Shown here: positions 1-64,000 of the stretch, in pieces
How positions within the stretch are numbered: the first letter of the stretch is position 1
Layout: the number at the start of each line of letters is the position of its first letter
Origin: Sulfobacillus acidophilus DSM 10332
GTDB taxonomy: Bacteria > Bacillota > Sulfobacillia > Sulfobacillales > Sulfobacillaceae
Length of the DNA: 64,000 nucleotides
NCBI GenBank assembly: GCA_000237975.1
Contig: CP003179.1
Coordinates: forward strand, 1,302,001-1,366,000
Direction of reading: 5' to 3'
Notes under the pieces: generated by a model
What the model was told of the DNA's origin: nothing
What the model saw: the letters and a program-made list of their open reading frames with translations, nothing else
Database searches by the model: none
Made by a program: the position numbers and the translations under genes

Positions 1-204
1 CCTGTGCAGTTTACCGCCCGCGAACTCGAAGTGTTGCGGTTGGTCGGCCAGGGGCTTTCGAACCGGGAAATTGCCAATACGTTGTTTATTGCCGAGAACA
101 CGGTAAAAAACCACTTGCGGAATATCCTGCAAAAGCTCCATTTTGAAAATCGGGTGCAGGCGGCGGCATATGCCATTCGCCACGGGCTCGTGAATGACGA
201 TTAA
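1..204 (+). CDS. LuxR/NarL-type response regulator, C-terminal part (partial)
   Basis: The reading frame is open from the first base of the window, so the start lies upstream. The visible 67 residues are a complete LuxR-type helix-turn-helix: an ARELEVLRLVGQGLSNREIA segment followed by ENTVKNHLRNILQKL, the recognition helix of the NarL/FixJ class. An N-terminal receiver or sensor domain would be expected outside the window but is not seen. It ends 21 bases before tatC, on the same strand. Family assignment is firm; the signal and the target genes are unknown. Confidence 0.85.
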   Translation, partial: PVQFTARELEVLRLVGQGLSNREIANTLFIAENTVKNHLRNILQKLHFENRVQAAAYAIRHGLVNDD

Positions 205-225
205 GCCGGGGTCGAGGTGGCCTGG

Positions 226-984
226 ATGCAAGACCGGGAAATGACATTGGAAGAACATCTAACCGAGCTACGACAGCGTTTGATGGTGGCGTTGGCAACT
301 GTCGGGGTGTTCTTTCTAGCCGGTTTTTGGGCGGCGCGGCCGGCGTTGGATTGGTTGGTGCGACGGGCGCATGTACGCCACATCGTGGTAACGGGCGTTC
401 CGGAAGCTTTTTTCGCTTTAATTAAAGTCGACCTCATTTTGTCATTGATTGCGGCTTCCCCGGTGATTCTCTATGAGGTTGCGGCTTTTGTGCTCCCCGG
501 GCTCTCGGCGAGTGAGCGTCGGATTTTGATGCTCATTGCCGGTCCCGGGCTCGTGTTGTTTTTATTGGGGATGGCGGCCGGGTTTTTCTTGTTCGTCCCC
601 TTGGTACTGCACGTGATGCTCGATTTCGTGGGACCCGGCATTTCCGAATTTTGGACCCTCTCGAATTACCTGAATTTCATCGTATACTTGACGGTACCTT
701 TTGGATTTCTGGCCGAATTGCCGCTGGTCTCGGGTATCCTCACCCGAATGGAGATTCTCCATCCGAGCCTTTTTCGCCATTATCGCCGTTATGCGGTCGT
801 GGTGTCGTTTTTGATTGCCGCGGCGGTGGCTCCGCCCGACGCGCTATCGATGCTGGTCATCGGTTCCGCCATATATTTGGTCTATGAGGTTTCGGCGGTG
901 GTATCGCGCGTGGTCTATCGCCCGCCGACGCCGGAACGGGTCACGCTGCCGGAACCGGTCAAGGAGGGCGGGCATGACTCTTGA
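226..984 (+). CDS. tatC: Sec-independent protein translocase subunit TatC
   Basis: TatC is the multi-spanning receptor of the twin-arginine pathway, which exports folded proteins such as cofactor-containing redox enzymes. The protein (252 residues from this start) has the conserved N-terminal HLTELRQRL segment, about six hydrophobic spans, and the Glu-containing GFLAELPLV segment typical of the family. An in-frame GTG at 217 also exists, but the ATG at 226 is preferred because GAGGTGG at 214-220 sits five bases before it. No tatA or tatB is visible in the window. The 3' end overlaps feoA. Confidence 0.93.
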   Translation: MQDREMTLEEHLTELRQRLMVALATVGVFFLAGFWAARPALDWLVRRAHVRHIVVTGVPEAFFALIKVDLILSLIAASPVILYEVAAFVLPGLSASERRILMLIAGPGLVLFLLGMAAGFFLFVPLVLHVMLDFVGPGISEFWTLSNYLNFIVYLTVPFGFLAELPLVSGILTRMEILHPSLFRHYRRYAVVVSFLIAAAVAPPDALSMLVIGSAIYLVYEVSAVVSRVVYRPPTPERVTLPEPVKEGGHDS

Positions 985-1198
985 CCGGGTGAAAGTCGGC
1001 CAGTCGGTGGTCATCGATACTTTTTTAACTCCCGAGTCGAGTGCCGAGGCGATCCGTCTCGGCTTGGTACCGGGGCACCGCTTGACGGTGGTTCATAAAG
1101 TATCCGGCGGCCCGGTGGTGGTGCGGACCGCGGTCACGGAAATCGCCGTCGGGCATACGCTGGCCCGCCAGATTGACGTTCGCCCGGCGAATCCGTAG
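974..1198 (+). CDS. feoA: FeoA-domain protein
   Basis: A 74-residue SH3-like FeoA protein, the small cytoplasmic partner of the ferrous iron permease FeoB. The pattern of Gly and Val turns (RLGLVPGHRLTVV and VGHTLARQIDV) is that of the family. The ATG at 974 lies inside the last codons of tatC and has a strong AAGGAGG at 961-967, so the two genes are probably co-translated. A longer in-frame reading upstream would only shadow tatC. FeoB follows, but only after fadF, which is unusual. Confidence 0.85.
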   Translation: MTLDRVKVGQSVVIDTFLTPESSAEAIRLGLVPGHRLTVVHKVSGGPVVVRTAVTEIAVGHTLARQIDVRPANP

Positions 1199-1245
1199 GC
1201 GCTTGGGACCGTCCTGCGAGCGTCCCGGTAGGATAATACTTGCAC

Positions 1246-1275
1246 TTGTCAAATATTCGATATTCCCGCTACAAT
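1246..1275 (+). promoter_or_regulatory. Promoter of fadF
   Basis: TTGTCA at 1246-1251 and TACAAT at 1270-1275 are separated by 18 bp, a good sigma-A type match. Transcription would start near 1282, just before the RBS of fadF, so fadF is expressed independently of feoA. It also rules out the in-frame upstream start at 1240. Confidence 0.65.
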
Positions 1276-1305
1276 GTGAGTAAATCCTCGGGAGGAGGAC
1301 GCTCT

Positions 1306-3303
1306 GTGGGGCTTAATCATTTGTTGTTCATCCTGGTCGTGGTACTGGCTTTCTTATGGTTTGGCCTGTTAACTTGGGAAAAATGGGAATTGGTGACTTT
1401 AGGTCAGCCGTTGGATCGGAGCAGCCAGCCTCTACGCCGCTGGCAAGGGGTTCTGGTCTATGTTTTCGGTCAAAAACGGCTGTTTAAGGACAAATATTCC
1501 GGCCCCATGCATTTTGTGATCTTTTGGGGCTTCATTGTGCTTACGGTGGGCTCTTTGATTTTCTTGGCCCGCGGCATTTTTCCGGGCATTGGGGCGCCGG
1601 GCGGCGTATGGGCGGTGGCACTCAACACGGCAACCGATATTATGGCGGTGTTGGTGCTGGTGGCGCTTTTAATGGCCGCTTTTAAGCGGTATGTGCTGCG
1701 GCCGAAACGATTGGTCAGAAACTTCGATGCTGCGGCGGTACTCATCTTAATTGCCCTGGTCGTCTTGTCGGACGTTGCCATTGAGGCCTTTTCGATTGCG
1801 CTTAATGCCCACGCCGCGCCGGCCCCGATCGGCTCGTGGATAGCGGCTGGATTGCGGCACTGGGGCCGGGCGGCGGACCACACGGGATTATTGGTGGCCG
1901 ACTGGGTCAAATTGTTGTCGCTGATGGGGTTTTTGGTGTACCTGCCCTACTCCAAGCACTATCATCTGTTTGTGGCCCCGGTGAACATTTATCACCGGAA
2001 TCTAGATCCGCTGGGTCGATTGCCGAAATTGGACTTAGAAGACGAGAATTCGGAGAGCTTCGGCATCGGGCAAGTGACCGATATGGCCTGGAGCGATTTG
2101 TTGGACGCCTATGCCTGCGTGCAGTGCGGCCGCTGTACGGAGCAGTGTCCGGCCAATAATACGGGCAAAAGCTTGTCCCCCAAAAGTATCATGGTGGAAC
2201 TGCGTCACCATCTGGAGCAGGTGGGACCGATTCTTCTCAAACCGGCGGACCACCGGACTCCGGAAGAATCGGCGCTCTTAGAAATTCCGCTGGCGGGTGG
2301 CGTGTATTCCACGGATGAATTGTGGGCGTGCACGACCTGTGGCGCCTGTGTGGAAGCGTGCCCCGTCTTTGACGAGCATGTCGGGAAAATTGTCGGCATG
2401 CGTCGTCACCTCGTATTGACACAAGGGGACATTCCGAACGATGCCCAGATGTTTTTCAAGAATGTCGAAAATGCCGGCAATCCTTGGGGTCTCGGACTCG
2501 ACAAGCGGCAACAATTTGCCGAGGACCTGGGAATCAAAGATTTATCCCGCGGCGATACGGCCGAGGTGCTGTATTGGATGGGGTGTGCCGCGACGTACGA
2601 CGATCGGGCCCGAAAAGTCGCGGAAGCGACCGTCAGCCTTTTGAAAGAAGCCGGCGTCGATGTCGGGGTATTAGGGGCGTTAGAGACCTGTAACGGAGAA
2701 GCTGCCCGCCGTATGGGCAACGAGTATCTCTTTCAGATGCAGGCGCAACAAAATGTGGAGACGTTAAACCAGTTTGGGGTAAAAACGATTGTCACTACCT
2801 GCCCGCATTGTTTTAACACATTGAAAAACGAATATCCGGATTTTGGCGGCCAGTACAATGTGGTGCATCATAGCGCCTACCTGTCCCAGTTGGTCGCGGA
2901 AGGTCGATTGCATCCGGAGGCCGGCACCTTGGCGGAAACTGTCACCTACCATGACTCCTGTTATCTCGGGCGGTATAACCAAGTGTTCGACGAACCGCGC
3001 GATGTGCTGCAATCGGTGCCCGGCCTGACGTTGGTGGAAATGCCGCGTAGTCGCGAAAAAAGTTTTTGTTGCGGCGCCGGTGGTGGCCGCATGTGGATGG
3101 AAGAAAAAGTCGGACAAAAAATCAATCAGGCGCGAACCGCCGAGGCATTGGCAACCGGTGCCCAAACGATTGCGACCGCTTGCCCGTTTTGCCTAACCAT
3201 GATGCGAGACGGGGTACAAGCCCTCGGCGCGGAGGATCGGGTTTCGGTGCGAGATTTTTCGGAAATTCTCGCCGAGGCCGTGTTACCGCGAAACCCATCG
3301 TAA
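1306..3303 (+). CDS. fadF: FadF-type iron-sulfur oxidoreductase (ETF:menaquinone oxidoreductase-like)
   Basis: A 665-residue membrane protein that most likely passes electrons from electron transfer flavoprotein to the menaquinone pool. The N-terminal half is a NarI-like multi-span membrane domain. It is followed by two 4Fe-4S motifs at about Cys271 ([12 protein letters not shown]) and Cys342 ([12 protein letters not shown]), then two CCG domains of the HdrD/GlpC type. The first CCG domain has CNG where a CCG would be, as in Bacillus FadF/YwjF-type proteins; the second has an intact FCCGAGGG at 588-594. The GTG at 1306 is chosen because GGAGGAGG at 1291-1298 lies seven bases before it. EtfBA is encoded at 18.7-20.5 kb. 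The quinone role is by homology. Confidence 0.85.
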
Positions 3304-3310
3304 GATCAGT

Positions 3311-3341
3311 CCCCTGACGACCCGTGTCAGGGGATATATTT
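3311..3341 (+). terminator. Rho-independent terminator after fadF
   Basis: CCCCTGAC at 3311-3318 pairs perfectly with GTCAGGGG at 3326-3333 around a seven-base loop, followed by an A/T-rich tail with a short T run. It separates fadF from feoB. Confidence 0.75.
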
Positions 3342-3392
3342 TGTCCGGCGCCCTCATAGGTTGTCCTGGGTAAACCAAGGGAGGGACCCCAG

Positions 3393-5186
3393 ATGAATGG
3401 GCGCCGGATTGTCTTGGTCGGGAATCCCAATGTCGGAAAATCCCGCCTGTTTGCCATGTTATCCGGACATTACGCGGAAGTGTCCAATTTTCCGGGGACG
3501 ACGGTGGAATTGATCAGCGCGCCCTTGGGGCCGGATCGTTTATGGGACACGCCAGGCATTTATGGGCTAAGCCGGCTAACGGAGGAAGAGCGGGTGGCCC
3601 TGGATGCGATCCGGCAAGCCGACTTGGTCGTCAATGTCGTGGACGGTACACACTTGGCACGGGATGCGTTTTTGACCTGGCATCTGATTGATGCCGGGCT
3701 GCCGGTCATTGTGGCCGTTAATTTTCATGACGAGTTGATCCGGCGCGGGATGACCGTGGACACGGCCGGGTTATCCCGGTTATGGGATGTCCCGGTCGTA
3801 TTACTGTCGGCGCGCACCGGAGACGGGGTGGAGGAGTTGAAACGGGCTATCCGGAAAGGCGGCCGGGTCTCGTCGCGGGCATCGCAGGCCGTACCGATTT
3901 TGCCGGGTCGATCCCGATTGGAGAGTCTCTTATGGCTGGAAGAGGATTCGGAAATGGTCCGGGCCCTAGGGCGTTCTCCCGCGCCCGGCAGTCGGCAGGC
4001 GCAATATATTGAACGGCGGACGCGGGCAGATGAGGCGGGACAGTGGGTGACGAATGCCGATAATCGGGCGGACCCGACCCGCCGGCTCGGCTATTGGCTC
4101 ATGACGCCCCTCGGGGGCGGGCTCACGCTGGTGATCGTGTTGGCTCTAGTCTATTGGGGGCTCGGGGTCGGGGTGGCCGATTGGTTAGTCGGGCATCTCG
4201 AAAACTGGGCCAATGCGTTGGTTATTCCGTTGCTGGCGACACTCGTCGGCTGGTTGGTACCGCCCGGCAGTTGGCCATATCGGTTATTGGTCGGCCAATA
4301 CGGCATCTTGTCGGCCGGAGTCTTATATTTAGGCGCCTTATTGCTGCCGCTTATCGCGGGCTTTTATTTTATGCTTGCCGTTTTGGAGGATAGCGGGTAC
4401 TTGCCGCGGTTGGCCACTTTGCTCGATCGCTTTTTTTTGCGCCTGGGGCTTAATGGGCGGGCGGTAATCCCGTTGGTGCTGGGTTTTGGCTGCGTGACCA
4501 TGGCCACGATGACGACCCGCATTCTTACGACCGAGCGGGAACGCCGGATTGCGACGATTCTTTTGGCGTGGACGATACCGTGTTCCGCTCAAATGGGCGT
4601 CATCGTCGGCCTTTTGTCGGGGGTCGGATGGATTTACGCGCTGACCTATGCGCTGATTATCCTGGGACTCTTTATCGGGATTGGGACGGCCCTGGATCGC
4701 ACCCTTCCCGGCCAGCCGAGTCCTTTATTATTGGAACTCCCGCCGCTGCGCTGGCCCAGCTGGACCGGTCTTTGGGAAAAGACCCGTTGGAAAGTCGGCG
4801 CCTTTTTGAAAGAAGCCGGTCCCTTATTTTTAATTGGCAGCGGCAGTGTGGAACTCTTGGATATGCTGGGCGTGCTTCCCTGGCTCAATCGGGCGTTGGC
4901 ACCGTTTATGGAGGGATGGCTCGGTATTCCCGGATCGGCTACGGCGGCTTTTCTCCTAGGGTTTATCCGACGGGACTTTGGTGCGGTGGGTCTCTATGCC
5001 GGGGGCTTAGACCCCCACCAAGTTCTGACGGGTGCGGTCACCTTGACCCTTTTTGTTCCGTGTATCGCCTCCACTTTGGTGATTTTAAAAGAGCGCGGAT
5101 TGCGCCAAGGGAGTGTCATTTGGCTGGGGTCGATCGCCCTGGCTCTCTTAGTAGGCGGTTTGGTGGCCCGGTGGGGCCCCGGGTAG
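3393..5186 (+). CDS. feoB: Ferrous iron transport protein FeoB
   Basis: FeoB is the G-protein-coupled inner-membrane permease for Fe(II). The N-terminal G domain shows the P-loop GNPNVGKS at residues 10-17, a GTT switch and DTPGIYGL, followed by a helical region and then two Gate (nucleoside-recognition) membrane domains after about residue 230. At 597 residues it is on the short side for the family, mainly in the linker and C-terminus. The ATG follows GGGAGGG by a short spacer. It pairs functionally with feoA at 974, from which it is separated by fadF and a terminator. It fits an acidophile living on Fe(II). Confidence 0.95.
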   Translation: MNGRRIVLVGNPNVGKSRLFAMLSGHYAEVSNFPGTTVELISAPLGPDRLWDTPGIYGLSRLTEEERVALDAIRQADLVVNVVDGTHLARDAFLTWHLIDAGLPVIVAVNFHDELIRRGMTVDTAGLSRLWDVPVVLLSARTGDGVEELKRAIRKGGRVSSRASQAVPILPGRSRLESLLWLEEDSEMVRALGRSPAPGSRQAQYIERRTRADEAGQWVTNADNRADPTRRLGYWLMTPLGGGLTLVIVLALVYWGLGVGVADWLVGHLENWANALVIPLLATLVGWLVPPGSWPYRLLVGQYGILSAGVLYLGALLLPLIAGFYFMLAVLEDSGYLPRLATLLDRFFLRLGLNGRAVIPLVLGFGCVTMATMTTRILTTERERRIATILLAWTIPCSAQMGVIVGLLSGVGWIYALTYALIILGLFIGIGTALDRTLPGQPSPLLLELPPLRWPSWTGLWEKTRWKVGAFLKEAGPLFLIGSGSVELLDMLGVLPWLNRALAPFMEGWLGIPGSATAAFLLGFIRRDFGAVGLYAGGLDPHQVLTGAVTLTLFVPCIASTLVILKERGLRQGSVIWLGSIALALLVGGLVARWGPG

Positions 5187-5234
5187 ACGGTCACAACGAG
5201 AACGGCCGCATAGGATATCACGGGGGTGAGGACG

Positions 5235-5411
5235 ATGGAGGCGTTGAATGTCTTGCACCGGTGTCCGACGTGTGGTTTGGCGATAGACGGTTGGCAAGGC
5301 CGCTGCGCGCGTTGCGGCACGCCCCTGCCGACCAGTTGGTGGCATCACTGTCAATCCTGCCGGTTTGAAGCCTCGTGCGGTCCGGCCAAGGAGCCCAAAC
5401 AGCATTGTTAG
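5235..5411 (+). CDS. Small zinc-ribbon protein downstream of feoB
   Basis: A 58-residue Cys-rich protein with CPTCG, CARCG, CQSC and a final pair of Cys residues, so two zinc-ribbon-like knuckles. It starts 48 bases after feoB on the same strand, and its end overlaps the -35 of the next promoter. The ATG at 5235 is preferred over the in-frame GTG at 5226, which is part of the GGGGTGAGG ribosome site. Position suggests a role linked to FeoB, comparable to small Feo accessory proteins, but this is inference; no function is known from sequence. Confidence 0.6.
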   Translation: MEALNVLHRCPTCGLAIDGWQGRCARCGTPLPTSWWHHCQSCRFEASCGPAKEPKQHC

Positions 5412-5433
5412 GCCTACGGGGCTAGGCTATAAT
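5405..5433 (+). promoter_or_regulatory. Promoter of the DUF881 gene
   Basis: TTGTTA at 5405-5410 and a perfect TATAAT at 5428-5433 with a 17-bp spacer. The predicted transcription start is near 5440, downstream of the first possible ATG (5432) of the following gene, which therefore cannot be the start for this transcript. Confidence 0.75.
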
Positions 5434-5452
5434 GGCCGTGGGGTGTATGTGC

Positions 5453-6124
5453 ATGCGCGTGCCGTCGAGTCAAATAGCGGTGGGATTTGCGGCGTTGCTG
5501 CTCGGTCTCATGGTCGTCGTGCAGTTTCGCCTGCAAGAAGTCGTGCCTCCGCCCACCCAAACCAACCAATTGCTAGCTCTGTTGCGGCAGTCAGAGCAAA
5601 AGCGCCAACAGCTCGCGCAGCAGGTCGCCCACTTGAACATGTTGCTGGACAAGCGGCTCTCGCAGGAAGCGTCGGCGGCCCATCTACAATCTCAACTGGT
5701 CCAAGCCGAAATTTTAGCCGGAACGGTCCCGGTAGAAGGACCTGGGATTATTGTGCACTGGGATAACGGAAATGCCCCCGCAGCCTATCAATTGAGTGAC
5801 ATCGACTTGTTGTTGCTTGTCAACGAACTCAGGGCGGCAGGGGCCGAAGCCATCTCCATTAACGGCCAGCGCATTACGGCACAAACCGAAATCCGCTCGG
5901 CCGCTAATTATATCCTGATCAATGATACCCAGTCGGCCGCCCCGTTCACGATTTTGGCGATTGGATCACCGTCGACGTTAAGTGACGCGTTGACTTTACC
6001 GGGCGGACTGTATCAAGAATCTCAGCAAGAGGGACTCTTAATGACAATTACGAAAGCGCGGACGCTGACCATACCGGCGGCTCCTCCGGCACTTTTGTCA
6101 GGTATTGCTCCGGTGAATCCCTAG
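5453..6124 (+). CDS. DUF881 (YlxW-like) membrane-anchored coiled-coil protein
   Basis: The protein has an N-terminal membrane segment ([15 protein letters not shown]), then a Gln/Leu-rich coiled coil over about residues 35-80, then the DUF881 domain with [38 protein letters not shown]-like features and an ANYILIND stretch. Such proteins occur in Firmicutes near division genes; their role is unknown. Three in-frame ATGs exist at 5432, 5447 and 5453. The promoter excludes 5432, and 5447 or 5453 would leave a very short leader. 5453 is chosen because a weak GTGGGG precedes it, giving 223 residues. It is not clearly linked to the TCA genes that follow. Confidence 0.8.
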
Positions 6125-6168
6125 CCCGGCACGGAAACGATTGGGACAACAGCGAAAGGTGGCTAAAC

Positions 6169-7392
6169 ATGGCTGAGCAACAGGGTGAACGGATTACATA
6201 TGTCGATGGAACGATTCGTGTTCCGGACCACCCGATTATCCCGTTCATCGAAGGGGACGGGATCGGCCCCGATATCTGGCGGGCCACTCGGCGGGTGATT
6301 GATGCGGCGGTAGCCAAGAGCTATCAGGGGCGTCGGGAAATTGTCTGGAAGGAAGTCTTGGCGGGTGAAAAAGCCTACGCGCAGACGGGCGAATGGCTTC
6401 CGAAAGAGACATTAGACGCCCTTAGTTTTTATCGCGTGGGGATTAAGGGCCCTTTGACCACACCGGTCGGTGGGGGGATTCGGAGTCTCAACGTGGCGAT
6501 TCGCCAAGAGTTGGATTTATACGCGTGTGTGCGGCCGGTCCGCTATATCCAAGGCGTGCCCTCGCCGATGCGGGAACCGGAAAAGGTCGATATGGTGATT
6601 TTCCGGGAAAACACGGAAGACGTCTATTCCGGTATCGAATGGCCCAGCGGTTCCCCGGAAGCCGAGAAATTAATTCGGTTTGTCAACCAAGAGCTGGGGA
6701 AATCGATCGATAAGACGGCCGGCATCGGCATTAAGCCGATCACGCCCGCCGGCAGCGAGCGGCTTATCCGTCGGGCTATTCGCTATGCTTTGGATCATAA
6801 ACGGCGGTCGGTCACCATGATGCACAAGGGCAATATTATGAAGTTTACGGAAGGGGCGTTTCGCGACTGGGGGTACCAGTTGGCGGCACGGGAATTTCCG
6901 GATCAGGTGATTACGGAAGAGGAGCTCTACCGCACCTATCATGGCGAAGTACCCGAAGGGAAAATTGTCCTGAAAGACCGCATTGCCGATATTACCTTCC
7001 AACAAGTGTTGTTGCGACCGGACGAATTTGACGTGATTGCCGCCCCGAACCTGAACGGCGACTATTTGTCGGATGCGCTGGCCGCTCAAGTCGGTGGGGT
7101 GGGAATGGCGCCCGGCAGCAATATTTCCGATACGTTGGCCGTCTTTGAGGCAACCCACGGAACCGCACCGAAGTATGCCAATTTGGATAAGGTGAATCCG
7201 AGTTCCTTGATTTTGTCGGCGATTATGATGCTGGAACATCTGGAATGGGTGGAAGCGGCAGCAAAAGTCTTGACGGCGCTCGAAGAGACGATTGCGGCCA
7301 AAATTGTCACCTATGATCTTGCTCGGCAAATGGATGGCGCCACCGAAGTCAAAACATCCGAATTTGCCAGTGCGGTCATTGAACGGATGTAA
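6169..7392 (+). CDS. icd: NADP-type isocitrate dehydrogenase
   Basis: Converts isocitrate to 2-oxoglutarate and CO2. The 407-residue length and motifs are standard: [10 protein letters not shown] near the N-terminus, the substrate Ser region [20 protein letters not shown] and NLNGDYLSD for metal and substrate binding, and [11 protein letters not shown] for the nucleotide. It has a GAAAGGTGG ribosome site. It is the first gene of a five-gene TCA operon: icd, mdh, malic enzyme, sucC and sucD lie within 24 bases of one another. NADP preference is inferred from overall similarity to bacterial Icd. Confidence 0.95.
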
Positions 7393-7415
7393 ATTCAGAA
7401 AGGGGAGTGGCACGC

Positions 7416-8357
7416 ATGTTTCGACGACACAAAATCACGGTGATTGGCTCCGGGGCGACAGGAGCGACCACGGCTCATATGTTGGCCTTAAAAGAGCTGG
7501 GCGACGTCGTCCTGGTCGACATTCAAGAAGGCATTCCGCAGGGGAAAGCACTGGATATGTGGGAATCGGGCCCCATCGAAGGGTTCTCTTTGAAAGTGGT
7601 GGGCACGAACGATTATGCCCTGACGGAAGGGTCGGACGTGATTGTCGTTACCGCCGGAATGCCGCGTAAGGAAGGCATGAGTCGTAACGACTTATTGAAA
7701 GTCAATGCGGAAGTTGTCCACAACGTGGTGGCGGCGGCCGCGAAAGTGTCGCCGGAGGCGGTTTTGGTGGTGCTGACCAATCCGGCCGACGTGATGGCGT
7801 ATGTGGCGCAAAAAGCCAGCGGATTTCCTCACCATCGCGTGATGGGGCAAGCTGGGGTGCTGGATTCCGCTCGGTTTCGGACGTTCTTGGCCGATGCCCT
7901 GAAGATTTCTCCGAAAGACGTGTCGGCATTCGTAATGGGCGGACATGGCGACGACATGGTGCCGTTGGTGCGGTATTCTTACGCCGGGGGCATCCCCGTC
8001 GAGAAATTGTTGCCGAAAGACACGTTGGACCAGATTGTGCAACGGACCCGTACCGGCGGGGGAGAAGTGTTGTCCTTGATGAAAGTCTCGGCCTACTATG
8101 CGCCCGCCTCTTCGTTGGCGGAAATGGTGAAGGCCGTGCTGTTGGATGAACGGCGGATTTTACCGGTCATCAGCTACTTGAACGGGGAATACGGAGAAAC
8201 CGACATTTACGTCGGCGTACCGGCGATTGTGGGCGGCAACGGCATTGAAAAGGTCATTGAGGTCGACTTTACGCCGGAAGAAGAAGCCGCTTTCAAGAAA
8301 TCGGTTGCCTCGGTTCGAGGCCCCTTATCAATGTTGGATCTAACGAAGTCGTCTTAG
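7416..8357 (+). CDS. mdh: Malate dehydrogenase
   Basis: NAD-dependent interconversion of malate and oxaloacetate. The 313-residue protein has the Rossmann glycine motif GSGATGATT near residue 11, the substrate Arg loop AGMPRKEGMSR, LTNPADVM, and the active-site His in MGGHGDDMVP, which is typical of the LDH-like MDH group of Firmicutes. The ATG at 7416 is preferred to the in-frame GTG at 7407, since AAAGGGGAG at 7399-7406 then has a normal spacer. It lies between icd and the malic enzyme gene. Confidence 0.95.
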   Translation: MFRRHKITVIGSGATGATTAHMLALKELGDVVLVDIQEGIPQGKALDMWESGPIEGFSLKVVGTNDYALTEGSDVIVVTAGMPRKEGMSRNDLLKVNAEVVHNVVAAAAKVSPEAVLVVLTNPADVMAYVAQKASGFPHHRVMGQAGVLDSARFRTFLADALKISPKDVSAFVMGGHGDDMVPLVRYSYAGGIPVEKLLPKDTLDQIVQRTRTGGGEVLSLMKVSAYYAPASSLAEMVKAVLLDERRILPVISYLNGEYGETDIYVGVPAIVGGNGIEKVIEVDFTPEEEAAFKKSVASVRGPLSMLDLTKSS

Positions 8358-8366
8358 GAGGCATTC

Positions 8367-9632
8367 ATGGAGAGTCGCGACCGCGCCTTAAAATATCACG
8401 AGGAACACCGGGGGAAAATTCAAGTCATCTCCAAGGTGCCGGTACGGAATCAGGATGATTTGTCCCTGGCCTATACCCCAGGGGTGGCTGAGCCTTGCCG
8501 GGAAATTCACCGGGACGTCAATTTGGTGAATCGGTACACCAACCGTGGCAATACCGTAGCCATCGTCACCGACGGGTCAGCCGTCCTGGGCTTGGGCGAC
8601 ATCGGGCCGGAGGCCGGTCTGCCGGTTATGGAGGGCAAATCGATTTTGTTCAAAATGTTTAGCGGCGTTGATGCCATCCCGTTGTGCGTCGACACCCAAG
8701 ATCCGGACAAAATCGTGGAACTGGTGAAATTGCTGCAACCCTCGTTTGGCGGAGTGAATCTGGAAGACGTGGCGGCTCCCCGATGCTTTGAAATTGAACG
8801 CCGGATGAAAGAAGAGCTCTCCATTCCGGTCTTCAACGATGATCAGCACGGGACGGCGGTGGTGGTGGCGGGTGCCTTAATCAACGCGCTGCGTTATGTG
8901 GGCAAACAACTGGCCACCGTACGCATTGTCTTCAACGGGGCCGGGGCTGCGGCCATCGCCACCGCCAAATTACTGTTTGAGATGGGGGCCGGCGATATTT
9001 CGTTAGTGGATCGGGCGGGATTGATTTATGAGGGCCGACCGAACGATATGAACCCGTACAAAGAGGAAATGGCGCGGATAACCAATCGTGAACGGCGGCA
9101 AGGGGACCTGCATGAGGCGCTACGCGGGGCCGATGTCTTTATTGGGGTATCGGTCGCGGGGGCGTTGACCATGGAGATGATGCGGGGCATGAATCCGGAT
9201 GCGATTGTATTTGCCCTCGCCAATCCCGTACCGGAAATCTGGCCGGTCCACGCACTGGAAATGGGCGCCAAAGTGGTGGGTACCGGTCGGTCGGATTTTC
9301 CGAACCAGATTAATAACGTCTTAGGGTTTCCCGGTATTTTTCGGGGCGCGTTGGACGTGGGGGCACGCGAAATCAATACCCCCATGCTGGTCGCGGCGGC
9401 TGAAGCTTTAGCCCATCTGATAAAACCCGAGGATCTCCGCGACGACTATATTATTCCCAATCCGATGGATCGGCGGGTCGCGCCGGCGGTGGCCGAAGCC
9501 GTGGCAAAAGCCGCCAGGGACACGGGCGTAGCGACGATTGACGTGTCACCCGAGTGGGTAGGCCGCCATTGCCGCATGTTAGTCGACGAAGTCATCGGAG
9601 CCGAAGAAAAGATCCTGGAAGGGGACGACTAG
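8367..9632 (+). CDS. Malic enzyme (oxaloacetate-decarboxylating malate dehydrogenase)
   Basis: Oxidatively decarboxylates malate to pyruvate, linking the TCA cycle to pyruvate. At 421 residues it is the short bacterial form without a phosphotransacetylase domain. Visible are the Tyr-containing SLAYTPGVAEPC, the metal-binding VFNDDQHGTAVV and the cofactor motif FNGAGAAAIATAK. The start has TTAGGAGG just upstream, and the gene follows mdh by nine bases. NAD versus NADP use cannot be settled by eye. Confidence 0.92.
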   Translation: MESRDRALKYHEEHRGKIQVISKVPVRNQDDLSLAYTPGVAEPCREIHRDVNLVNRYTNRGNTVAIVTDGSAVLGLGDIGPEAGLPVMEGKSILFKMFSGVDAIPLCVDTQDPDKIVELVKLLQPSFGGVNLEDVAAPRCFEIERRMKEELSIPVFNDDQHGTAVVVAGALINALRYVGKQLATVRIVFNGAGAAAIATAKLLFEMGAGDISLVDRAGLIYEGRPNDMNPYKEEMARITNRERRQGDLHEALRGADVFIGVSVAGALTMEMMRGMNPDAIVFALANPVPEIWPVHALEMGAKVVGTGRSDFPNQINNVLGFPGIFRGALDVGAREINTPMLVAAAEALAHLIKPEDLRDDYIIPNPMDRRVAPAVAEAVAKAARDTGVATIDVSPEWVGRHCRMLVDEVIGAEEKILEGDD

Positions 9633-9633
9633 C

Positions 9634-10746
9634 GTGAAGCAATACGAATATATGGCCAAACTGGCGCTGAAGGCGCGGGGGATTCCGATTCCGCCGGGCC
9701 AAGTGGCGGATACACCCGAAGAAGCGCGGGCAGCGGTGGAGGCTATCGGGCCTGCCGCGTTAAAGGCGCAAGTCCTCGTGGGGGGACGAGGCAAGGCCGG
9801 CGGTATCCGGTTTGCCCAAACACCCCAAGAAGCCTATGATTTGGCCCGGGCCATGTTGGGGATGGATCTGAAGGGGTATACCGTCGAGCGGCTCTACGTA
9901 GAAGGGAAGCTCAGCATTGAACGGGAACTCTATATTTCGGTGACCACCGACCGGAACCGCAAAGTCCCGTTGGTGATGGCTTCCACCGCCGGCGGGATGG
10001 AAATCGAAGACGTGTCGGATGATCTCATCGTGCGCCAATGGGTGAATCCGCGGGTGGGGGTCATGCCTTACTTTGGGCGCGAGTTGGCACATAAGCTGGG
10101 GCTCGAGGGCACGTTAGCCCGAGAATTTGCCGACTTGGTGGTCAAACTCTACCAAATCTATCACCAAGAAGATGCCGAGTTAGTTGAGATTAACCCGTTG
10201 GCGGTCGTCAATGGGCATTTGGTGGCGGCCGACGCGCGGTTGAACCTGGATGACAGCGCTCTCTATCGGCATCCCGAAGTGACCCGCGTGGAGGAAGGGT
10301 CGGCGCTGGAGAAAAAAGTTCACGAGATCGGACTCGCGTACGTCGAGTTGGATGGCGACATTGCGATTATGGCGAACGGGGCGGGGATGGCGATGGCAAC
10401 CGTCGACGCCATTCAATATTTTGGCGGCAAGCCGGCCAACTTTTTAGACGCCGGGGGCGGGGCGTCGGTTGAGCCGACAGCGCAAGCCCTGGGCGTTTTG
10501 GTCTCGATGAACCCTAAAGTGATTTTTGTCAACATTTTTGGCGGAATCACCCGGTGTGACGATGTCGCCCAGGCTATCCTGCAAGTCAAGCGGACTCAAG
10601 GCATTCCGGTGCCGCTGGTGGTCCGGTTGGTTGGCACCAACGAAAAGGAAGGGGTTCGGCTGTTGGAGCAAGAGGGCATTTCCGCGTATTCCGATATGGC
10701 ACCGGCCGCGAAGCGGGCTGTTGAACTAGCAGGGGAGGGACGCTGA
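9634..10746 (+). CDS. sucC: Succinyl-CoA synthetase beta subunit
   Basis: The ATP-grasp subunit that phosphorylates ADP or GDP at the expense of succinyl-CoA. The 370 residues start with KQYEYMAKLALKARGIPIPPG, contain VLVGGRGKAGG for nucleotide binding, ELVEINPL for metal, and the C-terminal FVNIFGGITRCDDVA segment contacting the alpha subunit. It starts at a GTG one base after the malic enzyme stop codon, so translational coupling is likely, and is followed one base later by sucD. Confidence 0.95.
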   Translation: MKQYEYMAKLALKARGIPIPPGQVADTPEEARAAVEAIGPAALKAQVLVGGRGKAGGIRFAQTPQEAYDLARAMLGMDLKGYTVERLYVEGKLSIERELYISVTTDRNRKVPLVMASTAGGMEIEDVSDDLIVRQWVNPRVGVMPYFGRELAHKLGLEGTLAREFADLVVKLYQIYHQEDAELVEINPLAVVNGHLVAADARLNLDDSALYRHPEVTRVEEGSALEKKVHEIGLAYVELDGDIAIMANGAGMAMATVDAIQYFGGKPANFLDAGGGASVEPTAQALGVLVSMNPKVIFVNIFGGITRCDDVAQAILQVKRTQGIPVPLVVRLVGTNEKEGVRLLEQEGISAYSDMAPAAKRAVELAGEGR

Positions 10747-10747
10747 G

Positions 10748-11623
10748 ATGGCCATCTTGTTAACCAAAGACACCCGGATTATCGTGCAGGGCATTACCGG
10801 CAATCAGGGGCAGTTTCACACCCAACAAATGTTGGCTTATGGATCGCACGTCGTTGGAGGGGTTTCGCCGGGCAAATCCGGCCAGACCGTGGCCGGGGTA
10901 CCGGTATTTGATACCGTCGAAGAGGCCGTCGAACACACTCAGGCTACCGCCTCGATTGTGTTTGTGCCGGCGCCGTTCGCCAAAGATGCGGCGTTTGAAG
11001 CCATGGAAAACGGGATTCGGTTGTTGGTAATGATTCCCGAACATATCCCGGTGCAAGATTCCATCGATATCGTGACCCGGGCCGCGGAATTGGGGGTCAC
11101 CGTCATTGGCCCCAATACCTTTGGGATTATTTCACCCGGGGAACAGACCAAGATGGGGATTATGCCGAACCACATTTATCAGCCGGGACCGATTGGGGTG
11201 GTTGCCCGCTCGGGCACTTTGAGCTACGAAATTGCCTTTAGCTTGACCAACGGCGGATTTGGGCAAACGACCGTCGTCGGTATGGGCGGGGATCCCGTCG
11301 TCGGCCAAACCTTTATCTCGGTCTTGCGCCACTTTAAGGACGATCCGGCCACCCAGGCCGTGGTGATGGTCGGCGAAATCGGCGGCAGTGCGGAAGAAGA
11401 AGCGGCCGAATACATTAAGACGTTGGGTAAGCCGGTAGTGGCTTATTTGGCGGGACGCGCGGCACCTCCCGGAAAACGGATGGGGCACGCGGGGGCCATC
11501 ATCGAACGGGGCAAAGGGACCTTGGAAAGTAAGGAGCGGGCCTTGACTCAGGCCGGCGCCAGTGTCGTGACGATGCCATGGCAAGTGGCTGACGCCGTCA
11601 AAGAAATCATGCAGGGCCGTTAA
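10748..11623 (+). CDS. sucD: Succinyl-CoA synthetase alpha subunit
   Basis: The CoA-binding and phospho-His subunit. The 291-residue protein has VQGITGNQGQFH at the N-terminus, the CoA-binding core, GPNTFGIISPGE, and the phosphorylated His in GHAGAIIERGKG. It is the last gene of the icd-mdh-mae-sucCD operon and is followed directly by a strong terminator. Confidence 0.95.
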   Translation: MAILLTKDTRIIVQGITGNQGQFHTQQMLAYGSHVVGGVSPGKSGQTVAGVPVFDTVEEAVEHTQATASIVFVPAPFAKDAAFEAMENGIRLLVMIPEHIPVQDSIDIVTRAAELGVTVIGPNTFGIISPGEQTKMGIMPNHIYQPGPIGVVARSGTLSYEIAFSLTNGGFGQTTVVGMGGDPVVGQTFISVLRHFKDDPATQAVVMVGEIGGSAEEEAAEYIKTLGKPVVAYLAGRAAPPGKRMGHAGAIIERGKGTLESKERALTQAGASVVTMPWQVADAVKEIMQGR

Positions 11624-11629
11624 CGGTGG

Positions 11630-11655
11630 GGGGCTCGCGGAGGCGGGCCCCTTTT
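11630..11655 (+). terminator. Rho-independent terminator of the TCA operon
   Basis: GGGGCTCGC at 11630-11638 pairs with GCGGGCCCC at 11643-11651 (one G-T wobble) around a four-base loop, followed by TTTT. Confidence 0.85.
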
Positions 11656-11711
11656 CCATGATTTTTGATATGCTAATGGAAAATACTTGGGGTACCGCGG
11701 AATCCGACACG

Positions 11712-11720
11712 TGTTATGAT
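11712..11720 (+). promoter_or_regulatory. Extended -10 promoter element of the haem operon
   Basis: TGTTATGAT contains an extended -10 (TGn followed by TATGAT at 11715-11720). No good -35 hexamer lies at 16-18 bp, as is common for extended -10 promoters. It is about 60 bases upstream of hemA and just after the previous operon's terminator. Confidence 0.5.
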
Positions 11721-11780
11721 AGGAAACGAAAAAACATAGTCCGAAATGAAACCGGACACACTGGAATTGAGGTGACGGGG

Positions 11781-13064
11781 ATGCGCATACAAGTGGTGGG
11801 ATTGAATCACCGGCAAGCTCCCCTGGTCATTCGCGAGCGCGTGGCTTTTGGACCGGAATTGTTAGAAGCGGCCTATCGGCGGGTTCACGAATTGCGCCAT
11901 CAAGAAGGCGTCGTAATATTGTCCACGTGCAACCGGACGGAAATCTATGTGGCCGGTGAGGTTGAGCTAGCCGACATTTTGGCTTGGTGGGAGCAACTGA
12001 CCGGTGTTCCGCGTGGAGAATTTTCCGATGCCTTGTTATGGTACCAGGGGGCCGACGCGATTCGGCACGTCATGCGGGTGGCGGCCGGCTTGGACTCGAA
12101 AGTGCTGGGAGAAACCCAAATTTTGGGTCAGGTGAAAGATGCGTACCATTTGGCGCAACGTTATGGTGCGGTGGGTCGTCTGCACCGGGTGTTTCATTAT
12201 GCGTTGCGGGCAGGCAAACGGGCGCATGCGGAAACCGACATTAGCAAAAATGCGTTGTCCTTAGGTTACGCGATTGTCGAACTGACCCGCAAAGTGTTTG
12301 GAAATCTGGCTCCGTTAACGGCCGTGGTGATTGGTACGGGAGAGACGGGAGAATTGGTGGCTCGCCATTTGTCGGCCCAAGGAATCGGTCGGCTCCTTCT
12401 CGTCAACCGGACCAGCGCACGAGCTCAGGGGTTGGCGGAAGAACTGGGAGCGGAAGTCTGGCCCTTCGACAACCGTCTTGAGGCGTTGAAAGAGGCACAA
12501 GTGGTGGTTTCCGCCACCAGCGCACAAGAGCCGGTGATAACCGCCGACATGGTACGGCAGGCCATCGCCGGGCACGGACAAGCATTGCGCTTTTTCTTCG
12601 ATTTGGCGGTGCCGCGTGATGTGGAGCCGGAAGTCGGCCAGTTGGGCGAAAACGTGTTTTTGTATGATATTGATGATGTTCAGTCGGTTGTGCGGGCTAA
12701 TTTACGCCATCGGCAGCTAGAAGTGGCCAAAGTCGAGCGGTTGATTGAAGAGGAAGTGAAGGAACTGGAAAACGAACTGGGCGCCAGTCAGGTGGGACCG
12801 GTGATTCGGTCCTTACGCCAAAAAGCGGAGGCCATCCGGCAGGCCGAGCTGGCCAAAGCGCTCAACCGATTGCCGAACCTGTCAGAGGAAGAACGGGAAG
12901 TGGTCGCCGAAACCACCCGTTTGATTCTCAATAAATTCTTAAACGATGCAATGGTGAGTATGCGTCAGTGGGGAGCCGACGAGGCGAAAGCGTCTTACGT
13001 GGAAGCGGTACGGGAATTGTTTCGGTTAACGGATGAGGGGGACGTGGCGGTCACCCCCGAGTAG
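11781..13064 (+). CDS. hemA: Glutamyl-tRNA reductase
   Basis: First committed step of C5-pathway tetrapyrrole synthesis: reduces Glu-tRNA(Glu) to glutamate-1-semialdehyde. The protein (427 residues) has the catalytic Cys in LSTCNRTEIY near residue 50, a Rossmann domain with VIGTGETGELVA, and the helical dimerisation tail. The ATG at 11781 is chosen over in-frame upstream codons because GAGGTGACGGGG precedes it and the upstream part runs through the promoter. It leads the operon hemA-ccsA-hemC-hemD-hemB. Confidence 0.95.
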   Translation: MRIQVVGLNHRQAPLVIRERVAFGPELLEAAYRRVHELRHQEGVVILSTCNRTEIYVAGEVELADILAWWEQLTGVPRGEFSDALLWYQGADAIRHVMRVAAGLDSKVLGETQILGQVKDAYHLAQRYGAVGRLHRVFHYALRAGKRAHAETDISKNALSLGYAIVELTRKVFGNLAPLTAVVIGTGETGELVARHLSAQGIGRLLLVNRTSARAQGLAEELGAEVWPFDNRLEALKEAQVVVSATSAQEPVITADMVRQAIAGHGQALRFFFDLAVPRDVEPEVGQLGENVFLYDIDDVQSVVRANLRHRQLEVAKVERLIEEEVKELENELGASQVGPVIRSLRQKAEAIRQAELAKALNRLPNLSEEEREVVAETTRLILNKFLNDAMVSMRQWGADEAKASYVEAVRELFRLTDEGDVAVTPE

Positions 13065-13082
13065 AAGCGGGAGGAGGCCGAG

Positions 13083-13892
13083 GTGACCATTTTAATGGGT
13101 CTCACCGGCGCCGGATATTTATGGGCTGCGGTATTATCCGTGGCCGCTTTTTATGATCTCCGGCGCATGCGATGGGCAGAGTACGGGGGCGTCGTCGGCT
13201 GGCTGGCCCAAACCGCTTGGTTGGTGGCCCGCGGGGTGGCGAGTCACGGTTTTCCGTTTGTCACGCTATATGACTGGATGGGGTTTTTCGTATGGGCCTC
13301 GGTCTTCGTGTATGGCTTGGTCAGCCGATGGAACGCGTGGCGGATTGCCGGAGGGTTTTTATTTCCGATCATGTTTGTCGTCTGGCTCGTGAGCCAGACG
13401 CTCAATCATCGGTTAGGCCCCCTGCCGACCGGCTTAAGCGGTCCCTGGTTAGATGTCCATATTGCCTTGGCTACGCTGGCCGACGTCAGTTTTTTGCTTT
13501 CGGCGATTTTCGGTATTATGTACATTGAAAAGGAACGAGAATTAAAACAGAAAAACGTGCGGGTCTTTTATTACCGTTTGCCGCCGTTGGGCGAACTGGA
13601 CCAATGGAGTGCCCGCCTTATCGGATGGGGCTGGCCCCTCTTTACGTTGGCCATGGTGACCGGCGCAATTTGGGCTAAAATGGTATGGGGTCAATATTGG
13701 AGTTGGAGTCCCAAGGAAGTGTGGTCGCTCTTGACCTGGGCCGTTTATGCGGGATATCTGGCCGCCCGGTGGGGGCTGGGATGGCGAGGCCGGCGGGCCG
13801 CATATTTTTCCATGCTCGCCTTCCTCGCGGTGCTGGTGAACTTTTGGGTCATCAATTTGTGGTTTCATGGCCCCCATAATTATAACGTTTAG
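13083..13892 (+). CDS. CcsA/HemX-type cytochrome c assembly membrane protein
   Basis: A 269-residue protein with about eight membrane spans. Its position between hemA and hemC is the place occupied by hemX in Bacillus. The C-terminal half carries a haem-handling WWD-like segment near residues 201-213, reading WGQYWSWSPKEVW; the usual Asp after the third Trp is replaced by Ser. It may handle haem for cytochrome c maturation or influence HemA levels, as proposed for HemX; sequence alone does not decide. GTG start with GGGAGGAGG upstream. Confidence 0.8.
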   Translation: MTILMGLTGAGYLWAAVLSVAAFYDLRRMRWAEYGGVVGWLAQTAWLVARGVASHGFPFVTLYDWMGFFVWASVFVYGLVSRWNAWRIAGGFLFPIMFVVWLVSQTLNHRLGPLPTGLSGPWLDVHIALATLADVSFLLSAIFGIMYIEKERELKQKNVRVFYYRLPPLGELDQWSARLIGWGWPLFTLAMVTGAIWAKMVWGQYWSWSPKEVWSLLTWAVYAGYLAARWGLGWRGRRAAYFSMLAFLAVLVNFWVINLWFHGPHNYNV

Positions 13893-13904
13893 GATGAGGA
13901 CGAC

Positions 13905-14807
13905 ATGGCCAATCTCTCTATCGGCACCCGAGGCAGCGAGCTTGCGGTGCGTCAAACCGATCTCATCGTTTCGCGTTTAGAATCCCAGGAGCACCACGTC
14001 ACGGTCGTTCGCGTCGAAACCCACGGGGACCGGGTCCTGGATCGGGCGCTGAATCAGTTGGGCAATCAAGGGGTTTTTACGACCGAATTAGAACAACGGT
14101 TGGTCGCGGGAACCATTGACTTGGCGGTCCATTCGCTAAAAGATTTGCCGACCCAATTGGCGCCGGGATTGGCCATCGGCGCCTACGCGTTACCCGAGGA
14201 TCGCCGTGACGTCTTGCTGGCCGGAGATTATACGCTGGCGACGCTTCCGCCGGGAGCCCGCGTGGGAACTTCCAGCCTGCGGCGAACGGCCTTTTTACGG
14301 TCTCTTCGTCCGGACCTGGAAGTGGTTCCGGTCCGGGGCAATTTGCAAACCCGGTTACGGAAGTGGCAGGAACTAGGACTCGACGGCCTGTTGTTGGCTG
14401 CCGCCGGAGTCCACCGCTTAGGGTGGCAGGATAAAATCAGCGAGTATTTAGATCCCTTCGCGATGGTCCCTGCCCCCGGTCAAGGCATTTTAGCGGTCGA
14501 AATGGTGGCTGATCGCCAGGATATCGCCAAAATCTTGGCGCCCTTGGACGATCCGGCAGCTCGCGTATTGGCGCAGGCCGAACGGGGGGTATTGGCCCGT
14601 CTCGGCGGCGGCTGCCAAATGCCGTTAGGTGCCTATGCGACCTGGGACGGAGAGACGGTTTACTTGTTAGGCCAAGCGGCGGATCCGGCGGGAACTCGGC
14701 TGGCACGAGCGGAAGCTCGGGGAACGGCCTCCGATACGGACCGGCTGGCGGAGGAGGTGGCCGACGAATTGCGGCGGCAAGGAGCTTTAGCATGGATTCA
14801 GCCATAG
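13905..14807 (+). CDS. hemC: Porphobilinogen deaminase (hydroxymethylbilane synthase)
   Basis: Joins four porphobilinogens into hydroxymethylbilane. The 300-residue protein shows IGTRGSELAVRQ at the start, the HSLKDLPT loop, the GTSSLRRTA substrate-binding segment, and the dipyrromethane-cofactor Cys in LGGGCQMPLGAY near residue 240. It starts 12 bases after ccsA and its end overlaps hemD by 16 bases. Confidence 0.96.
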   Translation: MANLSIGTRGSELAVRQTDLIVSRLESQEHHVTVVRVETHGDRVLDRALNQLGNQGVFTTELEQRLVAGTIDLAVHSLKDLPTQLAPGLAIGAYALPEDRRDVLLAGDYTLATLPPGARVGTSSLRRTAFLRSLRPDLEVVPVRGNLQTRLRKWQELGLDGLLLAAAGVHRLGWQDKISEYLDPFAMVPAPGQGILAVEMVADRQDIAKILAPLDDPAARVLAQAERGVLARLGGGCQMPLGAYATWDGETVYLLGQAADPAGTRLARAEARGTASDTDRLAEEVADELRRQGALAWIQP

Positions 14808-16063
14808 TCCGCAAGCAGGTGACATTGGTCGGAGGCTCCAACGGACGGGTAGCGTATCTCACGCAGGCAGCGTGGGACGTCTTGGAAGCGTGTGACCGGA
14901 TTTGGTTGTCGTCGGCATTCGAGGATGGCGGGACCGATTGGCGGGAGTGGCCGTGGTCCGGCAAGACCGTTCGGGCTCAGTGGCGTGACCCGACTTGGCG
15001 AGACAGTCTTCAGGACGATGGATCGCGTCAGGTCGCCTGGGTGGTGCCTGACAGTCCCGCGGTATCCCGTGATCCCGATTTGGTTGTCGGCCTCTCTTAT
15101 TTACGGCAATGGCGATGGCAGACGGCTTGGGTCAGTGGAATCCCCGGCTGGCTTTTTCGGTTGGATGAGTTGGGGCTGGTAACTTTTCCTACAACCATGA
15201 CGATTAACGGGAAGGTCACGATTGCGTGGCCGTCTGAGGTCTCATTCCATGACGTTCCGCAATTTCCCTGGCTGCACGACCAACCGCTGTATAACCGGAC
15301 CATTGTGTGGCTGCGTGACAGTCCTCGCGCACGGGAAGCCGCGGGTTGGCTGCGGCAACAGGGGGCACGGGTGTGGATTGAGCCCGTGAGCGTGATTGAG
15401 CCTCCTGAGCGCACGGACGCCTGGGATCGGATGTTGGAACAGATTGCCCGGTATGATTGGCTGCTGTTGACCAGTGCCGAAGCGGTTGATCGCTGGTTTC
15501 GACGCATGCGGGAAAAATCCGTGGATATCCGCCGTTTGCGCGCCCAGATTGCCGTCGTGGGCCCGGAAACGGCCCGGCTGGTGCGCCAGGTCGGTTTGAC
15601 GGTCGATTTGATGCCGGAGCGGGATTATAGTCAAGGCGGGCTGATTGAAGCCTTTTCGGCCATACCCGTGCGTGGCAGTCTGATGGCCTTCCCCGGTGGA
15701 CAAAAGAACCGGCGGGATCTGGTGGAGCATTTGGAAGCGCGCGGAGCACGGGTGGACACGGCCGTTATTTATCGTAATCGCTCTGTCCCCCTTGAGACGG
15801 CTACTCGGTTAGCCATCCAAAACGCTACGGTATCGGCCTTGGTATTCACGGCGTCCTCACAAGTCGAGTATCTGGTCGAGCAGTTATCGATGGAGGAACG
15901 GCACCGTCTACGGGATATTCCGCTCTTTAGTATTGGGCCGGCCACGACCGGGACTCTTCGCCAGTATGGTTTGGTACCTGCCGGCGAGGCCGCTACCCCG
16001 AATTTTCGCGTGCTGGCGGAATTAGTTCGGGACCGATTGGCGGAGACATCACAAAAGGAGTGA
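14792..16063 (+). CDS. hemD: Uroporphyrinogen-III synthase with degenerate N-terminal CobA-like domain
   Basis: The C-terminal part, about residues 165-415, is a HemD domain that cyclises hydroxymethylbilane ([58 protein letters not shown]). The first 160 residues resemble a worn tetrapyrrole methyltransferase (CobA/SUMT): [15 protein letters not shown] takes the place of the usual VGaGPGdp..LT, but the glycine-rich SAM loop is changed and the domain is about 80 residues shorter than CobA. Methyltransferase activity is therefore unlikely. The start overlaps hemC and is preceded by AAGGAG. HemD is poorly conserved, so the domain boundary is approximate. Confidence 0.85.
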
Positions 16064-16067
16064 TTTC

Positions 16068-17045
16068 ATGTTTCCTTCGTTTCCTATCGAAAGGCCGCGT
16101 CGATTGCGGCGCACCGAGGTTTTGCGGGATTTAGTGCGGGAAACCCGCCTGCATCCGGCGGAATTGATTTACCCGGTGTTCGTCAAACCCGGGCGCGACC
16201 GGCAAGACCCTATACAGTCCATGCCGGGGATTTTTCAGTGGTCACCGGATACCTTGGAACGCCATCTGACGACAGCCTATCAAAAAGGGATTAAAAGCTT
16301 TTTATTGTTTGGCATACCGGAACATAAAGATGCGCGGGGATCCGAGGCGTATGATCCCCAGGGGATTATTCAAGTCACGCTTCGTCGTTTGCGTGACGCG
16401 CTTTCGGATGCGGTACTGATAGCCGACTTATGCTTGTGTGAATATACCGACCATGGGCACTGTGGGGTGCTTAAAGGGGAGACCGTGGATAATGACGTGA
16501 CCTTGGATTTGCTGGCGGAAACGGCGGTTCGGCAGGCGGAAGCCGGGGCGAGTATCGTCGCACCGTCGGATATGATGGACGGACGCGTGGGCGCCATTCG
16601 GCGGGCTCTCGACCAACAGGGTTTTCAAGACATCCCGATTATGTCCTACGCGGCCAAGTACGCCTCCGCCTTTTACGGGCCATTTCGGGAAGCGGCGGAA
16701 AACACGCCGGCGTTTGGCGATCGCCGATCGTATCAAATGGACCCGGCAAATCGCCGGGAGGCGCTCAAAGAGGTGTTTTTGGATATCGAAGAAGGGGCGG
16801 ACCTGGTCATTGTGAAGCCGGCCCTTCCGTATCTGGATATTGTGTCGGATGTCAAAGCGGCGGTAAAAGTGCCGGTGGCCGCCTACCAAGTTTCCGGCGA
16901 ATATGCCATGATTGAAGCAGCCGGTCGAAACGGCTGGATTGACCGACGCCGGGTGGTGATGGAAACCTTAACGGCCATTCGGCGGGCCGGAGCGGATATG
17001 ATTATCACCTATTTCGCCCCGGAAGTTGTGGATTGGATCGAATAA
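16068..17045 (+). CDS. hemB: Delta-aminolevulinic acid dehydratase (porphobilinogen synthase)
   Basis: Condenses two aminolevulinates to porphobilinogen. The 325-residue enzyme contains the Cys-rich zinc site [14 protein letters not shown] near residues 118-131, so it is a zinc-type enzyme, and the two active-site Lys segments [16 protein letters not shown] and VKPALPYLD. It is the last haem gene of the operon, four bases after hemD. The small GC hairpin at 17046-17064 after it lacks a T run and is not a convincing terminator. Confidence 0.96.
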
Positions 17046-17099
17046 CCGCATAGAGTGGATGCGGTCGGGCCAGGCTAAACGGTAGAGGAGGCGGTAGGC

Positions 17100-17273
17100 A
17101 TGACGCGTCAGGAATTCCGGAAGCAGCCGTTTAACGAGTCGCTCTACTTGTACGACATGAATGCGGACGAACTATTTGACCAAGCCAAAGTGATCATGAT
17201 TGACTCGAGTTTGGGATTAACCTGTCCGGTACCGCCCGACAGGGGGTCCCAAGAGGAATCTCAGCCCTCTTAA
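17100..17273 (+). CDS. 57-residue protein of unknown function between hemB and selA
   Basis: A short reading frame with a strong GAGGAGG at 17084-17090 and an ATG at 17100. The product begins MTRQEFRKQPFNESLYLYDM, has an acidic centre, a single Cys followed by Pro-rich residues, and a polar tail. No domain is recognised. It lies 54 bases after hemB and 32 bases before selA, on the same strand. The good ribosome site and tight packing support it being a gene; nothing indicates its function. Confidence 0.5.
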   Translation: MTRQEFRKQPFNESLYLYDMNADELFDQAKVIMIDSSLGLTCPVPPDRGSQEESQPS

Positions 17274-17305
17274 CGGAGTCGGATGGGGCTGAAGGAGGCA
17301 GAGGT

Positions 17306-18709
17306 TTGCCCGAACATGTGAATTCGCAATTGCGGGCCATACCGGCGGTTCAGACGATTCAACGCGCCATTGGCGATCGCTTGCCAGTGGCGCGTGTTTG
17401 GCTTGACCAGGCTATTCGCGACGAATTGGAACATATTCGCCAAGCGGTGTTACAAGGGGAGCCGGTTCCTCCCTTCGAGAGGATTCTCGCCGCCGTCGAG
17501 ACCCGCGCGCGTCGTTATGCCGTACCGCACTTACGCCCCGTGCTAAATGCCACCGGAGTCATGATTCATACCAATTTAGGCCGTTCACCGCTACCGCCGG
17601 CCCTGATGGACCATGTGGCGGCCGTGGCCACGCAATATTCTACATTGGAATATCGTTTGTCGGAGGGTCAGCGGGGTTCCCGACACGAGCACGTGGAAGA
17701 GCTGTTGACCTGGTTGGTCGGTACCGAGGCGGCGATGGTGGTCAACAATAACGCGGCCGCGGTCTTATTGGCGCTGTCGACGTTGGCCGAAGGCCGAGAG
17801 GTGGTCGTATCGCGGGGAGAACTGGTCGAGATCGGGGGATCTTTTCGGGTTCCGGAGGTTATGGCCCTGTCGGGGGCCCGGCTTCGGGAAGTGGGGGCGA
17901 CCAACAAAACCCATCTTCGCGATTATATGGCGGCCATTCAGGACAATACCGCGCTTTTATTGAAAGTGCATCAATCCAATTTCCGCATGATGGGATTCGT
18001 GGCATCGGTAGAATTGGCCGATTTGGTGCGACTCGGCCGACAAACCGGCATCCCGGTGATGGCCGATTTGGGTAGCGGGGTCCTACGCCCGTTGCGGATC
18101 GGCGATTATGAGGAGCCGGACGTGCCCACCGTGGTGCAGACGGGAGTCGACGTGACGACGTTTTCCGGCGACAAACTCCTCGGGGGACCCCAAGCCGGCA
18201 TTGTGGTCGGACGGCGAGACATTATCCAGCGGATGAAAAAGCATCCGTTGGCGCGGGCCGTGCGGGTGGACAAAATGACCTTGGCGGCGCTGGAGATGGT
18301 GTTGCGATGGTATGCGGAAGGCCGTGGCCATGAGCTTCCGCTGTGGCAGATGATCGAGGCCGGCCCGGAAGCGATTCGGCAACGGGCCGAGACCTTCATG
18401 GACCACCTGCGCCAACACCTACCCGCGGAGGTTCGTGTCGAATTAGAAGAAGCTTGGTCCGAAATCGGCGGCGGATCGATGCCGGGAACCCGTTTACCGA
18501 CGTATTTAGTGACCTTGGCGGGATCAGAACCACGGGACGTGGTGGAGTGGGAACGGCGGTTACGTGAATCGGATCCCCCTGTTATTGTCCGGGTCAGTCA
18601 TGGTAAAATTTTAGTTGACTTGCGCACTATTTTCCCACAGCAAAAATTAACGTTACAAACCGCCATTGTGCGAGCGATTACCGGAGAGGTTGAAGGAGGA
18701 TCCCGATGA
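17306..18709 (+). CDS. selA: L-seryl-tRNA(Sec) selenium transferase
   Basis: A PLP enzyme that converts Ser-tRNA(Sec) to Sec-tRNA(Sec). At 467 residues it is full length, with RPVLNATGVMIHTNLGRSPL, the NNNAAAVLLAL region and the PLP Lys in FSGDKLLGGPQAG near residue 290. It uses a TTG start, chosen because GAAGGAGG at 17291-17298 is seven bases upstream. Its stop overlaps the etfB start (ATGA). No selB, selD, tRNA(Sec) or selenoprotein gene is seen in the window. Some SelA-like proteins have other roles, so the function here is open. Confidence 0.82.
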   Translation: MPEHVNSQLRAIPAVQTIQRAIGDRLPVARVWLDQAIRDELEHIRQAVLQGEPVPPFERILAAVETRARRYAVPHLRPVLNATGVMIHTNLGRSPLPPALMDHVAAVATQYSTLEYRLSEGQRGSRHEHVEELLTWLVGTEAAMVVNNNAAAVLLALSTLAEGREVVVSRGELVEIGGSFRVPEVMALSGARLREVGATNKTHLRDYMAAIQDNTALLLKVHQSNFRMMGFVASVELADLVRLGRQTGIPVMADLGSGVLRPLRIGDYEEPDVPTVVQTGVDVTTFSGDKLLGGPQAGIVVGRRDIIQRMKKHPLARAVRVDKMTLAALEMVLRWYAEGRGHELPLWQMIEAGPEAIRQRAETFMDHLRQHLPAEVRVELEEAWSEIGGGSMPGTRLPTYLVTLAGSEPRDVVEWERRLRESDPPVIVRVSHGKILVDLRTIFPQQKLTLQTAIVRAITGEVEGGSR

Positions 18710-19476
18710 AAATTTTAGTGCTTGTCAAACAAGTGCCGGATACCGCCACTAAAATTCAGGTGAACGCCACCGGGCAGGGCATCCAAACGGACGGCATCAA
18801 ATGGGTGATTAATCCTTACGACGAATTTGCTCTGGAAGAAAGCCTACGGCTTAAAGAAAAATGGGGCGGCGAAGTCGTGGTCTTGTCGCTGGGCCCGACC
18901 CGGGTAGAGGAGGCGATTCGCCAAGCGTTGGCCATGGGGGCGGATCGCGCGGTTCACGTGACAACCGAGGAGTCCTCGATTGACTCCTGGATAGCCGCGA
19001 AGGCTTTAGCCCACGTAGCCCAAGACGAAGGCTTTGATTTGATTTTTACCGGCAAACAGGCCGTCGACGACGATCAAGCGCAAGTCGGCTCATTGGTTGC
19101 GACCGAGCTGGGAATTCCGCAGGTCACGGTGGTGTTGCGGTTAGAGGTCGACGGAGAGAGCCGACAGGTGAAAGCGGTGCGTGAACTGGAAGGTGCGACC
19201 GAGACGGTCACCTGCGCCTTGCCGGCGGTATTGACCGCACAACGGGGACTCAATGAACCGCGGTATCCCACTTTACCGAATATCATGAAAGCGAAGAAAA
19301 AAGAGGTTAAAAAAGTGGCATTGGAATCTCTTGGGTTGGACCTGACCCCCAGGGTGCGGGTGCTGGCGTGGAGTATGCCGCCCGAACGGCCGGCGGCCAA
19401 GATTTTAACCGGGGATCCGGCCGAAACGGCCCGGGAATTAGTGCGCTTATTACATGAGGAAGCCAAAGTTTTTTAG
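18706..19476 (+). CDS. etfB: Electron transfer flavoprotein beta subunit
   Basis: The AMP-binding subunit of ETF, which accepts electrons from acyl-CoA dehydrogenases. The 256 residues open with KILVLVKQVPDT, contain NPYDEFALEESLRLKE, the FTGKQAVDDDQAQVG segment and RYPTLPNIMKAKKK, all typical. It overlaps selA by four bases and lies 11 bases before etfA. Electrons would go on to FadF (1306-3303). Confidence 0.95.
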   Translation: MKILVLVKQVPDTATKIQVNATGQGIQTDGIKWVINPYDEFALEESLRLKEKWGGEVVVLSLGPTRVEEAIRQALAMGADRAVHVTTEESSIDSWIAAKALAHVAQDEGFDLIFTGKQAVDDDQAQVGSLVATELGIPQVTVVLRLEVDGESRQVKAVRELEGATETVTCALPAVLTAQRGLNEPRYPTLPNIMKAKKKEVKKVALESLGLDLTPRVRVLAWSMPPERPAAKILTGDPAETARELVRLLHEEAKVF

Positions 19477-19487
19477 GGGGGACGGGT

Positions 19488-20465
19488 ATGGCAGAGGGCA
19501 TCTTAGTCGTCTTGGATCAAGAAAACGGGCGAGTGCGGCGGGTTGCATATGAAATGCTGTCTCGGGCACAGGAAATTGCGGCTGGTACGGTGACGGCTCT
19601 CACGTTTGGACCGGGAGCGGAAACGCTTGCGGAAACGCTGGGTCGTTACGGGGCGGACCAGGTTGTCGCTTTGACGGGGGACGCATTTACCCGATATAGC
19701 TCCGATGGCTGGGCAGAAGCGGTCCGGCAGGTCGTCGAGGTGATTGATCCGGTGGCCCTGTTTTTCCCGGCCACTGCGTGGGGTAAGGACTTATCCCCGC
19801 GGGTGGCGGGTCTCTTAGAGGCCGGGTTGGCCACCGATTGCACCGAAATTCATCCGTCCGAAGGCGGCCGGTTGGAAGCGGTTCGGCCGGTGTATGCCGG
19901 TAAAGCGTTTCAACGGGTTCGTATTGATACGCCCCGCCAACTGTTTTCTCTCCGGCCCAACATCCAACCGGTTATCGAACATGGGCGGCCGGGCCAATTG
20001 CGGCCGGTGACGGTCTCGGTATCGCCGGACCAATTTCAAGCCGTGGTTACCGCTGTCGAAAATAACGCCGGCGGCACTGTCGAACTGACCGAGGCCGACA
20101 TCATCGTATCCGGTGGCCGGGGTATTAAGGCACCGGAAAACTTCAAGATTCTTGAAGGATTGGCCGAGGTATTGGGGGCCGCGTTAGGATCTTCACGCCC
20201 GGTGGCCGATGAGGGCTGGGTTCCCCATTCCTATCACATCGGGCAAACCGGGAAAGTGGTCAGTCCCACCGTCTATTTCGCGGTCGGCATTTCGGGCGCC
20301 ATTCAACATTTGGCCGGGATTTCCGGGTCAAAATATATTGTGGCGATTAATAGTGATCCCGATGCCCCGATTTTTAAAGCGGCCAACTATGGAATTGTGG
20401 GTGACTTATTCCAGGTCGTCCCGCACTTAACCGAAGAAATTCGCCGACTGAAAGAACAGGGGTAA
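19488..20465 (+). CDS. etfA: Electron transfer flavoprotein alpha subunit
   Basis: The FAD-binding subunit of ETF. The 325-residue protein has the C-terminal FAD domain with IIVSGGRGIKAPENF, HSYHIGQTGKVV, YFAVGISGAIQHLAG and the closing INSDPDAPIFKAANYGIVGD. The start has GGGGGG upstream. It forms a heterodimer with EtfB and is the last gene before a terminator. Confidence 0.95.
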   Translation: MAEGILVVLDQENGRVRRVAYEMLSRAQEIAAGTVTALTFGPGAETLAETLGRYGADQVVALTGDAFTRYSSDGWAEAVRQVVEVIDPVALFFPATAWGKDLSPRVAGLLEAGLATDCTEIHPSEGGRLEAVRPVYAGKAFQRVRIDTPRQLFSLRPNIQPVIEHGRPGQLRPVTVSVSPDQFQAVVTAVENNAGGTVELTEADIIVSGGRGIKAPENFKILEGLAEVLGAALGSSRPVADEGWVPHSYHIGQTGKVVSPTVYFAVGISGAIQHLAGISGSKYIVAINSDPDAPIFKAANYGIVGDLFQVVPHLTEEIRRLKEQG

Positions 20466-20482
20466 GTGATCGTTACGATCGA

Positions 20483-20511
20483 GCCGCCTCCGAGACGGGG
20501 CGGCATTTCTT
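20483..20511 (+). terminator. Rho-independent terminator after etfA
   Basis: GCCGCCTC pairs with GGGGCGGC (20483-20490 and 20497-20504, one wobble) around a six-base loop, followed by ATTTCTTTC. Confidence 0.7.
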
Positions 20512-20577
20512 TCGGGGTCAACCTTTCATATTTTGGACAGGGGGACATAGGGTATTCGTGGGGAGGGATATCGCCCG

Positions 20578-21600
20578 ATGAAAAAACCTGTGTCAGCCCT
20601 CATGTTGCTTCTGTTTTTGGTGCTTCAAATCATTCTGACCAAATTGCCGACGTCTCATCAGGTGCAGGGAACCAGTTGGATGACCGTGACGACCGAGCCC
20701 GGCGTCCTCCTTCAACGGCCCGGCCAATGGTATCTGGTCAGCCCCCAACAGGTCTATACGCTTCATGCGACGGGGGTACAAATTACGGCCAGTGGGGCAC
20801 CCGTGCATTGGATGGAAGTGCCTGAACCAAGCGGGCAAGGCATATGGCGACTCGCGTTGAGCCCGGCTAACGTACCTTTGGTCGGGATGGGCGGCATCTA
20901 CCCCGCGCCTACCGGGAATCAGGTGTTGTGGCTCGATCCGGGATCCCGGATGCTCTACCAAAGCCAACCGGGTTCGACCGCGATGAGCGTCTTATCCCCC
21001 CAACTGAGTGCAGTCCAACGGGTTTTGTGGAGTCCAGACGGGCAAGCGGTGGCGGTATACGGTACCGGCCCGCAAGGGACGGGCGTTTATTTGTGGGACC
21101 GTGACCAAAACATTTTACCGGTCGCATTGCCCAATCAATCCGCCACGGTGACCGGGCTTGGCTTTAGCCGGCAACAGACGGTGCTCGCCGCTTTTTCCAA
21201 CGGACAAGTGATTTGGCAGGGTCATGGCGTCTTGCCGCTACCCACCCTGAGCAGTATCACGCTCGATTCGCGGCGGGCAGAACTGGTCGGGCTCACCGCG
21301 ACCCAGGTAATCTGGTGGCGCCCCGGGAAAACTGAAGCGTTTTCCCGGCAAGATTTAAAGTGGAACGGTCCGGCGCGTTTCGCCGCCAATGGGCAAAGCT
21401 TCGCCGTGGTCGGCCAGACAATGAACGGAAATTGGCACCTTGTCGTTTATCATCACCATCACGCGTTACAAATATCCCTGCCTTATCCTGAGAGCGGCCC
21501 GTATTATCTCGACGGTTTTCTGGGAAATCATTGGATTTTAGTAACCATTCCGGACGGAGCGCATCGTGGCACGTATGCCTGGTGGGTGAGTGGGGATTAA
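20578..21600 (+). CDS. Membrane-anchored beta-propeller-like exported protein
   Basis: The 340-residue product starts with a signal or anchor (MKKPVSALMLLLFLVLQIIL) and continues as an extracytoplasmic, beta-rich domain. At least one repeat resembles TolB/WD40 blades, for example LWSPDGQAVAVYG followed by GVYLWDRD. No enzymatic motif is visible. It has a GGGGAGGG ribosome site, stands alone after the etfA terminator and is followed by the tRNA cluster. A sensor or binding role on the outer face is possible; the function is unknown. Confidence 0.7.
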   Translation: MKKPVSALMLLLFLVLQIILTKLPTSHQVQGTSWMTVTTEPGVLLQRPGQWYLVSPQQVYTLHATGVQITASGAPVHWMEVPEPSGQGIWRLALSPANVPLVGMGGIYPAPTGNQVLWLDPGSRMLYQSQPGSTAMSVLSPQLSAVQRVLWSPDGQAVAVYGTGPQGTGVYLWDRDQNILPVALPNQSATVTGLGFSRQQTVLAAFSNGQVIWQGHGVLPLPTLSSITLDSRRAELVGLTATQVIWWRPGKTEAFSRQDLKWNGPARFAANGQSFAVVGQTMNGNWHLVVYHHHHALQISLPYPESGPYYLDGFLGNHWILVTIPDGAHRGTYAWWVSGD

Positions 21601-21637
21601 TGTCATAAGGATTTTACGGGAAAACGCTCTTGGCCCC

Positions 21638-21666
21638 TTTTCAATTGCCCATGGGCATGGTATTAT
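21638..21666 (+). promoter_or_regulatory. Upstream promoter of the first tRNA cluster
   Basis: TTTTCA at 21638-21643 and TATTAT at 21661-21666 with a 17-bp spacer and a TGG just before the -10. A weaker match than the downstream promoter, but well spaced; it would give a second transcript across the tRNAs. Confidence 0.4.
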
Positions 21667-21701
21667 ACACGTCGTGGCTCGGGACTCCACCACATCGCCG
21701 A

Positions 21702-21730
21702 TTGACAGAATCGGCGAAAGCGGGTAAACT
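21702..21730 (+). promoter_or_regulatory. Main promoter of the first tRNA cluster
   Basis: A consensus TTGACA at 21702-21707 and TAAACT at 21725-21730 with a 17-bp spacer; the start would lie about 13 bases before tRNA-Val. Confidence 0.7.
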
Positions 21731-21749
21731 ATGGGTCGCACCGCAATCT

Positions 21750-21824
21750 GGGCGGATAGCTCAGTGGTAGAGCACCTGCCTTACAAGCAGGGGGTCACAG
21801 GTTCGAACCCTGTTTCGCCCACCA
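21750..21824 (+). tRNA. tRNA-Val (anticodon TAC)
   Basis: Complete cloverleaf with acceptor GGGCGGA pairing TTCGCCC, anticodon loop CTTACAA (TAC), GGTTCGAACCC T arm, discriminator A and encoded CCA. First of four tRNAs in a row. Confidence 0.95.
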
Positions 21825-21841
21825 ATACAATGATATCGTAT

Positions 21842-21919
21842 GGAGGCGTGGTGTAGACGGCCTAACACGCATGCCTGTCACGCATGAGATCGCGGGTTCG
21901 AATCCCGTCGCCTCCGCCA
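21842..21919 (+). tRNA. tRNA-Asp (anticodon GTC), copy 1
   Basis: Acceptor GGAGGCG pairs CGCCTCC; anticodon loop CTGTCAC gives GTC; discriminator G and encoded CCA. C38, G10 and G73 are the usual aspartate identity positions. Confidence 0.93.
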
Positions 21920-21925
21920 TGACGT

Positions 21926-22001
<76 letters not shown>

Positions 22002-22016
22002 TTTTTTTCTTGAAAC

Positions 22017-22093
22017 GGTCCCGTCGGTTAGTGGCCCAAGCCGCCGCGTTGTCAGCGCGGAGATCGCCGGTTCGAATCCGGCCGGGACCGCCA
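22017..22093 (+). tRNA. tRNA-Asp (anticodon GTC), copy 2, diverged
   Basis: Acceptor GGTCCCG pairs CGGGACC; anticodon loop TTGTCAG gives GTC; discriminator G and encoded CCA. It differs from copy 1 throughout the stems and has T32 and G38 instead of C32 and C38. Confidence 0.88.
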
Positions 22094-22097
22094 TATT

Positions 22098-22117
22098 GCG
22101 CCTTTAGGAGGCTTTTT
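22098..22117 (+). terminator. Terminator of the tRNA cluster
   Basis: A short GCCT/AGGC stem around TTAGG followed by seven T residues. The stem is weak, but the T run and position directly after the last tRNA support it. Confidence 0.5.
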
Positions 22118-22570
22118 TTGTTTTTGCGTCCATGAAAACGCCACGGATTAGGTCCGCATCGAAATCCTCTGTAAAACGGAAACCAATATGTGATCCATAC
22201 CTAAAACCTGAATCATAGGCCGGGATCACTAGGGTAGGCATGTCTTCTGGCAAATGTGGATTATTGGGTTTTTTTGGATCGACAGGGTGGGGGTGCAAGT
22301 GTGGGGCGCCTCCTCCGGCGTGGATTGCCGCCGCTGGGGTTAGACTCGTATTTGCCAAGTTATGCCGCCGTGTGGCAAAAAGTTTCTGACCTGGCTGGGA
22401 AGATTGGGAGGACGATTCATTTGACGCGGCCTAGTTTGGGGACGACAGGTCGAACTCAAGCGGTCTGAATGAGCGAGCGAGCCCATTCTACCCGATCGGG
22501 CGGATCTTGTTGTCCACCGCATTATCCATTTTCATTCGTGCTCCGGGTAGATCGGGTAAAATCAGATCGT
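22118..22570. other. Gene-poor stretch after the tRNA cluster
   Basis: No convincing gene. A minus-strand open frame (22104-22358) has no ribosome site and no recognisable domain, and it would run into the tRNA terminator. The stretch marks the left edge of the accessory region. No repeat or attachment site duplicating a tRNA end was seen. Confidence 0.4.
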
Positions 22571-22584
22571 AGAATGGACGGAGA

Positions 22585-22932
22585 ATGAGGGCGGAGAGGC
22601 GGCCGTTGACGAAGCTTGAGGCACAGGGAATGATTCAATCTTTCGAATATACGTTTGAACTGGCTTGGAAGGTGCTGAAAGATTTTTTAGAAAGCCGAGG
22701 CGTACGTGATTTATATGGCTCACGGGATGTGATTCGTGCCGCGTTTCAACGGGATTTACTCGACAACGGCCAAATATGGATGGCGATGATTGAGAGCCGT
22801 AATTTAACCAGTTATACGTATGATGACGCCATTGCCGACCGCGTGCTGACGGCGGTTCGGCAGCAATATATTCTGTTATTTGATGCCCTGAACGAGCGGA
22901 TGCGATCATTTCAAGTGGAGGGGCAAGAATGA
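22585..22932 (+). CDS. HepT/HI0074-like antitoxin-toxin family protein, N-terminally short
   Basis: A 115-residue all-helical protein of the HI0074 (nucleotidyltransferase substrate-binding / HepT-like) family, seen from IQSFEYTFELAWKVLKDFLESRG, then SRDVIRAAFQRDLL, IWMAMIESRNLTSYTYDD and VRQQYILLFDAL. Usual members have about 25 more residues before this; here an in-frame TAG lies just upstream and the ribosome site is weak, so the N-terminus appears lost. It overlaps the following nucleotidyltransferase remnant by four bases (ATGA), the usual arrangement of the pair. Confidence 0.75.
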   Translation: MRAERRPLTKLEAQGMIQSFEYTFELAWKVLKDFLESRGVRDLYGSRDVIRAAFQRDLLDNGQIWMAMIESRNLTSYTYDDAIADRVLTAVRQQYILLFDALNERMRSFQVEGQE

Positions 22933-23266
22933 GGTGGGGATTGCCGACAGAGACGATTATGGTGATGCACAAAATTGCATCCCGCTGTCGAGCAGGCCAT
23001 TATTTATGGTTCGCGTGCCAAAGGAACCGACCACCCTGGTTCAGATATTGACTTAACGCTGGTGGGAAAGGATTTGTCCTTTGACGATTTGTTGCAAATT
23101 ATGCAGGAATTTTATGAATTGCCGATTCCGTATACGGTATTCGATTTGGGATTTGATTGAAGACATTAACGTTCGTAATCATATCGATCGACGCGGCCAA
23201 GTGTTTTTTGATCGGGAGAAAGATGCTCCTCCGTTTTTAAAAAGCGTAATAACGGGTGAGGCTTAG
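22929..23266 (+). pseudogene. MntA-like nucleotidyltransferase, broken by two frameshifts
   Basis: Three consecutive frames together make one minimal nucleotidyltransferase. The first (from the ATG at 22929) gives MRWGLPTETIMVMHKI. The second, from about 22975, gives HPAVEQAIIYGSRAKGT and the catalytic GSDIDLTLVG, that is the GSRAKG and DxD motifs. The third, after about 23140, gives DLIEDINVRNHIDRRGQVFF, the usual C-terminus. Each junction is a shift in the same direction. This partner normally AMPylates and silences HepT. Sequencing error at both sites is possible but less likely than decay, since the neighbour is also shortened. Confidence 0.75.
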
Positions 23267-23648
23267 GTGTTGAACCCGGGCGGCACCGACGACCGGAGCA
23301 TGGGAATTGGCGTCGTATCGACCGTTCGCTCAATCATTCATGTTCATTCCCCTCGGTTCTTAAAAATTGCTACTCCCTTTGTGCAATAGTCGCTGGATTT
23401 TGGAGGTTTCGGCCAAAATTGCGGAGATCCACGGGGTGTCCTATGGTGGCGGACATCGTTCTGGCTAGGCGGCTTAATTCGCTAACTGACTAGTCCAAGT
23501 CTAACCGCAATCGTCCTAAAAAATTGAACCGCCCATGAAACGAGGAGGTTGCCGATCCAGGAATTCCCGGTAGCTTGGGCCGAAAACGGATCTCTACAAT
23601 GGGAGTATTGACGGCTTGGCATCGGGACGATGGATAGGCGGTTAGGAC
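23267..23648. other. Gene-poor stretch with decayed coding traces
   Basis: No intact gene. A good GAGGAGG before a TTG near 23545 opens a frame of only about 20 codons, which may be the remains of a lost gene. No inverted repeats of an insertion sequence were recognised. Confidence 0.35.
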
Positions 23649-24995
23649 ATGATTGCAAGCCTTGTGATAGTCATTGGAGTGATACTGCTGGACCAAGTAC
23701 GTCGGTTAACGCAGGAAGAACTGAAGAAGAAAAAGATGAAAACCGGCCCTTATTGGGTCCAGCCGCTCCTCAGAGACGGGCGCTTTGACGAGATTGCGAA
23801 ACGCTATCGTAAAATGTCGGCAGCAACCCCTCGTGCTGTCCTCAGGTTAGCTTTTCTCGGGTTGGCCGACCTTTATCAACTCAATCCGGATGGCGCGATT
23901 TCGTATTTCCAACAGGCTATGGGCGGTGCACTCGGCAAGACGCTCAATGATCTGGAACACAACGTGGCGGTGGCTTATCTTCAAAAGGGTTGGGTGGACA
24001 AAGCCACTGCCATTTTAGAAGAGCACCGCCGCATACATGGGCGCGTGATTATCGTTACTTATGTGCTGGTGCTATTATTAAATGGGCGCCGAGACGACGC
24101 GCGCCGATTTTACACCTTGAACCCCATCACCTCCGGGGCCAAAGCCGGGTTGGAGGCGTTGTTAACCTTTGATCCGCGCCGGCCGGCCTCACTGAACGAG
24201 GCCATGGCGGTATGGCACGATCCCTATTGGCGCCTTTACCATCTGGTTCTGCCTCGACTCTTTGCCCAATGGGACGCCGAAGTGTTCTTTCACGACCCGA
24301 ACCGTTGTCCACGATTGGTCGACCAGGTCTTATCGCTCATCCGTCAGGTGGAGGCGGTCCCGGCCTTTTTTATGAGTCCCGGGCTTCAGCAGATGCGCCG
24401 TCTTCTTCTGGTGGTGAGTCGACGACTGGAGAGTGACGCAGACTGTCGATCAATGCATGGCCTCATTCGCGGGTATGACGAATGGGCCGAAGAATTGCCG
24501 GTAGCCGAGGCGGTGCGTCAGGACTGGGCGTCGTTTTGGCGGCGTCTTAATTATGTTATCGATCACACCGCGTATCCGGCCATGGATCCGGCCCAGACCG
24601 ACTTATGGATAACGCGGCAGTTGCCGGCCGGGTCGATTCGGATCAATACCCGGTCGCCCAATTCGGACCTTTTTCTTTGTCCATCGATTTATAAAGGCGT
24701 GCGCATTTTACGTGCGTTTCAGCCCTATCCCCGGATCTATGCCGAATTCATGGCATTCGACGAGGCCGAACGCACCGCGTCATGGGTGAATCCGTTGGTG
24801 GCGGTGTTAACCGAAGACGACACCCTCCGCCACATCTTAGAGCCCTTGATTGACGCGATCGTCTTCGATGTTCAGGCCGTGACCCCGGAGAGGATTCGTG
24901 ACACCCTGATCCGCCTGCCAGGACGGTATCGAGCCCGCCTGGAAGGGAGTTTTGGGGAAGGTGCGGTAGAGGCGGATGGTTTGGAGGCCTTTTAA
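23649..24995 (+). CDS. Membrane-anchored helical-repeat protein of unknown function
   Basis: A 448-residue protein with one N-terminal membrane segment (MIASLVIVIGVILL) followed by a basic Lys-rich patch and helical repeats resembling TPR between residues 40 and 150 (ISYFQQAMGGA, LEHNVAVAYLQKGWVDKATAILEEH). The C-terminal 300 residues are not recognised; they include a Trp/Tyr-rich centre and RSPNSDLFLCPSIYKG. The ribosome site is weak (TTAGGAC). The composition matches the core genome better than neighbouring remnants do, so it is likely a functional gene. No function can be given. Confidence 0.6.
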   Translation: MIASLVIVIGVILLDQVRRLTQEELKKKKMKTGPYWVQPLLRDGRFDEIAKRYRKMSAATPRAVLRLAFLGLADLYQLNPDGAISYFQQAMGGALGKTLNDLEHNVAVAYLQKGWVDKATAILEEHRRIHGRVIIVTYVLVLLLNGRRDDARRFYTLNPITSGAKAGLEALLTFDPRRPASLNEAMAVWHDPYWRLYHLVLPRLFAQWDAEVFFHDPNRCPRLVDQVLSLIRQVEAVPAFFMSPGLQQMRRLLLVVSRRLESDADCRSMHGLIRGYDEWAEELPVAEAVRQDWASFWRRLNYVIDHTAYPAMDPAQTDLWITRQLPAGSIRINTRSPNSDLFLCPSIYKGVRILRAFQPYPRIYAEFMAFDEAERTASWVNPLVAVLTEDDTLRHILEPLIDAIVFDVQAVTPERIRDTLIRLPGRYRARLEGSFGEGAVEADGLEAF

Positions 24996-25105
24996 CCATC
25001 GAGAGCGTGCGATGGCTTGTCGGCTGTCGATCTTTCGGGGATCCGATGAGAGGGCGTATATCACGAAGGGACCAAGATGTCTGTGGCGAGGAGGTTTCAA
25101 TCACG

Positions 25106-25444
25106 ATGGAACATCCGCCGATTCGCACATTGCACACCACGATGGGAGAAATGTTGGCGGTGCGGGTGACCATCCGGGAACGCGGACATCGACCGACGTT
25201 GGACGAGAGTCTCGCGTTTCATGATGTCGGTTATTGGGACGCGGGAGCGGATGATGTGGCAACGCTGACATATCCCTTTTTATACCGCATTGAAGTGGTG
25301 GATGAGGAGGCGCAAGAAAATGCCGACCTGATTCCCGGTACCAGGGGGAACCCGGAGGCCATCCGGGCGGTGGCTGACTACTATGGTCATCAACACATGG
25401 TATGGACCCCGTTTGGCCTCGTGGTGTTTGACGTACGCCGATGA
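25106..25444 (+). CDS. Protein of unknown function, 112 residues
   Basis: The frame is open from 25007, but the ATG at 25106 is preferred because GAGGAGG at 25087-25093 precedes it, although the spacer of 12 bases is long. The product is acidic and soluble, with a central FHDVGYWDAGADDV segment and a C-terminal HMVWTPFGLVVFDVRR. No known domain is recognised. It follows the 448-residue gene by about 110 bases on the same strand and may be co-transcribed. Confidence 0.45.
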   Translation: MEHPPIRTLHTTMGEMLAVRVTIRERGHRPTLDESLAFHDVGYWDAGADDVATLTYPFLYRIEVVDEEAQENADLIPGTRGNPEAIRAVADYYGHQHMVWTPFGLVVFDVRR

Positions 25445-26276
25445 CGATTATCCGCAATGGCGCCTAAAAATGTAGAATGTTCCAGTTTTCATTTGGGTCG
25501 CAGGATATCTCGTGGAGGTGAGATTGGGCTCGTCCGGGGTTAAATCGGGTTTATGGCGGCGGCGCTTCAAATGTATAAAAAATAAGGAATTATCCAAACG
25601 ATGGCGTCACCGGTGAAGCCTATTACGGAACGGAACTGACGGGAGTGGACGGGAAGAGCGGGATGTGACCAAAAGACAATGCGTATTTTCCCCCGCACGT
25701 CCCGAAAATCCTTCCGACCAAAGCACGGGCCCTATCGTTAAAAGTTGGTGAATGTACTCGTAGCCTAGGCCTTTTTTACAGAAACTAGGAGCGTCATCTG
25801 ATTCGCCAGAGCAACGGCAGCGTTTTTTGTCACTCGAGGTAGGTCTCATATAACGCGTGAGAGGCTGAATCCCCTAATTAAGAGCAGATTCGATAACGCT
25901 GCTTACGATGGATACGTATGGTAGATTCCGATAAACAGCGCGACAATCAGGATGCCGACGAAAGCCGTCGGTTGGACGGCTGCCGTTATCGGAATGGCCC
26001 GCAGGTCTTGTCGTTAAATCGTGGCGGTCAGGTCAGCCCATGGGATTTCACGGTGCCCCCAGGTCGTTCGCGAGGGACGTGAATTGATTTTAAGTGCGGA
26101 CATCCGTAAGCGAAATTGATAGCGGGCATTACGCACACGTCGAACACAAGGCATGAGTAGCTGGAGAATGTTTGTGTTGACCTCCGGCAACACCCGCCAC
26201 GGTCGGTTGGCTCAGGAGTTCAGGGCAAATCTGCCGTGCAATGAGGTTGTCCGGTGGTCGCATCATACGCCGGGGC
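25445..26276. other. Long gene-poor stretch with a hydrophobic coding fragment
   Basis: No complete gene is visible in about 830 bases. On the minus strand at 25903-26013 an open stretch bounded by stops encodes a hydrophobic segment (TAFVGILIVALFIGIYHTY) that looks like the single membrane span of a small subunit, but it has no start codon or ribosome site. The rest shows no coding bias, no RNA gene and no insertion-sequence ends that I can recognise. Confidence 0.4.
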
Positions 26277-27200
26277 TCATGGTCTACGGACGGTTGCCCG
26301 TTTTCCTACCGCAACCCATAACACGACAACTATAGCCGCTACCAACGTTTTGATAGTGAGTTGCTCCCCAAGCCAGACCCACGAGAAGATGATGGTAAAA
26401 AACGGCTGCAAGTATTGTATTTGACTCACTCTAGCAACACCGCCCATTCCCATACCTGTGTACCATGCGACGAATCCGAAAAACTGGCTTCCAATTCCCA
26501 GATACAAGAGTCCTGCCCAGGCCGTCCAAGTTGCGTGCCACACGTCTGGCACGCCAACAAAGGAAAAGTCTGCAATTAATAACACGACTAATGCCGGGAC
26601 AGAGAATACAACCGACCAAGCAATCACTTGCCACCCGCCGAGTTCACTCGCCATCCGCCCGCCTTCCGCATAGGCAAATGCCACCACGATCACGGCGCCA
26701 ATTAGGGCTAAATCTGCCAGGTGTATGCGACCGAGACCGGCGAACCAGGTGTACATGACAACCGTCGCCGCTCCTCCAGCACTGCATGACCAAAAGAACC
26801 AGGATGGGCGTTCACCGTTTCGGAGTGCAGAGACTGCAGCAGTGGCCAGAGGAAGCAGTGCAAGTTCGACTGCGCCGTGTGAAGCAGGTACACGATCCAT
26901 TGCCCACGCTGTGAGAAGTGGAAAACCAAAGACGGCACCGACACTGATGATAATGAATCCAGGTAAGTACTTCTTCTGCGGCAGTCTCTCATGTCTAGTC
27001 CACAACGTCAAAGCGGCAAATAAGGCGGCAATCAGGGCTCTACCTGGACCGACAATCAGCACACCAAACGAACCGACTGCTGCCTTCGATGCCGGCAGTG
27101 TCAAACTAAAGACCAGTACACCAGCAAGTCCATATACGACCCCAAGTGACTCCAATTTCCCTGGTGATGTTCCAGTCGCTTGGGTTGCTGCTTTTGTCAT
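26277..27200 (-). CDS. EamA/DMT-superfamily transporter
   Basis: A 307-residue integral membrane protein with ten predicted spans in two EamA repeats. The second ends with QIQYLQPFFTIIFSWVWLGEQL, the classic EamA C-terminal signature. Members export amino acids or other metabolites. The gene is divergent from a MocR-type regulator across a 130-base gap, an arrangement in which the regulator often controls the transporter. The substrate is not evident. A short GAGG precedes the ATG. Confidence 0.85.
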   Translation of the reverse strand: MTKAATQATGTSPGKLESLGVVYGLAGVLVFSLTLPASKAAVGSFGVLIVGPGRALIAALFAALTLWTRHERLPQKKYLPGFIIISVGAVFGFPLLTAWAMDRVPASHGAVELALLPLATAAVSALRNGERPSWFFWSCSAGGAATVVMYTWFAGLGRIHLADLALIGAVIVVAFAYAEGGRMASELGGWQVIAWSVVFSVPALVVLLIADFSFVGVPDVWHATWTAWAGLLYLGIGSQFFGFVAWYTGMGMGGVARVSQIQYLQPFFTIIFSWVWLGEQLTIKTLVAAIVVVLWVAVGKRATVRRP

Positions 27201-27264
27201 GTTACTGCCTCGCTTTACCGTCCGTTGCCCTCAGCATAACGATGCGGCACTCCATTGTACTCAG

Positions 27265-27294
27265 CCAATTGGAGATAACTTTTACCATCCAATT
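27265..27294. promoter_or_regulatory. Possible MocR operator: two CCAATT direct repeats
   Basis: CCAATT occurs at 27265-27270 and again at 27289-27294, 24 bp apart, within the gap between the divergent EamA and MocR genes. MocR/PdxR proteins commonly bind direct repeats about two helical turns apart. The motif is short, so this is tentative. Confidence 0.3.
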
Positions 27295-27330
27295 CGGATA
27301 TCATTGGGTAATAAGAGAGGGGCTCGATGA

Positions 27331-28767
27331 ATGGTGTGGAACCTGAAATTATCCAAAAATGAGCCGGTATATCGACAAATCGTTAAATATATTGAGGAGG
27401 GGATACTGAACGGCGAGTTTCTTCCTGGAACCCCGTTGCCCACGGAACGAAAACTGGCAGAACTGCTGAAAGTGAATCGAAGCACTGTGAGCATTGCCTA
27501 TGATGAACTGCGCTCCAAGGGCTTGATCCGATCGCGACAAGGTAGCGGCACACGAGTCAGCGAAGATACATGGGGGCTTGATTTTCGGGAGCCTGACTGG
27601 ATCGCTTTCCTGTCACAGGGCATCTTTCAACCGACGCTTCCCATGGTTCGACGGATCTGGGAGGAGAACCGCAAGTCGCCCAACATCAACCTCGCTCGGG
27701 GAGAAATGTCAAAAGAACTGTGGCCGACCGAGCAGTTACGCAAATTGGCGGCCCACCTGCCACCTCATTTTCAGCTCGGTTACGGAGATCCCCAAGGAGA
27801 AGAAAGCCTGAGGTCTGTCGTGTCGAAACATCTGGCTAGCCGGTATGAAATTCACGTTCCGGACAACCGCATTCTGATTACGGCGGGATCGCAACAGGGG
27901 CTGCTCCTCGTCATTCAAAGCTTGCTTCGCCCCGGTGATGCGGTTGCGTTGGAAAAGCCGTCGTACGCCTACTCCCTTCCGCTCTTTGCGTCGGCCGGGA
28001 TACGCATGTTCCCGATTCAGGTAGACGAGGAGGGGTTAATCCCAGACGAATTGATAACACTCTACCGTAGGCATAAAATCCGGATGGTGTTCGTCACCCC
28101 CACCTACCAGAATCCGACGGGTACCGTTCTGACGCAGGAACGCCGGCGGAGACTCATCGAGATCTGCGGAGACCTGCGCATCCCCATTGTGGAGGATGAT
28201 GCGCATGGGGATTTGACCTTGGATGGTAGCCCGCAACCCCATAGTCCCTTAGCCGCTATGCAGGGGGCTGAACGGCAGGTAATCTACCTCGGAACCCTGT
28301 CCAAAACGTTTGCACCCGGCCTTCGTGTGGGATGGATGGCGGGCCCCACGTCCGTAATTGATCGAATCGCCGGAGTGCGGGAGCAGATGGATTTTGGCAT
28401 CAGCGGAATCACGCAGGCCATCGCCGAGCAGGTACTGAAATCGGATCTTTGGGAAAAAAATGTGAAGCGACTTCGCTCGGCTTTGACGAGACGCCGGGAC
28501 CGCATGATAGCCGGGTTGGTCGGGTTTTTCGGAGACGAATTGGACTATGATGTTCCACGAGGCGGTTATCATATCTGGGTCAAACTCCCACAACAGTTCC
28601 GAGACAAGGAGTTTGTTGAAATGGCTATACGGCACGGCGTGGTAATTGTGCCGGGTTCGATATACGGGGCCGATCCAGGATTTGTCCGGCTGACCTATGC
28701 TAGTTCCCCCGAGGCGGAGATCGAAGAAGGGATTCGACGGTTATATCATGCATTCAGGAGACGCTAA
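27331..28767 (+). CDS. MocR/PdxR-type regulator (GntR helix-turn-helix fused to aminotransferase domain)
   Basis: Residues 1-75 are a GntR-type winged helix (EPVYRQIVKYIEEGIL, LPTERKLAELLKVNRSTVSIAYD, IRSRQGSGTRV). Residues 110-475 are a fold-type I aminotransferase domain with the PLP Lys in GTLSKTFAPGLRVGW and NPTGTVL. Such proteins sense PLP or an amino-acid derivative and regulate a nearby gene; here the divergent EamA transporter is the obvious candidate. At 478 residues it is of normal length, with AGAGAGGGG-like Shine-Dalgarno bases before the ATG. Confidence 0.9.
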   Translation: MVWNLKLSKNEPVYRQIVKYIEEGILNGEFLPGTPLPTERKLAELLKVNRSTVSIAYDELRSKGLIRSRQGSGTRVSEDTWGLDFREPDWIAFLSQGIFQPTLPMVRRIWEENRKSPNINLARGEMSKELWPTEQLRKLAAHLPPHFQLGYGDPQGEESLRSVVSKHLASRYEIHVPDNRILITAGSQQGLLLVIQSLLRPGDAVALEKPSYAYSLPLFASAGIRMFPIQVDEEGLIPDELITLYRRHKIRMVFVTPTYQNPTGTVLTQERRRRLIEICGDLRIPIVEDDAHGDLTLDGSPQPHSPLAAMQGAERQVIYLGTLSKTFAPGLRVGWMAGPTSVIDRIAGVREQMDFGISGITQAIAEQVLKSDLWEKNVKRLRSALTRRRDRMIAGLVGFFGDELDYDVPRGGYHIWVKLPQQFRDKEFVEMAIRHGVVIVPGSIYGADPGFVRLTYASSPEAEIEEGIRRLYHAFRRR

Positions 28768-29114
28768 GTGACTGCGGTGGAACTTTGCCAAAAGTGGGAC
28801 GTTACCTTGGTTCGCGATAATGACTATGGGCTACTGTAAAAGTGACTGAGCCCCCTCACGTAACGTCCGATGATATTTCACCGGTTTGATCCGTATGACA
28901 GTTTGCCGAAGTTCCTGGTGGAATGGGTCCATATGTGTGATTTCGTCAGGTTCTATCAGTGCCGGCCCGATCCATGGTCCCGAAAACGAGCGTCTTCGAG
29001 ACTTTCTCGGTCAGTTTATTGACCAGAGAACCTGCTCCTAAAAGTGGGGATGAGTCAGTTCGTGACCAGAAATAGACGAAATATTAAAACGACAAATCAA
29101 AGAGGAGGTACATT
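28768..29114. other. Gene-poor stretch
   Basis: No gene is supported. One frame contains a run resembling GPIHGPENERLRDFLGQFIDQ but has no start or ribosome site and stops quickly. No RNA or mobile-element signature was recognised. Confidence 0.35.
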
Positions 29115-29822
29115 ATGCCATTAAAAAGATTATGGGTTCTTCCTGGCGTTTTCCTTGTACTGTTGGGAGCTATACTATTGGCGGAAAGCCGCCTCCACGT
29201 TACCAAAGCTGCGTTTATCGATGCATGTAAGGCTCAGAGTATCCCCTGGTGGAAGTGTACACCTACCAACACTCCTATTAATCCTCATGCGGTCAATGTA
29301 TCATGGGTTACGCCGCAATGGCCTAATCCTCCGCAAATAGTGGGTGGTCCAGATTTCTTTTCTGCCCCTACGATGCAACAACTTCAAAATCTTTATGGTT
29401 CGTTAGAAGTGTTTCGATATCAGGGTTCTCAGAAATGGGTACTGATTGGCGATGGAATGAATCCAACCGGTTCTAACCCTGCCACCCCAGGAGGGGCACT
29501 CGTGGCTGTTGAAGATTGTACTGGTCTAGGTGCCTCATGTTTAGATCCGAATGCGCCGCATAATGTGAATACGTTTGTGGTGGTGGGCCCGCCTGACCGG
29601 CATTACTGGCCTTTAAAGGTCATGAATGTTAGGGATGGGAGACTTCTGACGTTTGGTGCCGATGGATCCGCTGGAGCAGTCATGCTAGATTTAAATACGC
29701 TAGTCTGGTATCCGGGCGCTGATCCAAATAACTTTAATCTACTCTCCAGCACAGGGCCATTACCTACTCCCTTGTCCACCGCCAAACCCACCCCGGGAAT
29801 TCTTTTAAGCACAAGCCCTTGA
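29115..29822 (+). CDS. Exported protein of unknown function, low GC
   Basis: A 235-residue product with an N-terminal signal or anchor (LWVLPGVFLVLLGAILLA) and an extracytoplasmic part rich in Pro, Asn and Gly with four Cys, two of which could form a pair in VEDCTGLGASCLDP. The C-terminal tail is Pro/Thr/Ser-rich. The start is well supported by AGAGGAGG. The base composition is visibly more A/T-rich than the core genome, suggesting recent acquisition. No family is recognised. Confidence 0.55.
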   Translation: MPLKRLWVLPGVFLVLLGAILLAESRLHVTKAAFIDACKAQSIPWWKCTPTNTPINPHAVNVSWVTPQWPNPPQIVGGPDFFSAPTMQQLQNLYGSLEVFRYQGSQKWVLIGDGMNPTGSNPATPGGALVAVEDCTGLGASCLDPNAPHNVNTFVVVGPPDRHYWPLKVMNVRDGRLLTFGADGSAGAVMLDLNTLVWYPGADPNNFNLLSSTGPLPTPLSTAKPTPGILLSTSP

Positions 29823-30106
29823 TAAGACAAATCCTGTTTTTCTTGGGAGCTTGGAATATATACGGAATTGGGAGGAAGGAGCTATTCACATGGTATGTGA
29901 ATACCCCTAGTTGGGCTCAATTGGTTAAGGCTATTTGTCAATATGACGGTCCTATCCAATGCAGATTGCGGGTGATTAAGAGTCGAGTCCAGTATACGGT
30001 GTGGGTGGAATCAAGCCTCATGCCCTTGGTCCCGGGCTGTCGTCGCATATGTTTTTGACCTCTGATACATTTAAAATATCATCCTTAAAAAACGGAGGTC
30101 GGAAAT

Positions 30107-30544
30107 ATGGAAGGGCGTCAGGACATTAAAGACGAGATCTTGGCAATTCTCAAAGCCAATCATGAGCTCGGACCAAGCTATGATGAGCATACCGCCAATC
30201 AGTTAATGGAACTCTTAGGACGAACCCGATCCAACAATTCGCCGTCTACCCCTTGGCAAGATGTCCAGTGGCATGACCTTACCGACCGTGAACGTCGGCA
30301 GCTATTGCGCGCCTATCGGCGGGCCTCTCGCCCCTGGCCGTTAAATATTTTGGTTCCCGTGTTTGTGCTGTCGATTCCTTTATTGGCCTTGGCGGAAGGA
30401 ACGGCTCATGGAATGGGAGGGTTGGCGGTATTAGGATTAGATGCCATCGTGGCGGTCGGGGTGTTATGGAATAAGCCACGCGACGAGCATCGGCGCATTA
30501 TGATAGATGTCGGGCATCCGTCTGATCGGGATCGGATGGACTAA
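30107..30544 (+). CDS. Small membrane protein of unknown function with soluble N-terminus
   Basis: The 145-residue protein has a polar, charged N-terminal half (DIKDEILAILKANHELGPSYDEHTA and an acidic-basic DRERRQLLRAYRRASR stretch) followed by two closely spaced membrane segments around residues 82-118 and a short charged tail. A good CGGAGG precedes the ATG. The arrangement resembles small regulatory membrane proteins with a cytosolic helical domain, but no family is recognised. Confidence 0.6.
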   Translation: MEGRQDIKDEILAILKANHELGPSYDEHTANQLMELLGRTRSNNSPSTPWQDVQWHDLTDRERRQLLRAYRRASRPWPLNILVPVFVLSIPLLALAEGTAHGMGGLAVLGLDAIVAVGVLWNKPRDEHRRIMIDVGHPSDRDRMD

Positions 30545-30684
30545 TGGATGAGGCGAGAGGAGTTATTAGGGTTTCCGACCCGCCCCATAAAAGTTTGGAA
30601 ATTCGTCAATTATGATAAATGTGATTTTATTAGTGGAATTTTTAAACCCCCCATGGTATGCTAATTCCTAGGGAGGCGATGGTT

Positions 30685-30834
30685 GTGCAAGAAAGAGATT
30701 TATCTATGCGATGCCCAGTTTGTGGTGGGGGGCTAATTTTATACACGCAGTCGGCTACCGGGGACCGGTGGGTGGTATGTAACGAATGCGAATATCACCG
30801 GCCCGACGATCGGGAATGGGAAACCCCGGCGTAA
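30685..30834 (+). CDS. Small zinc-ribbon protein, 49 residues
   Basis: A short frame with CPVCGG near the N-terminus and CNECEY 25 residues later, a simple treble-clef or ribbon zinc site, and an acidic tail. The GTG at 30685 is preferred to the ATG at 30679, because GGGAGG at 30671-30676 would otherwise be only two bases away. It ends two bases before the convergent LCP gene. Function unknown. Confidence 0.5.
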   Translation: MQERDLSMRCPVCGGGLILYTQSATGDRWVVCNECEYHRPDDREWETPA

Positions 30835-30836
30835 GC

Positions 30837-32198
30837 TTAGATGTGGGCCGCCGGGTTCAGATGGAGATCAGATCCGACGGTAATGACCAGGTCGACGCCG
30901 GGCACATCGTGATAGGGGACCTCTTCGACCGAGGTGCTGCCGACACTGCCTAAGGCAGCCGCCAGGCGCTGTGCCAAGTATTTGTCACCGGTATAATCGA
31001 CCACGGTGTTTAGTTGGTGGTCGTGTTGGTTGGCCCAAACTACCGGCCCTACGGAAAAACCCTGTTGTCGGAGCCAGCTGGCCACCTGGTCGGCAGCGGT
31101 GAGCGTCATGGTCCCGGAGCGCACGATGATATGCAGGTGGGCACGGTCTTTGCGGGTAAATCGATCCAATAATACGTCATCGATTAAGGGCGGTAAGAGA
31201 TGGCGATCCAAGATCCAATAGTCGGTGCCTGAAATGGTTTGGGGAGTACCCGGTAATGTGGCAAAGCGGACTTGGGAGACTTTGACGTGCGATCCCCAAA
31301 GGCCAAGGGCCAACATTTGTTGCGTCGTTAAGTTGGTGGCGGTAATCTCTTGCCGTAACATCCCGAGAATTTCCGGGATTTTCGTGACTTCGCCCGGCGT
31401 CAGCATTTTTTTCAATATCAGCCGAATGATGTACTGCTGCTGTTGTATTCGTCCGATGTCGCCCAAGCTTTCTTGGCGAAAGCGGACAAACTCCAACACT
31501 TGCTGGCCGTTCAAATGCTGTATTCCTGCGTTTAAGTTGATATTTAAATAGGATCCGGCTCCCGTTGCCGTGCCGTAATGCATGGGGAAGGGGACATCGA
31601 CGGTGAGACCCCCGAGCGCGTTGATGATTTTGGGGAAGTTCCAGATATTGGTTTCTATAAAATAGTCAACCGGTACTCCAAGTGTCTTTTCGACCACTTT
31701 GACGGCTAACGAAGGCCCGCCGACGAAGTTGGCGTCGTTGATTTTCGCGATGCCGCCCGCTTGTGGTAAGTTGACGAGGGTATCTCGCGGGATTGATAGC
31801 ACGCCGGCTTGACCGGTTTTCGGATCCAGGGTGACCAGTATCATGGTATCCGTTTGGTCGGGCGCTTTAGGGTTGGTAATGTCCTGGCTACCGGCTTGCA
31901 CCAGTCCCTCACCGAGCAATAAAACGGTGACACGGCCTTGAAACGCACCGGGATTGGCCTTCACCGCGGCGGTCGAAAGCAAGGAGTCTCGGGTTTGGGC
32001 ATAATAGTGGTAGCCGACGGCGAGCCCCGCTATGAGAAAAACCCACAGGAAAAACCGTCGGCGCAGTTTGCGACGGACCCTTGGGGCTTTATTTTGTAGC
32101 GCCTTGCGTTCCCGGCGGGAACGCGGCGGTTGACCGTTCGACGCCTGAGAGGCTTGGACATATTCCTCGGAACCATAATGCACCGGCCGTTGATCCAT
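30837..32198 (-). CDS. LytR-CpsA-Psr (LCP) family cell-wall ligase
   Basis: A 453-residue type II membrane protein: basic cytoplasmic N-terminus, one membrane span (residues 48-65), the LCP catalytic domain with QTDTMILVTLDPKTGQ, LSIPRDTLVNLP and the Arg-containing LEFVRFRQESLGDIGR, then a C-terminal LytR_C domain (VDLVITVGSDL). LCP proteins attach anionic polymers to peptidoglycan from a lipid carrier. It stands alone on the minus strand; its LCP Arg residues are intact, so it should be active. Confidence 0.92.
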   Translation of the reverse strand: MDQRPVHYGSEEYVQASQASNGQPPRSRRERKALQNKAPRVRRKLRRRFFLWVFLIAGLAVGYHYYAQTRDSLLSTAAVKANPGAFQGRVTVLLLGEGLVQAGSQDITNPKAPDQTDTMILVTLDPKTGQAGVLSIPRDTLVNLPQAGGIAKINDANFVGGPSLAVKVVEKTLGVPVDYFIETNIWNFPKIINALGGLTVDVPFPMHYGTATGAGSYLNINLNAGIQHLNGQQVLEFVRFRQESLGDIGRIQQQQYIIRLILKKMLTPGEVTKIPEILGMLRQEITATNLTTQQMLALGLWGSHVKVSQVRFATLPGTPQTISGTDYWILDRHLLPPLIDDVLLDRFTRKDRAHLHIIVRSGTMTLTAADQVASWLRQQGFSVGPVVWANQHDHQLNTVVDYTGDKYLAQRLAAALGSVGSTSVEEVPYHDVPGVDLVITVGSDLHLNPAAHI

Positions 32199-32389
32199 GA
32201 TTTCACCCTTTATCCAAAAGTCACTTCTGGCATTGTACCTGAATTTCTCCGGCCATACTTACTGGGAGTCAAACCTTTTCGTCATACTGAAAAGTTTACC
32301 GTATGATCGGGACAATCGTGGTGGGAAAATGTGTGAGAGGGCCAGTCGGGCTGGCTGTCATCATCTGTCTCGGAAGCAGCAAAACTGGC

Positions 32390-33271
32390 CTAGGTCCAAC
32401 GGTAGGCTTCGGCAATGTGCCAAAGGGCGTCGGCGGCAAACGATTGGTAATAGCGGGTGGATCGCACCAAGGCAATATCCCAGCCTAAGGCGTCGGCCAA
32501 GGATATCCGACGGATTGTCGAATACGGTAACCGCTCGGCTAAACTGATCGGCAAGAGCGTGAACCCGAGACCGGAGGCCACCATCCGCCCGAGAAAATCC
32601 CATTCCGCACTGGTTTGGACGATCTTGGGATCGGTGGATTTCTGGCGAAACGCCCGCATGACCCTTTGATAAAGGGAGTATTCTTCCGGATAGAGCACCA
32701 TCGGCCAGAGAGACAACTCCTCCAGCGAGACGACCGAACGCTTGGCTAACGGGTGATTGGCCGGTAAGACCGCAACCATCGGCTCGGACCAGACCAAAAG
32801 AGACTCTATATCGATTTCGTCTGTCGAAAGCACGGCAAATGTGCAATCCAAATCTCCTTGTTGGAGTTGTTTCAGCGCGAGATGGCCGCCGATTTCTTGG
32901 ATCACGAGATCGACATGCGGATATTGCTGCCGAAAACGACTTAAAATCTCGGCCGCCACGCTCGAACTCATCATCGGCGGCAAGCCCACGCGGACCGTGC
33001 CGCGTTCCGCCTCGCGCACCTGCGCCAGTTCAGTCGCCACGCGGCTCATCACCGCTTGGATTTGTTGGGCGGCTTGGTAGAGGATGAGGCCGGCGTCCGT
33101 TAAGGTTACCGGATGGCGGTTCCGATCGAGCAAAGTGACACCCAATTCGTCTTCCAGGTCATGGATGGCTTTACTTAGCGTCGGTTGCGAAATAATCAAG
33201 TGTTCGGCAGCACGCGTGAAACTGCCGCTATCGGCGACAGCCATCAAATATTGCAAATGGCGAAACTCCAC
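32390..33271 (-). CDS. LysR-type transcriptional regulator
   Basis: A 293-residue LysR protein with the N-terminal winged helix (MEFRHLQYLMAVADSGSFTRAA, ISQPTLSKAIHDLEDELGVTLLDR) and the two-lobed effector domain. It is divergent from the formate dehydrogenase operon over a 172-base gap that contains a plausible LysR box, so it probably regulates that operon. The effector is unknown. Confidence 0.9.
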   Translation of the reverse strand: MEFRHLQYLMAVADSGSFTRAAEHLIISQPTLSKAIHDLEDELGVTLLDRNRHPVTLTDAGLILYQAAQQIQAVMSRVATELAQVREAERGTVRVGLPPMMSSSVAAEILSRFRQQYPHVDLVIQEIGGHLALKQLQQGDLDCTFAVLSTDEIDIESLLVWSEPMVAVLPANHPLAKRSVVSLEELSLWPMVLYPEEYSLYQRVMRAFRQKSTDPKIVQTSAEWDFLGRMVASGLGFTLLPISLAERLPYSTIRRISLADALGWDIALVRSTRYYQSFAADALWHIAEAYRWT

Positions 33272-33367
33272 ATTAGCCCCTCGCTTATCCTCTCCGCCTT
33301 ATTATGGCGGATCCCGGGCCAAAGTACTACGCCGTACGGGCTATAGTCAACCGGAATAGGGATGATA

Positions 33368-33388
33368 GAAATTCGGAATTGGCATTTC
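33368..33388. promoter_or_regulatory. Candidate LysR box upstream of formate dehydrogenase
   Basis: GAAAT at 33368-33372 and ATTTC at 33384-33388 form an inverted repeat with an 11-base centre, the T-N11-A spacing typical of LysR operators. It overlaps the -35 of the downstream promoter. Confidence 0.4.
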
Positions 33389-33408
33389 AAAATAGCCGGG
33401 TGTATGGT
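33379..33408 (+). promoter_or_regulatory. Candidate promoter of the formate dehydrogenase operon
   Basis: TTGGCA at 33379-33384 and TATGGT at 33403-33408 with an 18-bp spacer and TG immediately before the -10. It is about 35 bases upstream of the start codon. Confidence 0.5.
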
Positions 33409-33443
33409 CAAGCTGCGGATTACGGAATCGAGGAGGCGTCTTG

Positions 33444-36410
33444 GTGACCGAACAGCAAAGAACAATCCTGATTGACGGCCGGCCGCTACCCTTTCGTGAA
33501 GGGCAGACCGTGCTGGACGTCATGTTGGACCAGGGATGGGAATTTCCCCATATCTGCTATCATCCGAATTTAGGTCCCATTCAAACCTGTGACACCTGCT
33601 TGGTCAACATTGGCGATCAGCGAGTGCGGGCGTGTGCGACACCGGCAGCATCCGGCCTGGCTGTCGATACGGGTCGTGGACAGGCCGCCCGAGAAGAAGC
33701 GATGCAGCGTATTTTGCATAATCATCAATTGTATTGCACGGTGTGTGAAAACAATAACGGGAATTGTGTGGTGCATAATACGACGGAACTGATCGGGATT
33801 ACCCACCAAACCATTCCCTTCGAACCTAAACCGTATCCGGCGATTGACGCGACCAACCCCTTTTATCGATACGATGTCAATCAGTGCATTTTGTGCGGCC
33901 GCTGTGTGGAGGCCTGTCAAGACTTGGAAGTCAACGAAACGTTGTCGATTGACTGGAGTCTGGACCGACCGCGTGTGGTATGGGACGGCGGCGCCGATAT
34001 TGCGGATTCGTCTTGCGTGTCGTGTGGACACTGTGTCAGCGTATGTCCCTGCAATGCGTTGATGGAAAAAAGCATGCTCGGGGAGGCCGGCTATCTGACG
34101 GATATTCCCCAACCGACCAAAGGCCAGATGGTTGAATTTGTGGAAGCGGTGGAGCCGAGCTTACCTCCCGTGTTTGCGCTATCCGATATTGAGGCGACGT
34201 TACGGAAAAGCCAAATCAAACAGACGAAGACGGTTTGCACCTATTGTGGAGTCGGGTGTTCATTCGATATTTGGACTAAAGGACGACAGATTCTAAAAGT
34301 CGAACCGCGACCGGAAGCTCCAACCAATGGGATTTCCACCTGTGTAAAAGGCAAATTCGGGTGGGACTTTGTCAATAGCTCTGATCGATTGACGAAGCCT
34401 TTAGTCCGACGGGGCGACGCCTTTGTCGAAACCTCTTGGGAAGAAGCGTACCAGGTGATTCGTGAGCGCATGGGCAGCATTTTGGCCGAATATGGGCCTG
34501 ACGCGTTCATGTTTATCGCATCTTCCAAAGCCTCGAACGAAGAAGCCTATTTAGTGCAAAAGCTGGCGCGCCAAGTCATCGGGACCAACAATGTGGATAA
34601 CGATTCGACCTATTGCCAAGATCCTGCGACCTATGGGCTTCGTCAAACCGTGGGTTTTGGTGCGGACAGCGGGTCGTTGGCCGACGTCGCCGAGGCCGAT
34701 TTGTCGATCATTATCGGTTCCAATACGGCCGAGTCCCATCCGGTATGGGCGACGCGGGTGAAGCGGGCTCATAAACTGAATGGACAAAAACTGGTCGTGG
34801 TCGATATCCGCAAGCATGAAATGGCCGAACGGGCCGATCTTTGGGTGAAGCCGAATCCGGGTACAGACGGACTTTGGATTTTAGGGCTTTCCAAGTATTT
34901 AGTGGATCAAGGCTGGATTGACCGCGAATTTGTGGCTCGCCGAGTCGAGGGATTTGAGGAATATGTGGACTTCCTTACGCCCTTTACCCTGGCGGCGACC
35001 GAAGAGGCTACCGGGGTGCCGCAAGCGGTGACGGTGAAAGTGGCCGAAATGATTCGGGATGCGGGCAAGGTGGCCATTATGTGGGCCATGGGGGTTACCC
35101 AGCAACAAAACGGTTCGGAGACCTCTTTGGCCATCGCCAACCTTTTGCTGTTGACCGGTAATTTTGGCCGGCCGGGAACCGGGGCCTATCCCTTACGGGG
35201 GCACAACAACGTACAAGGGGCATCCGATTTTGGGGCCAAACCGCACTTTTTGCCGGGATATCAAGATCTTCGCGATCCGGAGGTGCGCCAACGGTTTGAA
35301 CACGCTTGGGGACGGCCGTTGCCTACCCGCCGGGGAATCAACAACGAGGAGTTGGCGGGAGCGATTTTAGACGGGCGGGTCAAAATGGTCTACGTCGTCG
35401 GGGAAGACACCGCGCTGGTGGATCCCAATTTGCAGGAAATCCGTCAGGCGTTCGAACAATTGGACTTCATGGTGGTGCAAGAGGTGTTTTTCACCGAGAC
35501 CGCCAAATATGCCGACGTCATTTTACCGGCTACCCCGTCTTTGGAAAAAGAGGGGACGTTTGTCAATACGGAACGACGGATTCAGCGCTTCTATCAAGCT
35601 ATGGAGCCTTTGGGCGACAGCAAACCGGACTGGGTGATTTTACGTGACGTGGCCCGGTATCTCGGAGGCAATTGGCCCTTCTATCAGCATCCCTCCGAAA
35701 TTATGGAGGAAGTCGCCCAATTGGCGCCGCTCTTTGCCGGGGTGCGTTATGACCGGTTAGAAGGCTACCGAACGCTACAATGGCCGGTTCAACCGGATGG
35801 CCGGGATACCCCGCTCTTATATACGGAGCGCTTTAATCAGCCGCAAGGAAAGGCGTTGTTGGGCATTCCGGCTTTTTTGGAGCATCCGCATCGCCCGCCT
35901 CTCTTTGACATCCATGTGAATAACGGGCAGTTGCTGGAACATTTTCATGAGGGCAATATGACCGACCGCGTGGCCGGCATTCATCAGTTGGTACCGGAAG
36001 CCTTCATTGAGGTATCGCCGGAATTGGCGGAGGAACGGGGACTGAAGGACGGCACGTTGGTGCGTTTGGTGTCGCCGGAGGGCGCTATCAAATTGCCGGT
36101 CGTGGTGACCGACCGGGTGCGGGGGCATGAAGTCTATGTGCCGATGAATACCCGGGGAGAGGGCGCTATCAATTTTCTGACGGGAAATGGTGTCGACCAA
36201 AAGACCAAAACGCCGGCCTACAAAGCGACAGTGGCTTATCTGGAGGTGTTGTCCGACGCACCGCGAAAGGCCCCGCTCTTATCCCGCAATTGGCGTAATC
36301 GTCCTCGCCATCCACAACGAGGGGTTGAAGTGGAGAGAAAATGGGCGCGACCGGACTATCAACCATTGGTTACGGTGAACCCGGAAAAGGAGGATTCCTC
36401 GCATGGCTAA
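33444..36410 (+). CDS. Formate dehydrogenase alpha subunit, Cys type, with NuoG-like N-terminus
   Basis: A 988-residue molybdenum or tungsten enzyme oxidising formate to CO2. Domains in order: 2Fe-2S ferredoxin (CYHPNLGPIQTCDTC and ACAT), a His/Cys-rich NuoG-like cluster site (HNHQLYCTVCENNNGNC), two 4Fe-4S motifs (CILCGRCVEACQ and CVSCGHCVSVCP), the catalytic subunit 4Fe-4S (CTYCGVGCSFDIW) and the bis-PGD domains. The metal ligand is Cys in STYCQDPATYGL, not selenocysteine. GTG at 33444 is preferred over TTG at 33441 by spacing from AGGAGG. It overlaps the DUF1641 gene, as in Bacillus yjgCD. Confidence 0.92.
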   Translation: MTEQQRTILIDGRPLPFREGQTVLDVMLDQGWEFPHICYHPNLGPIQTCDTCLVNIGDQRVRACATPAASGLAVDTGRGQAAREEAMQRILHNHQLYCTVCENNNGNCVVHNTTELIGITHQTIPFEPKPYPAIDATNPFYRYDVNQCILCGRCVEACQDLEVNETLSIDWSLDRPRVVWDGGADIADSSCVSCGHCVSVCPCNALMEKSMLGEAGYLTDIPQPTKGQMVEFVEAVEPSLPPVFALSDIEATLRKSQIKQTKTVCTYCGVGCSFDIWTKGRQILKVEPRPEAPTNGISTCVKGKFGWDFVNSSDRLTKPLVRRGDAFVETSWEEAYQVIRERMGSILAEYGPDAFMFIASSKASNEEAYLVQKLARQVIGTNNVDNDSTYCQDPATYGLRQTVGFGADSGSLADVAEADLSIIIGSNTAESHPVWATRVKRAHKLNGQKLVVVDIRKHEMAERADLWVKPNPGTDGLWILGLSKYLVDQGWIDREFVARRVEGFEEYVDFLTPFTLAATEEATGVPQAVTVKVAEMIRDAGKVAIMWAMGVTQQQNGSETSLAIANLLLLTGNFGRPGTGAYPLRGHNNVQGASDFGAKPHFLPGYQDLRDPEVRQRFEHAWGRPLPTRRGINNEELAGAILDGRVKMVYVVGEDTALVDPNLQEIRQAFEQLDFMVVQEVFFTETAKYADVILPATPSLEKEGTFVNTERRIQRFYQAMEPLGDSKPDWVILRDVARYLGGNWPFYQHPSEIMEEVAQLAPLFAGVRYDRLEGYRTLQWPVQPDGRDTPLLYTERFNQPQGKALLGIPAFLEHPHRPPLFDIHVNNGQLLEHFHEGNMTDRVAGIHQLVPEAFIEVSPELAEERGLKDGTLVRLVSPEGAIKLPVVVTDRVRGHEVYVPMNTRGEGAINFLTGNGVDQKTKTPAYKATVAYLEVLSDAPRKAPLLSRNWRNRPRHPQRGVEVERKWARPDYQPLVTVNPEKEDSSHG

Positions 36411-36843
36411 GGCGGTGACAACGCGGATCCCGGGGGGTCAAGTTGACAAATCCAACGACCTTTTGGATCCGGAGGTTCTCCATGATGTGGCCCGGTTAGT
36501 CAAAGCGTTGAAAAGCTCCGGGGTGTTGCCGATGGTGACCGCGCTGTTGGAACAGCGGGACGACGTATTGGCCATTCTCATGCGGGTCGTGAATACGCCT
36601 GATGTCAAGCGGACAATCGTGCAGATTGAAGGACTGCTTCAAACCTTGAGGCGACTGTCACCCGGATTCACCGGTGCCGTCCAGTCGGGGTTGGAAAGGG
36701 GATTGGCGGAGGCTTCTCGCGAATCCGACGGCTCTATGACGGTTTTTTCCTTGTTAAAGGCTTTGCGAAATCCCGACATTGCCCGCGCCATTCGCGTGTC
36801 GTTGGCATTTTTAGAAGGTTTCGGGCACCAAATCGGTGAATAA
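36403..36843 (+). CDS. DUF1641 protein, formate dehydrogenase partner
   Basis: A 146-residue helical DUF1641 protein (LLDPEVLHDVARLVKAL, TPDVKRTIVQIEGLLQTL, MTVFSLLKALRNPDIARAIRVSLAFLEGFG). It overlaps the end of the formate dehydrogenase gene by eight bases and is the counterpart of YjgD, which accompanies YjgC-type formate dehydrogenases in Firmicutes. It may assist enzyme assembly or membrane association; the role is not established. Confidence 0.85.
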   Translation: MAKAVTTRIPGGQVDKSNDLLDPEVLHDVARLVKALKSSGVLPMVTALLEQRDDVLAILMRVVNTPDVKRTIVQIEGLLQTLRRLSPGFTGAVQSGLERGLAEASRESDGSMTVFSLLKALRNPDIARAIRVSLAFLEGFGHQIGE

Positions 36844-36854
36844 TGTGTCGACAT

Positions 36855-36882
36855 CCCCTCTCGCTCGCCTGAGTGAGAGGGG
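36855..36882 (+). terminator. Hairpin terminator-like structure after the formate dehydrogenase operon
   Basis: A 12-bp stem of CCCCTCTCGCTC with GAGTGAGAGGGG (one G-T wobble) around a four-base loop. No T run follows, so termination strength is uncertain. Confidence 0.55.
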
Positions 36883-36962
36883 GTGATTGTAGAAAAAATT
36901 CCAACCTTAAGCCCAGATAAAGTTTGGCGCTCGCGTGTTACTATGTTCCAAGGGGGAACGGC

Positions 36963-38096
36963 GTGCAGCGGCAGTTCGTTAGGGTCGGCATTTTATTTGT
37001 TTTGTTTATCATTGCGGCCTTCGGGGTTGTGTGGCGGATGCCGCAATATGATGTGGTGGAATATGCGTTCTACGCCAAGGCGGCCTTTTTCCCACCTTGG
37101 TTTCATTTTTGGCCGCGAGAATATCCTACGCTTTCATTGGGGGTATTTCTATTGCCCCGGCTTTGGCCGCTCCCCTATCGCTGGGCTTTTGCGGTGACGA
37201 TGGCGGGGTTTTTAGCGGTGTTGCTTTGGCAAGGCGGGGCGTTTCGGTCTCGACCTGCTTGGGGCATACGGCTCTTAATCTATCTTTTTTTAGGTGCGGT
37301 CGGGTTATTTGCCCAGCGGTATGATATCACGGCGGCCTGGGCCGCTTATATGGCTCTTTTGGCGGCACGTCAGGGGCAATGGGGACGGGCCTGGGGGTTT
37401 TCGCTGGTCGGCGTCTTCTTAAAATTATTTCCGGTCATTTTTTGGCCCATGTTCTTCATTGCGGAATATCGGGCCAGCGGACGCTGGCGGTGGGATCGAG
37501 CGGCCTTGGCGGTGGCGGTCACGCTGGTCGTCATCGGCTTTCAAATCGCATTGGCCGTTCCCCATCAACTTTCGTGGTGGCGATATTTTTGGAATCGTCC
37601 GATCGCGATTGGTTCATTGCCGGCCAGTATTACGGTATTGTTACATCCCTACCGGCTAGGGGTGGCTTATGGCAGCTGGAACGTCTATGCTGCGGGATGG
37701 GCCCATCGGGTCGCGTCAGGAGTGACGGTCCTTAGCGGGGTTATTTGGATTGGCCTTTTTTATGCTCAATGGCGTGGACGGTTATCGCTGGAGTCGACCG
37801 TCCTCTTGGGTATCGGCGTTCTCATGCTCAGCAGCAAAGTCTTGTCCGTGCAATATCTCATCTGGCTGGCGCCTTTTTTGGCGGACCGCCGAATTCATCC
37901 GTTTTTTCTCCTGTCTTATGCCCTTAACACGATCGTCTATCCCCTAGGGTTTGTCATACCCGGCTGGTTTTCCTTCGTGGTGTATTTATTGGCGATTCGA
38001 AACGCTCTCTTGATTTTGGGCTTCATCAGCCTATGGCGGAATGAACGGCTGCCGACCACAGCCCAACCGACGCCGATGCCGACCGTATCCGCCTAA
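36963..38096 (+). CDS. Polytopic membrane glycosyltransferase-like protein (GT87/DUF2029 style)
   Basis: A 377-residue protein with about ten membrane segments. The first external loop contains DVVEYAFYAKAAFFPP and the later PREYPTL, resembling the catalytic-loop acidic residues of GT-C mannosyltransferases such as GT87. These enzymes use lipid-linked sugars at the membrane. The GTG at 36963 is chosen over the in-frame 36924 codon because AGGGGG at 36951-36956 lies six bases upstream. It converges on cydB with a four-base overlap. Function by fold resemblance only. Confidence 0.6.
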   Translation: MQRQFVRVGILFVLFIIAAFGVVWRMPQYDVVEYAFYAKAAFFPPWFHFWPREYPTLSLGVFLLPRLWPLPYRWAFAVTMAGFLAVLLWQGGAFRSRPAWGIRLLIYLFLGAVGLFAQRYDITAAWAAYMALLAARQGQWGRAWGFSLVGVFLKLFPVIFWPMFFIAEYRASGRWRWDRAALAVAVTLVVIGFQIALAVPHQLSWWRYFWNRPIAIGSLPASITVLLHPYRLGVAYGSWNVYAAGWAHRVASGVTVLSGVIWIGLFYAQWRGRLSLESTVLLGIGVLMLSSKVLSVQYLIWLAPFLADRRIHPFFLLSYALNTIVYPLGFVIPGWFSFVVYLLAIRNALLILGFISLWRNERLPTTAQPTPMPTVSA

Positions 38097-39106
38097 TAGT
38101 GCCGCGTATCTTTCAAGCTCACCCGCCGACGGAAAACCCAATACGTCCAGGCTTGGTAAGCCAACACAATCGGCAGTAATACGGTGGCCACGATCGACAT
38201 GACCTGAAGGCTGTAGAGATTCGACGACGCGTTATAGATCGTGAGGTTCCAATGCGGGTTTAAAGTGCTGATCATAACCCGGGGATAAAGGGTGAGAAAA
38301 ACACTGATCACAGACAAGACAATCGTCAGACCGGTCATGGCGAAGGCCGCTCCATATTGCCGCTGGGGTAAAAACAGGCGAATCGCCAACATGCTGACCC
38401 CGGCCATAACCGGGATAGGGCCGGGATCGACGCCTAGCCGATGGCTTAACGACGCATAGCTATAACTCATGAGGACAAACAGGAAATAAAACACGGTGGC
38501 CAGCCCCCCGACGCGAAAAGCGGCCTTTCGCGCCCGCTCGGACAGTTCGGGCGGTGCCTTCAGAGTCAGATAGAGAGCACCGTGTAACGTAAACAGCAAG
38601 AGGCTGGCGAGCCCGCCGACCAATGCATAAGGATTTATCAGAGACCCAAAATTGCCGACAAAGTTCATCTGCCGGTTGATGGGCACGCCATGCAACATAT
38701 TGCCCATGGCAATTCCCCAGACCAAGGCGGGTACGGCACTCGATCCCATGATCATCCAGTCCCAAAACCGCCGCCATCCGGCGCGATCATCTTTGCTTCG
38801 AAATTCCAGGGCGACCCCACGGATGATAAGCGCCACCAACAGCAAGGCCAACGCCAGATAAAACCCGCTAAAAAGGGTGGCATACCAATTGGGAAAGGCG
38901 GCAAAAATCGTGGCTCCGGCGGTAATGAGCCACACCTCGTTGGCATCCCATACCGGTCCGATGGTTGCTAAAACGGCGCGCCGTTCCTGGTCGGTGCGAC
39001 CGACAAAAGGAACGAGAATGCCGACACCATAGTCAAATCCTTCTAAAAAGAGATACCCGACAAACAGGGCGGCAATCAGCACAAACCAAATAGTGGGGAG
39101 ATTCAT
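38093..39106 (-). CDS. cydB: Cytochrome bd-type quinol oxidase subunit II
   Basis: A 337-residue membrane subunit with the family's opening (FVLIAALFVGYLFLEGFDYGVGIL), GPVWDANEVWLITAGATIFAAFP and eight or nine spans. With CydA it forms a terminal oxidase reducing O2 with quinol. The ATG at 39106 is selected, since upstream codons overlap cydA and AAGGAG precedes this ATG. It starts 16 bases after the cydA stop. Confidence 0.95.
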   Translation of the reverse strand: MNLPTIWFVLIAALFVGYLFLEGFDYGVGILVPFVGRTDQERRAVLATIGPVWDANEVWLITAGATIFAAFPNWYATLFSGFYLALALLLVALIIRGVALEFRSKDDRAGWRRFWDWMIMGSSAVPALVWGIAMGNMLHGVPINRQMNFVGNFGSLINPYALVGGLASLLLFTLHGALYLTLKAPPELSERARKAAFRVGGLATVFYFLFVLMSYSYASLSHRLGVDPGPIPVMAGVSMLAIRLFLPQRQYGAAFAMTGLTIVLSVISVFLTLYPRVMISTLNPHWNLTIYNASSNLYSLQVMSIVATVLLPIVLAYQAWTYWVFRRRVSLKDTRHY

Positions 39107-39122
39107 CGGTTCTAAACTCCTT

Positions 39123-40526
39123 TCACGATGTAGGATGGGGCACGATGTGCGGCACTTCGTCGCCGATGGGCTGATCACTCCCGGGTTCTTCGGCAATCGG
39201 TCCGAGCTTAATGTATTTAACGGCCAAGCTGAGCGCGGTAAACCCGATGACGAGGTATAACACGCCAAAGGTGGTCAGGGTAGTCCACACATCCGCCATC
39301 GGGACGGTGGGTGATATCCCGTGAGGGGTCAACATCAGGCCAAAAACAATCCAGGGTTGACGGCCTACTTCCGTCATAATCCACCCCATGATGTTGGCCA
39401 AAGACGGCAGCATAATGGCCCAAACCATGAGTTTCAAGTACCGGGGACGTTTGAGCAGGAGCCCGTGGCGATCGAGGAGAACACCCCATAAGGCGACAAA
39501 TATCATCAAAAAGCCAAACAAGATCATAATCCGGAAACTCCAAAAGGTGGGAATGACCGGCGGCACATAGTAGCCGGGGCCGTAGCGATGGACATATAGT
39601 CGTTGAAGGTTTTCGATGCCGGCAATCCGTCCGCTTAATCGGTTATACGCCAGAATGCTCAACATGTAGGGGATGGCGATGAGGGGGACACTTTGATGGG
39701 TTTTGGGATGAATAATAGTGATTAACGACCAGGCGGCATGAATGCCGCTCGTCTGCCACAGGGCTTCCGAGGCGGCAATTTTCATGGGCTGTGCGGTTAC
39801 GAGATGCTGCGCCTGTTCATGGCCAATGACCACGACTAAAATACTGGCCACCAACGCGCCGAGAATGCCGACCCGAAACGGCCGTAAAAATTGCTCGACA
39901 AACCGGCCACGGGCTAAATAGTATGCGCTGACGCCGGCCATCACAAAACCGCCGGTGGCCAAGGCCGCAAATTCGACATGGGGGAATTCGACCCAGAGCT
40001 GCGGATTGGTTAAAATGGCCCCAAAACTGATCATTTCCAAATGGTGATGCAACAGGCGATATCCCACGGGTTCTTGCATGAACGAATTGGCCGCTAAAAT
40101 ATTAAACGCGGAAAGGGTCACGCCAAAGGCGACCAGCCAAATGGCGAGCGTATGCATCCGGGGCGACAGCCGATCCCAGCCAAAGATCCAGACCGCGATA
40201 AAGGTGGATTCCAAAAAAAAGGCGGCAAGCGACTCAATCGCCAAGGGGGCTCCAAAAACATCTCCCACAAACCGACTATAGTTGGCCCAGTTCATGCCGA
40301 ACTGGAACTCTTGAATAATCCCGGTGACGACTCCTACGGCAAAATTAATCAAAAAAAGCCGCGAGAACAAGTCGATAACTAAACGGTCCGCAGGTTTCGG
40401 ATCCCGCCAGTAAAGGGTTTCTAAAATGGCAATCATTAAAGAAAGCCCAATCGTAATGGGAACGAACAGGAAGTGATAGACGATCGTTACCCCAAATTGC
40501 AGTCGATCCAAGCCGACAAGGGTCAT
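39123..40526 (-). CDS. cydA: Cytochrome bd-type quinol oxidase subunit I
   Basis: The 467-residue haem subunit has the ligand His in VYHFLFVPITIGL, the acidic pair region FFLESTFIAVWIFGWDRLSPRMH and the family motif GRQPW. The Q-loop is short, as in the cyanide-insensitive (CIO) subgroup of bd oxidases. The ATG at 40526 follows GAGGTGA and is preferred to the codon 33 bases upstream. It forms the cydAB operon, divergent from the Lon-like protease gene. Confidence 0.95.
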   Translation of the reverse strand: MTLVGLDRLQFGVTIVYHFLFVPITIGLSLMIAILETLYWRDPKPADRLVIDLFSRLFLINFAVGVVTGIIQEFQFGMNWANYSRFVGDVFGAPLAIESLAAFFLESTFIAVWIFGWDRLSPRMHTLAIWLVAFGVTLSAFNILAANSFMQEPVGYRLLHHHLEMISFGAILTNPQLWVEFPHVEFAALATGGFVMAGVSAYYLARGRFVEQFLRPFRVGILGALVASILVVVIGHEQAQHLVTAQPMKIAASEALWQTSGIHAAWSLITIIHPKTHQSVPLIAIPYMLSILAYNRLSGRIAGIENLQRLYVHRYGPGYYVPPVIPTFWSFRIMILFGFLMIFVALWGVLLDRHGLLLKRPRYLKLMVWAIMLPSLANIMGWIMTEVGRQPWIVFGLMLTPHGISPTVPMADVWTTLTTFGVLYLVIGFTALSLAVKYIKLGPIAEEPGSDQPIGDEVPHIVPHPTS

Positions 40527-40697
40527 GGTTAGGTCACCTCGCTCACATAGGGGTAGCATGGGTAACGCCGGGCGATTTTATGCGCGGGTGGACAAAATGG
40601 AACAATAGGCCTGCGAAAGTATTGCCAAACGGCCCTCGAGAGCCGATATCGGACGTGCGATGCTAATCACAAAATCGGAGTGGATGGAGGAATTACT

Positions 40698-43079
40698 ATG
40701 ATCGACCGGACGCGCTTTGAAGTGCATCCCGACCAAGCTCGCCGACAATTCCGGATCGAAGAATTCACGTTAGCGGCGCCCCACCCGGAACCCCCGATGA
40801 TGCTGGGGCAGGCGCGGGCACTAAAGGCCATTGACTTTGGACTCAAAATGAACGCGCATATGTTTTTGGTGGGCCCGGTGGGAACCGGGAAAACCACCTA
40901 CATTGTCGAACGGGCAACCGCCTGGGCCAAGACCCGACCAAGTCCGCCCGATTGGTGTTACGTCACCAACTTTGCCCAACCGGATCAACCGCGGGCGATT
41001 TCCCTACCAGCCGGGCGAGCCCGCAAGTTTCAAGAGGACATTACCCGGTTGGTCAAGGCGATCATCGACGGCATTCGGCAGACGTTTGAGAGTGATGCGT
41101 ACATTCACCATCGACAAACCCTATTGCGCCGCTATCAAGACCAACAGCAGGCCGTCTGGGGGGATATGGTCCAACGGGCACGCGACATGGGGTTTAGCGT
41201 GCAGGCGACTCCCACGGGGGCTCTCATGACAGTGCCTCTGCGCCCTGACGGTCAACCTTATCACCCGCAGGAATTTTCGGAACTGCCCGAGTTGGTGCGT
41301 AAAAGTTTTGCGGATCGTCAACGGGAATTGGAAGAGCCGGTGGCGAGCGCTACCCAAAAGATTCATGCCCTAGAGCGGGAAGCGCGCCAGGCATTGGAGG
41401 ATCAGGATCGCGAAATAGCCCGGCATGCGGCTGACCATCTGATGGCGGATTTTCAGGCTACCTATCAGGATTTACCGCAGGTCACGGCCTATGGGGAAGC
41501 GATTTTAAATGATTTAGTCGACCACTTGGAGTGGCTCCGGTCGGACGACGGCGGCGAGGGAGGGGCGACCCCGGTGCCGAATCTGGCCGAACGTTATCAA
41601 GTCCGGGTGCTGGTAGACCATGACCCGGGGGCGGGAGCACCGGTCATCGTCGAGACCAATCCCACCTATGCCAACTTATTTGGACGAGTGGACTACCGCC
41701 AACAGCAAGGCATGTTGTTAACCAGCATTGACGGAATCCGGCCCGGTAGTGTTCATCGGGCCAATGGAGGCTTTTTGATTTTGCAGGCGGCGGACTTGTT
41801 GCGCGAAACGCTGGCGTATCCGACGTTGAAACGGATTTTGAAACAAGGTTGGGTGCGCATTGAAGACGTGCCGGAGGCGGTGGGTTGGATTCGGCCGGCG
41901 CTTTTTCAACCCGAGGCCATTCCGGTCAATCTGACGGTAATCGTGATCGGCACGCCCGATATCTATTACACCCTTTATCGGTTCGACGAGGATTTTCGCC
42001 GCCTATTTAAGATTAAGGCCGATTTTGCGGCAGATATGGCCGATTCCCCGGAAAACTTGGCGGCCTTTGCGGACATGGTTCAGCAAGTGGCGGTCCGGGA
42101 GGGCTATCGTCCGGTGGATGCCAGTGCCGTTGTCGAGCTGGCCGGTTATGGGGCGACATTGGCGGAAAATCAGCATCGCTTGTCTACCCGGTTGGGCGAA
42201 ATCTTTTCCGTGTTGGCGGAGGCCAACGTATGGGCCGGGGAGGCCGGTCAACCGACGATTACCCGCGACGGTATTTTGCGGGCGTTAGCCGAACGGCGGG
42301 AAAGAAATTCCGGACCGGAAGAAGTCTTACAACGGATGATGTTAGACGGCACCCTCATCATTGACACCGAAGGTCAGTCCATCGGCCAAATCAACGGGTT
42401 GGCCGTGCTGAGTGCCGGGGATATGCCGTTCGGGCGCCCTTCCCGGATTACGGCCAAGGCCTATGCCGGGGAACGCGGGATTATGAATATTGAGCGGCAA
42501 ACACGGCAATCCGGGACAACCCATACGAAAGGGGTGTTGACGCTAGCGGCATTTTTTGCGAGCCGGTTTGCCCAAACCGGACCGTTAACCTTAAGCGCCA
42601 GCATTGCGTTCGAACAGCTCTATGATGAAGTGGACGGGGATAGCGCGTCGAGCGCGGAGCTTTATGCGCTGTTGTCGGAATTGGCGGGAGTCGGTATTGA
42701 TCAGGGAATTGCCGTGACGGGCTCGGTGAACCAAAAAGGGGAGGTTCAGCCGATAGGGGGGGTTAACCAAAAAATTGAAGGGTTTTTCCAGGTATGTCGG
42801 GCCAAGGGGCTTACCGGTCATCAAGGGGTGATTATTCCGCGGCGCAACCTTCCTCATTTAATGCTGGCGTACGAAGTGATTGCCGCCATGAAAGACGGAT
42901 TGTTTCACGTGTGGGCGGTGGATCACGTCGACGAGGGTATTGAAATCTTGACCGGTATCCCGGCCGGGACCCCGGACCAACCGGATACGGTGATGGGACG
43001 CGTAGCCCAAAAGCTCTATCAATATCGCCATGCGTTAAAAGCGTGGGAAGCCGATGGCGGGTCGGATCGCATGAGTTAG
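40698..43079 (+). CDS. Lon-like ATP-dependent protease (AAA_32/LonB family)
   Basis: A 793-residue fusion of an AAA+ module and a Lon protease domain without the LonA N-terminal domain. The Walker A motif is GPVGTGKT at 59-66; a long helical insertion with many charged residues occupies about 150-290. The proteolytic dyad is Ser649 in DGDSASSAE and Lys692 in GGVNQKIEG, separated by the same 43 residues as in Escherichia coli Lon. The usual DGPSAG reads DGDSAS. The ATG at 40698 is chosen for the GGAGG eight bases upstream. It probably degrades damaged or regulatory proteins in the cytosol. Confidence 0.88.
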   Translation: MIDRTRFEVHPDQARRQFRIEEFTLAAPHPEPPMMLGQARALKAIDFGLKMNAHMFLVGPVGTGKTTYIVERATAWAKTRPSPPDWCYVTNFAQPDQPRAISLPAGRARKFQEDITRLVKAIIDGIRQTFESDAYIHHRQTLLRRYQDQQQAVWGDMVQRARDMGFSVQATPTGALMTVPLRPDGQPYHPQEFSELPELVRKSFADRQRELEEPVASATQKIHALEREARQALEDQDREIARHAADHLMADFQATYQDLPQVTAYGEAILNDLVDHLEWLRSDDGGEGGATPVPNLAERYQVRVLVDHDPGAGAPVIVETNPTYANLFGRVDYRQQQGMLLTSIDGIRPGSVHRANGGFLILQAADLLRETLAYPTLKRILKQGWVRIEDVPEAVGWIRPALFQPEAIPVNLTVIVIGTPDIYYTLYRFDEDFRRLFKIKADFAADMADSPENLAAFADMVQQVAVREGYRPVDASAVVELAGYGATLAENQHRLSTRLGEIFSVLAEANVWAGEAGQPTITRDGILRALAERRERNSGPEEVLQRMMLDGTLIIDTEGQSIGQINGLAVLSAGDMPFGRPSRITAKAYAGERGIMNIERQTRQSGTTHTKGVLTLAAFFASRFAQTGPLTLSASIAFEQLYDEVDGDSASSAELYALLSELAGVGIDQGIAVTGSVNQKGEVQPIGGVNQKIEGFFQVCRAKGLTGHQGVIIPRRNLPHLMLAYEVIAAMKDGLFHVWAVDHVDEGIEILTGIPAGTPDQPDTVMGRVAQKLYQYRHALKAWEADGGSDRMS

Positions 43080-43095
43080 CCTCCTTCCGTTCACA

Positions 43096-43131
43096 CTGTC
43101 CTGAGGGGGGAAAATCCCCCTTTCAGGGCAG
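43096..43131 (+). terminator. Long hairpin between the Lon-like gene and the 3D-domain gene
   Basis: CTGTCCTGAGGGGG pairs with CCCCCTTTCAGGGCAG with minor mismatches around GAAAAT. It follows the protease stop by about 17 bases and the next gene's AGGAGG lies right at its base, so it could act as a terminator or modulate the next ribosome site. Confidence 0.6.
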
Positions 43132-43143
43132 GAGGCCAGAACG

Positions 43144-43857
43144 ATGATACGCGGTAAATGGCGGGCTTTCGGGGTGGCCGGACTCGGTCTCTTGAGCGCT
43201 CTTCTCCTGGTCGAAACGGCCCCACGCACAACCCGTGCCGTTCGACTGCCGGATCCCGTGCGGCTAGCCACGGCCAGCGGGATGGCCCTGTGGCCTTGGC
43301 AACCGGGCGGGATTTTTTGGACCCATGCCTGGTTTGCCAGTCAACCGTTCCCGGTCGTCACCCAAAAGGATCCCGGATTACCGGCCGGCCAGACGGACTT
43401 ACTGACACCGGGGCAACCCGGGGTCGTCTATCGAACCGGGCCGGTCTCGGTGTCGGTTTTGCCGCCGGTGGCCCAGACGGTGATTCAAGGAACCGCGCCG
43501 ATTCATCAATTGCGGGTCAATGGGGTGACCTACTACTATGACCGGGTATTTACGGCGATGACGACGGCCTATAACGGCTCCTGGGCGATGAACGGGCCCT
43601 CTGGTGCGGTCGCCGCCTGGAACGGTCAACCGTTGCGTCCGGGGGATGTGGCTGTCGACCCGTCGGTGATTCCTTTAGGCACCTATTTATACATTGACGG
43701 CTACGGACCGGCCCGGGCCGTGGACACAGGATCGGCCATTTGGGGCGACCATATCGATCTTTTTTATCAAGAGTCGGATTGGCAAGTCGCCCTCTATGGA
43801 ATCCAGTTTCATAAGGTCTATATTTTGACGGAGCCGCCGCCGCATTTTACCGGCTAG
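43144..43857 (+). CDS. 3D-domain (YuiC/MltA-like) cell-wall hydrolase
   Basis: A 237-residue protein with an N-terminal membrane anchor (VAGLGLLSALLLVETAP) and a C-terminal 3D domain with its three Asp: VAVDPSVIPLGTYLYIDGYG, ARAVDTGSAIWG and HIDLFY. This fold is shared with MltA lytic transglycosylase and the stationary-phase Sps/YuiC proteins. It should act on peptidoglycan outside the membrane. The 3' end overlaps the convergent HAD gene by 11 bases. Confidence 0.85.
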   Translation: MIRGKWRAFGVAGLGLLSALLLVETAPRTTRAVRLPDPVRLATASGMALWPWQPGGIFWTHAWFASQPFPVVTQKDPGLPAGQTDLLTPGQPGVVYRTGPVSVSVLPPVAQTVIQGTAPIHQLRVNGVTYYYDRVFTAMTTAYNGSWAMNGPSGAVAAWNGQPLRPGDVAVDPSVIPLGTYLYIDGYGPARAVDTGSAIWGDHIDLFYQESDWQVALYGIQFHKVYILTEPPPHFTG

Positions 43858-44614
43858 GCAAACGAAGTCCGGCCCAATCGGCGAGATGGGTTGCCGTGAC
43901 CTGTGAAATGGGTTCGTGATCCGGCTGATCGAGCACGCGGGCATTCATAAAGTTGTCTAGGATGCGGCAAGCCAAGGGAAACGGCCGACCTTCGGAATAG
44001 GCGTTAGTCACGACCACGGTCGCCAAGGTAGCGCCGACGGCAGCTTGGTAGCCCGGCTCGGAATCTTCGACGGCAACGGCTTCCGCGGGCGTCAGGTCCA
44101 GCTGTCGGAGGGCCTCCCAATAGACGTCCGGTGCCGGTTTTTTCTGGGGCACTTCATCGCCGGCGACGATGACGTCAAACGGATGGGTGCCGGCGGGACC
44201 GATGGTGGCTTCCAATAAGTGTTCGACATTAGGTCGCGCCGTGGTCGTGGCGATAGCGACCCGAATGCCGTGTTCCGACAGACTGTGTAGTAAGGGGACA
44301 ATCCCCGGCCGAAGGAGAATCGCTCCTTGGTCCACCATCTCATGGTATAGCCGTGTCTTAAATTCGTGCAGCGCCCGGATTTCGGACTCGGATATGGGCG
44401 GTAGCTCCGGATGAGCTCGCCAATAGGCGGCAATGCGTTCTTTGCCGCCGGGCACGCCTAACCAGCGGCCATATTCCGCAACATCCCAATAAACGGGTAA
44501 TCCCCAGGTTTTAAACGCTTCATTAAAGGCGACTCGGTGACCTTCGGCTTCGGTATCGGCAAGGGTGCCGTCAACGTCAAAAATCACCGCGCGCAAGAGA
44601 GGTTTTGCACTCAA
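43847..44614 (-). CDS. HAD-superfamily phosphatase/phosphoglucomutase-like (CbbY type)
   Basis: A 255-residue HAD protein with motif I FDVDGTLADTE, motif II in VAIATTTARP, and motif III/IV VAVEDSEPGYQAAVGA, with an alpha-helical cap between. It hydrolyses or isomerises a small phosphorylated substrate, perhaps a sugar phosphate or phosphoglycolate. A TTG start at 44614 is proposed, because a TAGGAG site precedes it by nine bases; an earlier in-frame codon at 44698 would add 28 residues unlike the family. Confidence 0.85.
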   Translation of the reverse strand: MSAKPLLRAVIFDVDGTLADTEAEGHRVAFNEAFKTWGLPVYWDVAEYGRWLGVPGGKERIAAYWRAHPELPPISESEIRALHEFKTRLYHEMVDQGAILLRPGIVPLLHSLSEHGIRVAIATTTARPNVEHLLEATIGPAGTHPFDVIVAGDEVPQKKPAPDVYWEALRQLDLTPAEAVAVEDSEPGYQAAVGATLATVVVTNAYSEGRPFPLACRILDNFMNARVLDQPDHEPISQVTATHLADWAGLRLPSR

Positions 44615-44749
44615 TTGTGGCAATCTCCTAAACTGACATAATCCGTCAAACGGTATGGCTATTGTAGCGGATGACGGAAGATAGGACAAGGTGATCATTT
44701 CACCGAGTTACGTTATGATTTGGCTAGTACCGCAAATGGGGAGGATGTT

Positions 44750-45526
44750 ATGGGGCTTTTGGACGGCCAATATGCCGTGGTAACCGGAGTGGCCAACAAG
44801 CGCAGTATTGCCTGGGGGATTGCCCGGGCGTTTGACCGAGAAGGCGCACGTATTATCTTAACGTATCAAAATGAGCGCCTTTTGGAGAATGTCGAGAAAC
44901 TCGCGGGGGAATTAAGTCGTCCACCGGAGCTGGTTCCCTTAGATGTGACGGACGATACGTCGCTGAATAGTGTGGCGGCCCGGGTAGGGGAAATCACCGA
45001 CGCGGTCCACGTGCTGGTTCATTCCATTGCCCATGCTGCCCGGGAAGATCTCGCCGGGCGATTTGTGGATACCAGTCGCGACGGGTTCTTGATGGCTCAA
45101 AATATTAGTGCCTATTCCTTAACCGCGTTGGTGCGGGTTTTACATCCGTTATTGGTAAACGCCCATGGCGCGAGCGTGATCGCCATGACCCATGATGGGG
45201 CTCGTCGGGTCATGCCGAATTACAACGTGATGGGCGTGGCCAAAGCGTCGTTGGAAGCCTCCGTCCGTTATTTGGCATGGGATCTGGGTAAAGAACATAT
45301 TCGGGTCAATGCGATATCGGCCGGGCCGATTAAGACATTGGCCGCATCGGGCGTGAAAGGGATTTCATCCGCGTTGCAATTGGTGACGGAAAAAGCACCC
45401 ATACCGGAGAACATCACGACGGAGGATGTCGGGAATGCGGCGGTATTTTTGGCCGCCCCCTGGTCGCGGTATGTCACGGGGCATGTGCTGTATGTCGATA
45501 GCGGATTACATATTATGGGAGGTTGA
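44750..45526 (+). CDS. fabI: Enoyl-[acyl-carrier-protein] reductase (NADH)
   Basis: Last reductive step of fatty acid elongation. The 258-residue SDR has the FabI-type N-terminus with AVVTGVANKRSIAWGIA, LVHSIAHAAREDLAGRF, the catalytic YNVMGVAK (Tyr-x6-Lys) and AISAGPIKTLAASG. The ATG at 44750 has GGGGAGG upstream and is preferred over the in-frame codon at 44720. It is followed by a hydroxyacyl-CoA dehydrogenase on the same strand. Confidence 0.94.
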   Translation: MGLLDGQYAVVTGVANKRSIAWGIARAFDREGARIILTYQNERLLENVEKLAGELSRPPELVPLDVTDDTSLNSVAARVGEITDAVHVLVHSIAHAAREDLAGRFVDTSRDGFLMAQNISAYSLTALVRVLHPLLVNAHGASVIAMTHDGARRVMPNYNVMGVAKASLEASVRYLAWDLGKEHIRVNAISAGPIKTLAASGVKGISSALQLVTEKAPIPENITTEDVGNAAVFLAAPWSRYVTGHVLYVDSGLHIMGG

Positions 45527-45537
45527 GCAAAGACCCC

Positions 45538-46392
45538 ATGGATAATCATATGATTGCCGTGGTGGGTGCCGGAACGATGGGTCACGGCATTAGCCAAGTG
45601 GCGGCGCAACATGGCTATGAGGTTCTGATGTGGGATGCGGCACCGGGTGTAGTCGAGCGGGCGATTGGGATCATCGGGGATCGCTTAGCCAAACAAGTTG
45701 CCGCCGGGAAATTGCCGGAAAGCGAGCGGCAACAAACCTTAAAACGGCTCGTACCGGTAACCCGCTGGGACGATTTAGCCTCGGCTTCTTTAGCCATTGA
45801 AGCGGTCTTGGAAGTGATGGAGGTTAAAAAAGAGGTTTTTCAAGAGTTAGACCGCGTATTGCCGGCGGATGCGTTGTTGGCCACGAATACGTCCTCTTTA
45901 TCGATTACCGAAATTGCCAAGGTAACTCGCCGCCCGGGACAAGTGCTCGGCATGCACTTCTTTAATCCCGCTCCAGTGATGAAGTTGGTGGAACTGGTGC
46001 GAGGGGAGGAAACCCGGGATGATGTCGTCCAACGCGCCGAGACCTTTGCCCATTCGATCGGAAAAGAAACGGTCGTTGTTCAAAAAGACACGCCCGGTTT
46101 TATCGTCAACCGGGTACTGATGCCGCTTTTCATTGAGGCGATGCGTATCCTCGAAGAAGGGATTGCCAGTGCCGAGGATATTGATAAAGCGGTAAAATTG
46201 GGGCTCAATCATCCGATGGGTCCGCTTACGCTGGCGGATTTAACCGGGTTGGACGTGGACCTCCATGTGATGGATTATTTATATGACGAGTTTCACGACG
46301 ATCGGTTTGCGGCACCCATGGTTTTGCGTCGGCTCGTACGGGCCGGACATTACGGCCGTAAAACGGGCCGTGGATTTTACCGGTATTCCTGA
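45538..46392 (+). CDS. 3-hydroxyacyl-CoA (3-hydroxybutyryl-CoA) dehydrogenase
   Basis: A 284-residue NAD(P)-dependent enzyme with the Rossmann AVVGAGTMGHGISQVA, the TNTSSLSITEIAK active-site region, GMHFFNPAPVMKLVE with the catalytic His, and the C-terminal dimerisation domain ending in YGRKTGRGFYRY. It acts in beta-oxidation or butyrate/PHB metabolism. The start is uncertain: ATGs at 45538 and 45550 both lack a well-spaced ribosome site, and the GGGAGG at 45517 is nearer to an in-frame TTG. It begins just after fabI. Confidence 0.9.
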   Translation: MDNHMIAVVGAGTMGHGISQVAAQHGYEVLMWDAAPGVVERAIGIIGDRLAKQVAAGKLPESERQQTLKRLVPVTRWDDLASASLAIEAVLEVMEVKKEVFQELDRVLPADALLATNTSSLSITEIAKVTRRPGQVLGMHFFNPAPVMKLVELVRGEETRDDVVQRAETFAHSIGKETVVVQKDTPGFIVNRVLMPLFIEAMRILEEGIASAEDIDKAVKLGLNHPMGPLTLADLTGLDVDLHVMDYLYDEFHDDRFAAPMVLRRLVRAGHYGRKTGRGFYRYS

Positions 46393-46438
46393 TGTCCGGG
46401 AAATCGGGGTGAAGGATAAAAAAAACAAGTTTTTGACC

Positions 46439-46467
46439 TTGACCCCGATTTTCGCCGTTGTTATAAT
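46439..46467 (+). promoter_or_regulatory. Promoter of the second tRNA cluster
   Basis: TTGACC at 46439-46444 and a perfect TATAAT at 46462-46467 with a 17-bp spacer; the start lies just before tRNA-Gly. A second TTGACC directly upstream (46433-46438) is out of register. Confidence 0.8.
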
Positions 46468-46480
46468 GACTAAGCGTGAT

Positions 46481-46555
46481 GCGGAAGTAGCTCAGCGGTA
46501 GAGCATCGCCTTGCCAAGGCGGGGGTCGCGGGTTCAAATCCCGTCTTCCGCTCCA
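46481..46555 (+). tRNA. tRNA-Gly (anticodon GCC)
   Basis: Acceptor GCGGAAG pairs CTTCCGC; anticodon loop TTGCCAA gives GCC; T arm GGTTCAAATCC; discriminator T and encoded CCA. Confidence 0.95.
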
Positions 46556-46571
46556 AAAATTTGATACCGTT

Positions 46572-46647
<76 letters not shown>

Positions 46648-46659
46648 GAGATTTTACGT

Positions 46660-46737
46660 GGGTGGTTAGCTCAGTTGGTTAGAGCGCTCGCTTGACATGC
46701 GAGAGGTTCACAGGTTCGAGTCCTGTACCGCCCACCA
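46660..46737 (+). tRNA. tRNA-Val (anticodon GAC)
   Basis: Acceptor GGGTGGT pairs ACCGCCC; anticodon loop TTGACAT gives GAC; discriminator A and encoded CCA. It complements tRNA-Val(TAC) at 21.75 kb. Confidence 0.95.
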
Positions 46738-46750
46738 TAAAATTTGTGAC

Positions 46751-46777
46751 TCCGCAGGGATTGCGGGGTTTTTTTGC
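46751..46777 (+). terminator. Terminator of the second tRNA cluster
   Basis: CTCCGCA pairs with TGCGGGG (one wobble) around a five-base loop, followed by eight T residues. Confidence 0.85.
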
Positions 46778-46895
46778 TTTGGGTCCGTTGCCGGTAATCG
46801 GTAACCGTTCTGCACCTCTTATTGATACCGCTCGGAATAGACCTTTCACCTCAGCCATATACTGAATTGGTGAGATATGGTAGAAGGGTGGGGGC

Positions 46896-47726
46896 ATGAT
46901 GGATTGGGTTGTAGCGATCAACGCCTCGCGGGACCGGGACCTCGGTCCGTTTCTGGCTCGTCGCGTATCCGGCGCCTGGATCGAAGAGCCCGATGGACCG
47001 CTACTCACCTATCGCTGTACGACGGCCCAGGGGTCGGAGACCACCCTTTTTCGTCGCCAATTGGCCGATGCGTTGGCTCAGTATCTCCTGATTTACCAAA
47101 AGCGGCAATGGCTGGAGTCCTTGGCACCGGAGGTGATGCCCGCCGGGTATGGTGCGGACATGCTGCGTGCCGTGATTGACGAAAGCCTCCGCCGGTTACA
47201 CGCCAGTGCCTTGGACGATCGACGGCGGCTACGGGAGGCCAGTGAGCGACTCGGCGATTTCCTCGCCGAATCGGCGGTAATCCAGCTAGACGGGGTACGC
47301 CGCTTCCTTTTTGCCGATTATGAACAATTATGGCTGGCGGTGCTGGCGGAGACCCTTCAAGAGTGGGATTGGCAACGCGAGCACGAGGAGTTTATTCAGT
47401 TCCTACAACGCTGCATCAGTCGACTGCCGGGGTCTGTTGTCACATTGGCCATTCGGTTCAACGAGACGGGATTATTAATCTTAGAAGACGGCGACGGCCA
47501 CCGGGTAACCCCGCCTCCGGGATATCAGGATCGGATGAAGGGGTTTTCCGACGACGAGTGGATTATGCTGGTATTACGGATGGCCCCGCGTCGGTTGGTG
47601 ATTCATGACGAGTGGCTGCCAAACGCGGTCAAAGAGATCTTGCTGGGGGTTTATGGCGACGGGTTTCATTGGTGCGCCGGATGCCGGCGGTGTAAACCCC
47701 CTCAGTCGTTCGGACCGACTTCTTGA
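46896..47726 (+). CDS. ytxC: YtxC-like sporulation protein
   Basis: A 276-residue protein similar in length and layout to YtxC of Bacillus: helical N-terminal two thirds, a DYEQLWLAVLAETLQEW segment, and a C-terminal part with RLVIHDEWLPNAVKEIL. A Cys-x2-Cys-x2-Cys cluster (WCAGCRRC) near the end could bind metal. In Bacillus ytxC lies directly upstream of thrS, and here thrS is the next plus-strand gene, which supports the call. Its exact role in sporulation is not known. Two adjacent ATGs (46896 and 46899) are possible. Confidence 0.7.
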   Translation: MMDWVVAINASRDRDLGPFLARRVSGAWIEEPDGPLLTYRCTTAQGSETTLFRRQLADALAQYLLIYQKRQWLESLAPEVMPAGYGADMLRAVIDESLRRLHASALDDRRRLREASERLGDFLAESAVIQLDGVRRFLFADYEQLWLAVLAETLQEWDWQREHEEFIQFLQRCISRLPGSVVTLAIRFNETGLLILEDGDGHRVTPPPGYQDRMKGFSDDEWIMLVLRMAPRRLVIHDEWLPNAVKEILLGVYGDGFHWCAGCRRCKPPQSFGPTS

Positions 47727-47736
47727 GGCTCCCCGC

Positions 47737-48192
47737 TTAATCATCCAATAACCGATTCACACCCGAACCGGGATCATGGCGCAGCATCCACCACCCTCCC
47801 ATCAGGAGAACCAGCCATGCCGCTACCGAAAACCCCCGGCCAAAGGAATAGGTCAAAAACTCCACGTGGCTCACCAAGGGACGGGGATTAATCCCGAACG
47901 GCAAGCGGATCCAACCCGAAAGAAAATACATGCCCAAATTATATAGCGTAAACAAAACCGGAGGGCCGTAATATCGGCGGAGACCGAGGAGATAGACGAC
48001 GGCAATCAGGCCATAGGATGCCGTTTCGATATCGATCCAGTACGAGATGATTGGCGTGCTTCCCGGACTCGCGAACAAATGGGCGGCGACATCTAGCAAG
48101 GCGAAAAACGCCATGACGAGACGCATCACCCGTACGGCGCGGGGAGTATGACCCGCCGGATTCATTGGATGCGGTGCGGTGGGGAGGGCCAT
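47737..48192 (-). CDS. Integral membrane protein of unknown function, four spans
   Basis: A 151-residue hydrophobic protein with four predicted membrane segments (for example LVMAFFALLDVAAHLF and SVAAWLVLLMGGWWML). The start has an ideal AGGAGG on the minus strand. It is inserted between ytxC and thrS, facing the opposite way, with its own promoter presumably in the 48.2-48.3 kb gap. No family is recognised. Confidence 0.65.
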   Translation of the reverse strand: MALPTAPHPMNPAGHTPRAVRVMRLVMAFFALLDVAAHLFASPGSTPIISYWIDIETASYGLIAVVYLLGLRRYYGPPVLFTLYNLGMYFLSGWIRLPFGINPRPLVSHVEFLTYSFGRGFSVAAWLVLLMGGWWMLRHDPGSGVNRLLDD

Positions 48193-48352
48193 GGAAACCT
48201 CCTGCTATTTTTAGGAAAATTATAGCAAACATGAGAGGTCATCCATCAGCTATATCGACCATGAGGATCTTGGTGGTCGACCGGGTTTCATCATTCAACC
48301 ACATTTCGCGGCCCTGTTTTGGCGGACGTTTCGGATGCGTCATATCGCCGCA

Positions 48353-48381
48353 TTGACACCGAGAGCGGAAGTTTTTACAAT
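48353..48381 (+). promoter_or_regulatory. Promoter of thrS
   Basis: Consensus TTGACA at 48353-48358 and TACAAT at 48376-48381 with a 17-bp spacer, placing the start near 48388 at the beginning of the T-box leader. Confidence 0.8.
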
Positions 48382-48387
48382 GAGCGT

Positions 48388-48628
48388 AATCTCATCGAAG
48401 CTAGCGATGACGAGGACGAGATTGCGCGATGCCCACCAGAGAAGATCGGTCATAGGCTGAAAACCGACGGGCCTCTCGAGCAAATAACCCCCTCGGAGCT
48501 CCGGCGAAGCCGCAATGCGCGGATAAGTCGGCGGGCAGCCCGTTAACGCGAAGCGAAGTGGAACCTCTGGTTCAAGGGTGGTGGAACCGCGGCCTGGCCG
48601 CCCGCCCGGACTAGAGGGTTTTTTATGT
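48388..48628 (+). promoter_or_regulatory. T-box leader of thrS (tRNA-Thr sensing)
   Basis: The 240-base leader carries the T-box element at 48574-48592 (AAGGGTGGTGGAACCGCGG, with three extra bases relative to the usual core). A terminator follows, formed by CCTCTGGTTC at 48564-48573 with GGACTAGAGG at 48608-48617 and a run of T. A likely specifier codon is ACC (Thr) at 48463-48465, preceded by GAAA. Uncharged tRNA-Thr would stabilise the antiterminator and allow thrS transcription. T-box identity is firm; the specifier position is a best guess. Confidence 0.88.
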
Positions 48629-48641
48629 TAAGGAGGACTCT

Positions 48642-50525
48642 ATGGCAGATCACATGGCACATCACATCCGAGTGGAAGCCGGCCAACGGGCAGAAGATGT
48701 CGCGAGCATTCCCGCCGAGGCGGTGGCCGTCTGGATTAACGGCAAGGTCTGGGATATTTCCCGCCCGTTGCCGGAATCCGGCGAGTTAATGTGGCTTACT
48801 TTTGAGGATAGTGCGGGCCGTCACGTCTTTCGCCACTCGAGCGCGCATTTGTTGGCGCAGGCGGTGAAACGACTCTGGCCGGACGCCAAACTCGGCACGG
48901 GTCCCGCGTTAGAAGACGGTTTCTATTACGATATTTGGTTGCCGGAACCGTTGACGGAGGGGGACTTGCCGCGGATTGAGGCGGCAATTCAAGAGATTGT
49001 CGCCGAAGATTTTCCCGTCGAGCGAATGGAACTCAGTCGTGACGAGGCTTTGAAACTCTTTGAGGAACGCGGCGAAACGTTTAAGCTGGAAATTATTCGC
49101 CGGATTCCCGACGGTGCCGTCATTTCGGCTTATCGTCAAGGGGAGTTTATCGACCTCTGCTCCGGTCCGCATGTACCACACACCGGGGTGTTAAAAGCGG
49201 TGAAATTGACCCAGGTATCTGGAGCCTATTGGCGGGGCGACGAAAAGAACCCGATGATGACGCGCATTTACGGCACATCCTTTCCGGATGCCGAACAGTT
49301 GGAACGCCATCTGCAGCAAATTGAAGAGGCGAAGCAACGCGATCATCGAAAGCTGGGCGCCCAACTCGATTTGTTCACGTTTCGGGAAGAGGCTCCCGGA
49401 TTTGTCTTTTGGCATCCGAAAGGGCACCAGCTATACCGCACGTTGGAGGACTTTTCTCGGCGGTTGCAACAAGAACGGGGCTATCAGGAAGTGGCCACGC
49501 CCTGGATTTATCGCGTGGGGCTTTGGGAGCGTTCGGGGCATTGGGATCACTACCGGGACAATCTCTTTTTAATCGAGCGGGATGACGAGCTGCAAGGGGT
49601 TAAACCGATGAACTGCCCCGGACACGCGTTGCTATTCAAAGGGACGACCCGTTCGTATCGTGATCTGCCGTGGCGCCTGGCGGAATATAGCCCACTCTCA
49701 CGGTTTGAGCGTTCGGGTACACTACATGGATTGATGCGAGTCCGCGGGTTTCATCAAGATGATGCCCATCTCTTTGTGCGGCCGGATCAAATTCAAAGTG
49801 AAATGTTCGGGGTGCTGGATCTGGTTGACCTGGTCTATCGGGCCTTTAACATGCCCTATGAAGTTGTCCTGTCGACCCGACCCGATGATTACATGGGCGA
49901 TCTCGCCCTGTGGGAGCGGGCAGAAGCCGAGTTGGAGTCGGTATTGAAGGCGCGAGGCCTGAGGTATCAGATTAACCCCAAAGACGGCGCCTTTTACGGC
50001 CCGAAGTTGGACGTCTATGCAGTTGACAGTCTCGGTCGACGGTGGCAATGCGCCACGGCCCAACTGGACTTCCAATTACCGGAGAAATTTGAGTTAGAGT
50101 ATGTTGATCAGGATGGGCAACCCAAACGTCCGGTGATGATTCATCGGGCCATTATGGGGTCGTTGGAGCGGTTTATCGGGATTTTGGTCGAGCACTACGC
50201 AGGGGCATTTCCATTCTGGTTGGCACCCCTGCAGGTAATGGTGCTGCCGATTACCGATCGGCAACTCCCCTATGCCGAGGCCGTTCAAAAGGCGTTGGTT
50301 GCGGCCGGTATTCGGGCAGAAGTGGATCGGCGCAACCAAAAAATCGGGTATAAAATTCGTGAGGCGCAATTGCAAAAAGTCCCGGAAATGTTGGTCGTCG
50401 GCGCCCGCGACGAGGAGAACCAGACGGTATCCGTGCGGATCCGGGAGTTGGGTGATGTGGGTGCCAAGCCGTGGCCGGCCTACTTGGACGAACTACGGCT
50501 GAAGGCGGGGCAAATCTGGGACTAG
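48642..50525 (+). CDS. thrS: Threonyl-tRNA synthetase
   Basis: Class II synthetase of 627 residues with a short TGS domain (1-60), the editing domain with HSSAHLLAQAVKRLWP and the Cys-containing LCSGPHVPHTG, and a catalytic domain with motif 1, the zinc Cys in VKPMNCPGHALLF, motif 2 FERSGTLHGLMRVRGFHQDDAH and motif 3 IMGSLERFIGIL, then an anticodon-binding domain. It starts 14 bases after the terminator T run and is preceded by AAGGAGGA. Controlled by the T-box leader. Confidence 0.97.
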   Translation: MADHMAHHIRVEAGQRAEDVASIPAEAVAVWINGKVWDISRPLPESGELMWLTFEDSAGRHVFRHSSAHLLAQAVKRLWPDAKLGTGPALEDGFYYDIWLPEPLTEGDLPRIEAAIQEIVAEDFPVERMELSRDEALKLFEERGETFKLEIIRRIPDGAVISAYRQGEFIDLCSGPHVPHTGVLKAVKLTQVSGAYWRGDEKNPMMTRIYGTSFPDAEQLERHLQQIEEAKQRDHRKLGAQLDLFTFREEAPGFVFWHPKGHQLYRTLEDFSRRLQQERGYQEVATPWIYRVGLWERSGHWDHYRDNLFLIERDDELQGVKPMNCPGHALLFKGTTRSYRDLPWRLAEYSPLSRFERSGTLHGLMRVRGFHQDDAHLFVRPDQIQSEMFGVLDLVDLVYRAFNMPYEVVLSTRPDDYMGDLALWERAEAELESVLKARGLRYQINPKDGAFYGPKLDVYAVDSLGRRWQCATAQLDFQLPEKFELEYVDQDGQPKRPVMIHRAIMGSLERFIGILVEHYAGAFPFWLAPLQVMVLPITDRQLPYAEAVQKALVAAGIRAEVDRRNQKIGYKIREAQLQKVPEMLVVGARDEENQTVSVRIRELGDVGAKPWPAYLDELRLKAGQIWD

Positions 50526-50530
50526 GTGCG

Positions 50531-50560
50531 TTGACGATTATCGTCTTTTACCATTACAAT
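50531..50560 (+). promoter_or_regulatory. Promoter of infC-rpmI-rplT
   Basis: TTGACG at 50531-50536 and TACAAT at 50555-50560 with an 18-bp spacer. A GACGATTATCGTC hairpin followed by TTTT overlaps it and may also end thrS transcripts. Confidence 0.7.
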
Positions 50561-50566
50561 ATGATG

Positions 50567-50700
50567 AGGAACTCCGAACAAAGCAGAAGCTTCCGCTTCT
50601 CACCCCCAGGCATAGGCTAAAGGGGTTTATTGACGAGACGGGATCGAAATGATCTTCTGTATTGGGCGGGTGGATTCTACCCGCTTCTTTGTTTGGGCCT
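50567..50700 (+). promoter_or_regulatory. L20-type leader with attenuator upstream of infC
   Basis: A 150-base leader between the promoter and infC with several GC stems, ending in an intrinsic terminator: GCGGGT at 50666-50671 pairs with ACCCGC at 50679-50684, followed by TTCTTTGTTT. In Firmicutes the same operon is controlled by ribosomal protein L20 binding the leader and causing premature termination. The L20 site itself is inferred from position and was not checked against the covariance model. Confidence 0.7.
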
Positions 50701-50721
50701 TAAGGGAGGAGTGACGCGGTT

Positions 50722-51234
50722 ATCAAAGATCTCCGGATCAACGACGAGATTCGTGTTCGGGAAGTGCGTGTGGTTGGCGAGGACGGTGAGCAACTAGGGG
50801 TCATGTCGATACGCGATGCCTTAACGCTTGCGGCGGAACGGCGTTTGGACCTGGTTGAGGTGTCGCCAACCGCCCGGCCGCCGGTCTGTCGGCTGATGGA
50901 TTACGGAAAATTTAAGTACGAGCAAGCCAAACGGGAGCGCGAATCACGCAAAAAACAAAAGGTCGTCAATATCAAGGAACTGAAGATGCGACCGGCCATC
51001 GAAGACCATGATTTTGAGGTTAAAGTCAAAAGCGCCCGACGTTTTTTGGCGGAGGGCGACAAGGTGAAATGTACGATGGTGTTTCGAGGACGGGAAATCG
51101 TACATGCGAGCCTGGCGCAAGAAACCTTGAAAAAATTGGCCGATGCCGTCGCGGACGTTGGCATCGTCGAACGGGTCCCAAAGGTCGAAGGTCGCGCGAT
51201 GATTATGATATTGGCACCGAAAAAAGGAGTGTAG
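50722..51234 (+). CDS. infC: Translation initiation factor IF-3, ATC start codon
   Basis: IF-3 checks start codons on the 30S subunit. Reading from ATC at 50722 gives exactly 170 residues beginning IKDLRINDEIRVREVRVVGEDGEQLG, matching full-length IF-3; starting at the first in-frame GTG (50764) would remove the conserved N-terminal INDEIR segment. GGGAGGAG at 50704-50711 is ten bases before the ATC. A rare AUU-type start is a known feature of infC that lets IF-3 repress its own translation. The rest is standard, with VKVKSARRFLAEGDKVKCTMVFRGRE. Confidence 0.9.
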   Translation: MKDLRINDEIRVREVRVVGEDGEQLGVMSIRDALTLAAERRLDLVEVSPTARPPVCRLMDYGKFKYEQAKRERESRKKQKVVNIKELKMRPAIEDHDFEVKVKSARRFLAEGDKVKCTMVFRGREIVHASLAQETLKKLADAVADVGIVERVPKVEGRAMIMILAPKKGV

Positions 51235-51238
51235 TTGC

Positions 51239-51436
51239 ATGCCCAAAATGAAAACGCATCGGGGAGCGGCCAAGCGCATTACGTTAACCGGGCGCGGCAA
51301 GGCCAAACGTCATCGGGCCGGTAAAAGCCATTTACTCGTCCATAAGTCGGCCGATCGCCGGCGACGGTTGCGGGGGTCTCAGGTGTTGTCGGACGCCGAT
51401 CAACACCGGGTAAAGCGGCTATTGCCCTATCAGTAA
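51239..51436 (+). CDS. rpmI: 50S ribosomal protein L35
   Basis: A 65-residue basic protein, MPKMKTHRGAAKRITLTGRG followed by KRHRAGKSHLL, fully typical of bL35. It lies four bases after infC and 29 bases before rplT, as in the conserved infC-rpmI-rplT operon. A GGAGTG ribosome site lies at the infC end. Confidence 0.96.
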   Translation: MPKMKTHRGAAKRITLTGRGKAKRHRAGKSHLLVHKSADRRRRLRGSQVLSDADQHRVKRLLPYQ

Positions 51437-51465
51437 GACAGGTCACTGAGGTGGAGGGGTAAGTC

Positions 51466-51819
51466 ATGGCACGAGTCAAAAATGGGTTTGTCCGGCACCG
51501 CCGGCACAAAAAGATTTTGAAATTGGCCCGGGGATACCGGGGAGCACGTTCACGGCATTTCCGGCCGGCAAATGAGCAGGTCATGCACAGTTTGTGGTAT
51601 GCCTACCAACACCGGCGTACCCGCAAGCGTGACTTTCGACGCCTGTGGATTACCCGGATTAACGCGGCTGCCCGGATGAACGGATTGTCGTACAGTCGGT
51701 TGATGAATGGGTTGAAACGGGCCGGCATCGGACTCGACCGTAAAGTCTTGGCGGATTTGGCGGTCCATGACATGGATAGCTTCCGGATGCTGGTGGATAA
51801 AGCCAAGCAAGCTTTATAG
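51466..51819 (+). CDS. rplT: 50S ribosomal protein L20
   Basis: A 117-residue basic ribosomal protein needed early in 50S assembly, with [35 protein letters not shown] and the globular C-terminus with MNGLKRAGI. In related bacteria L20 also represses its own operon through the leader. It ends two bases before the methyltransferase gene. GTGGAGG precedes the ATG. Confidence 0.97.
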
Positions 51820-51821
51820 CC

Positions 51822-52664
51822 ATGGTCGTCCAGCCGTTAGATTCCGCTGAGAATAAACTGATTCGGCAAATTAAGCGGTTTGCCACGAGCCATCATGCCC
51901 GCGTGAAAAACCAACGGACTGTGGTGGAAGGCGGACGCTTGATTGAGGAGGCATTGGGGGCGGGTTTCCGTCCCCATGTTGTCGTGTACAGTCCCCGCTG
52001 GGTGGCTAAACCGGACGGCCGTGCCATGATTCAGCGATTGGAAGCGGCCGGAGCGCGGCCCCTCTATATTACCGACCGGCTATTGGATTCGCTCTCTTCG
52101 CTGGAGGCGCCACCGGGCGTGATGGCGGTTGTCGATTTACCGCCCTGGCGATCGCTGGACGAGGTATTGGACCCCGATCCGGTCCCGTGGCTCATGGTCG
52201 CCGACGCCATCCAAGATCCGGGGAACCTGGGGACTCTGGTGCGGGCTGCGCTCGCCGCGGGAGCTCGGACCGTGGCGGTGACGCCGGGAACGGTGGAGCC
52301 GTTTAACCCCAAAACCATTCGGGCGTCGGCCGGGGCGATTTTTCGCTTGCCCTTGGTCCGCTTGGCGGACGCCTGGCCGAGTGTCTTGCGGCAGCGGGGC
52401 TTTCGTCTCTACGCGGCGGTCGTCGAGAACGGTTTGCCTTATAGTGCGGTGGATTGGCACGTGCCGTTGGCCATCATCCTCGGCAATGAAGGAAACGGAC
52501 TGAATCTCGAGACCCTGGTCGGGGCGGAGCCGATTACCATTCCCATGTCACCGGCGGCCAATTCGCTGAATGTCTCGATGGCTGGCACCGTTTTGGCGTT
52601 TCATGCCGCCTATGTCCGCCAATCAAAAGAGTTACCGATTTTTCCCCCGGCTCGCTGGCGTTAA
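51822..52664 (+). CDS. TrmH/SpoU-family RNA 2'-O-methyltransferase (YsgA-like)
   Basis: A 280-residue SPOUT enzyme with an N-terminal RNA-binding domain (KNQRTVVEGGRLIEEAL) and the three SpoU motifs: DPGNLGTLVRAALAAGA, ILGNEGNGL and IPMSPAANSLNVSMAG, which form the knotted SAM site. It probably methylates a ribose in 23S rRNA. Its place between rplT and pheST matches ysgA of Bacillus. It converges with and overlaps the Nramp-like gene by four bases. Confidence 0.88.
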   Translation: MVVQPLDSAENKLIRQIKRFATSHHARVKNQRTVVEGGRLIEEALGAGFRPHVVVYSPRWVAKPDGRAMIQRLEAAGARPLYITDRLLDSLSSLEAPPGVMAVVDLPPWRSLDEVLDPDPVPWLMVADAIQDPGNLGTLVRAALAAGARTVAVTPGTVEPFNPKTIRASAGAIFRLPLVRLADAWPSVLRQRGFRLYAAVVENGLPYSAVDWHVPLAIILGNEGNGLNLETLVGAEPITIPMSPAANSLNVSMAGTVLAFHAAYVRQSKELPIFPPARWR

Positions 52665-53947
52665 AGCCAGGCGTGAAACGACGACCATAGGGTGGCGAGG
52701 GAGAGGCCACCGATCAGGAACACGACTCCCCAGCCCAGGATGCGCACCAACGGAGCATTGCGATAGCCCCCCATGAGGGAGGCGTCACTCGTAAAGACAA
52801 CCAAGAATACTAAAATCGGGGCAATGAGTACGCCCCCAATCACTTGAGCGATGACCGCCAGCAAATTAAACGGCATTCCCGGAATCAGCATGACCGCGGC
52901 GGCCAGTGTCAGACTGCCAAAATAGATGAAATAAAAACCGGGGGCTTGTCGGGGGGATTGGTTAAGGCTACGGGCCCAACCAAAGGCTTCCGCCACCGTC
53001 CAGGACGACGAGAGGGAAATCGTGATGGCGGCAAGAAATCCGGCGTTAAAGATGCCAAACCCCAATAAAAGGGCCGCCCATTGCCCATAACGATGATCGA
53101 GCGCCCGGATTAGGGTAGCCGGACCGGTGGCGGTGATTTGGGCGAGGGTTCCGTGCAGGCTGGCACCGATGACGATGATCAAAGCGGCGACGGTCACCTG
53201 CAAAATGGCCCCCATTAAGGTATCGGCCCGTCCCCGACGGATGGCGGAGGCCGTGCGTCCTTTATCGATGGTGGCACTTCCCTCAAAAAAGATCATCCAA
53301 GGCGCCAACGCATTCCCTACCGTGGCAATGGCATACCAAATCACGGTGGAGCCACGAAATCCCCGAGGAAAATGCCACATGGCGATTGCGATGTGGCCCC
53401 AATGGGGATGGACGGCGAGGACGAGTGCCAAAAATACCGCGTTAAGCCCGCTGACGACCAGAGCTATACGCTCTTTGGTGGCGTATCCGGTGGTCACGGT
53501 GATGGAGGCAAGTAAGGCCAGGGCTAATCCGTCGGCTGCCCACAGCGGCAGTCCCAATAATACCAAGCCGGCGGTCATTCCGATAAATTCGGTAATCAGC
53601 GTAATGACATTTTCCAGGGTTAAGGTGGCCAAGTGATAATAGCCCCAACCTCGGCCAAACCGTTGAAACACGAGCCGGGCATAGCCCGTGCGGGTTACCG
53701 CGCCCAACCGCATGCTCATTTCTTGCACAATGTAGGTGACGCCCCCAAGCATCAACACCAGCGGGATAAAAAAACTGACGCCAAAAGTGACTCCGGTCAC
53801 TAAATAGGAAATCACGCCGCCGGCATCGTTATCACCCATCATGGCCAGGACTCCCGGGCCAATGACGGCGAGCAAGAGCCGCCAGCGCAGTTTGGGGCGC
53901 CGTACGGGGGGCGGGGACGGAGGTTCGATCGAGGTTCGGGTTGACAT
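52661..53947 (-). CDS. Nramp-family transporter with altered metal-site motifs
   Basis: A 428-residue protein with 11 predicted spans and the Nramp fold. In canonical Nramp (MntH) TM1 carries DPGN and TM6 carries MPH; here TM1 reads DNDAGG (residues 39-44, aligning Asp41-Ala-Gly-Gly with DPGN) and TM6 reads APWM (215-218), so both the Asn and the Met ligand positions differ. Loss of the Met is a feature reported for Nramp-related Mg transporters, so Mn/Fe selectivity should not be assumed. The ATG at 53947 with AAGGA upstream is preferred over an earlier in-frame codon. Confidence 0.8.
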   Translation of the reverse strand: MSTRTSIEPPSPPPVRRPKLRWRLLLAVIGPGVLAMMGDNDAGGVISYLVTGVTFGVSFFIPLVLMLGGVTYIVQEMSMRLGAVTRTGYARLVFQRFGRGWGYYHLATLTLENVITLITEFIGMTAGLVLLGLPLWAADGLALALLASITVTTGYATKERIALVVSGLNAVFLALVLAVHPHWGHIAIAMWHFPRGFRGSTVIWYAIATVGNALAPWMIFFEGSATIDKGRTASAIRRGRADTLMGAILQVTVAALIIVIGASLHGTLAQITATGPATLIRALDHRYGQWAALLLGFGIFNAGFLAAITISLSSSWTVAEAFGWARSLNQSPRQAPGFYFIYFGSLTLAAAVMLIPGMPFNLLAVIAQVIGGVLIAPILVFLVVFTSDASLMGGYRNAPLVRILGWGVVFLIGGLSLATLWSSFHAWL

Positions 53948-54070
53948 CGTATCAGCATCCTTGCCATCAACGTGTAATTCGCTGTATGGTACGGTTCGGT
54001 TATTCGGAAGGTGAGTTGACCGCATTACCGCCGGACTGGTTGGTTTTGGAGACTGCCGAAGACTGTCGAC

Positions 54071-54099
54071 TTGGTTTTTAGCGGGCGCTATGCTATATT
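54071..54099 (+). promoter_or_regulatory. Promoter of pheST
   Basis: TTGGTT at 54071-54076 and TATATT at 54094-54099 with a 17-bp spacer and an extended -10 TG at 54091-54092. The start is near 54106. Confidence 0.7.
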
Positions 54100-54105
54100 G
54101 TTGGA

Positions 54106-54350
54106 CAATACAGCAATAACACGATGAACCAGCCTAGTAGGCAATCGGTCCCGGTAGGACAGGGAGTGCCTTCGTGACTGCAAGAGGCATCTATCGGCCG
54201 TGCTGAATTCTCTGGGGAGTTGCCGGTTTGAACCTTTCAGTAGAATCGGCCGGATCCAACCCGTTAGCGTGAACCCGAGTGGAGCCCGCCTGGGCTCAAT
54301 AAAGGTGGTACCGCGGGAGATCCCGCCCTTTAATGGGCGGGTTTTTTATG
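54106..54350 (+). promoter_or_regulatory. T-box leader of pheST (tRNA-Phe sensing)
   Basis: Contains a near-canonical T-box AAAGGTGGTACCGCGGGA at 54301-54318 and a strong terminator, CCCGCCC at 54322-54328 with GGGCGGG at 54335-54341 followed by six T. The likely specifier is TTC (Phe) at 54208-54210, preceded by TGAA; a second TTC at 54236 is the alternative. Stem I includes an AGTA-type bulge near 54134. Charged/uncharged tRNA-Phe (21926-22001) would be the ligand. Confidence 0.9.
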
Positions 54351-54368
54351 TCGAGGAGGACGTAAACC

Positions 54369-55415
54369 ATGGCAGAGGCGATTGAGTTAGCCCGTATCCT
54401 GGACGAGATAGAACACGTTCATGATCTGCGCCAACTGGACGCGGTGCGGCATCAATGGGTGGGCCGTAAAGGCTGGTTGACCGAACAGATGAAGGCGCTA
54501 AGCCAGTTACCGCCCGAAGAACGGCGTCAACGTGGGCAAATGCTCAATCAATGGCGTGCCGCCATTGTAGAAAAGCTCGAGACGAAAGAGGCATGGCTGA
54601 ACGAGCAGGCGGAACGGGAGCGCTTGGTGGAGGAGACGCTCGACATGAGCTGGCCCGGGCGAGTGCCCGAGGTGGGGCTGCTGCACCCGATGACCCGTGT
54701 CCGCCGGCGCATCGAAGACGTGTTGATGCGGATGGGATTTTCTCTAGCCTATGGCCCGCAAGTGGAAACCGAATGGTATAACTTTGAAGCCCTTAACATA
54801 TTGCCCGATCATCCCGCGCGGGATATGCAGGACTCGTTTTTTGTCGACATCCCCCATCTGGTTTTGCGGACGCACACCTCGCCGGTCCAAATTCGTTCCA
54901 TGCAGGCCCATCAAGGCCGTTTGCCGGTAAAAATCGCGGCTCCCGGTTTTACCTATCGACGGGATGACGATGCGACCCATGTGCCGATGTTTCAGCAAGT
55001 GGAAGGTTTGCTGATTGACCGCGGTATTGGTCTAGCCGATTTAAAAGGCACGCTGAATCTTTTAGCCGGTGCCTTGTTTGGGGAGAGCATCGGAACCCGC
55101 TTTCGGTCGAGTTACTTTCCGTTTACGGAGCCGTCGGTGGAAATGGATGTTACATGCGCCGTCTGTGGCGGTGAGGGCTGCCGGGTGTGTAAAGAAACGG
55201 GTTGGGTAGAAATTTTGGGGGCCGGAGTGGTGCATCCCCAGGTGCTGAAAAATGGGGGCTACGATCCCGCCCATGTGTCGGGATTCGCGTTTGGATTGGG
55301 GATTGAGCGGGTGACCATGCGAATTTTTGGGGTTGACGATTTGCGCCTGTTATATCAAAACGACTTACGGTATTTGGCCCAGTTTGTGAGCGGAGGAGGC
55401 AGTGATTTACCATGA
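54369..55415 (+). CDS. pheS: Phenylalanyl-tRNA synthetase alpha subunit
   Basis: The catalytic subunit, 348 residues, with the N-terminal coiled coil (QWVGRKGWLTEQMKAL), motif 2 region LRTHTSPVQIRSMQ, FTYRRDDDATHVPMFQQVEG and the closing FAFGLGIERVTMRIFGVDDLRLLYQNDLRYL. An insert with CAVCGGEGCRVCKETG could hold zinc. The ATG follows GAGGAGG. It overlaps pheT by four bases. Confidence 0.97.
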   Translation: MAEAIELARILDEIEHVHDLRQLDAVRHQWVGRKGWLTEQMKALSQLPPEERRQRGQMLNQWRAAIVEKLETKEAWLNEQAERERLVEETLDMSWPGRVPEVGLLHPMTRVRRRIEDVLMRMGFSLAYGPQVETEWYNFEALNILPDHPARDMQDSFFVDIPHLVLRTHTSPVQIRSMQAHQGRLPVKIAAPGFTYRRDDDATHVPMFQQVEGLLIDRGIGLADLKGTLNLLAGALFGESIGTRFRSSYFPFTEPSVEMDVTCAVCGGEGCRVCKETGWVEILGAGVVHPQVLKNGGYDPAHVSGFAFGLGIERVTMRIFGVDDLRLLYQNDLRYLAQFVSGGGSDLP

Positions 55416-57745
55416 AATTGAGTCATCGCTGGCTCGCCCGCCATTTGGAGGCGATGCCGGACCCGGTTCGCGTGCAACAAGGGATTGAGCAACTGGGCAT
55501 TGAAGTGGTGGGGACATCCCGTTTTGGGCACATCTTTCAGACGGTCGAATTGGTTGAAGTGATCTCCCGGGTTCCCCATCCGGATAGTGATCATTTGTCC
55601 CTGGTGGACGTCCGGCGGGGTGACGGATCGGTGTCCCGCATTGTGACCGGGGCGGCCAACGGGTTTCCCGGTGACCGGCTCTGGTACGGGCCGCCCGGTA
55701 CCGAATTGCCCGACGGGCGGGTGTTGGAGCGAAAGTCGTTACGGGGCGTCGAATCCCCCGGGATGCTGTTGTCGGCCGAGGAATTGGGGTTTCAAGCGAC
55801 GGGTGGCGATTTATGGGTGTGGTCGGGCCCGGAACCCTTGGGCACGCGCTTTTTAGAGGTGATCGGGGGAGAAGATCTCGTGTATGAACTCGAGATGACG
55901 CCCAGTACCGCCAGCTATTTACAAAGCGTGCGCAAAATCGCGGAGGCGTTGGCGGGACTGTGGGGCGTTACCCTAAAGCCCTTGCCGTCCCCCTTCGAAT
56001 ATCGGCAGGATCCCTTGGCTCGTGTCGAGGCGGAGGCGGCATGCCCCCGCTATGGTCTGGTGGAGATGCAGGTCAAGCCGGGGAAGGTCTCTCCGCTTTG
56101 GATGCAGGCGTTATTACGGAGTATCGGGCTTCGCGTGATCCATCCGGCGGTGGATGCGACCAACTTTGTTTTGTGGGATTTAGGCGAGCCGCTCCATGCG
56201 TTCGATGCGAGCCAAGTCGAGTTGCCCATCACTGTGCGGCTCGCCCAGCCGGGGGAAACCTTGACGCTTTTGGACGGGAAAACCATCACTCTGACGCCGG
56301 AAGACTTGGTCATTGCGGATCGCGTGCGGGCATTGGCGTTGGCGGGGGTCATGGGTGGACAAGGGTCGGCGGTGACCGAGAATACCCGTACCATTTACTT
56401 GGAATCGGCTCATTTCGCGGCCCCGGGGGTTTTTCGCAGTATGCGGCGGCACCAGTTGACGACCGATGCCGGTCTCCATTTTGGCAAAGGCACCGATCCC
56501 GCCATGGTCGATGTGGCCCCCACTGCGGTGCAGATTCTCTTGGCGGAGGCGGGAGCGCTGGCCGAAACGGGGCGGAGCCAAGTTATCGGGTATTTGCCGG
56601 CGGCCCGCCAGATCGTGATCGAACCCGATCGGATTGCGGCTCTCTTGGGCGTCGATTGGTCGTGGGAGAAGATGGCGGTGGCTTTAGAAGGATTTGGATA
56701 TCGGGTGACGGGTTTTACGGTCACGGTGCCACGGGAACGGCATGACGTGGAGACCGAATATGACTTGGCCGAGGATATTGCCCGCTTTTACGGAATGGAC
56801 GCGGTGCCGTCCCGCTTGCCGGTGATGCCGCTCACCTATGCCGCACGGGACGTTAGCCGCACGTTTTTGGAACGCTTGCGCGATCGCTGCACGGAAAGCG
56901 GGATGATGGAGGTGGTAACGCGCACCTTAAGCTCGCCTGAGCGGGAGGCCAGCTTACACATCGCCTCCTGGCCCCCGGTGATGATTACCAATCCGCTACG
57001 GGATGAAGAGCGCATGTTGCGCCGGGAGCTATTAACCAGTTTATTGGAAGTGGTGCGGTATAACCGGGCACGGCGGGACGAACCGGTGAACATTTTTGAG
57101 GTGGGGGCGGTCTTTCGTCGTGACGGGGAGGAAGTGGTGGAATCTTACCAGCTGGCCATGGTATTGACCTTGGGGTCAAGCCCGGCCTATCCCTCCCGAC
57201 CCGAAACAACCGTCCATGACTTGTTGGCGCGAGTGATTTGGATAACGGAGCGCTTAGGATGGGCCGTTCATGCCGCGGATGCGACGGATGCGCCCGATTA
57301 CTTACATCCGGGGAGGTCCGTGCGCCTGGTGGACTCGGACGGCGTTGAGCTGGGGTGGCTCGGCGAATTGCGGCCCCGCATTGCCGAGTTGTTCCAGGCA
57401 CGGCGGTTAGCGGTTTTGTTAATGGACATTCCGGCTCACGTGACGTTGGTGACAAGCACCCCGCGTCGTATCTCCCGATTTCCGAGCGTGGTGCGCGATT
57501 TGTCGCTGGTGGTTCCGCCCACGCGGCGCTATGCAGAGGTGTTGCAGGCTATCCGAGACACTGGCGGCCAATGGTTGCAGGAGGTCGGGCTCATCGATCG
57601 ATTTGTCGGGGATTTTGGCCAATCGTGGACTTTCCGGCTGGTATTTCAAGCGCCTGATCGAACGTTGACCGACGAAGCCATCGATGGCGAAATCCAAAGA
57701 ATTTTGCGTCATCTGGAACCGCTGGGCATCACGCTCCGACAATAA
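55412..57745 (+). CDS. pheT: Phenylalanyl-tRNA synthetase beta subunit
   Basis: A 777-residue subunit with the EMAP-like tRNA-binding domain (residues 40-150), the B3/B4 editing domain, B5, the catalytic-like core (NPLRDEERMLRRELLTSLLEVVRYN) and a C-terminal ferredoxin-like anticodon-binding domain (RISRFPSVVRDLSLVVP). The starting MKLSHRWLARHLE is typical. It overlaps pheS (ATGA), so the subunits are translationally coupled. Confidence 0.96.
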   Translation: MKLSHRWLARHLEAMPDPVRVQQGIEQLGIEVVGTSRFGHIFQTVELVEVISRVPHPDSDHLSLVDVRRGDGSVSRIVTGAANGFPGDRLWYGPPGTELPDGRVLERKSLRGVESPGMLLSAEELGFQATGGDLWVWSGPEPLGTRFLEVIGGEDLVYELEMTPSTASYLQSVRKIAEALAGLWGVTLKPLPSPFEYRQDPLARVEAEAACPRYGLVEMQVKPGKVSPLWMQALLRSIGLRVIHPAVDATNFVLWDLGEPLHAFDASQVELPITVRLAQPGETLTLLDGKTITLTPEDLVIADRVRALALAGVMGGQGSAVTENTRTIYLESAHFAAPGVFRSMRRHQLTTDAGLHFGKGTDPAMVDVAPTAVQILLAEAGALAETGRSQVIGYLPAARQIVIEPDRIAALLGVDWSWEKMAVALEGFGYRVTGFTVTVPRERHDVETEYDLAEDIARFYGMDAVPSRLPVMPLTYAARDVSRTFLERLRDRCTESGMMEVVTRTLSSPEREASLHIASWPPVMITNPLRDEERMLRRELLTSLLEVVRYNRARRDEPVNIFEVGAVFRRDGEEVVESYQLAMVLTLGSSPAYPSRPETTVHDLLARVIWITERLGWAVHAADATDAPDYLHPGRSVRLVDSDGVELGWLGELRPRIAELFQARRLAVLLMDIPAHVTLVTSTPRRISRFPSVVRDLSLVVPPTRRYAEVLQAIRDTGGQWLQEVGLIDRFVGDFGQSWTFRLVFQAPDRTLTDEAIDGEIQRILRHLEPLGITLRQ

Positions 57746-57834
57746 TTTTTCCATCTGTACCCAATTCGCTAGCAGGATTTTCAGGTTCTGTCGAGAAGTG
57801 TAATCCTAAATAGTGCGAAAAGGGGCGGGTATGG

Positions 57835-58119
57835 GTGAGCGACCAAGTTCGGACGACGGTGACGATTTATGGCGAAGACTATCAATTGATCGGAGATTTG
57901 CCGGAATCGGTCGTAAAAGCCTTGGCTAATCATGTCGATAGTCAGATTCGGGTGCTCGCCTCGCGTAACCCGCGGGTCAGCGTCAACCGGTTGGCCGTTC
58001 TGACCGCGCTCAATTTAGCCGCGGAATACTTTGAGCTCCAAGAAGAGCACCAGAAGTTGGTGCAAGAAATGCAACAACAATGGCGCGCGAAACGCGGCGT
58101 CAAAAACGCCGGTTCTTAG
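57835..58119 (+). CDS. zapA: Cell division protein ZapA-like
   Basis: A 94-residue protein beginning VRTTVTIYGEDYQLIGDLPESVVKALANHVD, followed by a long helix with AVLTALNLAAEYFELQEEHQKL, typical of ZapA, which bundles FtsZ filaments. A gene of this family follows pheT in Bacillus as well. It uses a GTG start with AAAGGGGCGGG upstream. Its end overlaps the convergent lipid kinase by four bases. Confidence 0.85.
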   Translation: MSDQVRTTVTIYGEDYQLIGDLPESVVKALANHVDSQIRVLASRNPRVSVNRLAVLTALNLAAEYFELQEEHQKLVQEMQQQWRAKRGVKNAGS

Positions 58120-59165
58120 GCGGGCGGCGGCGACAGGTCGTCCAGACTCGGTGCACCGGGCGGTTGAGCGTGCGAAAAAAGGCGGTGGCCGGGGCCGATG
58201 GTCCGCATCACCACCGGCCATCGGCGCGGTCGGTCTTCGTCAATCGCCGGCGCGATCACCGCTAGAGAACGCGGCAAGACCCGACAGCTCACCGGGGTTT
58301 CTTGCCAGATCTCACCGTCGATGTTAAGCGGCATGGTCGGTTCGGTCCGGATATGGACCCGGGAGGTCTGATGATATCGGGCTTCCCGGGCTGTTAGGAG
58401 GTGTCCGGAAACCAACCGGATACCCACAGCCAACATGGAACCCCAAGCGGGCCCCCCCAGACGAAAAACCTCTAATAAGCCGTCTTGGGCTGATGAGGCG
58501 GGAGAAGCGGCAATGCCGGCCGCAATGGTACGGCCGTTCACCACGACTAATTGGCGCGTGTGAAAGTGCTCGACAAAATCAGGGTAGGCGAGTTCCACCC
58601 GAAACGGTGGCGTCCGCCGGAGCGCTTGATGAAACTCCATGACCCAGGCGCCATAGCCGAAGCGGCTCTTGGCCTCACGGGTCAACATTTCCACTAACCG
58701 TTCGCTGACGCCCAGGGTCAAGGTGTTTAAAAAGACTTTCGTCCCGGCCGGAGTTTCCGCGAGTCCGAGATCCAGCCGGACAACGCTTCCCTGCGCCAGA
58801 AAATCTATTTGTTGTTCAAGCCCCGCCGGCAATCCCAAACCGTGCCAAAAGGTGTTGCCCGTCCCTAACGGTAATACGCCCAAAATACCGGGTGTCGAGT
58901 GAAGGACGTCGGCAGCCGACGATAACGTGCCGTCACCGCCGCCGATGACAAAGCGGCGCACGCCGTCCTCAAGCCCTTCTCGGATGTGGCGAATCATATC
59001 CGCCGGACTTGTCACCAAATGAGCTCCCACTAAACGGACTCGTGCCGCCAAGGCACTGTGCACCGAAGAAAACGCGTCTTGCCCACGTCGCGCATTGCCG
59101 TTAACCAGCAACAACGTGGGAATATCAGGATTTACCCGAGAGGCCGATTCGGACTTCATAACCAT
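58116..59165 (-). CDS. Diacylglycerol kinase-like lipid kinase
   Basis: A 349-residue protein of the DAGK catalytic family (YegS/BmrU/DgkB like): LLLVNGNARRGQ at the start, the nucleotide motif VIGGGDGTLSSAADVL, and LPLGTGNTFWHGLGLP. The C-terminal beta-sandwich domain ends with NIDGEIWQETPVSCRVLP. It phosphorylates a membrane lipid or a related lipophilic substrate. The last 60 residues form a Pro- and Arg-rich tail that overlaps the end of zapA. Confidence 0.85.
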   Translation of the reverse strand: MVMKSESASRVNPDIPTLLLVNGNARRGQDAFSSVHSALAARVRLVGAHLVTSPADMIRHIREGLEDGVRRFVIGGGDGTLSSAADVLHSTPGILGVLPLGTGNTFWHGLGLPAGLEQQIDFLAQGSVVRLDLGLAETPAGTKVFLNTLTLGVSERLVEMLTREAKSRFGYGAWVMEFHQALRRTPPFRVELAYPDFVEHFHTRQLVVVNGRTIAAGIAASPASSAQDGLLEVFRLGGPAWGSMLAVGIRLVSGHLLTAREARYHQTSRVHIRTEPTMPLNIDGEIWQETPVSCRVLPRSLAVIAPAIDEDRPRRWPVVMRTIGPGHRLFSHAQPPGAPSLDDLSPPPA

Positions 59166-59302
59166 TAATGCTAGCCTAATTGGGCGATAAACACCAGTAC
59201 CGGTCGCGGCCAGAACGACCGTGGAAGTCGTTAATCCGGGGAATAGGGTGTCCCAAGCTCATATCCCGGGTCCGAACGGCTGAAGATCTGGCCGACTTTC
59301 CG

Positions 59303-59329
59303 TTGTCGTCATAAAATTCGGCGTATAAT
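59303..59329 (+). promoter_or_regulatory. Candidate promoter of the TusA-like gene
   Basis: A perfect TATAAT at 59324-59329 with TTGTCG at 59303-59308 (15-bp spacer) or GTTGTC one base earlier (16 bp). The start would be near 59336, about 195 bases before the gene. Confidence 0.5.
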
Positions 59330-59335
59330 GACCCT

Positions 59336-59530
59336 AAATACCGGTGTTGACGTCGTCCCCCGGTTGCGCTGACGCCCGGTGAGGAAACGAATATCCTAGA
59401 GACGGCTTTACCGGGGGCATCCTAATGTCGGGCGGGTCTTGGGAGCCGTAATACCGGTCTTTTCGAAAAGGGTGGTCTCTCTTATGGGTGCGATGCGGGG
59501 CGGGATCTCTAGGCGATAGGGAGGATAACG
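59336..59530 (+). promoter_or_regulatory. Long structured leader of the TusA-like gene
   Basis: CCCCCGGT near 59357 pairs with ACCGGGGG near 59410, enclosing a 45-base domain with an AGGA/TCCT inner pairing. A second hairpin (CTTTTCGAAAAG near 59458-59469) follows, and GGGAGG lies just before the ATG. No T-box or known riboswitch consensus was recognised. It may be a regulatory RNA, but structure alone does not prove it. Confidence 0.4.
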
Positions 59531-59836
59531 ATGCGTGAGGTGGATTGTAACGGTTTTTCCTGGATTCCTCATGTGGTTCGGATTGCCCAAGCGGTCCGCC
59601 AAAGTCGAGTAGGCGACGAAATCCGTATCTGGTCCGACCGGGACGACATGCTGGCGGAGGTGCGCGCGTTTGCCCACACCACCGGCAACCACGTCAGCGG
59701 TATCGAGTGGCGACGTACGACAACTTTCATGATGGAGCCGGATGCCCGAGGGTCCTATAATGCCCGGCCCCATCCCGTCCCGAGCCTGGAAATGGTCATT
59801 ACGTTACGCATTTTACCGACGAATCGACTGCATTAG
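59531..59836 (+). CDS. TusA-fold protein lacking the active Cys
   Basis: A 101-residue protein whose first 70 residues follow the TusA/SirA fold: VDCNGFSWIPHVVRIAQAVR, then VGDEIRIWSDRDDMLAEVRAFAHTTGNHVSGIEW. In TusA the sulfur-carrying Cys is in GLxCPxP; here the segment is GFSWIPH, so the Cys position is Trp. A Cys at residue 6 lies nearby and could substitute, but this is speculation. It lies beside the CsoR-family gene and the DsrE-Hdr operon, which points to sulfur handling or sensing. Confidence 0.65.
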   Translation: MREVDCNGFSWIPHVVRIAQAVRQSRVGDEIRIWSDRDDMLAEVRAFAHTTGNHVSGIEWRRTTTFMMEPDARGSYNARPHPVPSLEMVITLRILPTNRLH

Positions 59837-60127
59837 CTAACCGGAACGCAGGACATCTTTGATCACGGTGCGTACTTGAGTGGCATCAAGCTGGCCGTCG
59901 GAAATTTCGACAACCCGCTCGGCGACACTACAGGCGGAAATAATGCGGGCCACTTGTTTGATGGCTCCTTCAATTGCTGCGACTTGGGTCAGAACCGCTT
60001 GGCAGGATTCCGCACGTTGTACCATCGCTTCGACACCGCGCACCTGGCCTTCAATTCGCCGGAGTCGACGCATCATATCCTCCACGTCCCAAAACACTTC
60101 ACGGACATTTGGTGATGTCGGTTGCAT
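59837..60127 (-). CDS. CsoR/FrmR-family repressor with atypical sensor residues
   Basis: A 96-residue all-helical DUF156 protein: RRLRRIEGQVRGVEAMVQRA, then Cys42 in ESCQAVLTQVAAIEGAIKQV. Canonical copper CsoR has His and Cys 25 and 29 residues after this Cys; here those positions are Ser67 and Arg71, while a different Cys (Cys66) sits at +24. Copper sensing is therefore unlikely; a persulfide or electrophile sensor using Cys42 and Cys66 is more plausible. The ATG at 60127 is favoured over one six bases upstream for ribosome-site spacing. It is the last gene of a three-gene minus-strand operon divergent from dsrE-hdr. Confidence 0.82.
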   Translation of the reverse strand: MQPTSPNVREVFWDVEDMMRRLRRIEGQVRGVEAMVQRAESCQAVLTQVAAIEGAIKQVARIISACSVAERVVEISDGQLDATQVRTVIKDVLRSG

Positions 60128-60142
60128 GATCATCCCTCATTT

Positions 60143-60487
60143 CTATGGATTAAAAAGGCCTTTTTGCCACGCCTCATCGAGTGTATGGTTCCAATCGTGC
60201 CAACTTGACGGAGCGGGCATGCGTTCCAATAGCCAGATAGCATACCAAAACGCCGCCCTAAGGGCATCGGGCGGTATTGACAACTCGTGAGCCCAGGTCG
60301 GCAATCCGGGATGCAATTCCAGCCGTTTGAGCACCTCCGGGACGGCTTCGCCGGTGGCCCGCAAATAAGGCGCGCCATCGGCCCGTTGAGGATCGTGACC
60401 GATGTGCTTGAAGATAACCCAATAAGGAAAATCCGGGTGACTTCGGGTATCCACCCAATAGTCGGTGCGTAGGCTCTCTTCGTCCAT
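60143..60487 (-). CDS. Protein of unknown function, second gene of the csoR operon
   Basis: A 114-residue soluble protein rich in Trp, Pro and His (DTRSHPDFPYWVIFKHIGHD, LPTWAHELSIPPDALRAAFWYAIWLLE, SWHDWNHTLDEAW). A strong AGGAGG precedes the ATG. It lies 15 bases before the CsoR-family gene and 44 bases after the next unknown, so the three are likely one transcript. No domain is recognised. Confidence 0.6.
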   Translation of the reverse strand: MDEESLRTDYWVDTRSHPDFPYWVIFKHIGHDPQRADGAPYLRATGEAVPEVLKRLELHPGLPTWAHELSIPPDALRAAFWYAIWLLERMPAPSSWHDWNHTLDEAWQKGLFNP

Positions 60488-60531
60488 GGGTGCCTCCTGA
60501 ACAGGGTACGGTGTACGGTACGATATCTACG

Positions 60532-60855
60532 TTACTCGGAAGCGGGACGATTGTCGACCAGTTCGCCCAATTCGTCGTTGCCGCGCGATTTACCTTGGAG
60601 CAGAAGGCGAAACGGGAGGCCCTGGCGGGTGACTTCGATTTGCCAGTGGCCGATGGCGGGTGGCTTGGCCGCCCCTTGCGGGATGAGGTCGGCCCGCATC
60701 GCCAGCCGATAATCGTCAAGGGGTTCGTAGTAGGGTAAATGATCCATTTTGCCAAAATTAATATTTCGTAACGCCCGATTTAATTCCGACAGCCATTCGG
60801 TCTGGCCGGGAAACCACTGATCGAGACTTGAAAGCGGCTCAACGCGGCGATCCAT
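60532..60855 (-). CDS. Protein of unknown function, first gene of the csoR operon
   Basis: A 107-residue soluble protein (SSLDQWFPGQTEWLSELNRALRNINFGKMDHLPYYEPL-like composition, then WQIEVTRQGLPFRLLLQGKSRG). No Cys or membrane segment. It has an AAGGGGGAAA ribosome site and faces away from the dsrE-hdr operon across a 150-base A/T-rich gap. No family is recognised, but its position suggests a role connected with sulfur oxidation or its control. Confidence 0.6.
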   Translation of the reverse strand: MDRRVEPLSSLDQWFPGQTEWLSELNRALRNINFGKMDHLPYYEPLDDYRLAMRADLIPQGAAKPPAIGHWQIEVTRQGLPFRLLLQGKSRGNDELGELVDNRPASE

Positions 60856-60906
60856 AACGATTTCCCCCTTGTTAATGATCCAATTGCAATAATAGTAAAA
60901 TAGATC

Positions 60907-60935
60907 TTGTAAGTTGAATAATATCAGAGTACACT
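60907..60935 (+). promoter_or_regulatory. Promoter of the dsrE-hdr operon
   Basis: TTGTAA at 60907-60912 and TACACT at 60930-60935 with a 17-bp spacer, in an A/T-rich gap. The start would be near 60942, inside or just before the palindrome at 60946-60967. Confidence 0.65.
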
Positions 60936-60945
60936 AACAATTGGA

Positions 60946-60967
60946 ACACCTGTACCGGTATTGGTGT
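60946..60967. promoter_or_regulatory. 22-bp palindrome just downstream of the dsrE-hdr promoter (candidate operator)
   Basis: The site reads ACACC-TG-TACC-GGTA-TT-GGTGT; nine of eleven positions in each half match the other half. It covers about +5 to +26 relative to the predicted start, where a bound repressor would block transcription. CCAATTG at 60880-60886 and CAATTGG at 60938-60944 form a further inverted pair flanking the promoter. The divergent operon's CsoR-family protein is the natural candidate ligand, by inference. Confidence 0.55.
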
Positions 60968-61005
60968 AGGTTGGGATTGTCGGTGGAAACCGAGGAGGTG
61001 TCACG

Positions 61006-61470
61006 ATGCAAGACCGATTGGCCATTGTGTGTTCCAAGGGCACGCTGGATATGGCATATCCTCCCTTTGTGCTGGCGACGGCCGCAGCCGCGATGGACAT
61101 GGAGTGTATGCTGTTTTTTACCTTTTGGGGATTAGACATCATTAACCGCCATAAAATTGACTCGCTGGAAATTTCTATTGCGTCCAATCCCGGCATGCCT
61201 GCTCTGGCGAAAGTCGCGGGTGTGGTGCCCGGGGGGACCCATATGGTGAGCACCATGATGAAAAGTCAGTTTGCCAAATCGAATGTGATGAGCATTCGGG
61301 AGTTTGTGGGAACCGCCAAAGAGATGGGGGTCCACATGGTCGCTTGCCAGATGTCGATGGACGTCATGGGCGTCAAGCGGGAAGACCTGATACCGGAAGT
61401 GGAAGATGTGGTAGGGGCCGCGACGTTTCTGGATTTTGCCCGCGAGGCGAAAATCAGCCTCTTTGTCTAG
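61006..61470 (+). CDS. DsrE/DsrE2-family sulfur carrier protein
   Basis: A 154-residue DsrE-like protein (LAIVCSKGTLDMAYPPFVLA, MECMLFFTFWGLDII, LAKVAGVVPGGTHMV) with the conserved Cys in VACQMSMDVMGV (Cys114) and two more at positions 9 and 35. Proteins of this kind pass persulfide sulfur between TusA, rhodanese and sHdr in sulfur oxidisers. It has GAGGAGG with a seven-base spacer and heads an operon with hdrC, hdrB and hdrA. Confidence 0.88.
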   Translation: MQDRLAIVCSKGTLDMAYPPFVLATAAAAMDMECMLFFTFWGLDIINRHKIDSLEISIASNPGMPALAKVAGVVPGGTHMVSTMMKSQFAKSNVMSIREFVGTAKEMGVHMVACQMSMDVMGVKREDLIPEVEDVVGAATFLDFAREAKISLFV

Positions 61471-61502
61471 CCGGCTTTACCGACTGCTGAAAGAAAGAAG
61501 GG

Positions 61503-62195
61503 ATGACGTTGCCGTCAAACCTGTATCAAGACGTGCCGTATGAAGAGAAACAGCGCTTATTTGAACAGGTCAAGGCTGATCCGCGCTACAAAGACTACTT
61601 GTACGGCTGTTATGAATGCGGCATTTGCGTGGCGGCTTGCCCCTCGGCCCGGTTTTATGATTTTTCCCCACGCAAAATTGCCCAGACTCTCGCTCGTGAG
61701 GACATTGAATTATTTTACGAACAGTTGAATGACGACGTGTGGAATTGCTCGCAATGTTTTTCCTGCTTGCGGTGTCCCCGACAAAACAACCCCGGCGGAC
61801 TAATCACCATTATGCGCGAAGTGGCCGTCAATAACGGACTGAAAACCACAAAAGAGGCGCTGGCCGGCTACACGCGGATTATCTACAAGATTATGACCAC
61901 CGGTACTCAGGTCTCCCCGGATATGTTACAAGAAGACGCGTTTCCTGATTGGGGCCCCCAGGTTAAGGAAGTGGCCCAAAATCTGGAACTTTGGCGTCGT
62001 GCTTTGCCTCCCGAAACCTTACACACCACCGGACTCTCCTGGCAAGTGGAAGAACGCACCATGTTAGAGCTCTATACCATTTGGAAACTGACCGGGGTAC
62101 TCGATATGATTACCGAACTGGATGAGGGGCTACACGACATCATGGAAGAAGTGATGGACGACGCGCTGGAAGAAAGCGGGTTTCAAGTCCAGTAA
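61503..62195 (+). CDS. hdrC1: Heterodisulfide reductase-like iron-sulfur subunit HdrC (sHdr type)
   Basis: A 230-residue protein with two 4Fe-4S motifs: Cys36-39-42-46 (CYECGICVAACP) and Cys82-85-88-91 (CSQCFSCLRCP); the second has only two residues before its last Cys. The remainder is helical with an acidic C-terminus (EEVMDDALEESG). In sHdr it links HdrA to the HdrB catalytic subunit. It follows dsrE by 32 bases and precedes hdrB by 23. The numbering 'C1' reflects the usual hdrC1-B1-A order. Confidence 0.88.
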   Translation: MTLPSNLYQDVPYEEKQRLFEQVKADPRYKDYLYGCYECGICVAACPSARFYDFSPRKIAQTLAREDIELFYEQLNDDVWNCSQCFSCLRCPRQNNPGGLITIMREVAVNNGLKTTKEALAGYTRIIYKIMTTGTQVSPDMLQEDAFPDWGPQVKEVAQNLELWRRALPPETLHTTGLSWQVEERTMLELYTIWKLTGVLDMITELDEGLHDIMEEVMDDALEESGFQVQ

Positions 62196-62218
62196 GGACT
62201 TGGGAGGAGGATAATCAC

Positions 62219-63424
62219 ATGGATTCCATCGATTTGCCGATTGTTCGTCGGGGAACCGTACCCGAAACCCAGAGGACCTTTACGCCGGACCCGGAGACGG
62301 CGCGAGACGAAGACCTGCGTGAAGCGATTTGGGAGCTGGGCCGGGAAGGCGAATGGATCGTCCAGCCGGTACCCGAGCCCTTTTATGAAGCCAAGACCAA
62401 GTATGGCCGGACCAAAAAAATTCCTTTGCAGAAGACCTGGCATCATAAGAGTTGTGGGCAATGCGGTCATATTCCGGGCTATTCGACCTCGATCTTTTGG
62501 TTGAATCGCCTGTTGAAATACGATTATTTCGATCCCCGTGACCAAACCTCGTGTACCGCCTGGAACTATTATGCCTCCGCCACCTCGAACCAGGTTGCGC
62601 AAGCGGCGGTAGCCATGCGGAATTTCGCGGCCGCGTATGAAACCGGATATTACCCGTTGATTCATTGCGGCACGAGTTTTGGCCACTACAAAGAAGTGCG
62701 TCATGAATTGGTGCACGACCATGAGTTGCGGCGCAAAGTGCGGGACGTGATGACCAAATTAGGCCGGCCCTTCGTGATGCCGGAAGAATTGGTGCATTAC
62801 AGCGAATGGATGTATGCCATCCGTGATGAGCTCAAAAACCGCCTGGTTTATGATGTCTCTCCGATTACGGCGACGGTTCATCCCGCCTGCCACTATTACA
62901 AGCTGCAATCGCAAGATGCCATTTACGACCCGGAGATCTACGGCGGTCAGCGGACGGCAGCCGTTACGGCCGTGGTGCAAGCCCTTGGAGCGCAGGTGGC
63001 GGACTACTCGACGTGGTTTGATTGTTGCGGATTTGGGTTTCGCCACATCTTAGTGCAGCGGGACTTTACCCGCAGTTTCGCCACGCTGCGTAAAATCGAG
63101 GTCATGAAACAAGAAGCCAATCCCGATGTGGTGCTGACGCATGACACCGGCTGCGTCACGTCATTGGATAAGAGCCAGTTTGCCGCCAAAGCGCATCAAC
63201 GGAACGTCGGGGTGCCGGTTATGTCGGAGTCCCAATTTGCGGCGTTGGCGGTCGGGGCCCATCCGTTCCGGGTGGTGCAACTGCATTGGCACGCGACGGA
63301 TTACCGGCCCTTATTGGAAAAGATGGGCATCGACGTCGAGAAGGCGTGGGCGGAGTTCCAAGGGGATCTCAAGCAGTTGGAAAGTGGGGCAATGGAGCAT
63401 CTCACATGGGAAGCGGTGCTCTAA
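62219..63424 (+). CDS. hdrB1: Heterodisulfide reductase-like subunit HdrB (sHdr type)
   Basis: A 401-residue CCG-domain protein. The first CCG-like region has Cys79 and Cys82, a single Cys in TSCTAWNYYAS where the paired Cys would be, and HCGTSFGH. The second has HPACHYYK, the intact pair Cys269-Cys270 in FDCCGFGF, and TGCVTSLDKS. In methanogens these motifs hold noncubane clusters that reduce heterodisulfides; in sulfur oxidisers the homologue is thought to oxidise a bound sulfane. The first motif is therefore incomplete. GGGAGGAGG precedes the ATG. Confidence 0.85.
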   Translation: MDSIDLPIVRRGTVPETQRTFTPDPETARDEDLREAIWELGREGEWIVQPVPEPFYEAKTKYGRTKKIPLQKTWHHKSCGQCGHIPGYSTSIFWLNRLLKYDYFDPRDQTSCTAWNYYASATSNQVAQAAVAMRNFAAAYETGYYPLIHCGTSFGHYKEVRHELVHDHELRRKVRDVMTKLGRPFVMPEELVHYSEWMYAIRDELKNRLVYDVSPITATVHPACHYYKLQSQDAIYDPEIYGGQRTAAVTAVVQALGAQVADYSTWFDCCGFGFRHILVQRDFTRSFATLRKIEVMKQEANPDVVLTHDTGCVTSLDKSQFAAKAHQRNVGVPVMSESQFAALAVGAHPFRVVQLHWHATDYRPLLEKMGIDVEKAWAEFQGDLKQLESGAMEHLTWEAVL

Positions 63425-63446
63425 TCCTTAGGGGGTGGAACAAGGA

Positions 63447-64000
63447 ATGTCGGCAACGGATCGAATTTTGGTGGTAGGGGCAGGTCCCGCGGGTATTGAA
63501 GCGGCCCGCGGGGCGGCCGATATGGGGCAGCCGGTATTGCTGGTCGAAGCGAAAGCGGAAATCGGGGGGACACCTTACGAGCATTATGCCACGTTGACGC
63601 CCCATTTACATGAGACCCATGAGGCCATGGCCGCCATGGTAGAGGGGATTAAGAACCATCCATTGATTGACTTGCGAACCAATACCCGGGTGGTAGACAG
63701 TGCGGGAGAGGGTGGGCAGTTCCGCGTCACGCTGGAAAATGCGGCGGGCGAGCGCCAGACGGAAGAAGTGGGAGCTGTGGTGATTGCCACCGGTTTTCAG
63801 CACTTTGATCCCGGTCGGGAGACCCAGCTATACGGTTACTACGAATATGATGACGTGATTACGTTGGTTGACGCCGAGCACATGTTTAAACAGGGGCAGG
63901 TGGTACGTCCGTCGACCGGCAAGCCGCCTGAGCGGGTCGCGTTTATCCAATGTGTGGGATCGCGTGATCGGCAGATCGGTAATCAGTGGTGTTCCAAAGT
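63447..64000 (+). CDS. hdrA: HdrA-like flavoprotein of the sHdr complex (partial, runs off window)
   Basis: The first 184 residues are visible. They begin with an FAD-binding Rossmann motif RILVVGAGPAGIEAARGAADMG and LLVEAKAEIGG, then VVIATGF and a FIQCVGSRD stretch typical of HdrA. HdrA carries the FAD that joins electron transfer in the complex. An AAGGA ribosome site precedes the ATG, 22 bases after hdrB. The gene continues beyond 64000, so its clusters and the expected following genes (hyp-hdrC2-hdrB2) cannot be seen. Confidence 0.88.
   Translation, partial: MSATDRILVVGAGPAGIEAARGAADMGQPVLLVEAKAEIGGTPYEHYATLTPHLHETHEAMAAMVEGIKNHPLIDLRTNTRVVDSAGEGGQFRVTLENAAGERQTEEVGAVVIATGFQHFDPGRETQLYGYYEYDDVITLVDAEHMFKQGQVVRPSTGKPPERVAFIQCVGSRDRQIGNQWCSK

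Follow-up and report, generated by a model that had tools for sequence, protein, structure and literature searches.

The CsoR-family protein TTHA1953 of Thermus thermophilus HB8 represses sulfur oxidation from an experimentally defined operator, TACNNTACNNNNGTANNGTA; a one-base change in the central spacing alters its affinity 10-15-fold, mutation of the triplets abolishes binding, and its consensus, unlike most CsoR operators, has no stretch of four or more G/C bases (PMC10318464). In Staphylococcus, CstR is a persulfide-sensing, CsoR-like repressor that senses via Cys31 and Cys60 (PMC9774590). The sulfur-oxidation genes of Hyphomicrobium denitrificans are repressed by sHdrR and SoxR, two sulfane-sulfur-responsive members of the ArsR family, and it is through ArsR repressors that control of Hdr-like sulfur oxidation has been experimentally described in an alphaproteobacterium (PMC12423496). 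In the literature that we searched, we found no description of a regulator of the Hdr-like route for the Sulfobacillus group, acidophiles that are employed in bioleaching. Here, we analyzed a stretch of 64,000 nucleotides of Sulfobacillus acidophilus DSM 10332 (hereafter, the window), in which a sequence-only reading had proposed a palindrome at the start of the dsrE-hdr transcript as the operator of a divergently encoded CsoR-family repressor.

Results

A Dyad Lies Just Downstream of the Presumed dsrE2 Promoter

The dsrE2-like gene is the first of an operon that continues with hdrC-like and hdrB-like genes and with an FAD-oxidoreductase (hdrA-like) gene running past the end of the window (Table 1). 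Upstream, TTGTAA and TACACT are separated by 17 bases and plausibly form the promoter for dsrE2 and for the hdrC-/hdrB-like genes behind it. The 22-mer ACACCTGTACCGGTATTGGTGT starts 10 bases past TACACT, and the conserved 20-bp core within it 11 bases past; it is self-complementary at 18 of 22 positions, that is, in 9 of 11 pairs, and has no G/C run of four or more bases. The sequence-only reading had described a 22-bp dyad with 18 matching positions, about ten bases after the −10 and facing an operon that ends in a CsoR-family gene, and it proved accurate on all three points, the last gene of the divergent unit being a PF02583 member.

Pairing alone does not raise this dyad above chance: eight 22-mers with at least 9 of 11 pairs occur in the 64-kb window, compared with about 10 (range 7-16) in 20 first-order Markov shuffles of the window. 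Since dyad statistics cannot carry the claim alone, we compared relatives, and the significance of the element comes from its conservation, its matrix score and its uniqueness in the genome. As one ground for abandoning the operator, the sequence-only reading had named a random frequency across the genome together with a lack of conservation; the dyad does occur at random frequency in the window, yet it is conserved in relatives.

Table 1. Positions of the dyad, the promoter elements and the surrounding genes in the window
Feature	Position	Strand	Sequence or basis
22-bp dyad, proposed CsoR-family operator	60946-60967	.	Pairing, conservation in relatives, matrix, genome pattern search
Conserved 20-bp core within the dyad	60947-60966		CAC-CTG-TAC-CG-GTA-TTG-GTG
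−35 element of the dsrE2 promoter	60907-60912	+	TTGTAA; TTGTAA-type with 17-bp spacer in most relatives
−10 element of the dsrE2 promoter	60930-60935	+	TACACT
Weakly TusA-like 101-aa gene, convergent with csoR	59531-59836	+	PF01206, E 0.0019, below cut-off
CsoR-family regulator gene, last of the divergent unit	59837-60133	-	PF02583, 7.9e-18; alignments; fold
Conserved 114-aa protein gene in the csoR operon, no family assigned	60143-60487	-	
Conserved 107-aa protein gene, first of the divergent operon	60532-60855	-	
dsrE2-like sulfur carrier gene, first of its operon	61006-61470	+	PF13686, 1.4e-45; NF047629 below its cut-off
hdrC-like iron-sulfur subunit gene	61503-62195	+	Profile matches
hdrB-like subunit gene (CCG domain)	62219-63424	+	Profile matches

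The Element Is Conserved in dsrE2 Leaders of Genomes Carrying This csoR

Of the family's 34 genomes, 26 were found to carry dsrE2, and we read the sequence upstream of it in gene orientation. All dsrE2 leaders from genomes with this csoR (11/11, csoR-linked loci from six genera, g1, g2, g4, g6, g8 and g10) share a 20-bp element that follows a TTGTAA-17-TANAAT-like promoter and conforms to HAC-N3-TAC-SS-GTA-N3-GTD. The element reads CACCTGTACCGGTATTGGTG in the window, CACCGGTACCCGTACCGGTG in G005, CACCTATACCGGTAGTGGTG in G012, AACCCATACCCGTACCGGTG in G026, TACCCATACCCGTACCGGTG in G027, TACACATACGGGTAAGGGTG in G002, AACCTATACCCGTACCCGTA in G008 and AACCTATACCCGTATCCGTA in G007, while in G021, G022 and G028 its right arm is decayed. 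Within the 20-bp frame, all 11 agree in AC at letters 2-3 and in the inner triplets, TAC on the left and GTA on the right; the arms of the relatives' sites pair at 4 to 9 of 10 positions, most at only 4-6, the dyad thus being imperfect. The gap from the −10 to the element is 8-17 bases across the 11 loci (the −10 of G005, G007, G008 and G026 was picked by eye, the automatic choice being wrong there), and between the element and the start codon lie about 15 to 70 bases. Such a steady distance on one side against a variable one on the other ties the position of the element to the promoter rather than to translation.

The element was not found in the dsrE2 leaders of g9 and g11, two sister genera without the neighboring csoR. 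Just past TATCAT, these leaders show a different dyad, GCTAGT-N8-ACTAGC in three g11 genomes (L017, L019, L020, L025 set) and CTAGACTAAAGTACTAG in two g9 genomes (L015, L016, L021, L024 set), with degenerate forms in others. Taking the place of the site at loci without the linked csoR, this CTAG-type dyad suggests, from the leaders compared, a swap of operators with a different reader. At one of the loci concerned (G033:C148:209-771, L025/L029), the dsrE2 match is fragmented and one fragment lies on the other strand, possibly owing to an assembly error or a small inversion.

Matrix and Pattern Searches Single Out the dsrE2 Site

We scanned the 64-kb window with a symmetric matrix trained leave-one-out, with the window site excluded. 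The site scores 23.5 bits; the runner-up, at 10.5 bits, is a register shift overlapping the same site, and the best unrelated place reaches 10.0 bits. Likewise, the dsrE2 site ranks top in each of the relatives' csoR-linked loci (10/10), with 20.4-27.1 bits compared with at most 13.6 elsewhere, and no score above 12.4 bits was obtained in dsrE2 regions lacking a linked csoR (L096-L100).

Genome-wide statements on the site come from pattern searches. The pattern HACNNNTACSSGTANNNGTD has 13 matches in the 34 genomes, 8 of which are dsrE2-leader sites. In its own genome (3,557,831 bases, including a chromosome of 3,472,898 bp), the genome search that the sequence-only reading had called for returns a single exact match, the site at the dsrE2-hdr promoter; allowing one mismatch adds eight places, seven of them inside long ORFs. 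A reversed control pattern is more frequent than the true one, so that this control shows just the rarity of the true pattern. A looser 22-mer consensus with three mismatches was dropped because, unlike the 20-bp triplet pattern, it matched about as often as its reversed control and was thus uninformative. Because the exact site is single in the genome, the regulator looks like a one-promoter type, with possible self-regulation in addition.

Two further places in the window were considered. A partial match, CACCAGTACCGGTCGCGGCC, lies on the minus strand at 59192-59211, about 27 bases upstream of a lipid kinase gene; as a second site, the sequence there (CACCAGTACCGGTC) was rejected, since its leave-one-out score of 8.8 bits ranks about seventh in the window, level with chance. 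The other is the related core that the sequence-only reading had noticed at 59339, before the tusA-like gene, and from which it had tied both sulfur transcription units to one regulator. The core is present as TACCGGTGT but scores just −1.5 bits, lacks both outer triplets and is not conserved, no counterpart of the element being found upstream of the relatives' tusA-like genes. We thus discarded it as an operator, and the proposal of a shared regulator is not supported.

The Divergent Operon Encodes a Two-Cysteine CsoR-Family Protein

The csoR product matches PF02583 with 65.1 bits (cut-off, 22.8), and its predicted model has the three-helix CsoR fold (mean pLDDT 80), the best matches being InrS (Z 10.6), CsoR (9.9) and CstR (9.9). 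Cys44, the family cysteine, stands at the start of helix 2 (residues 44-79 in the model) and is invariant in relatives; a second cysteine, Cys68, lies within the same helix, 24 residues further on, and is invariant in the aligned relatives. The His (+25) and Cys (+29) ligands of copper CsoR are missing, with Ser69 and Arg73 at these positions, and the CstR-type pair of cysteines 29 residues apart is not present either, +29 being Arg here and varying in relatives. Judged by these residues, the protein is neither a copper CsoR nor a CstR, and redox or sulfane-sulfur sensing is the likely mode of a two-cysteine protein at a sulfur locus. When the search was extended to 299 genomes across the phylum, no close relative of this CsoR turned up outside the family.

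Elsewhere in the genome (L101:4887-7307, corresponding to C1:1555886-1558306) lies the gene for a second CsoR paralog, whose cysteines are spaced as in the window protein. It is divergent from DUF302-, persulfide-dioxygenase-like metallo-beta-lactamase- and thioredoxin-like genes, named by eye from their sequences and not by family search, and ATACCCCATGAGGTAT lies between.

Among the Local Genes, the Site Follows csoR

We then compared the distribution of the site with that of each gene of the divergent operon. A linked csoR is present at the element-bearing loci. In g9 and g11 it does not accompany dsrE2; the nearest CsoR proteins of these genera show no more than about 52% identity, and their genes lie elsewhere in the genome. 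In G005, where the dsrE2 contig ends, csoR and the 114-aa gene are on another contig than the site, and linkage is presumed. The 107-aa gene accompanies most dsrE2-hdr loci whether they have the site or not, including those of g9 and g11, and the 114-aa gene is also present in g9 and g11 genomes, which have no site, while G007 keeps csoR and the site and lacks both other genes. As neither the 107-aa nor the 114-aa gene follows the site, csoR is singled out among the local genes. The 114-aa protein was also rejected as a DNA reader on its model (low confidence, pLDDT 61; no significant fold match).

Site presence thus follows the linked csoR and no other gene of the divergent operon, within the limit of shared phylogeny: both csoR and the site follow the tree, g9 and g11 having neither, so that the co-occurrence is not 11 independent events and not proof. 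Counter-cases, with a related csoR and no site, were found in G003, on contig C118 of G005 and in G011, which has no dsrE2; the window CsoR groups loosely with two of them in the tree, and the G005 copy is its closest relative, with about 76-78% identity. In G005 (L084:7447-8613) and G003 (L086:4185-5004), csoR lies behind a dsrE2 copy on the same strand, with no site upstream.

That the element is conserved across genera only where the neighboring csoR is kept makes it very probable that it is the landing site of this repressor. The operator assignment of the sequence-only reading is therefore supported, with the site at 11/11 csoR-linked loci, in none of the loci without csoR and apparently of a TTHA1953-like build. 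Taken together, these findings make it likely that the divergently encoded CsoR-family protein, a putative repressor controlling dsrE2-hdr, uses the element as its operator.

Conservation reveals an operator and not its reader, and a true dsrE2-hdr operator could be read by a regulator encoded elsewhere, such as the second two-cysteine paralog (C1:1558040) or an ArsR-type sulfur sensor from an unlinked locus, of the kind found in Hyphomicrobium, whose ArsR repressors respond to sulfane sulfur and govern thiosulfate oxidation with the shdr genes (PMC12423496). Three PF02583 proteins are encoded in the genome, and the different dyad found at the same place in g9 and g11 indicates that at least one change of reader has probably occurred. 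We nevertheless regard an outside reader as unlikely, given that the site goes with the linked csoR rather than with the 107-aa or 114-aa gene, that the second paralog is adjoined by its own, different dyad and that a CsoR-family operator has this triplet frame (PMC10318464).

The two remaining explanations dispense with a repressor. The element is self-complementary and lies inside the presumed transcribed leader, as would suit a 5′-UTR hairpin or an initially transcribed sequence acting in the leader RNA or in initiation; however, the conserved letters are those of the TAC/GTA triplets, arm pairing is not kept and leaves no loop, and it is the −10 distance that is held while the start-codon distance drifts, which makes such a role highly improbable. 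Even less credible is a functionless chance palindrome: although 22-mer dyads of this kind arise at random frequency in the window, 11 genomes from six genera have kept this one at the same place in the promoter region, and it is unique in its genome.

Discussion

Under the preferred reading, in which the divergently encoded CsoR-family protein reads the site, a CsoR tetramer, or two as in relatives, would grip two pairs of TAC/GTA-type triplets over 20 bp (YAC-N3-TAC-SS-GTA-N3-GTR). Sitting at roughly +5 to +25 relative to the dsrE2-hdr transcription start, the reduced protein would block initiation or promoter clearance and, as the site lies between two divergent units, may repress its own operon too. 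A reactive sulfur species, probably persulfide or polysulfide from sulfur oxidation, would then modify Cys44 and Cys68 and lead to release. More tentatively, the protein could represent a distinct CsoR subfamily with cysteines 24 rather than 29 residues apart, which senses reactive sulfur and governs dsrE2-hdr via a compact 20-bp operator in the Sulfobacillus-related family, while sister genera without the linked repressor have, at the same promoter position, an unrelated CTAG-type dyad read by another regulator; we see this broader picture as possible, with the odds somewhat against it. If true, CsoR-type control of sulfur oxidation would reach beyond the sox genes of Thermus to the Hdr-like pathway and would there involve differently arranged cysteines. 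As a 20-bp site and a named protein are defined, the proposal is testable.

Among the described systems, sHdrR and SoxR share with the window protein its proposed function, repressing sulfur-oxidation genes in a manner responsive to sulfane sulfur, but belong to the ArsR family, with an unrelated fold and operator. CstR is closer, having the same fold, the first cysteine and a sulfur-metabolism target linked to the regulator gene; it differs in that its targets are detoxification genes and in that the position of its Cys60 is Arg in the window protein, whose second cysteine lies five residues earlier. TTHA1953 pairs C39 with C68 (29 apart), whereas the window protein has C44 and C68 (24 apart), and its sox targets in Thermus are unlinked to the regulator, unlike the linked dsrE2-hdr. 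Its operator is spaced TAC-N2-TAC-N4-GTA-N2-GTA, as opposed to YAC-N3-TAC-N2-GTA-N3-GTR in the window and relatives, so that here the inner triplets sit 1 bp nearer the center on each side than in the site of that spacing-sensitive protein. In the window (CAC..TAC..GTA..GTG), each outer triplet is one letter off the TTHA1953 type, and G027 and G002 have TAC..TAC..GTA..GTG. Both systems nevertheless have a 20-bp palindromic frame with two outer and two inner TAC/GTA triplets and need no G/C tract of at least four bases. TTHA1953 represses sulfur-oxidation genes, has no metal role and is under redox control via two cysteines, and the window protein would resemble it in each respect, with two invariant cysteines of its own. 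To judge from the letters, the element thus looks like an operator of the TTHA1953 type, with a spacing that is not identical.
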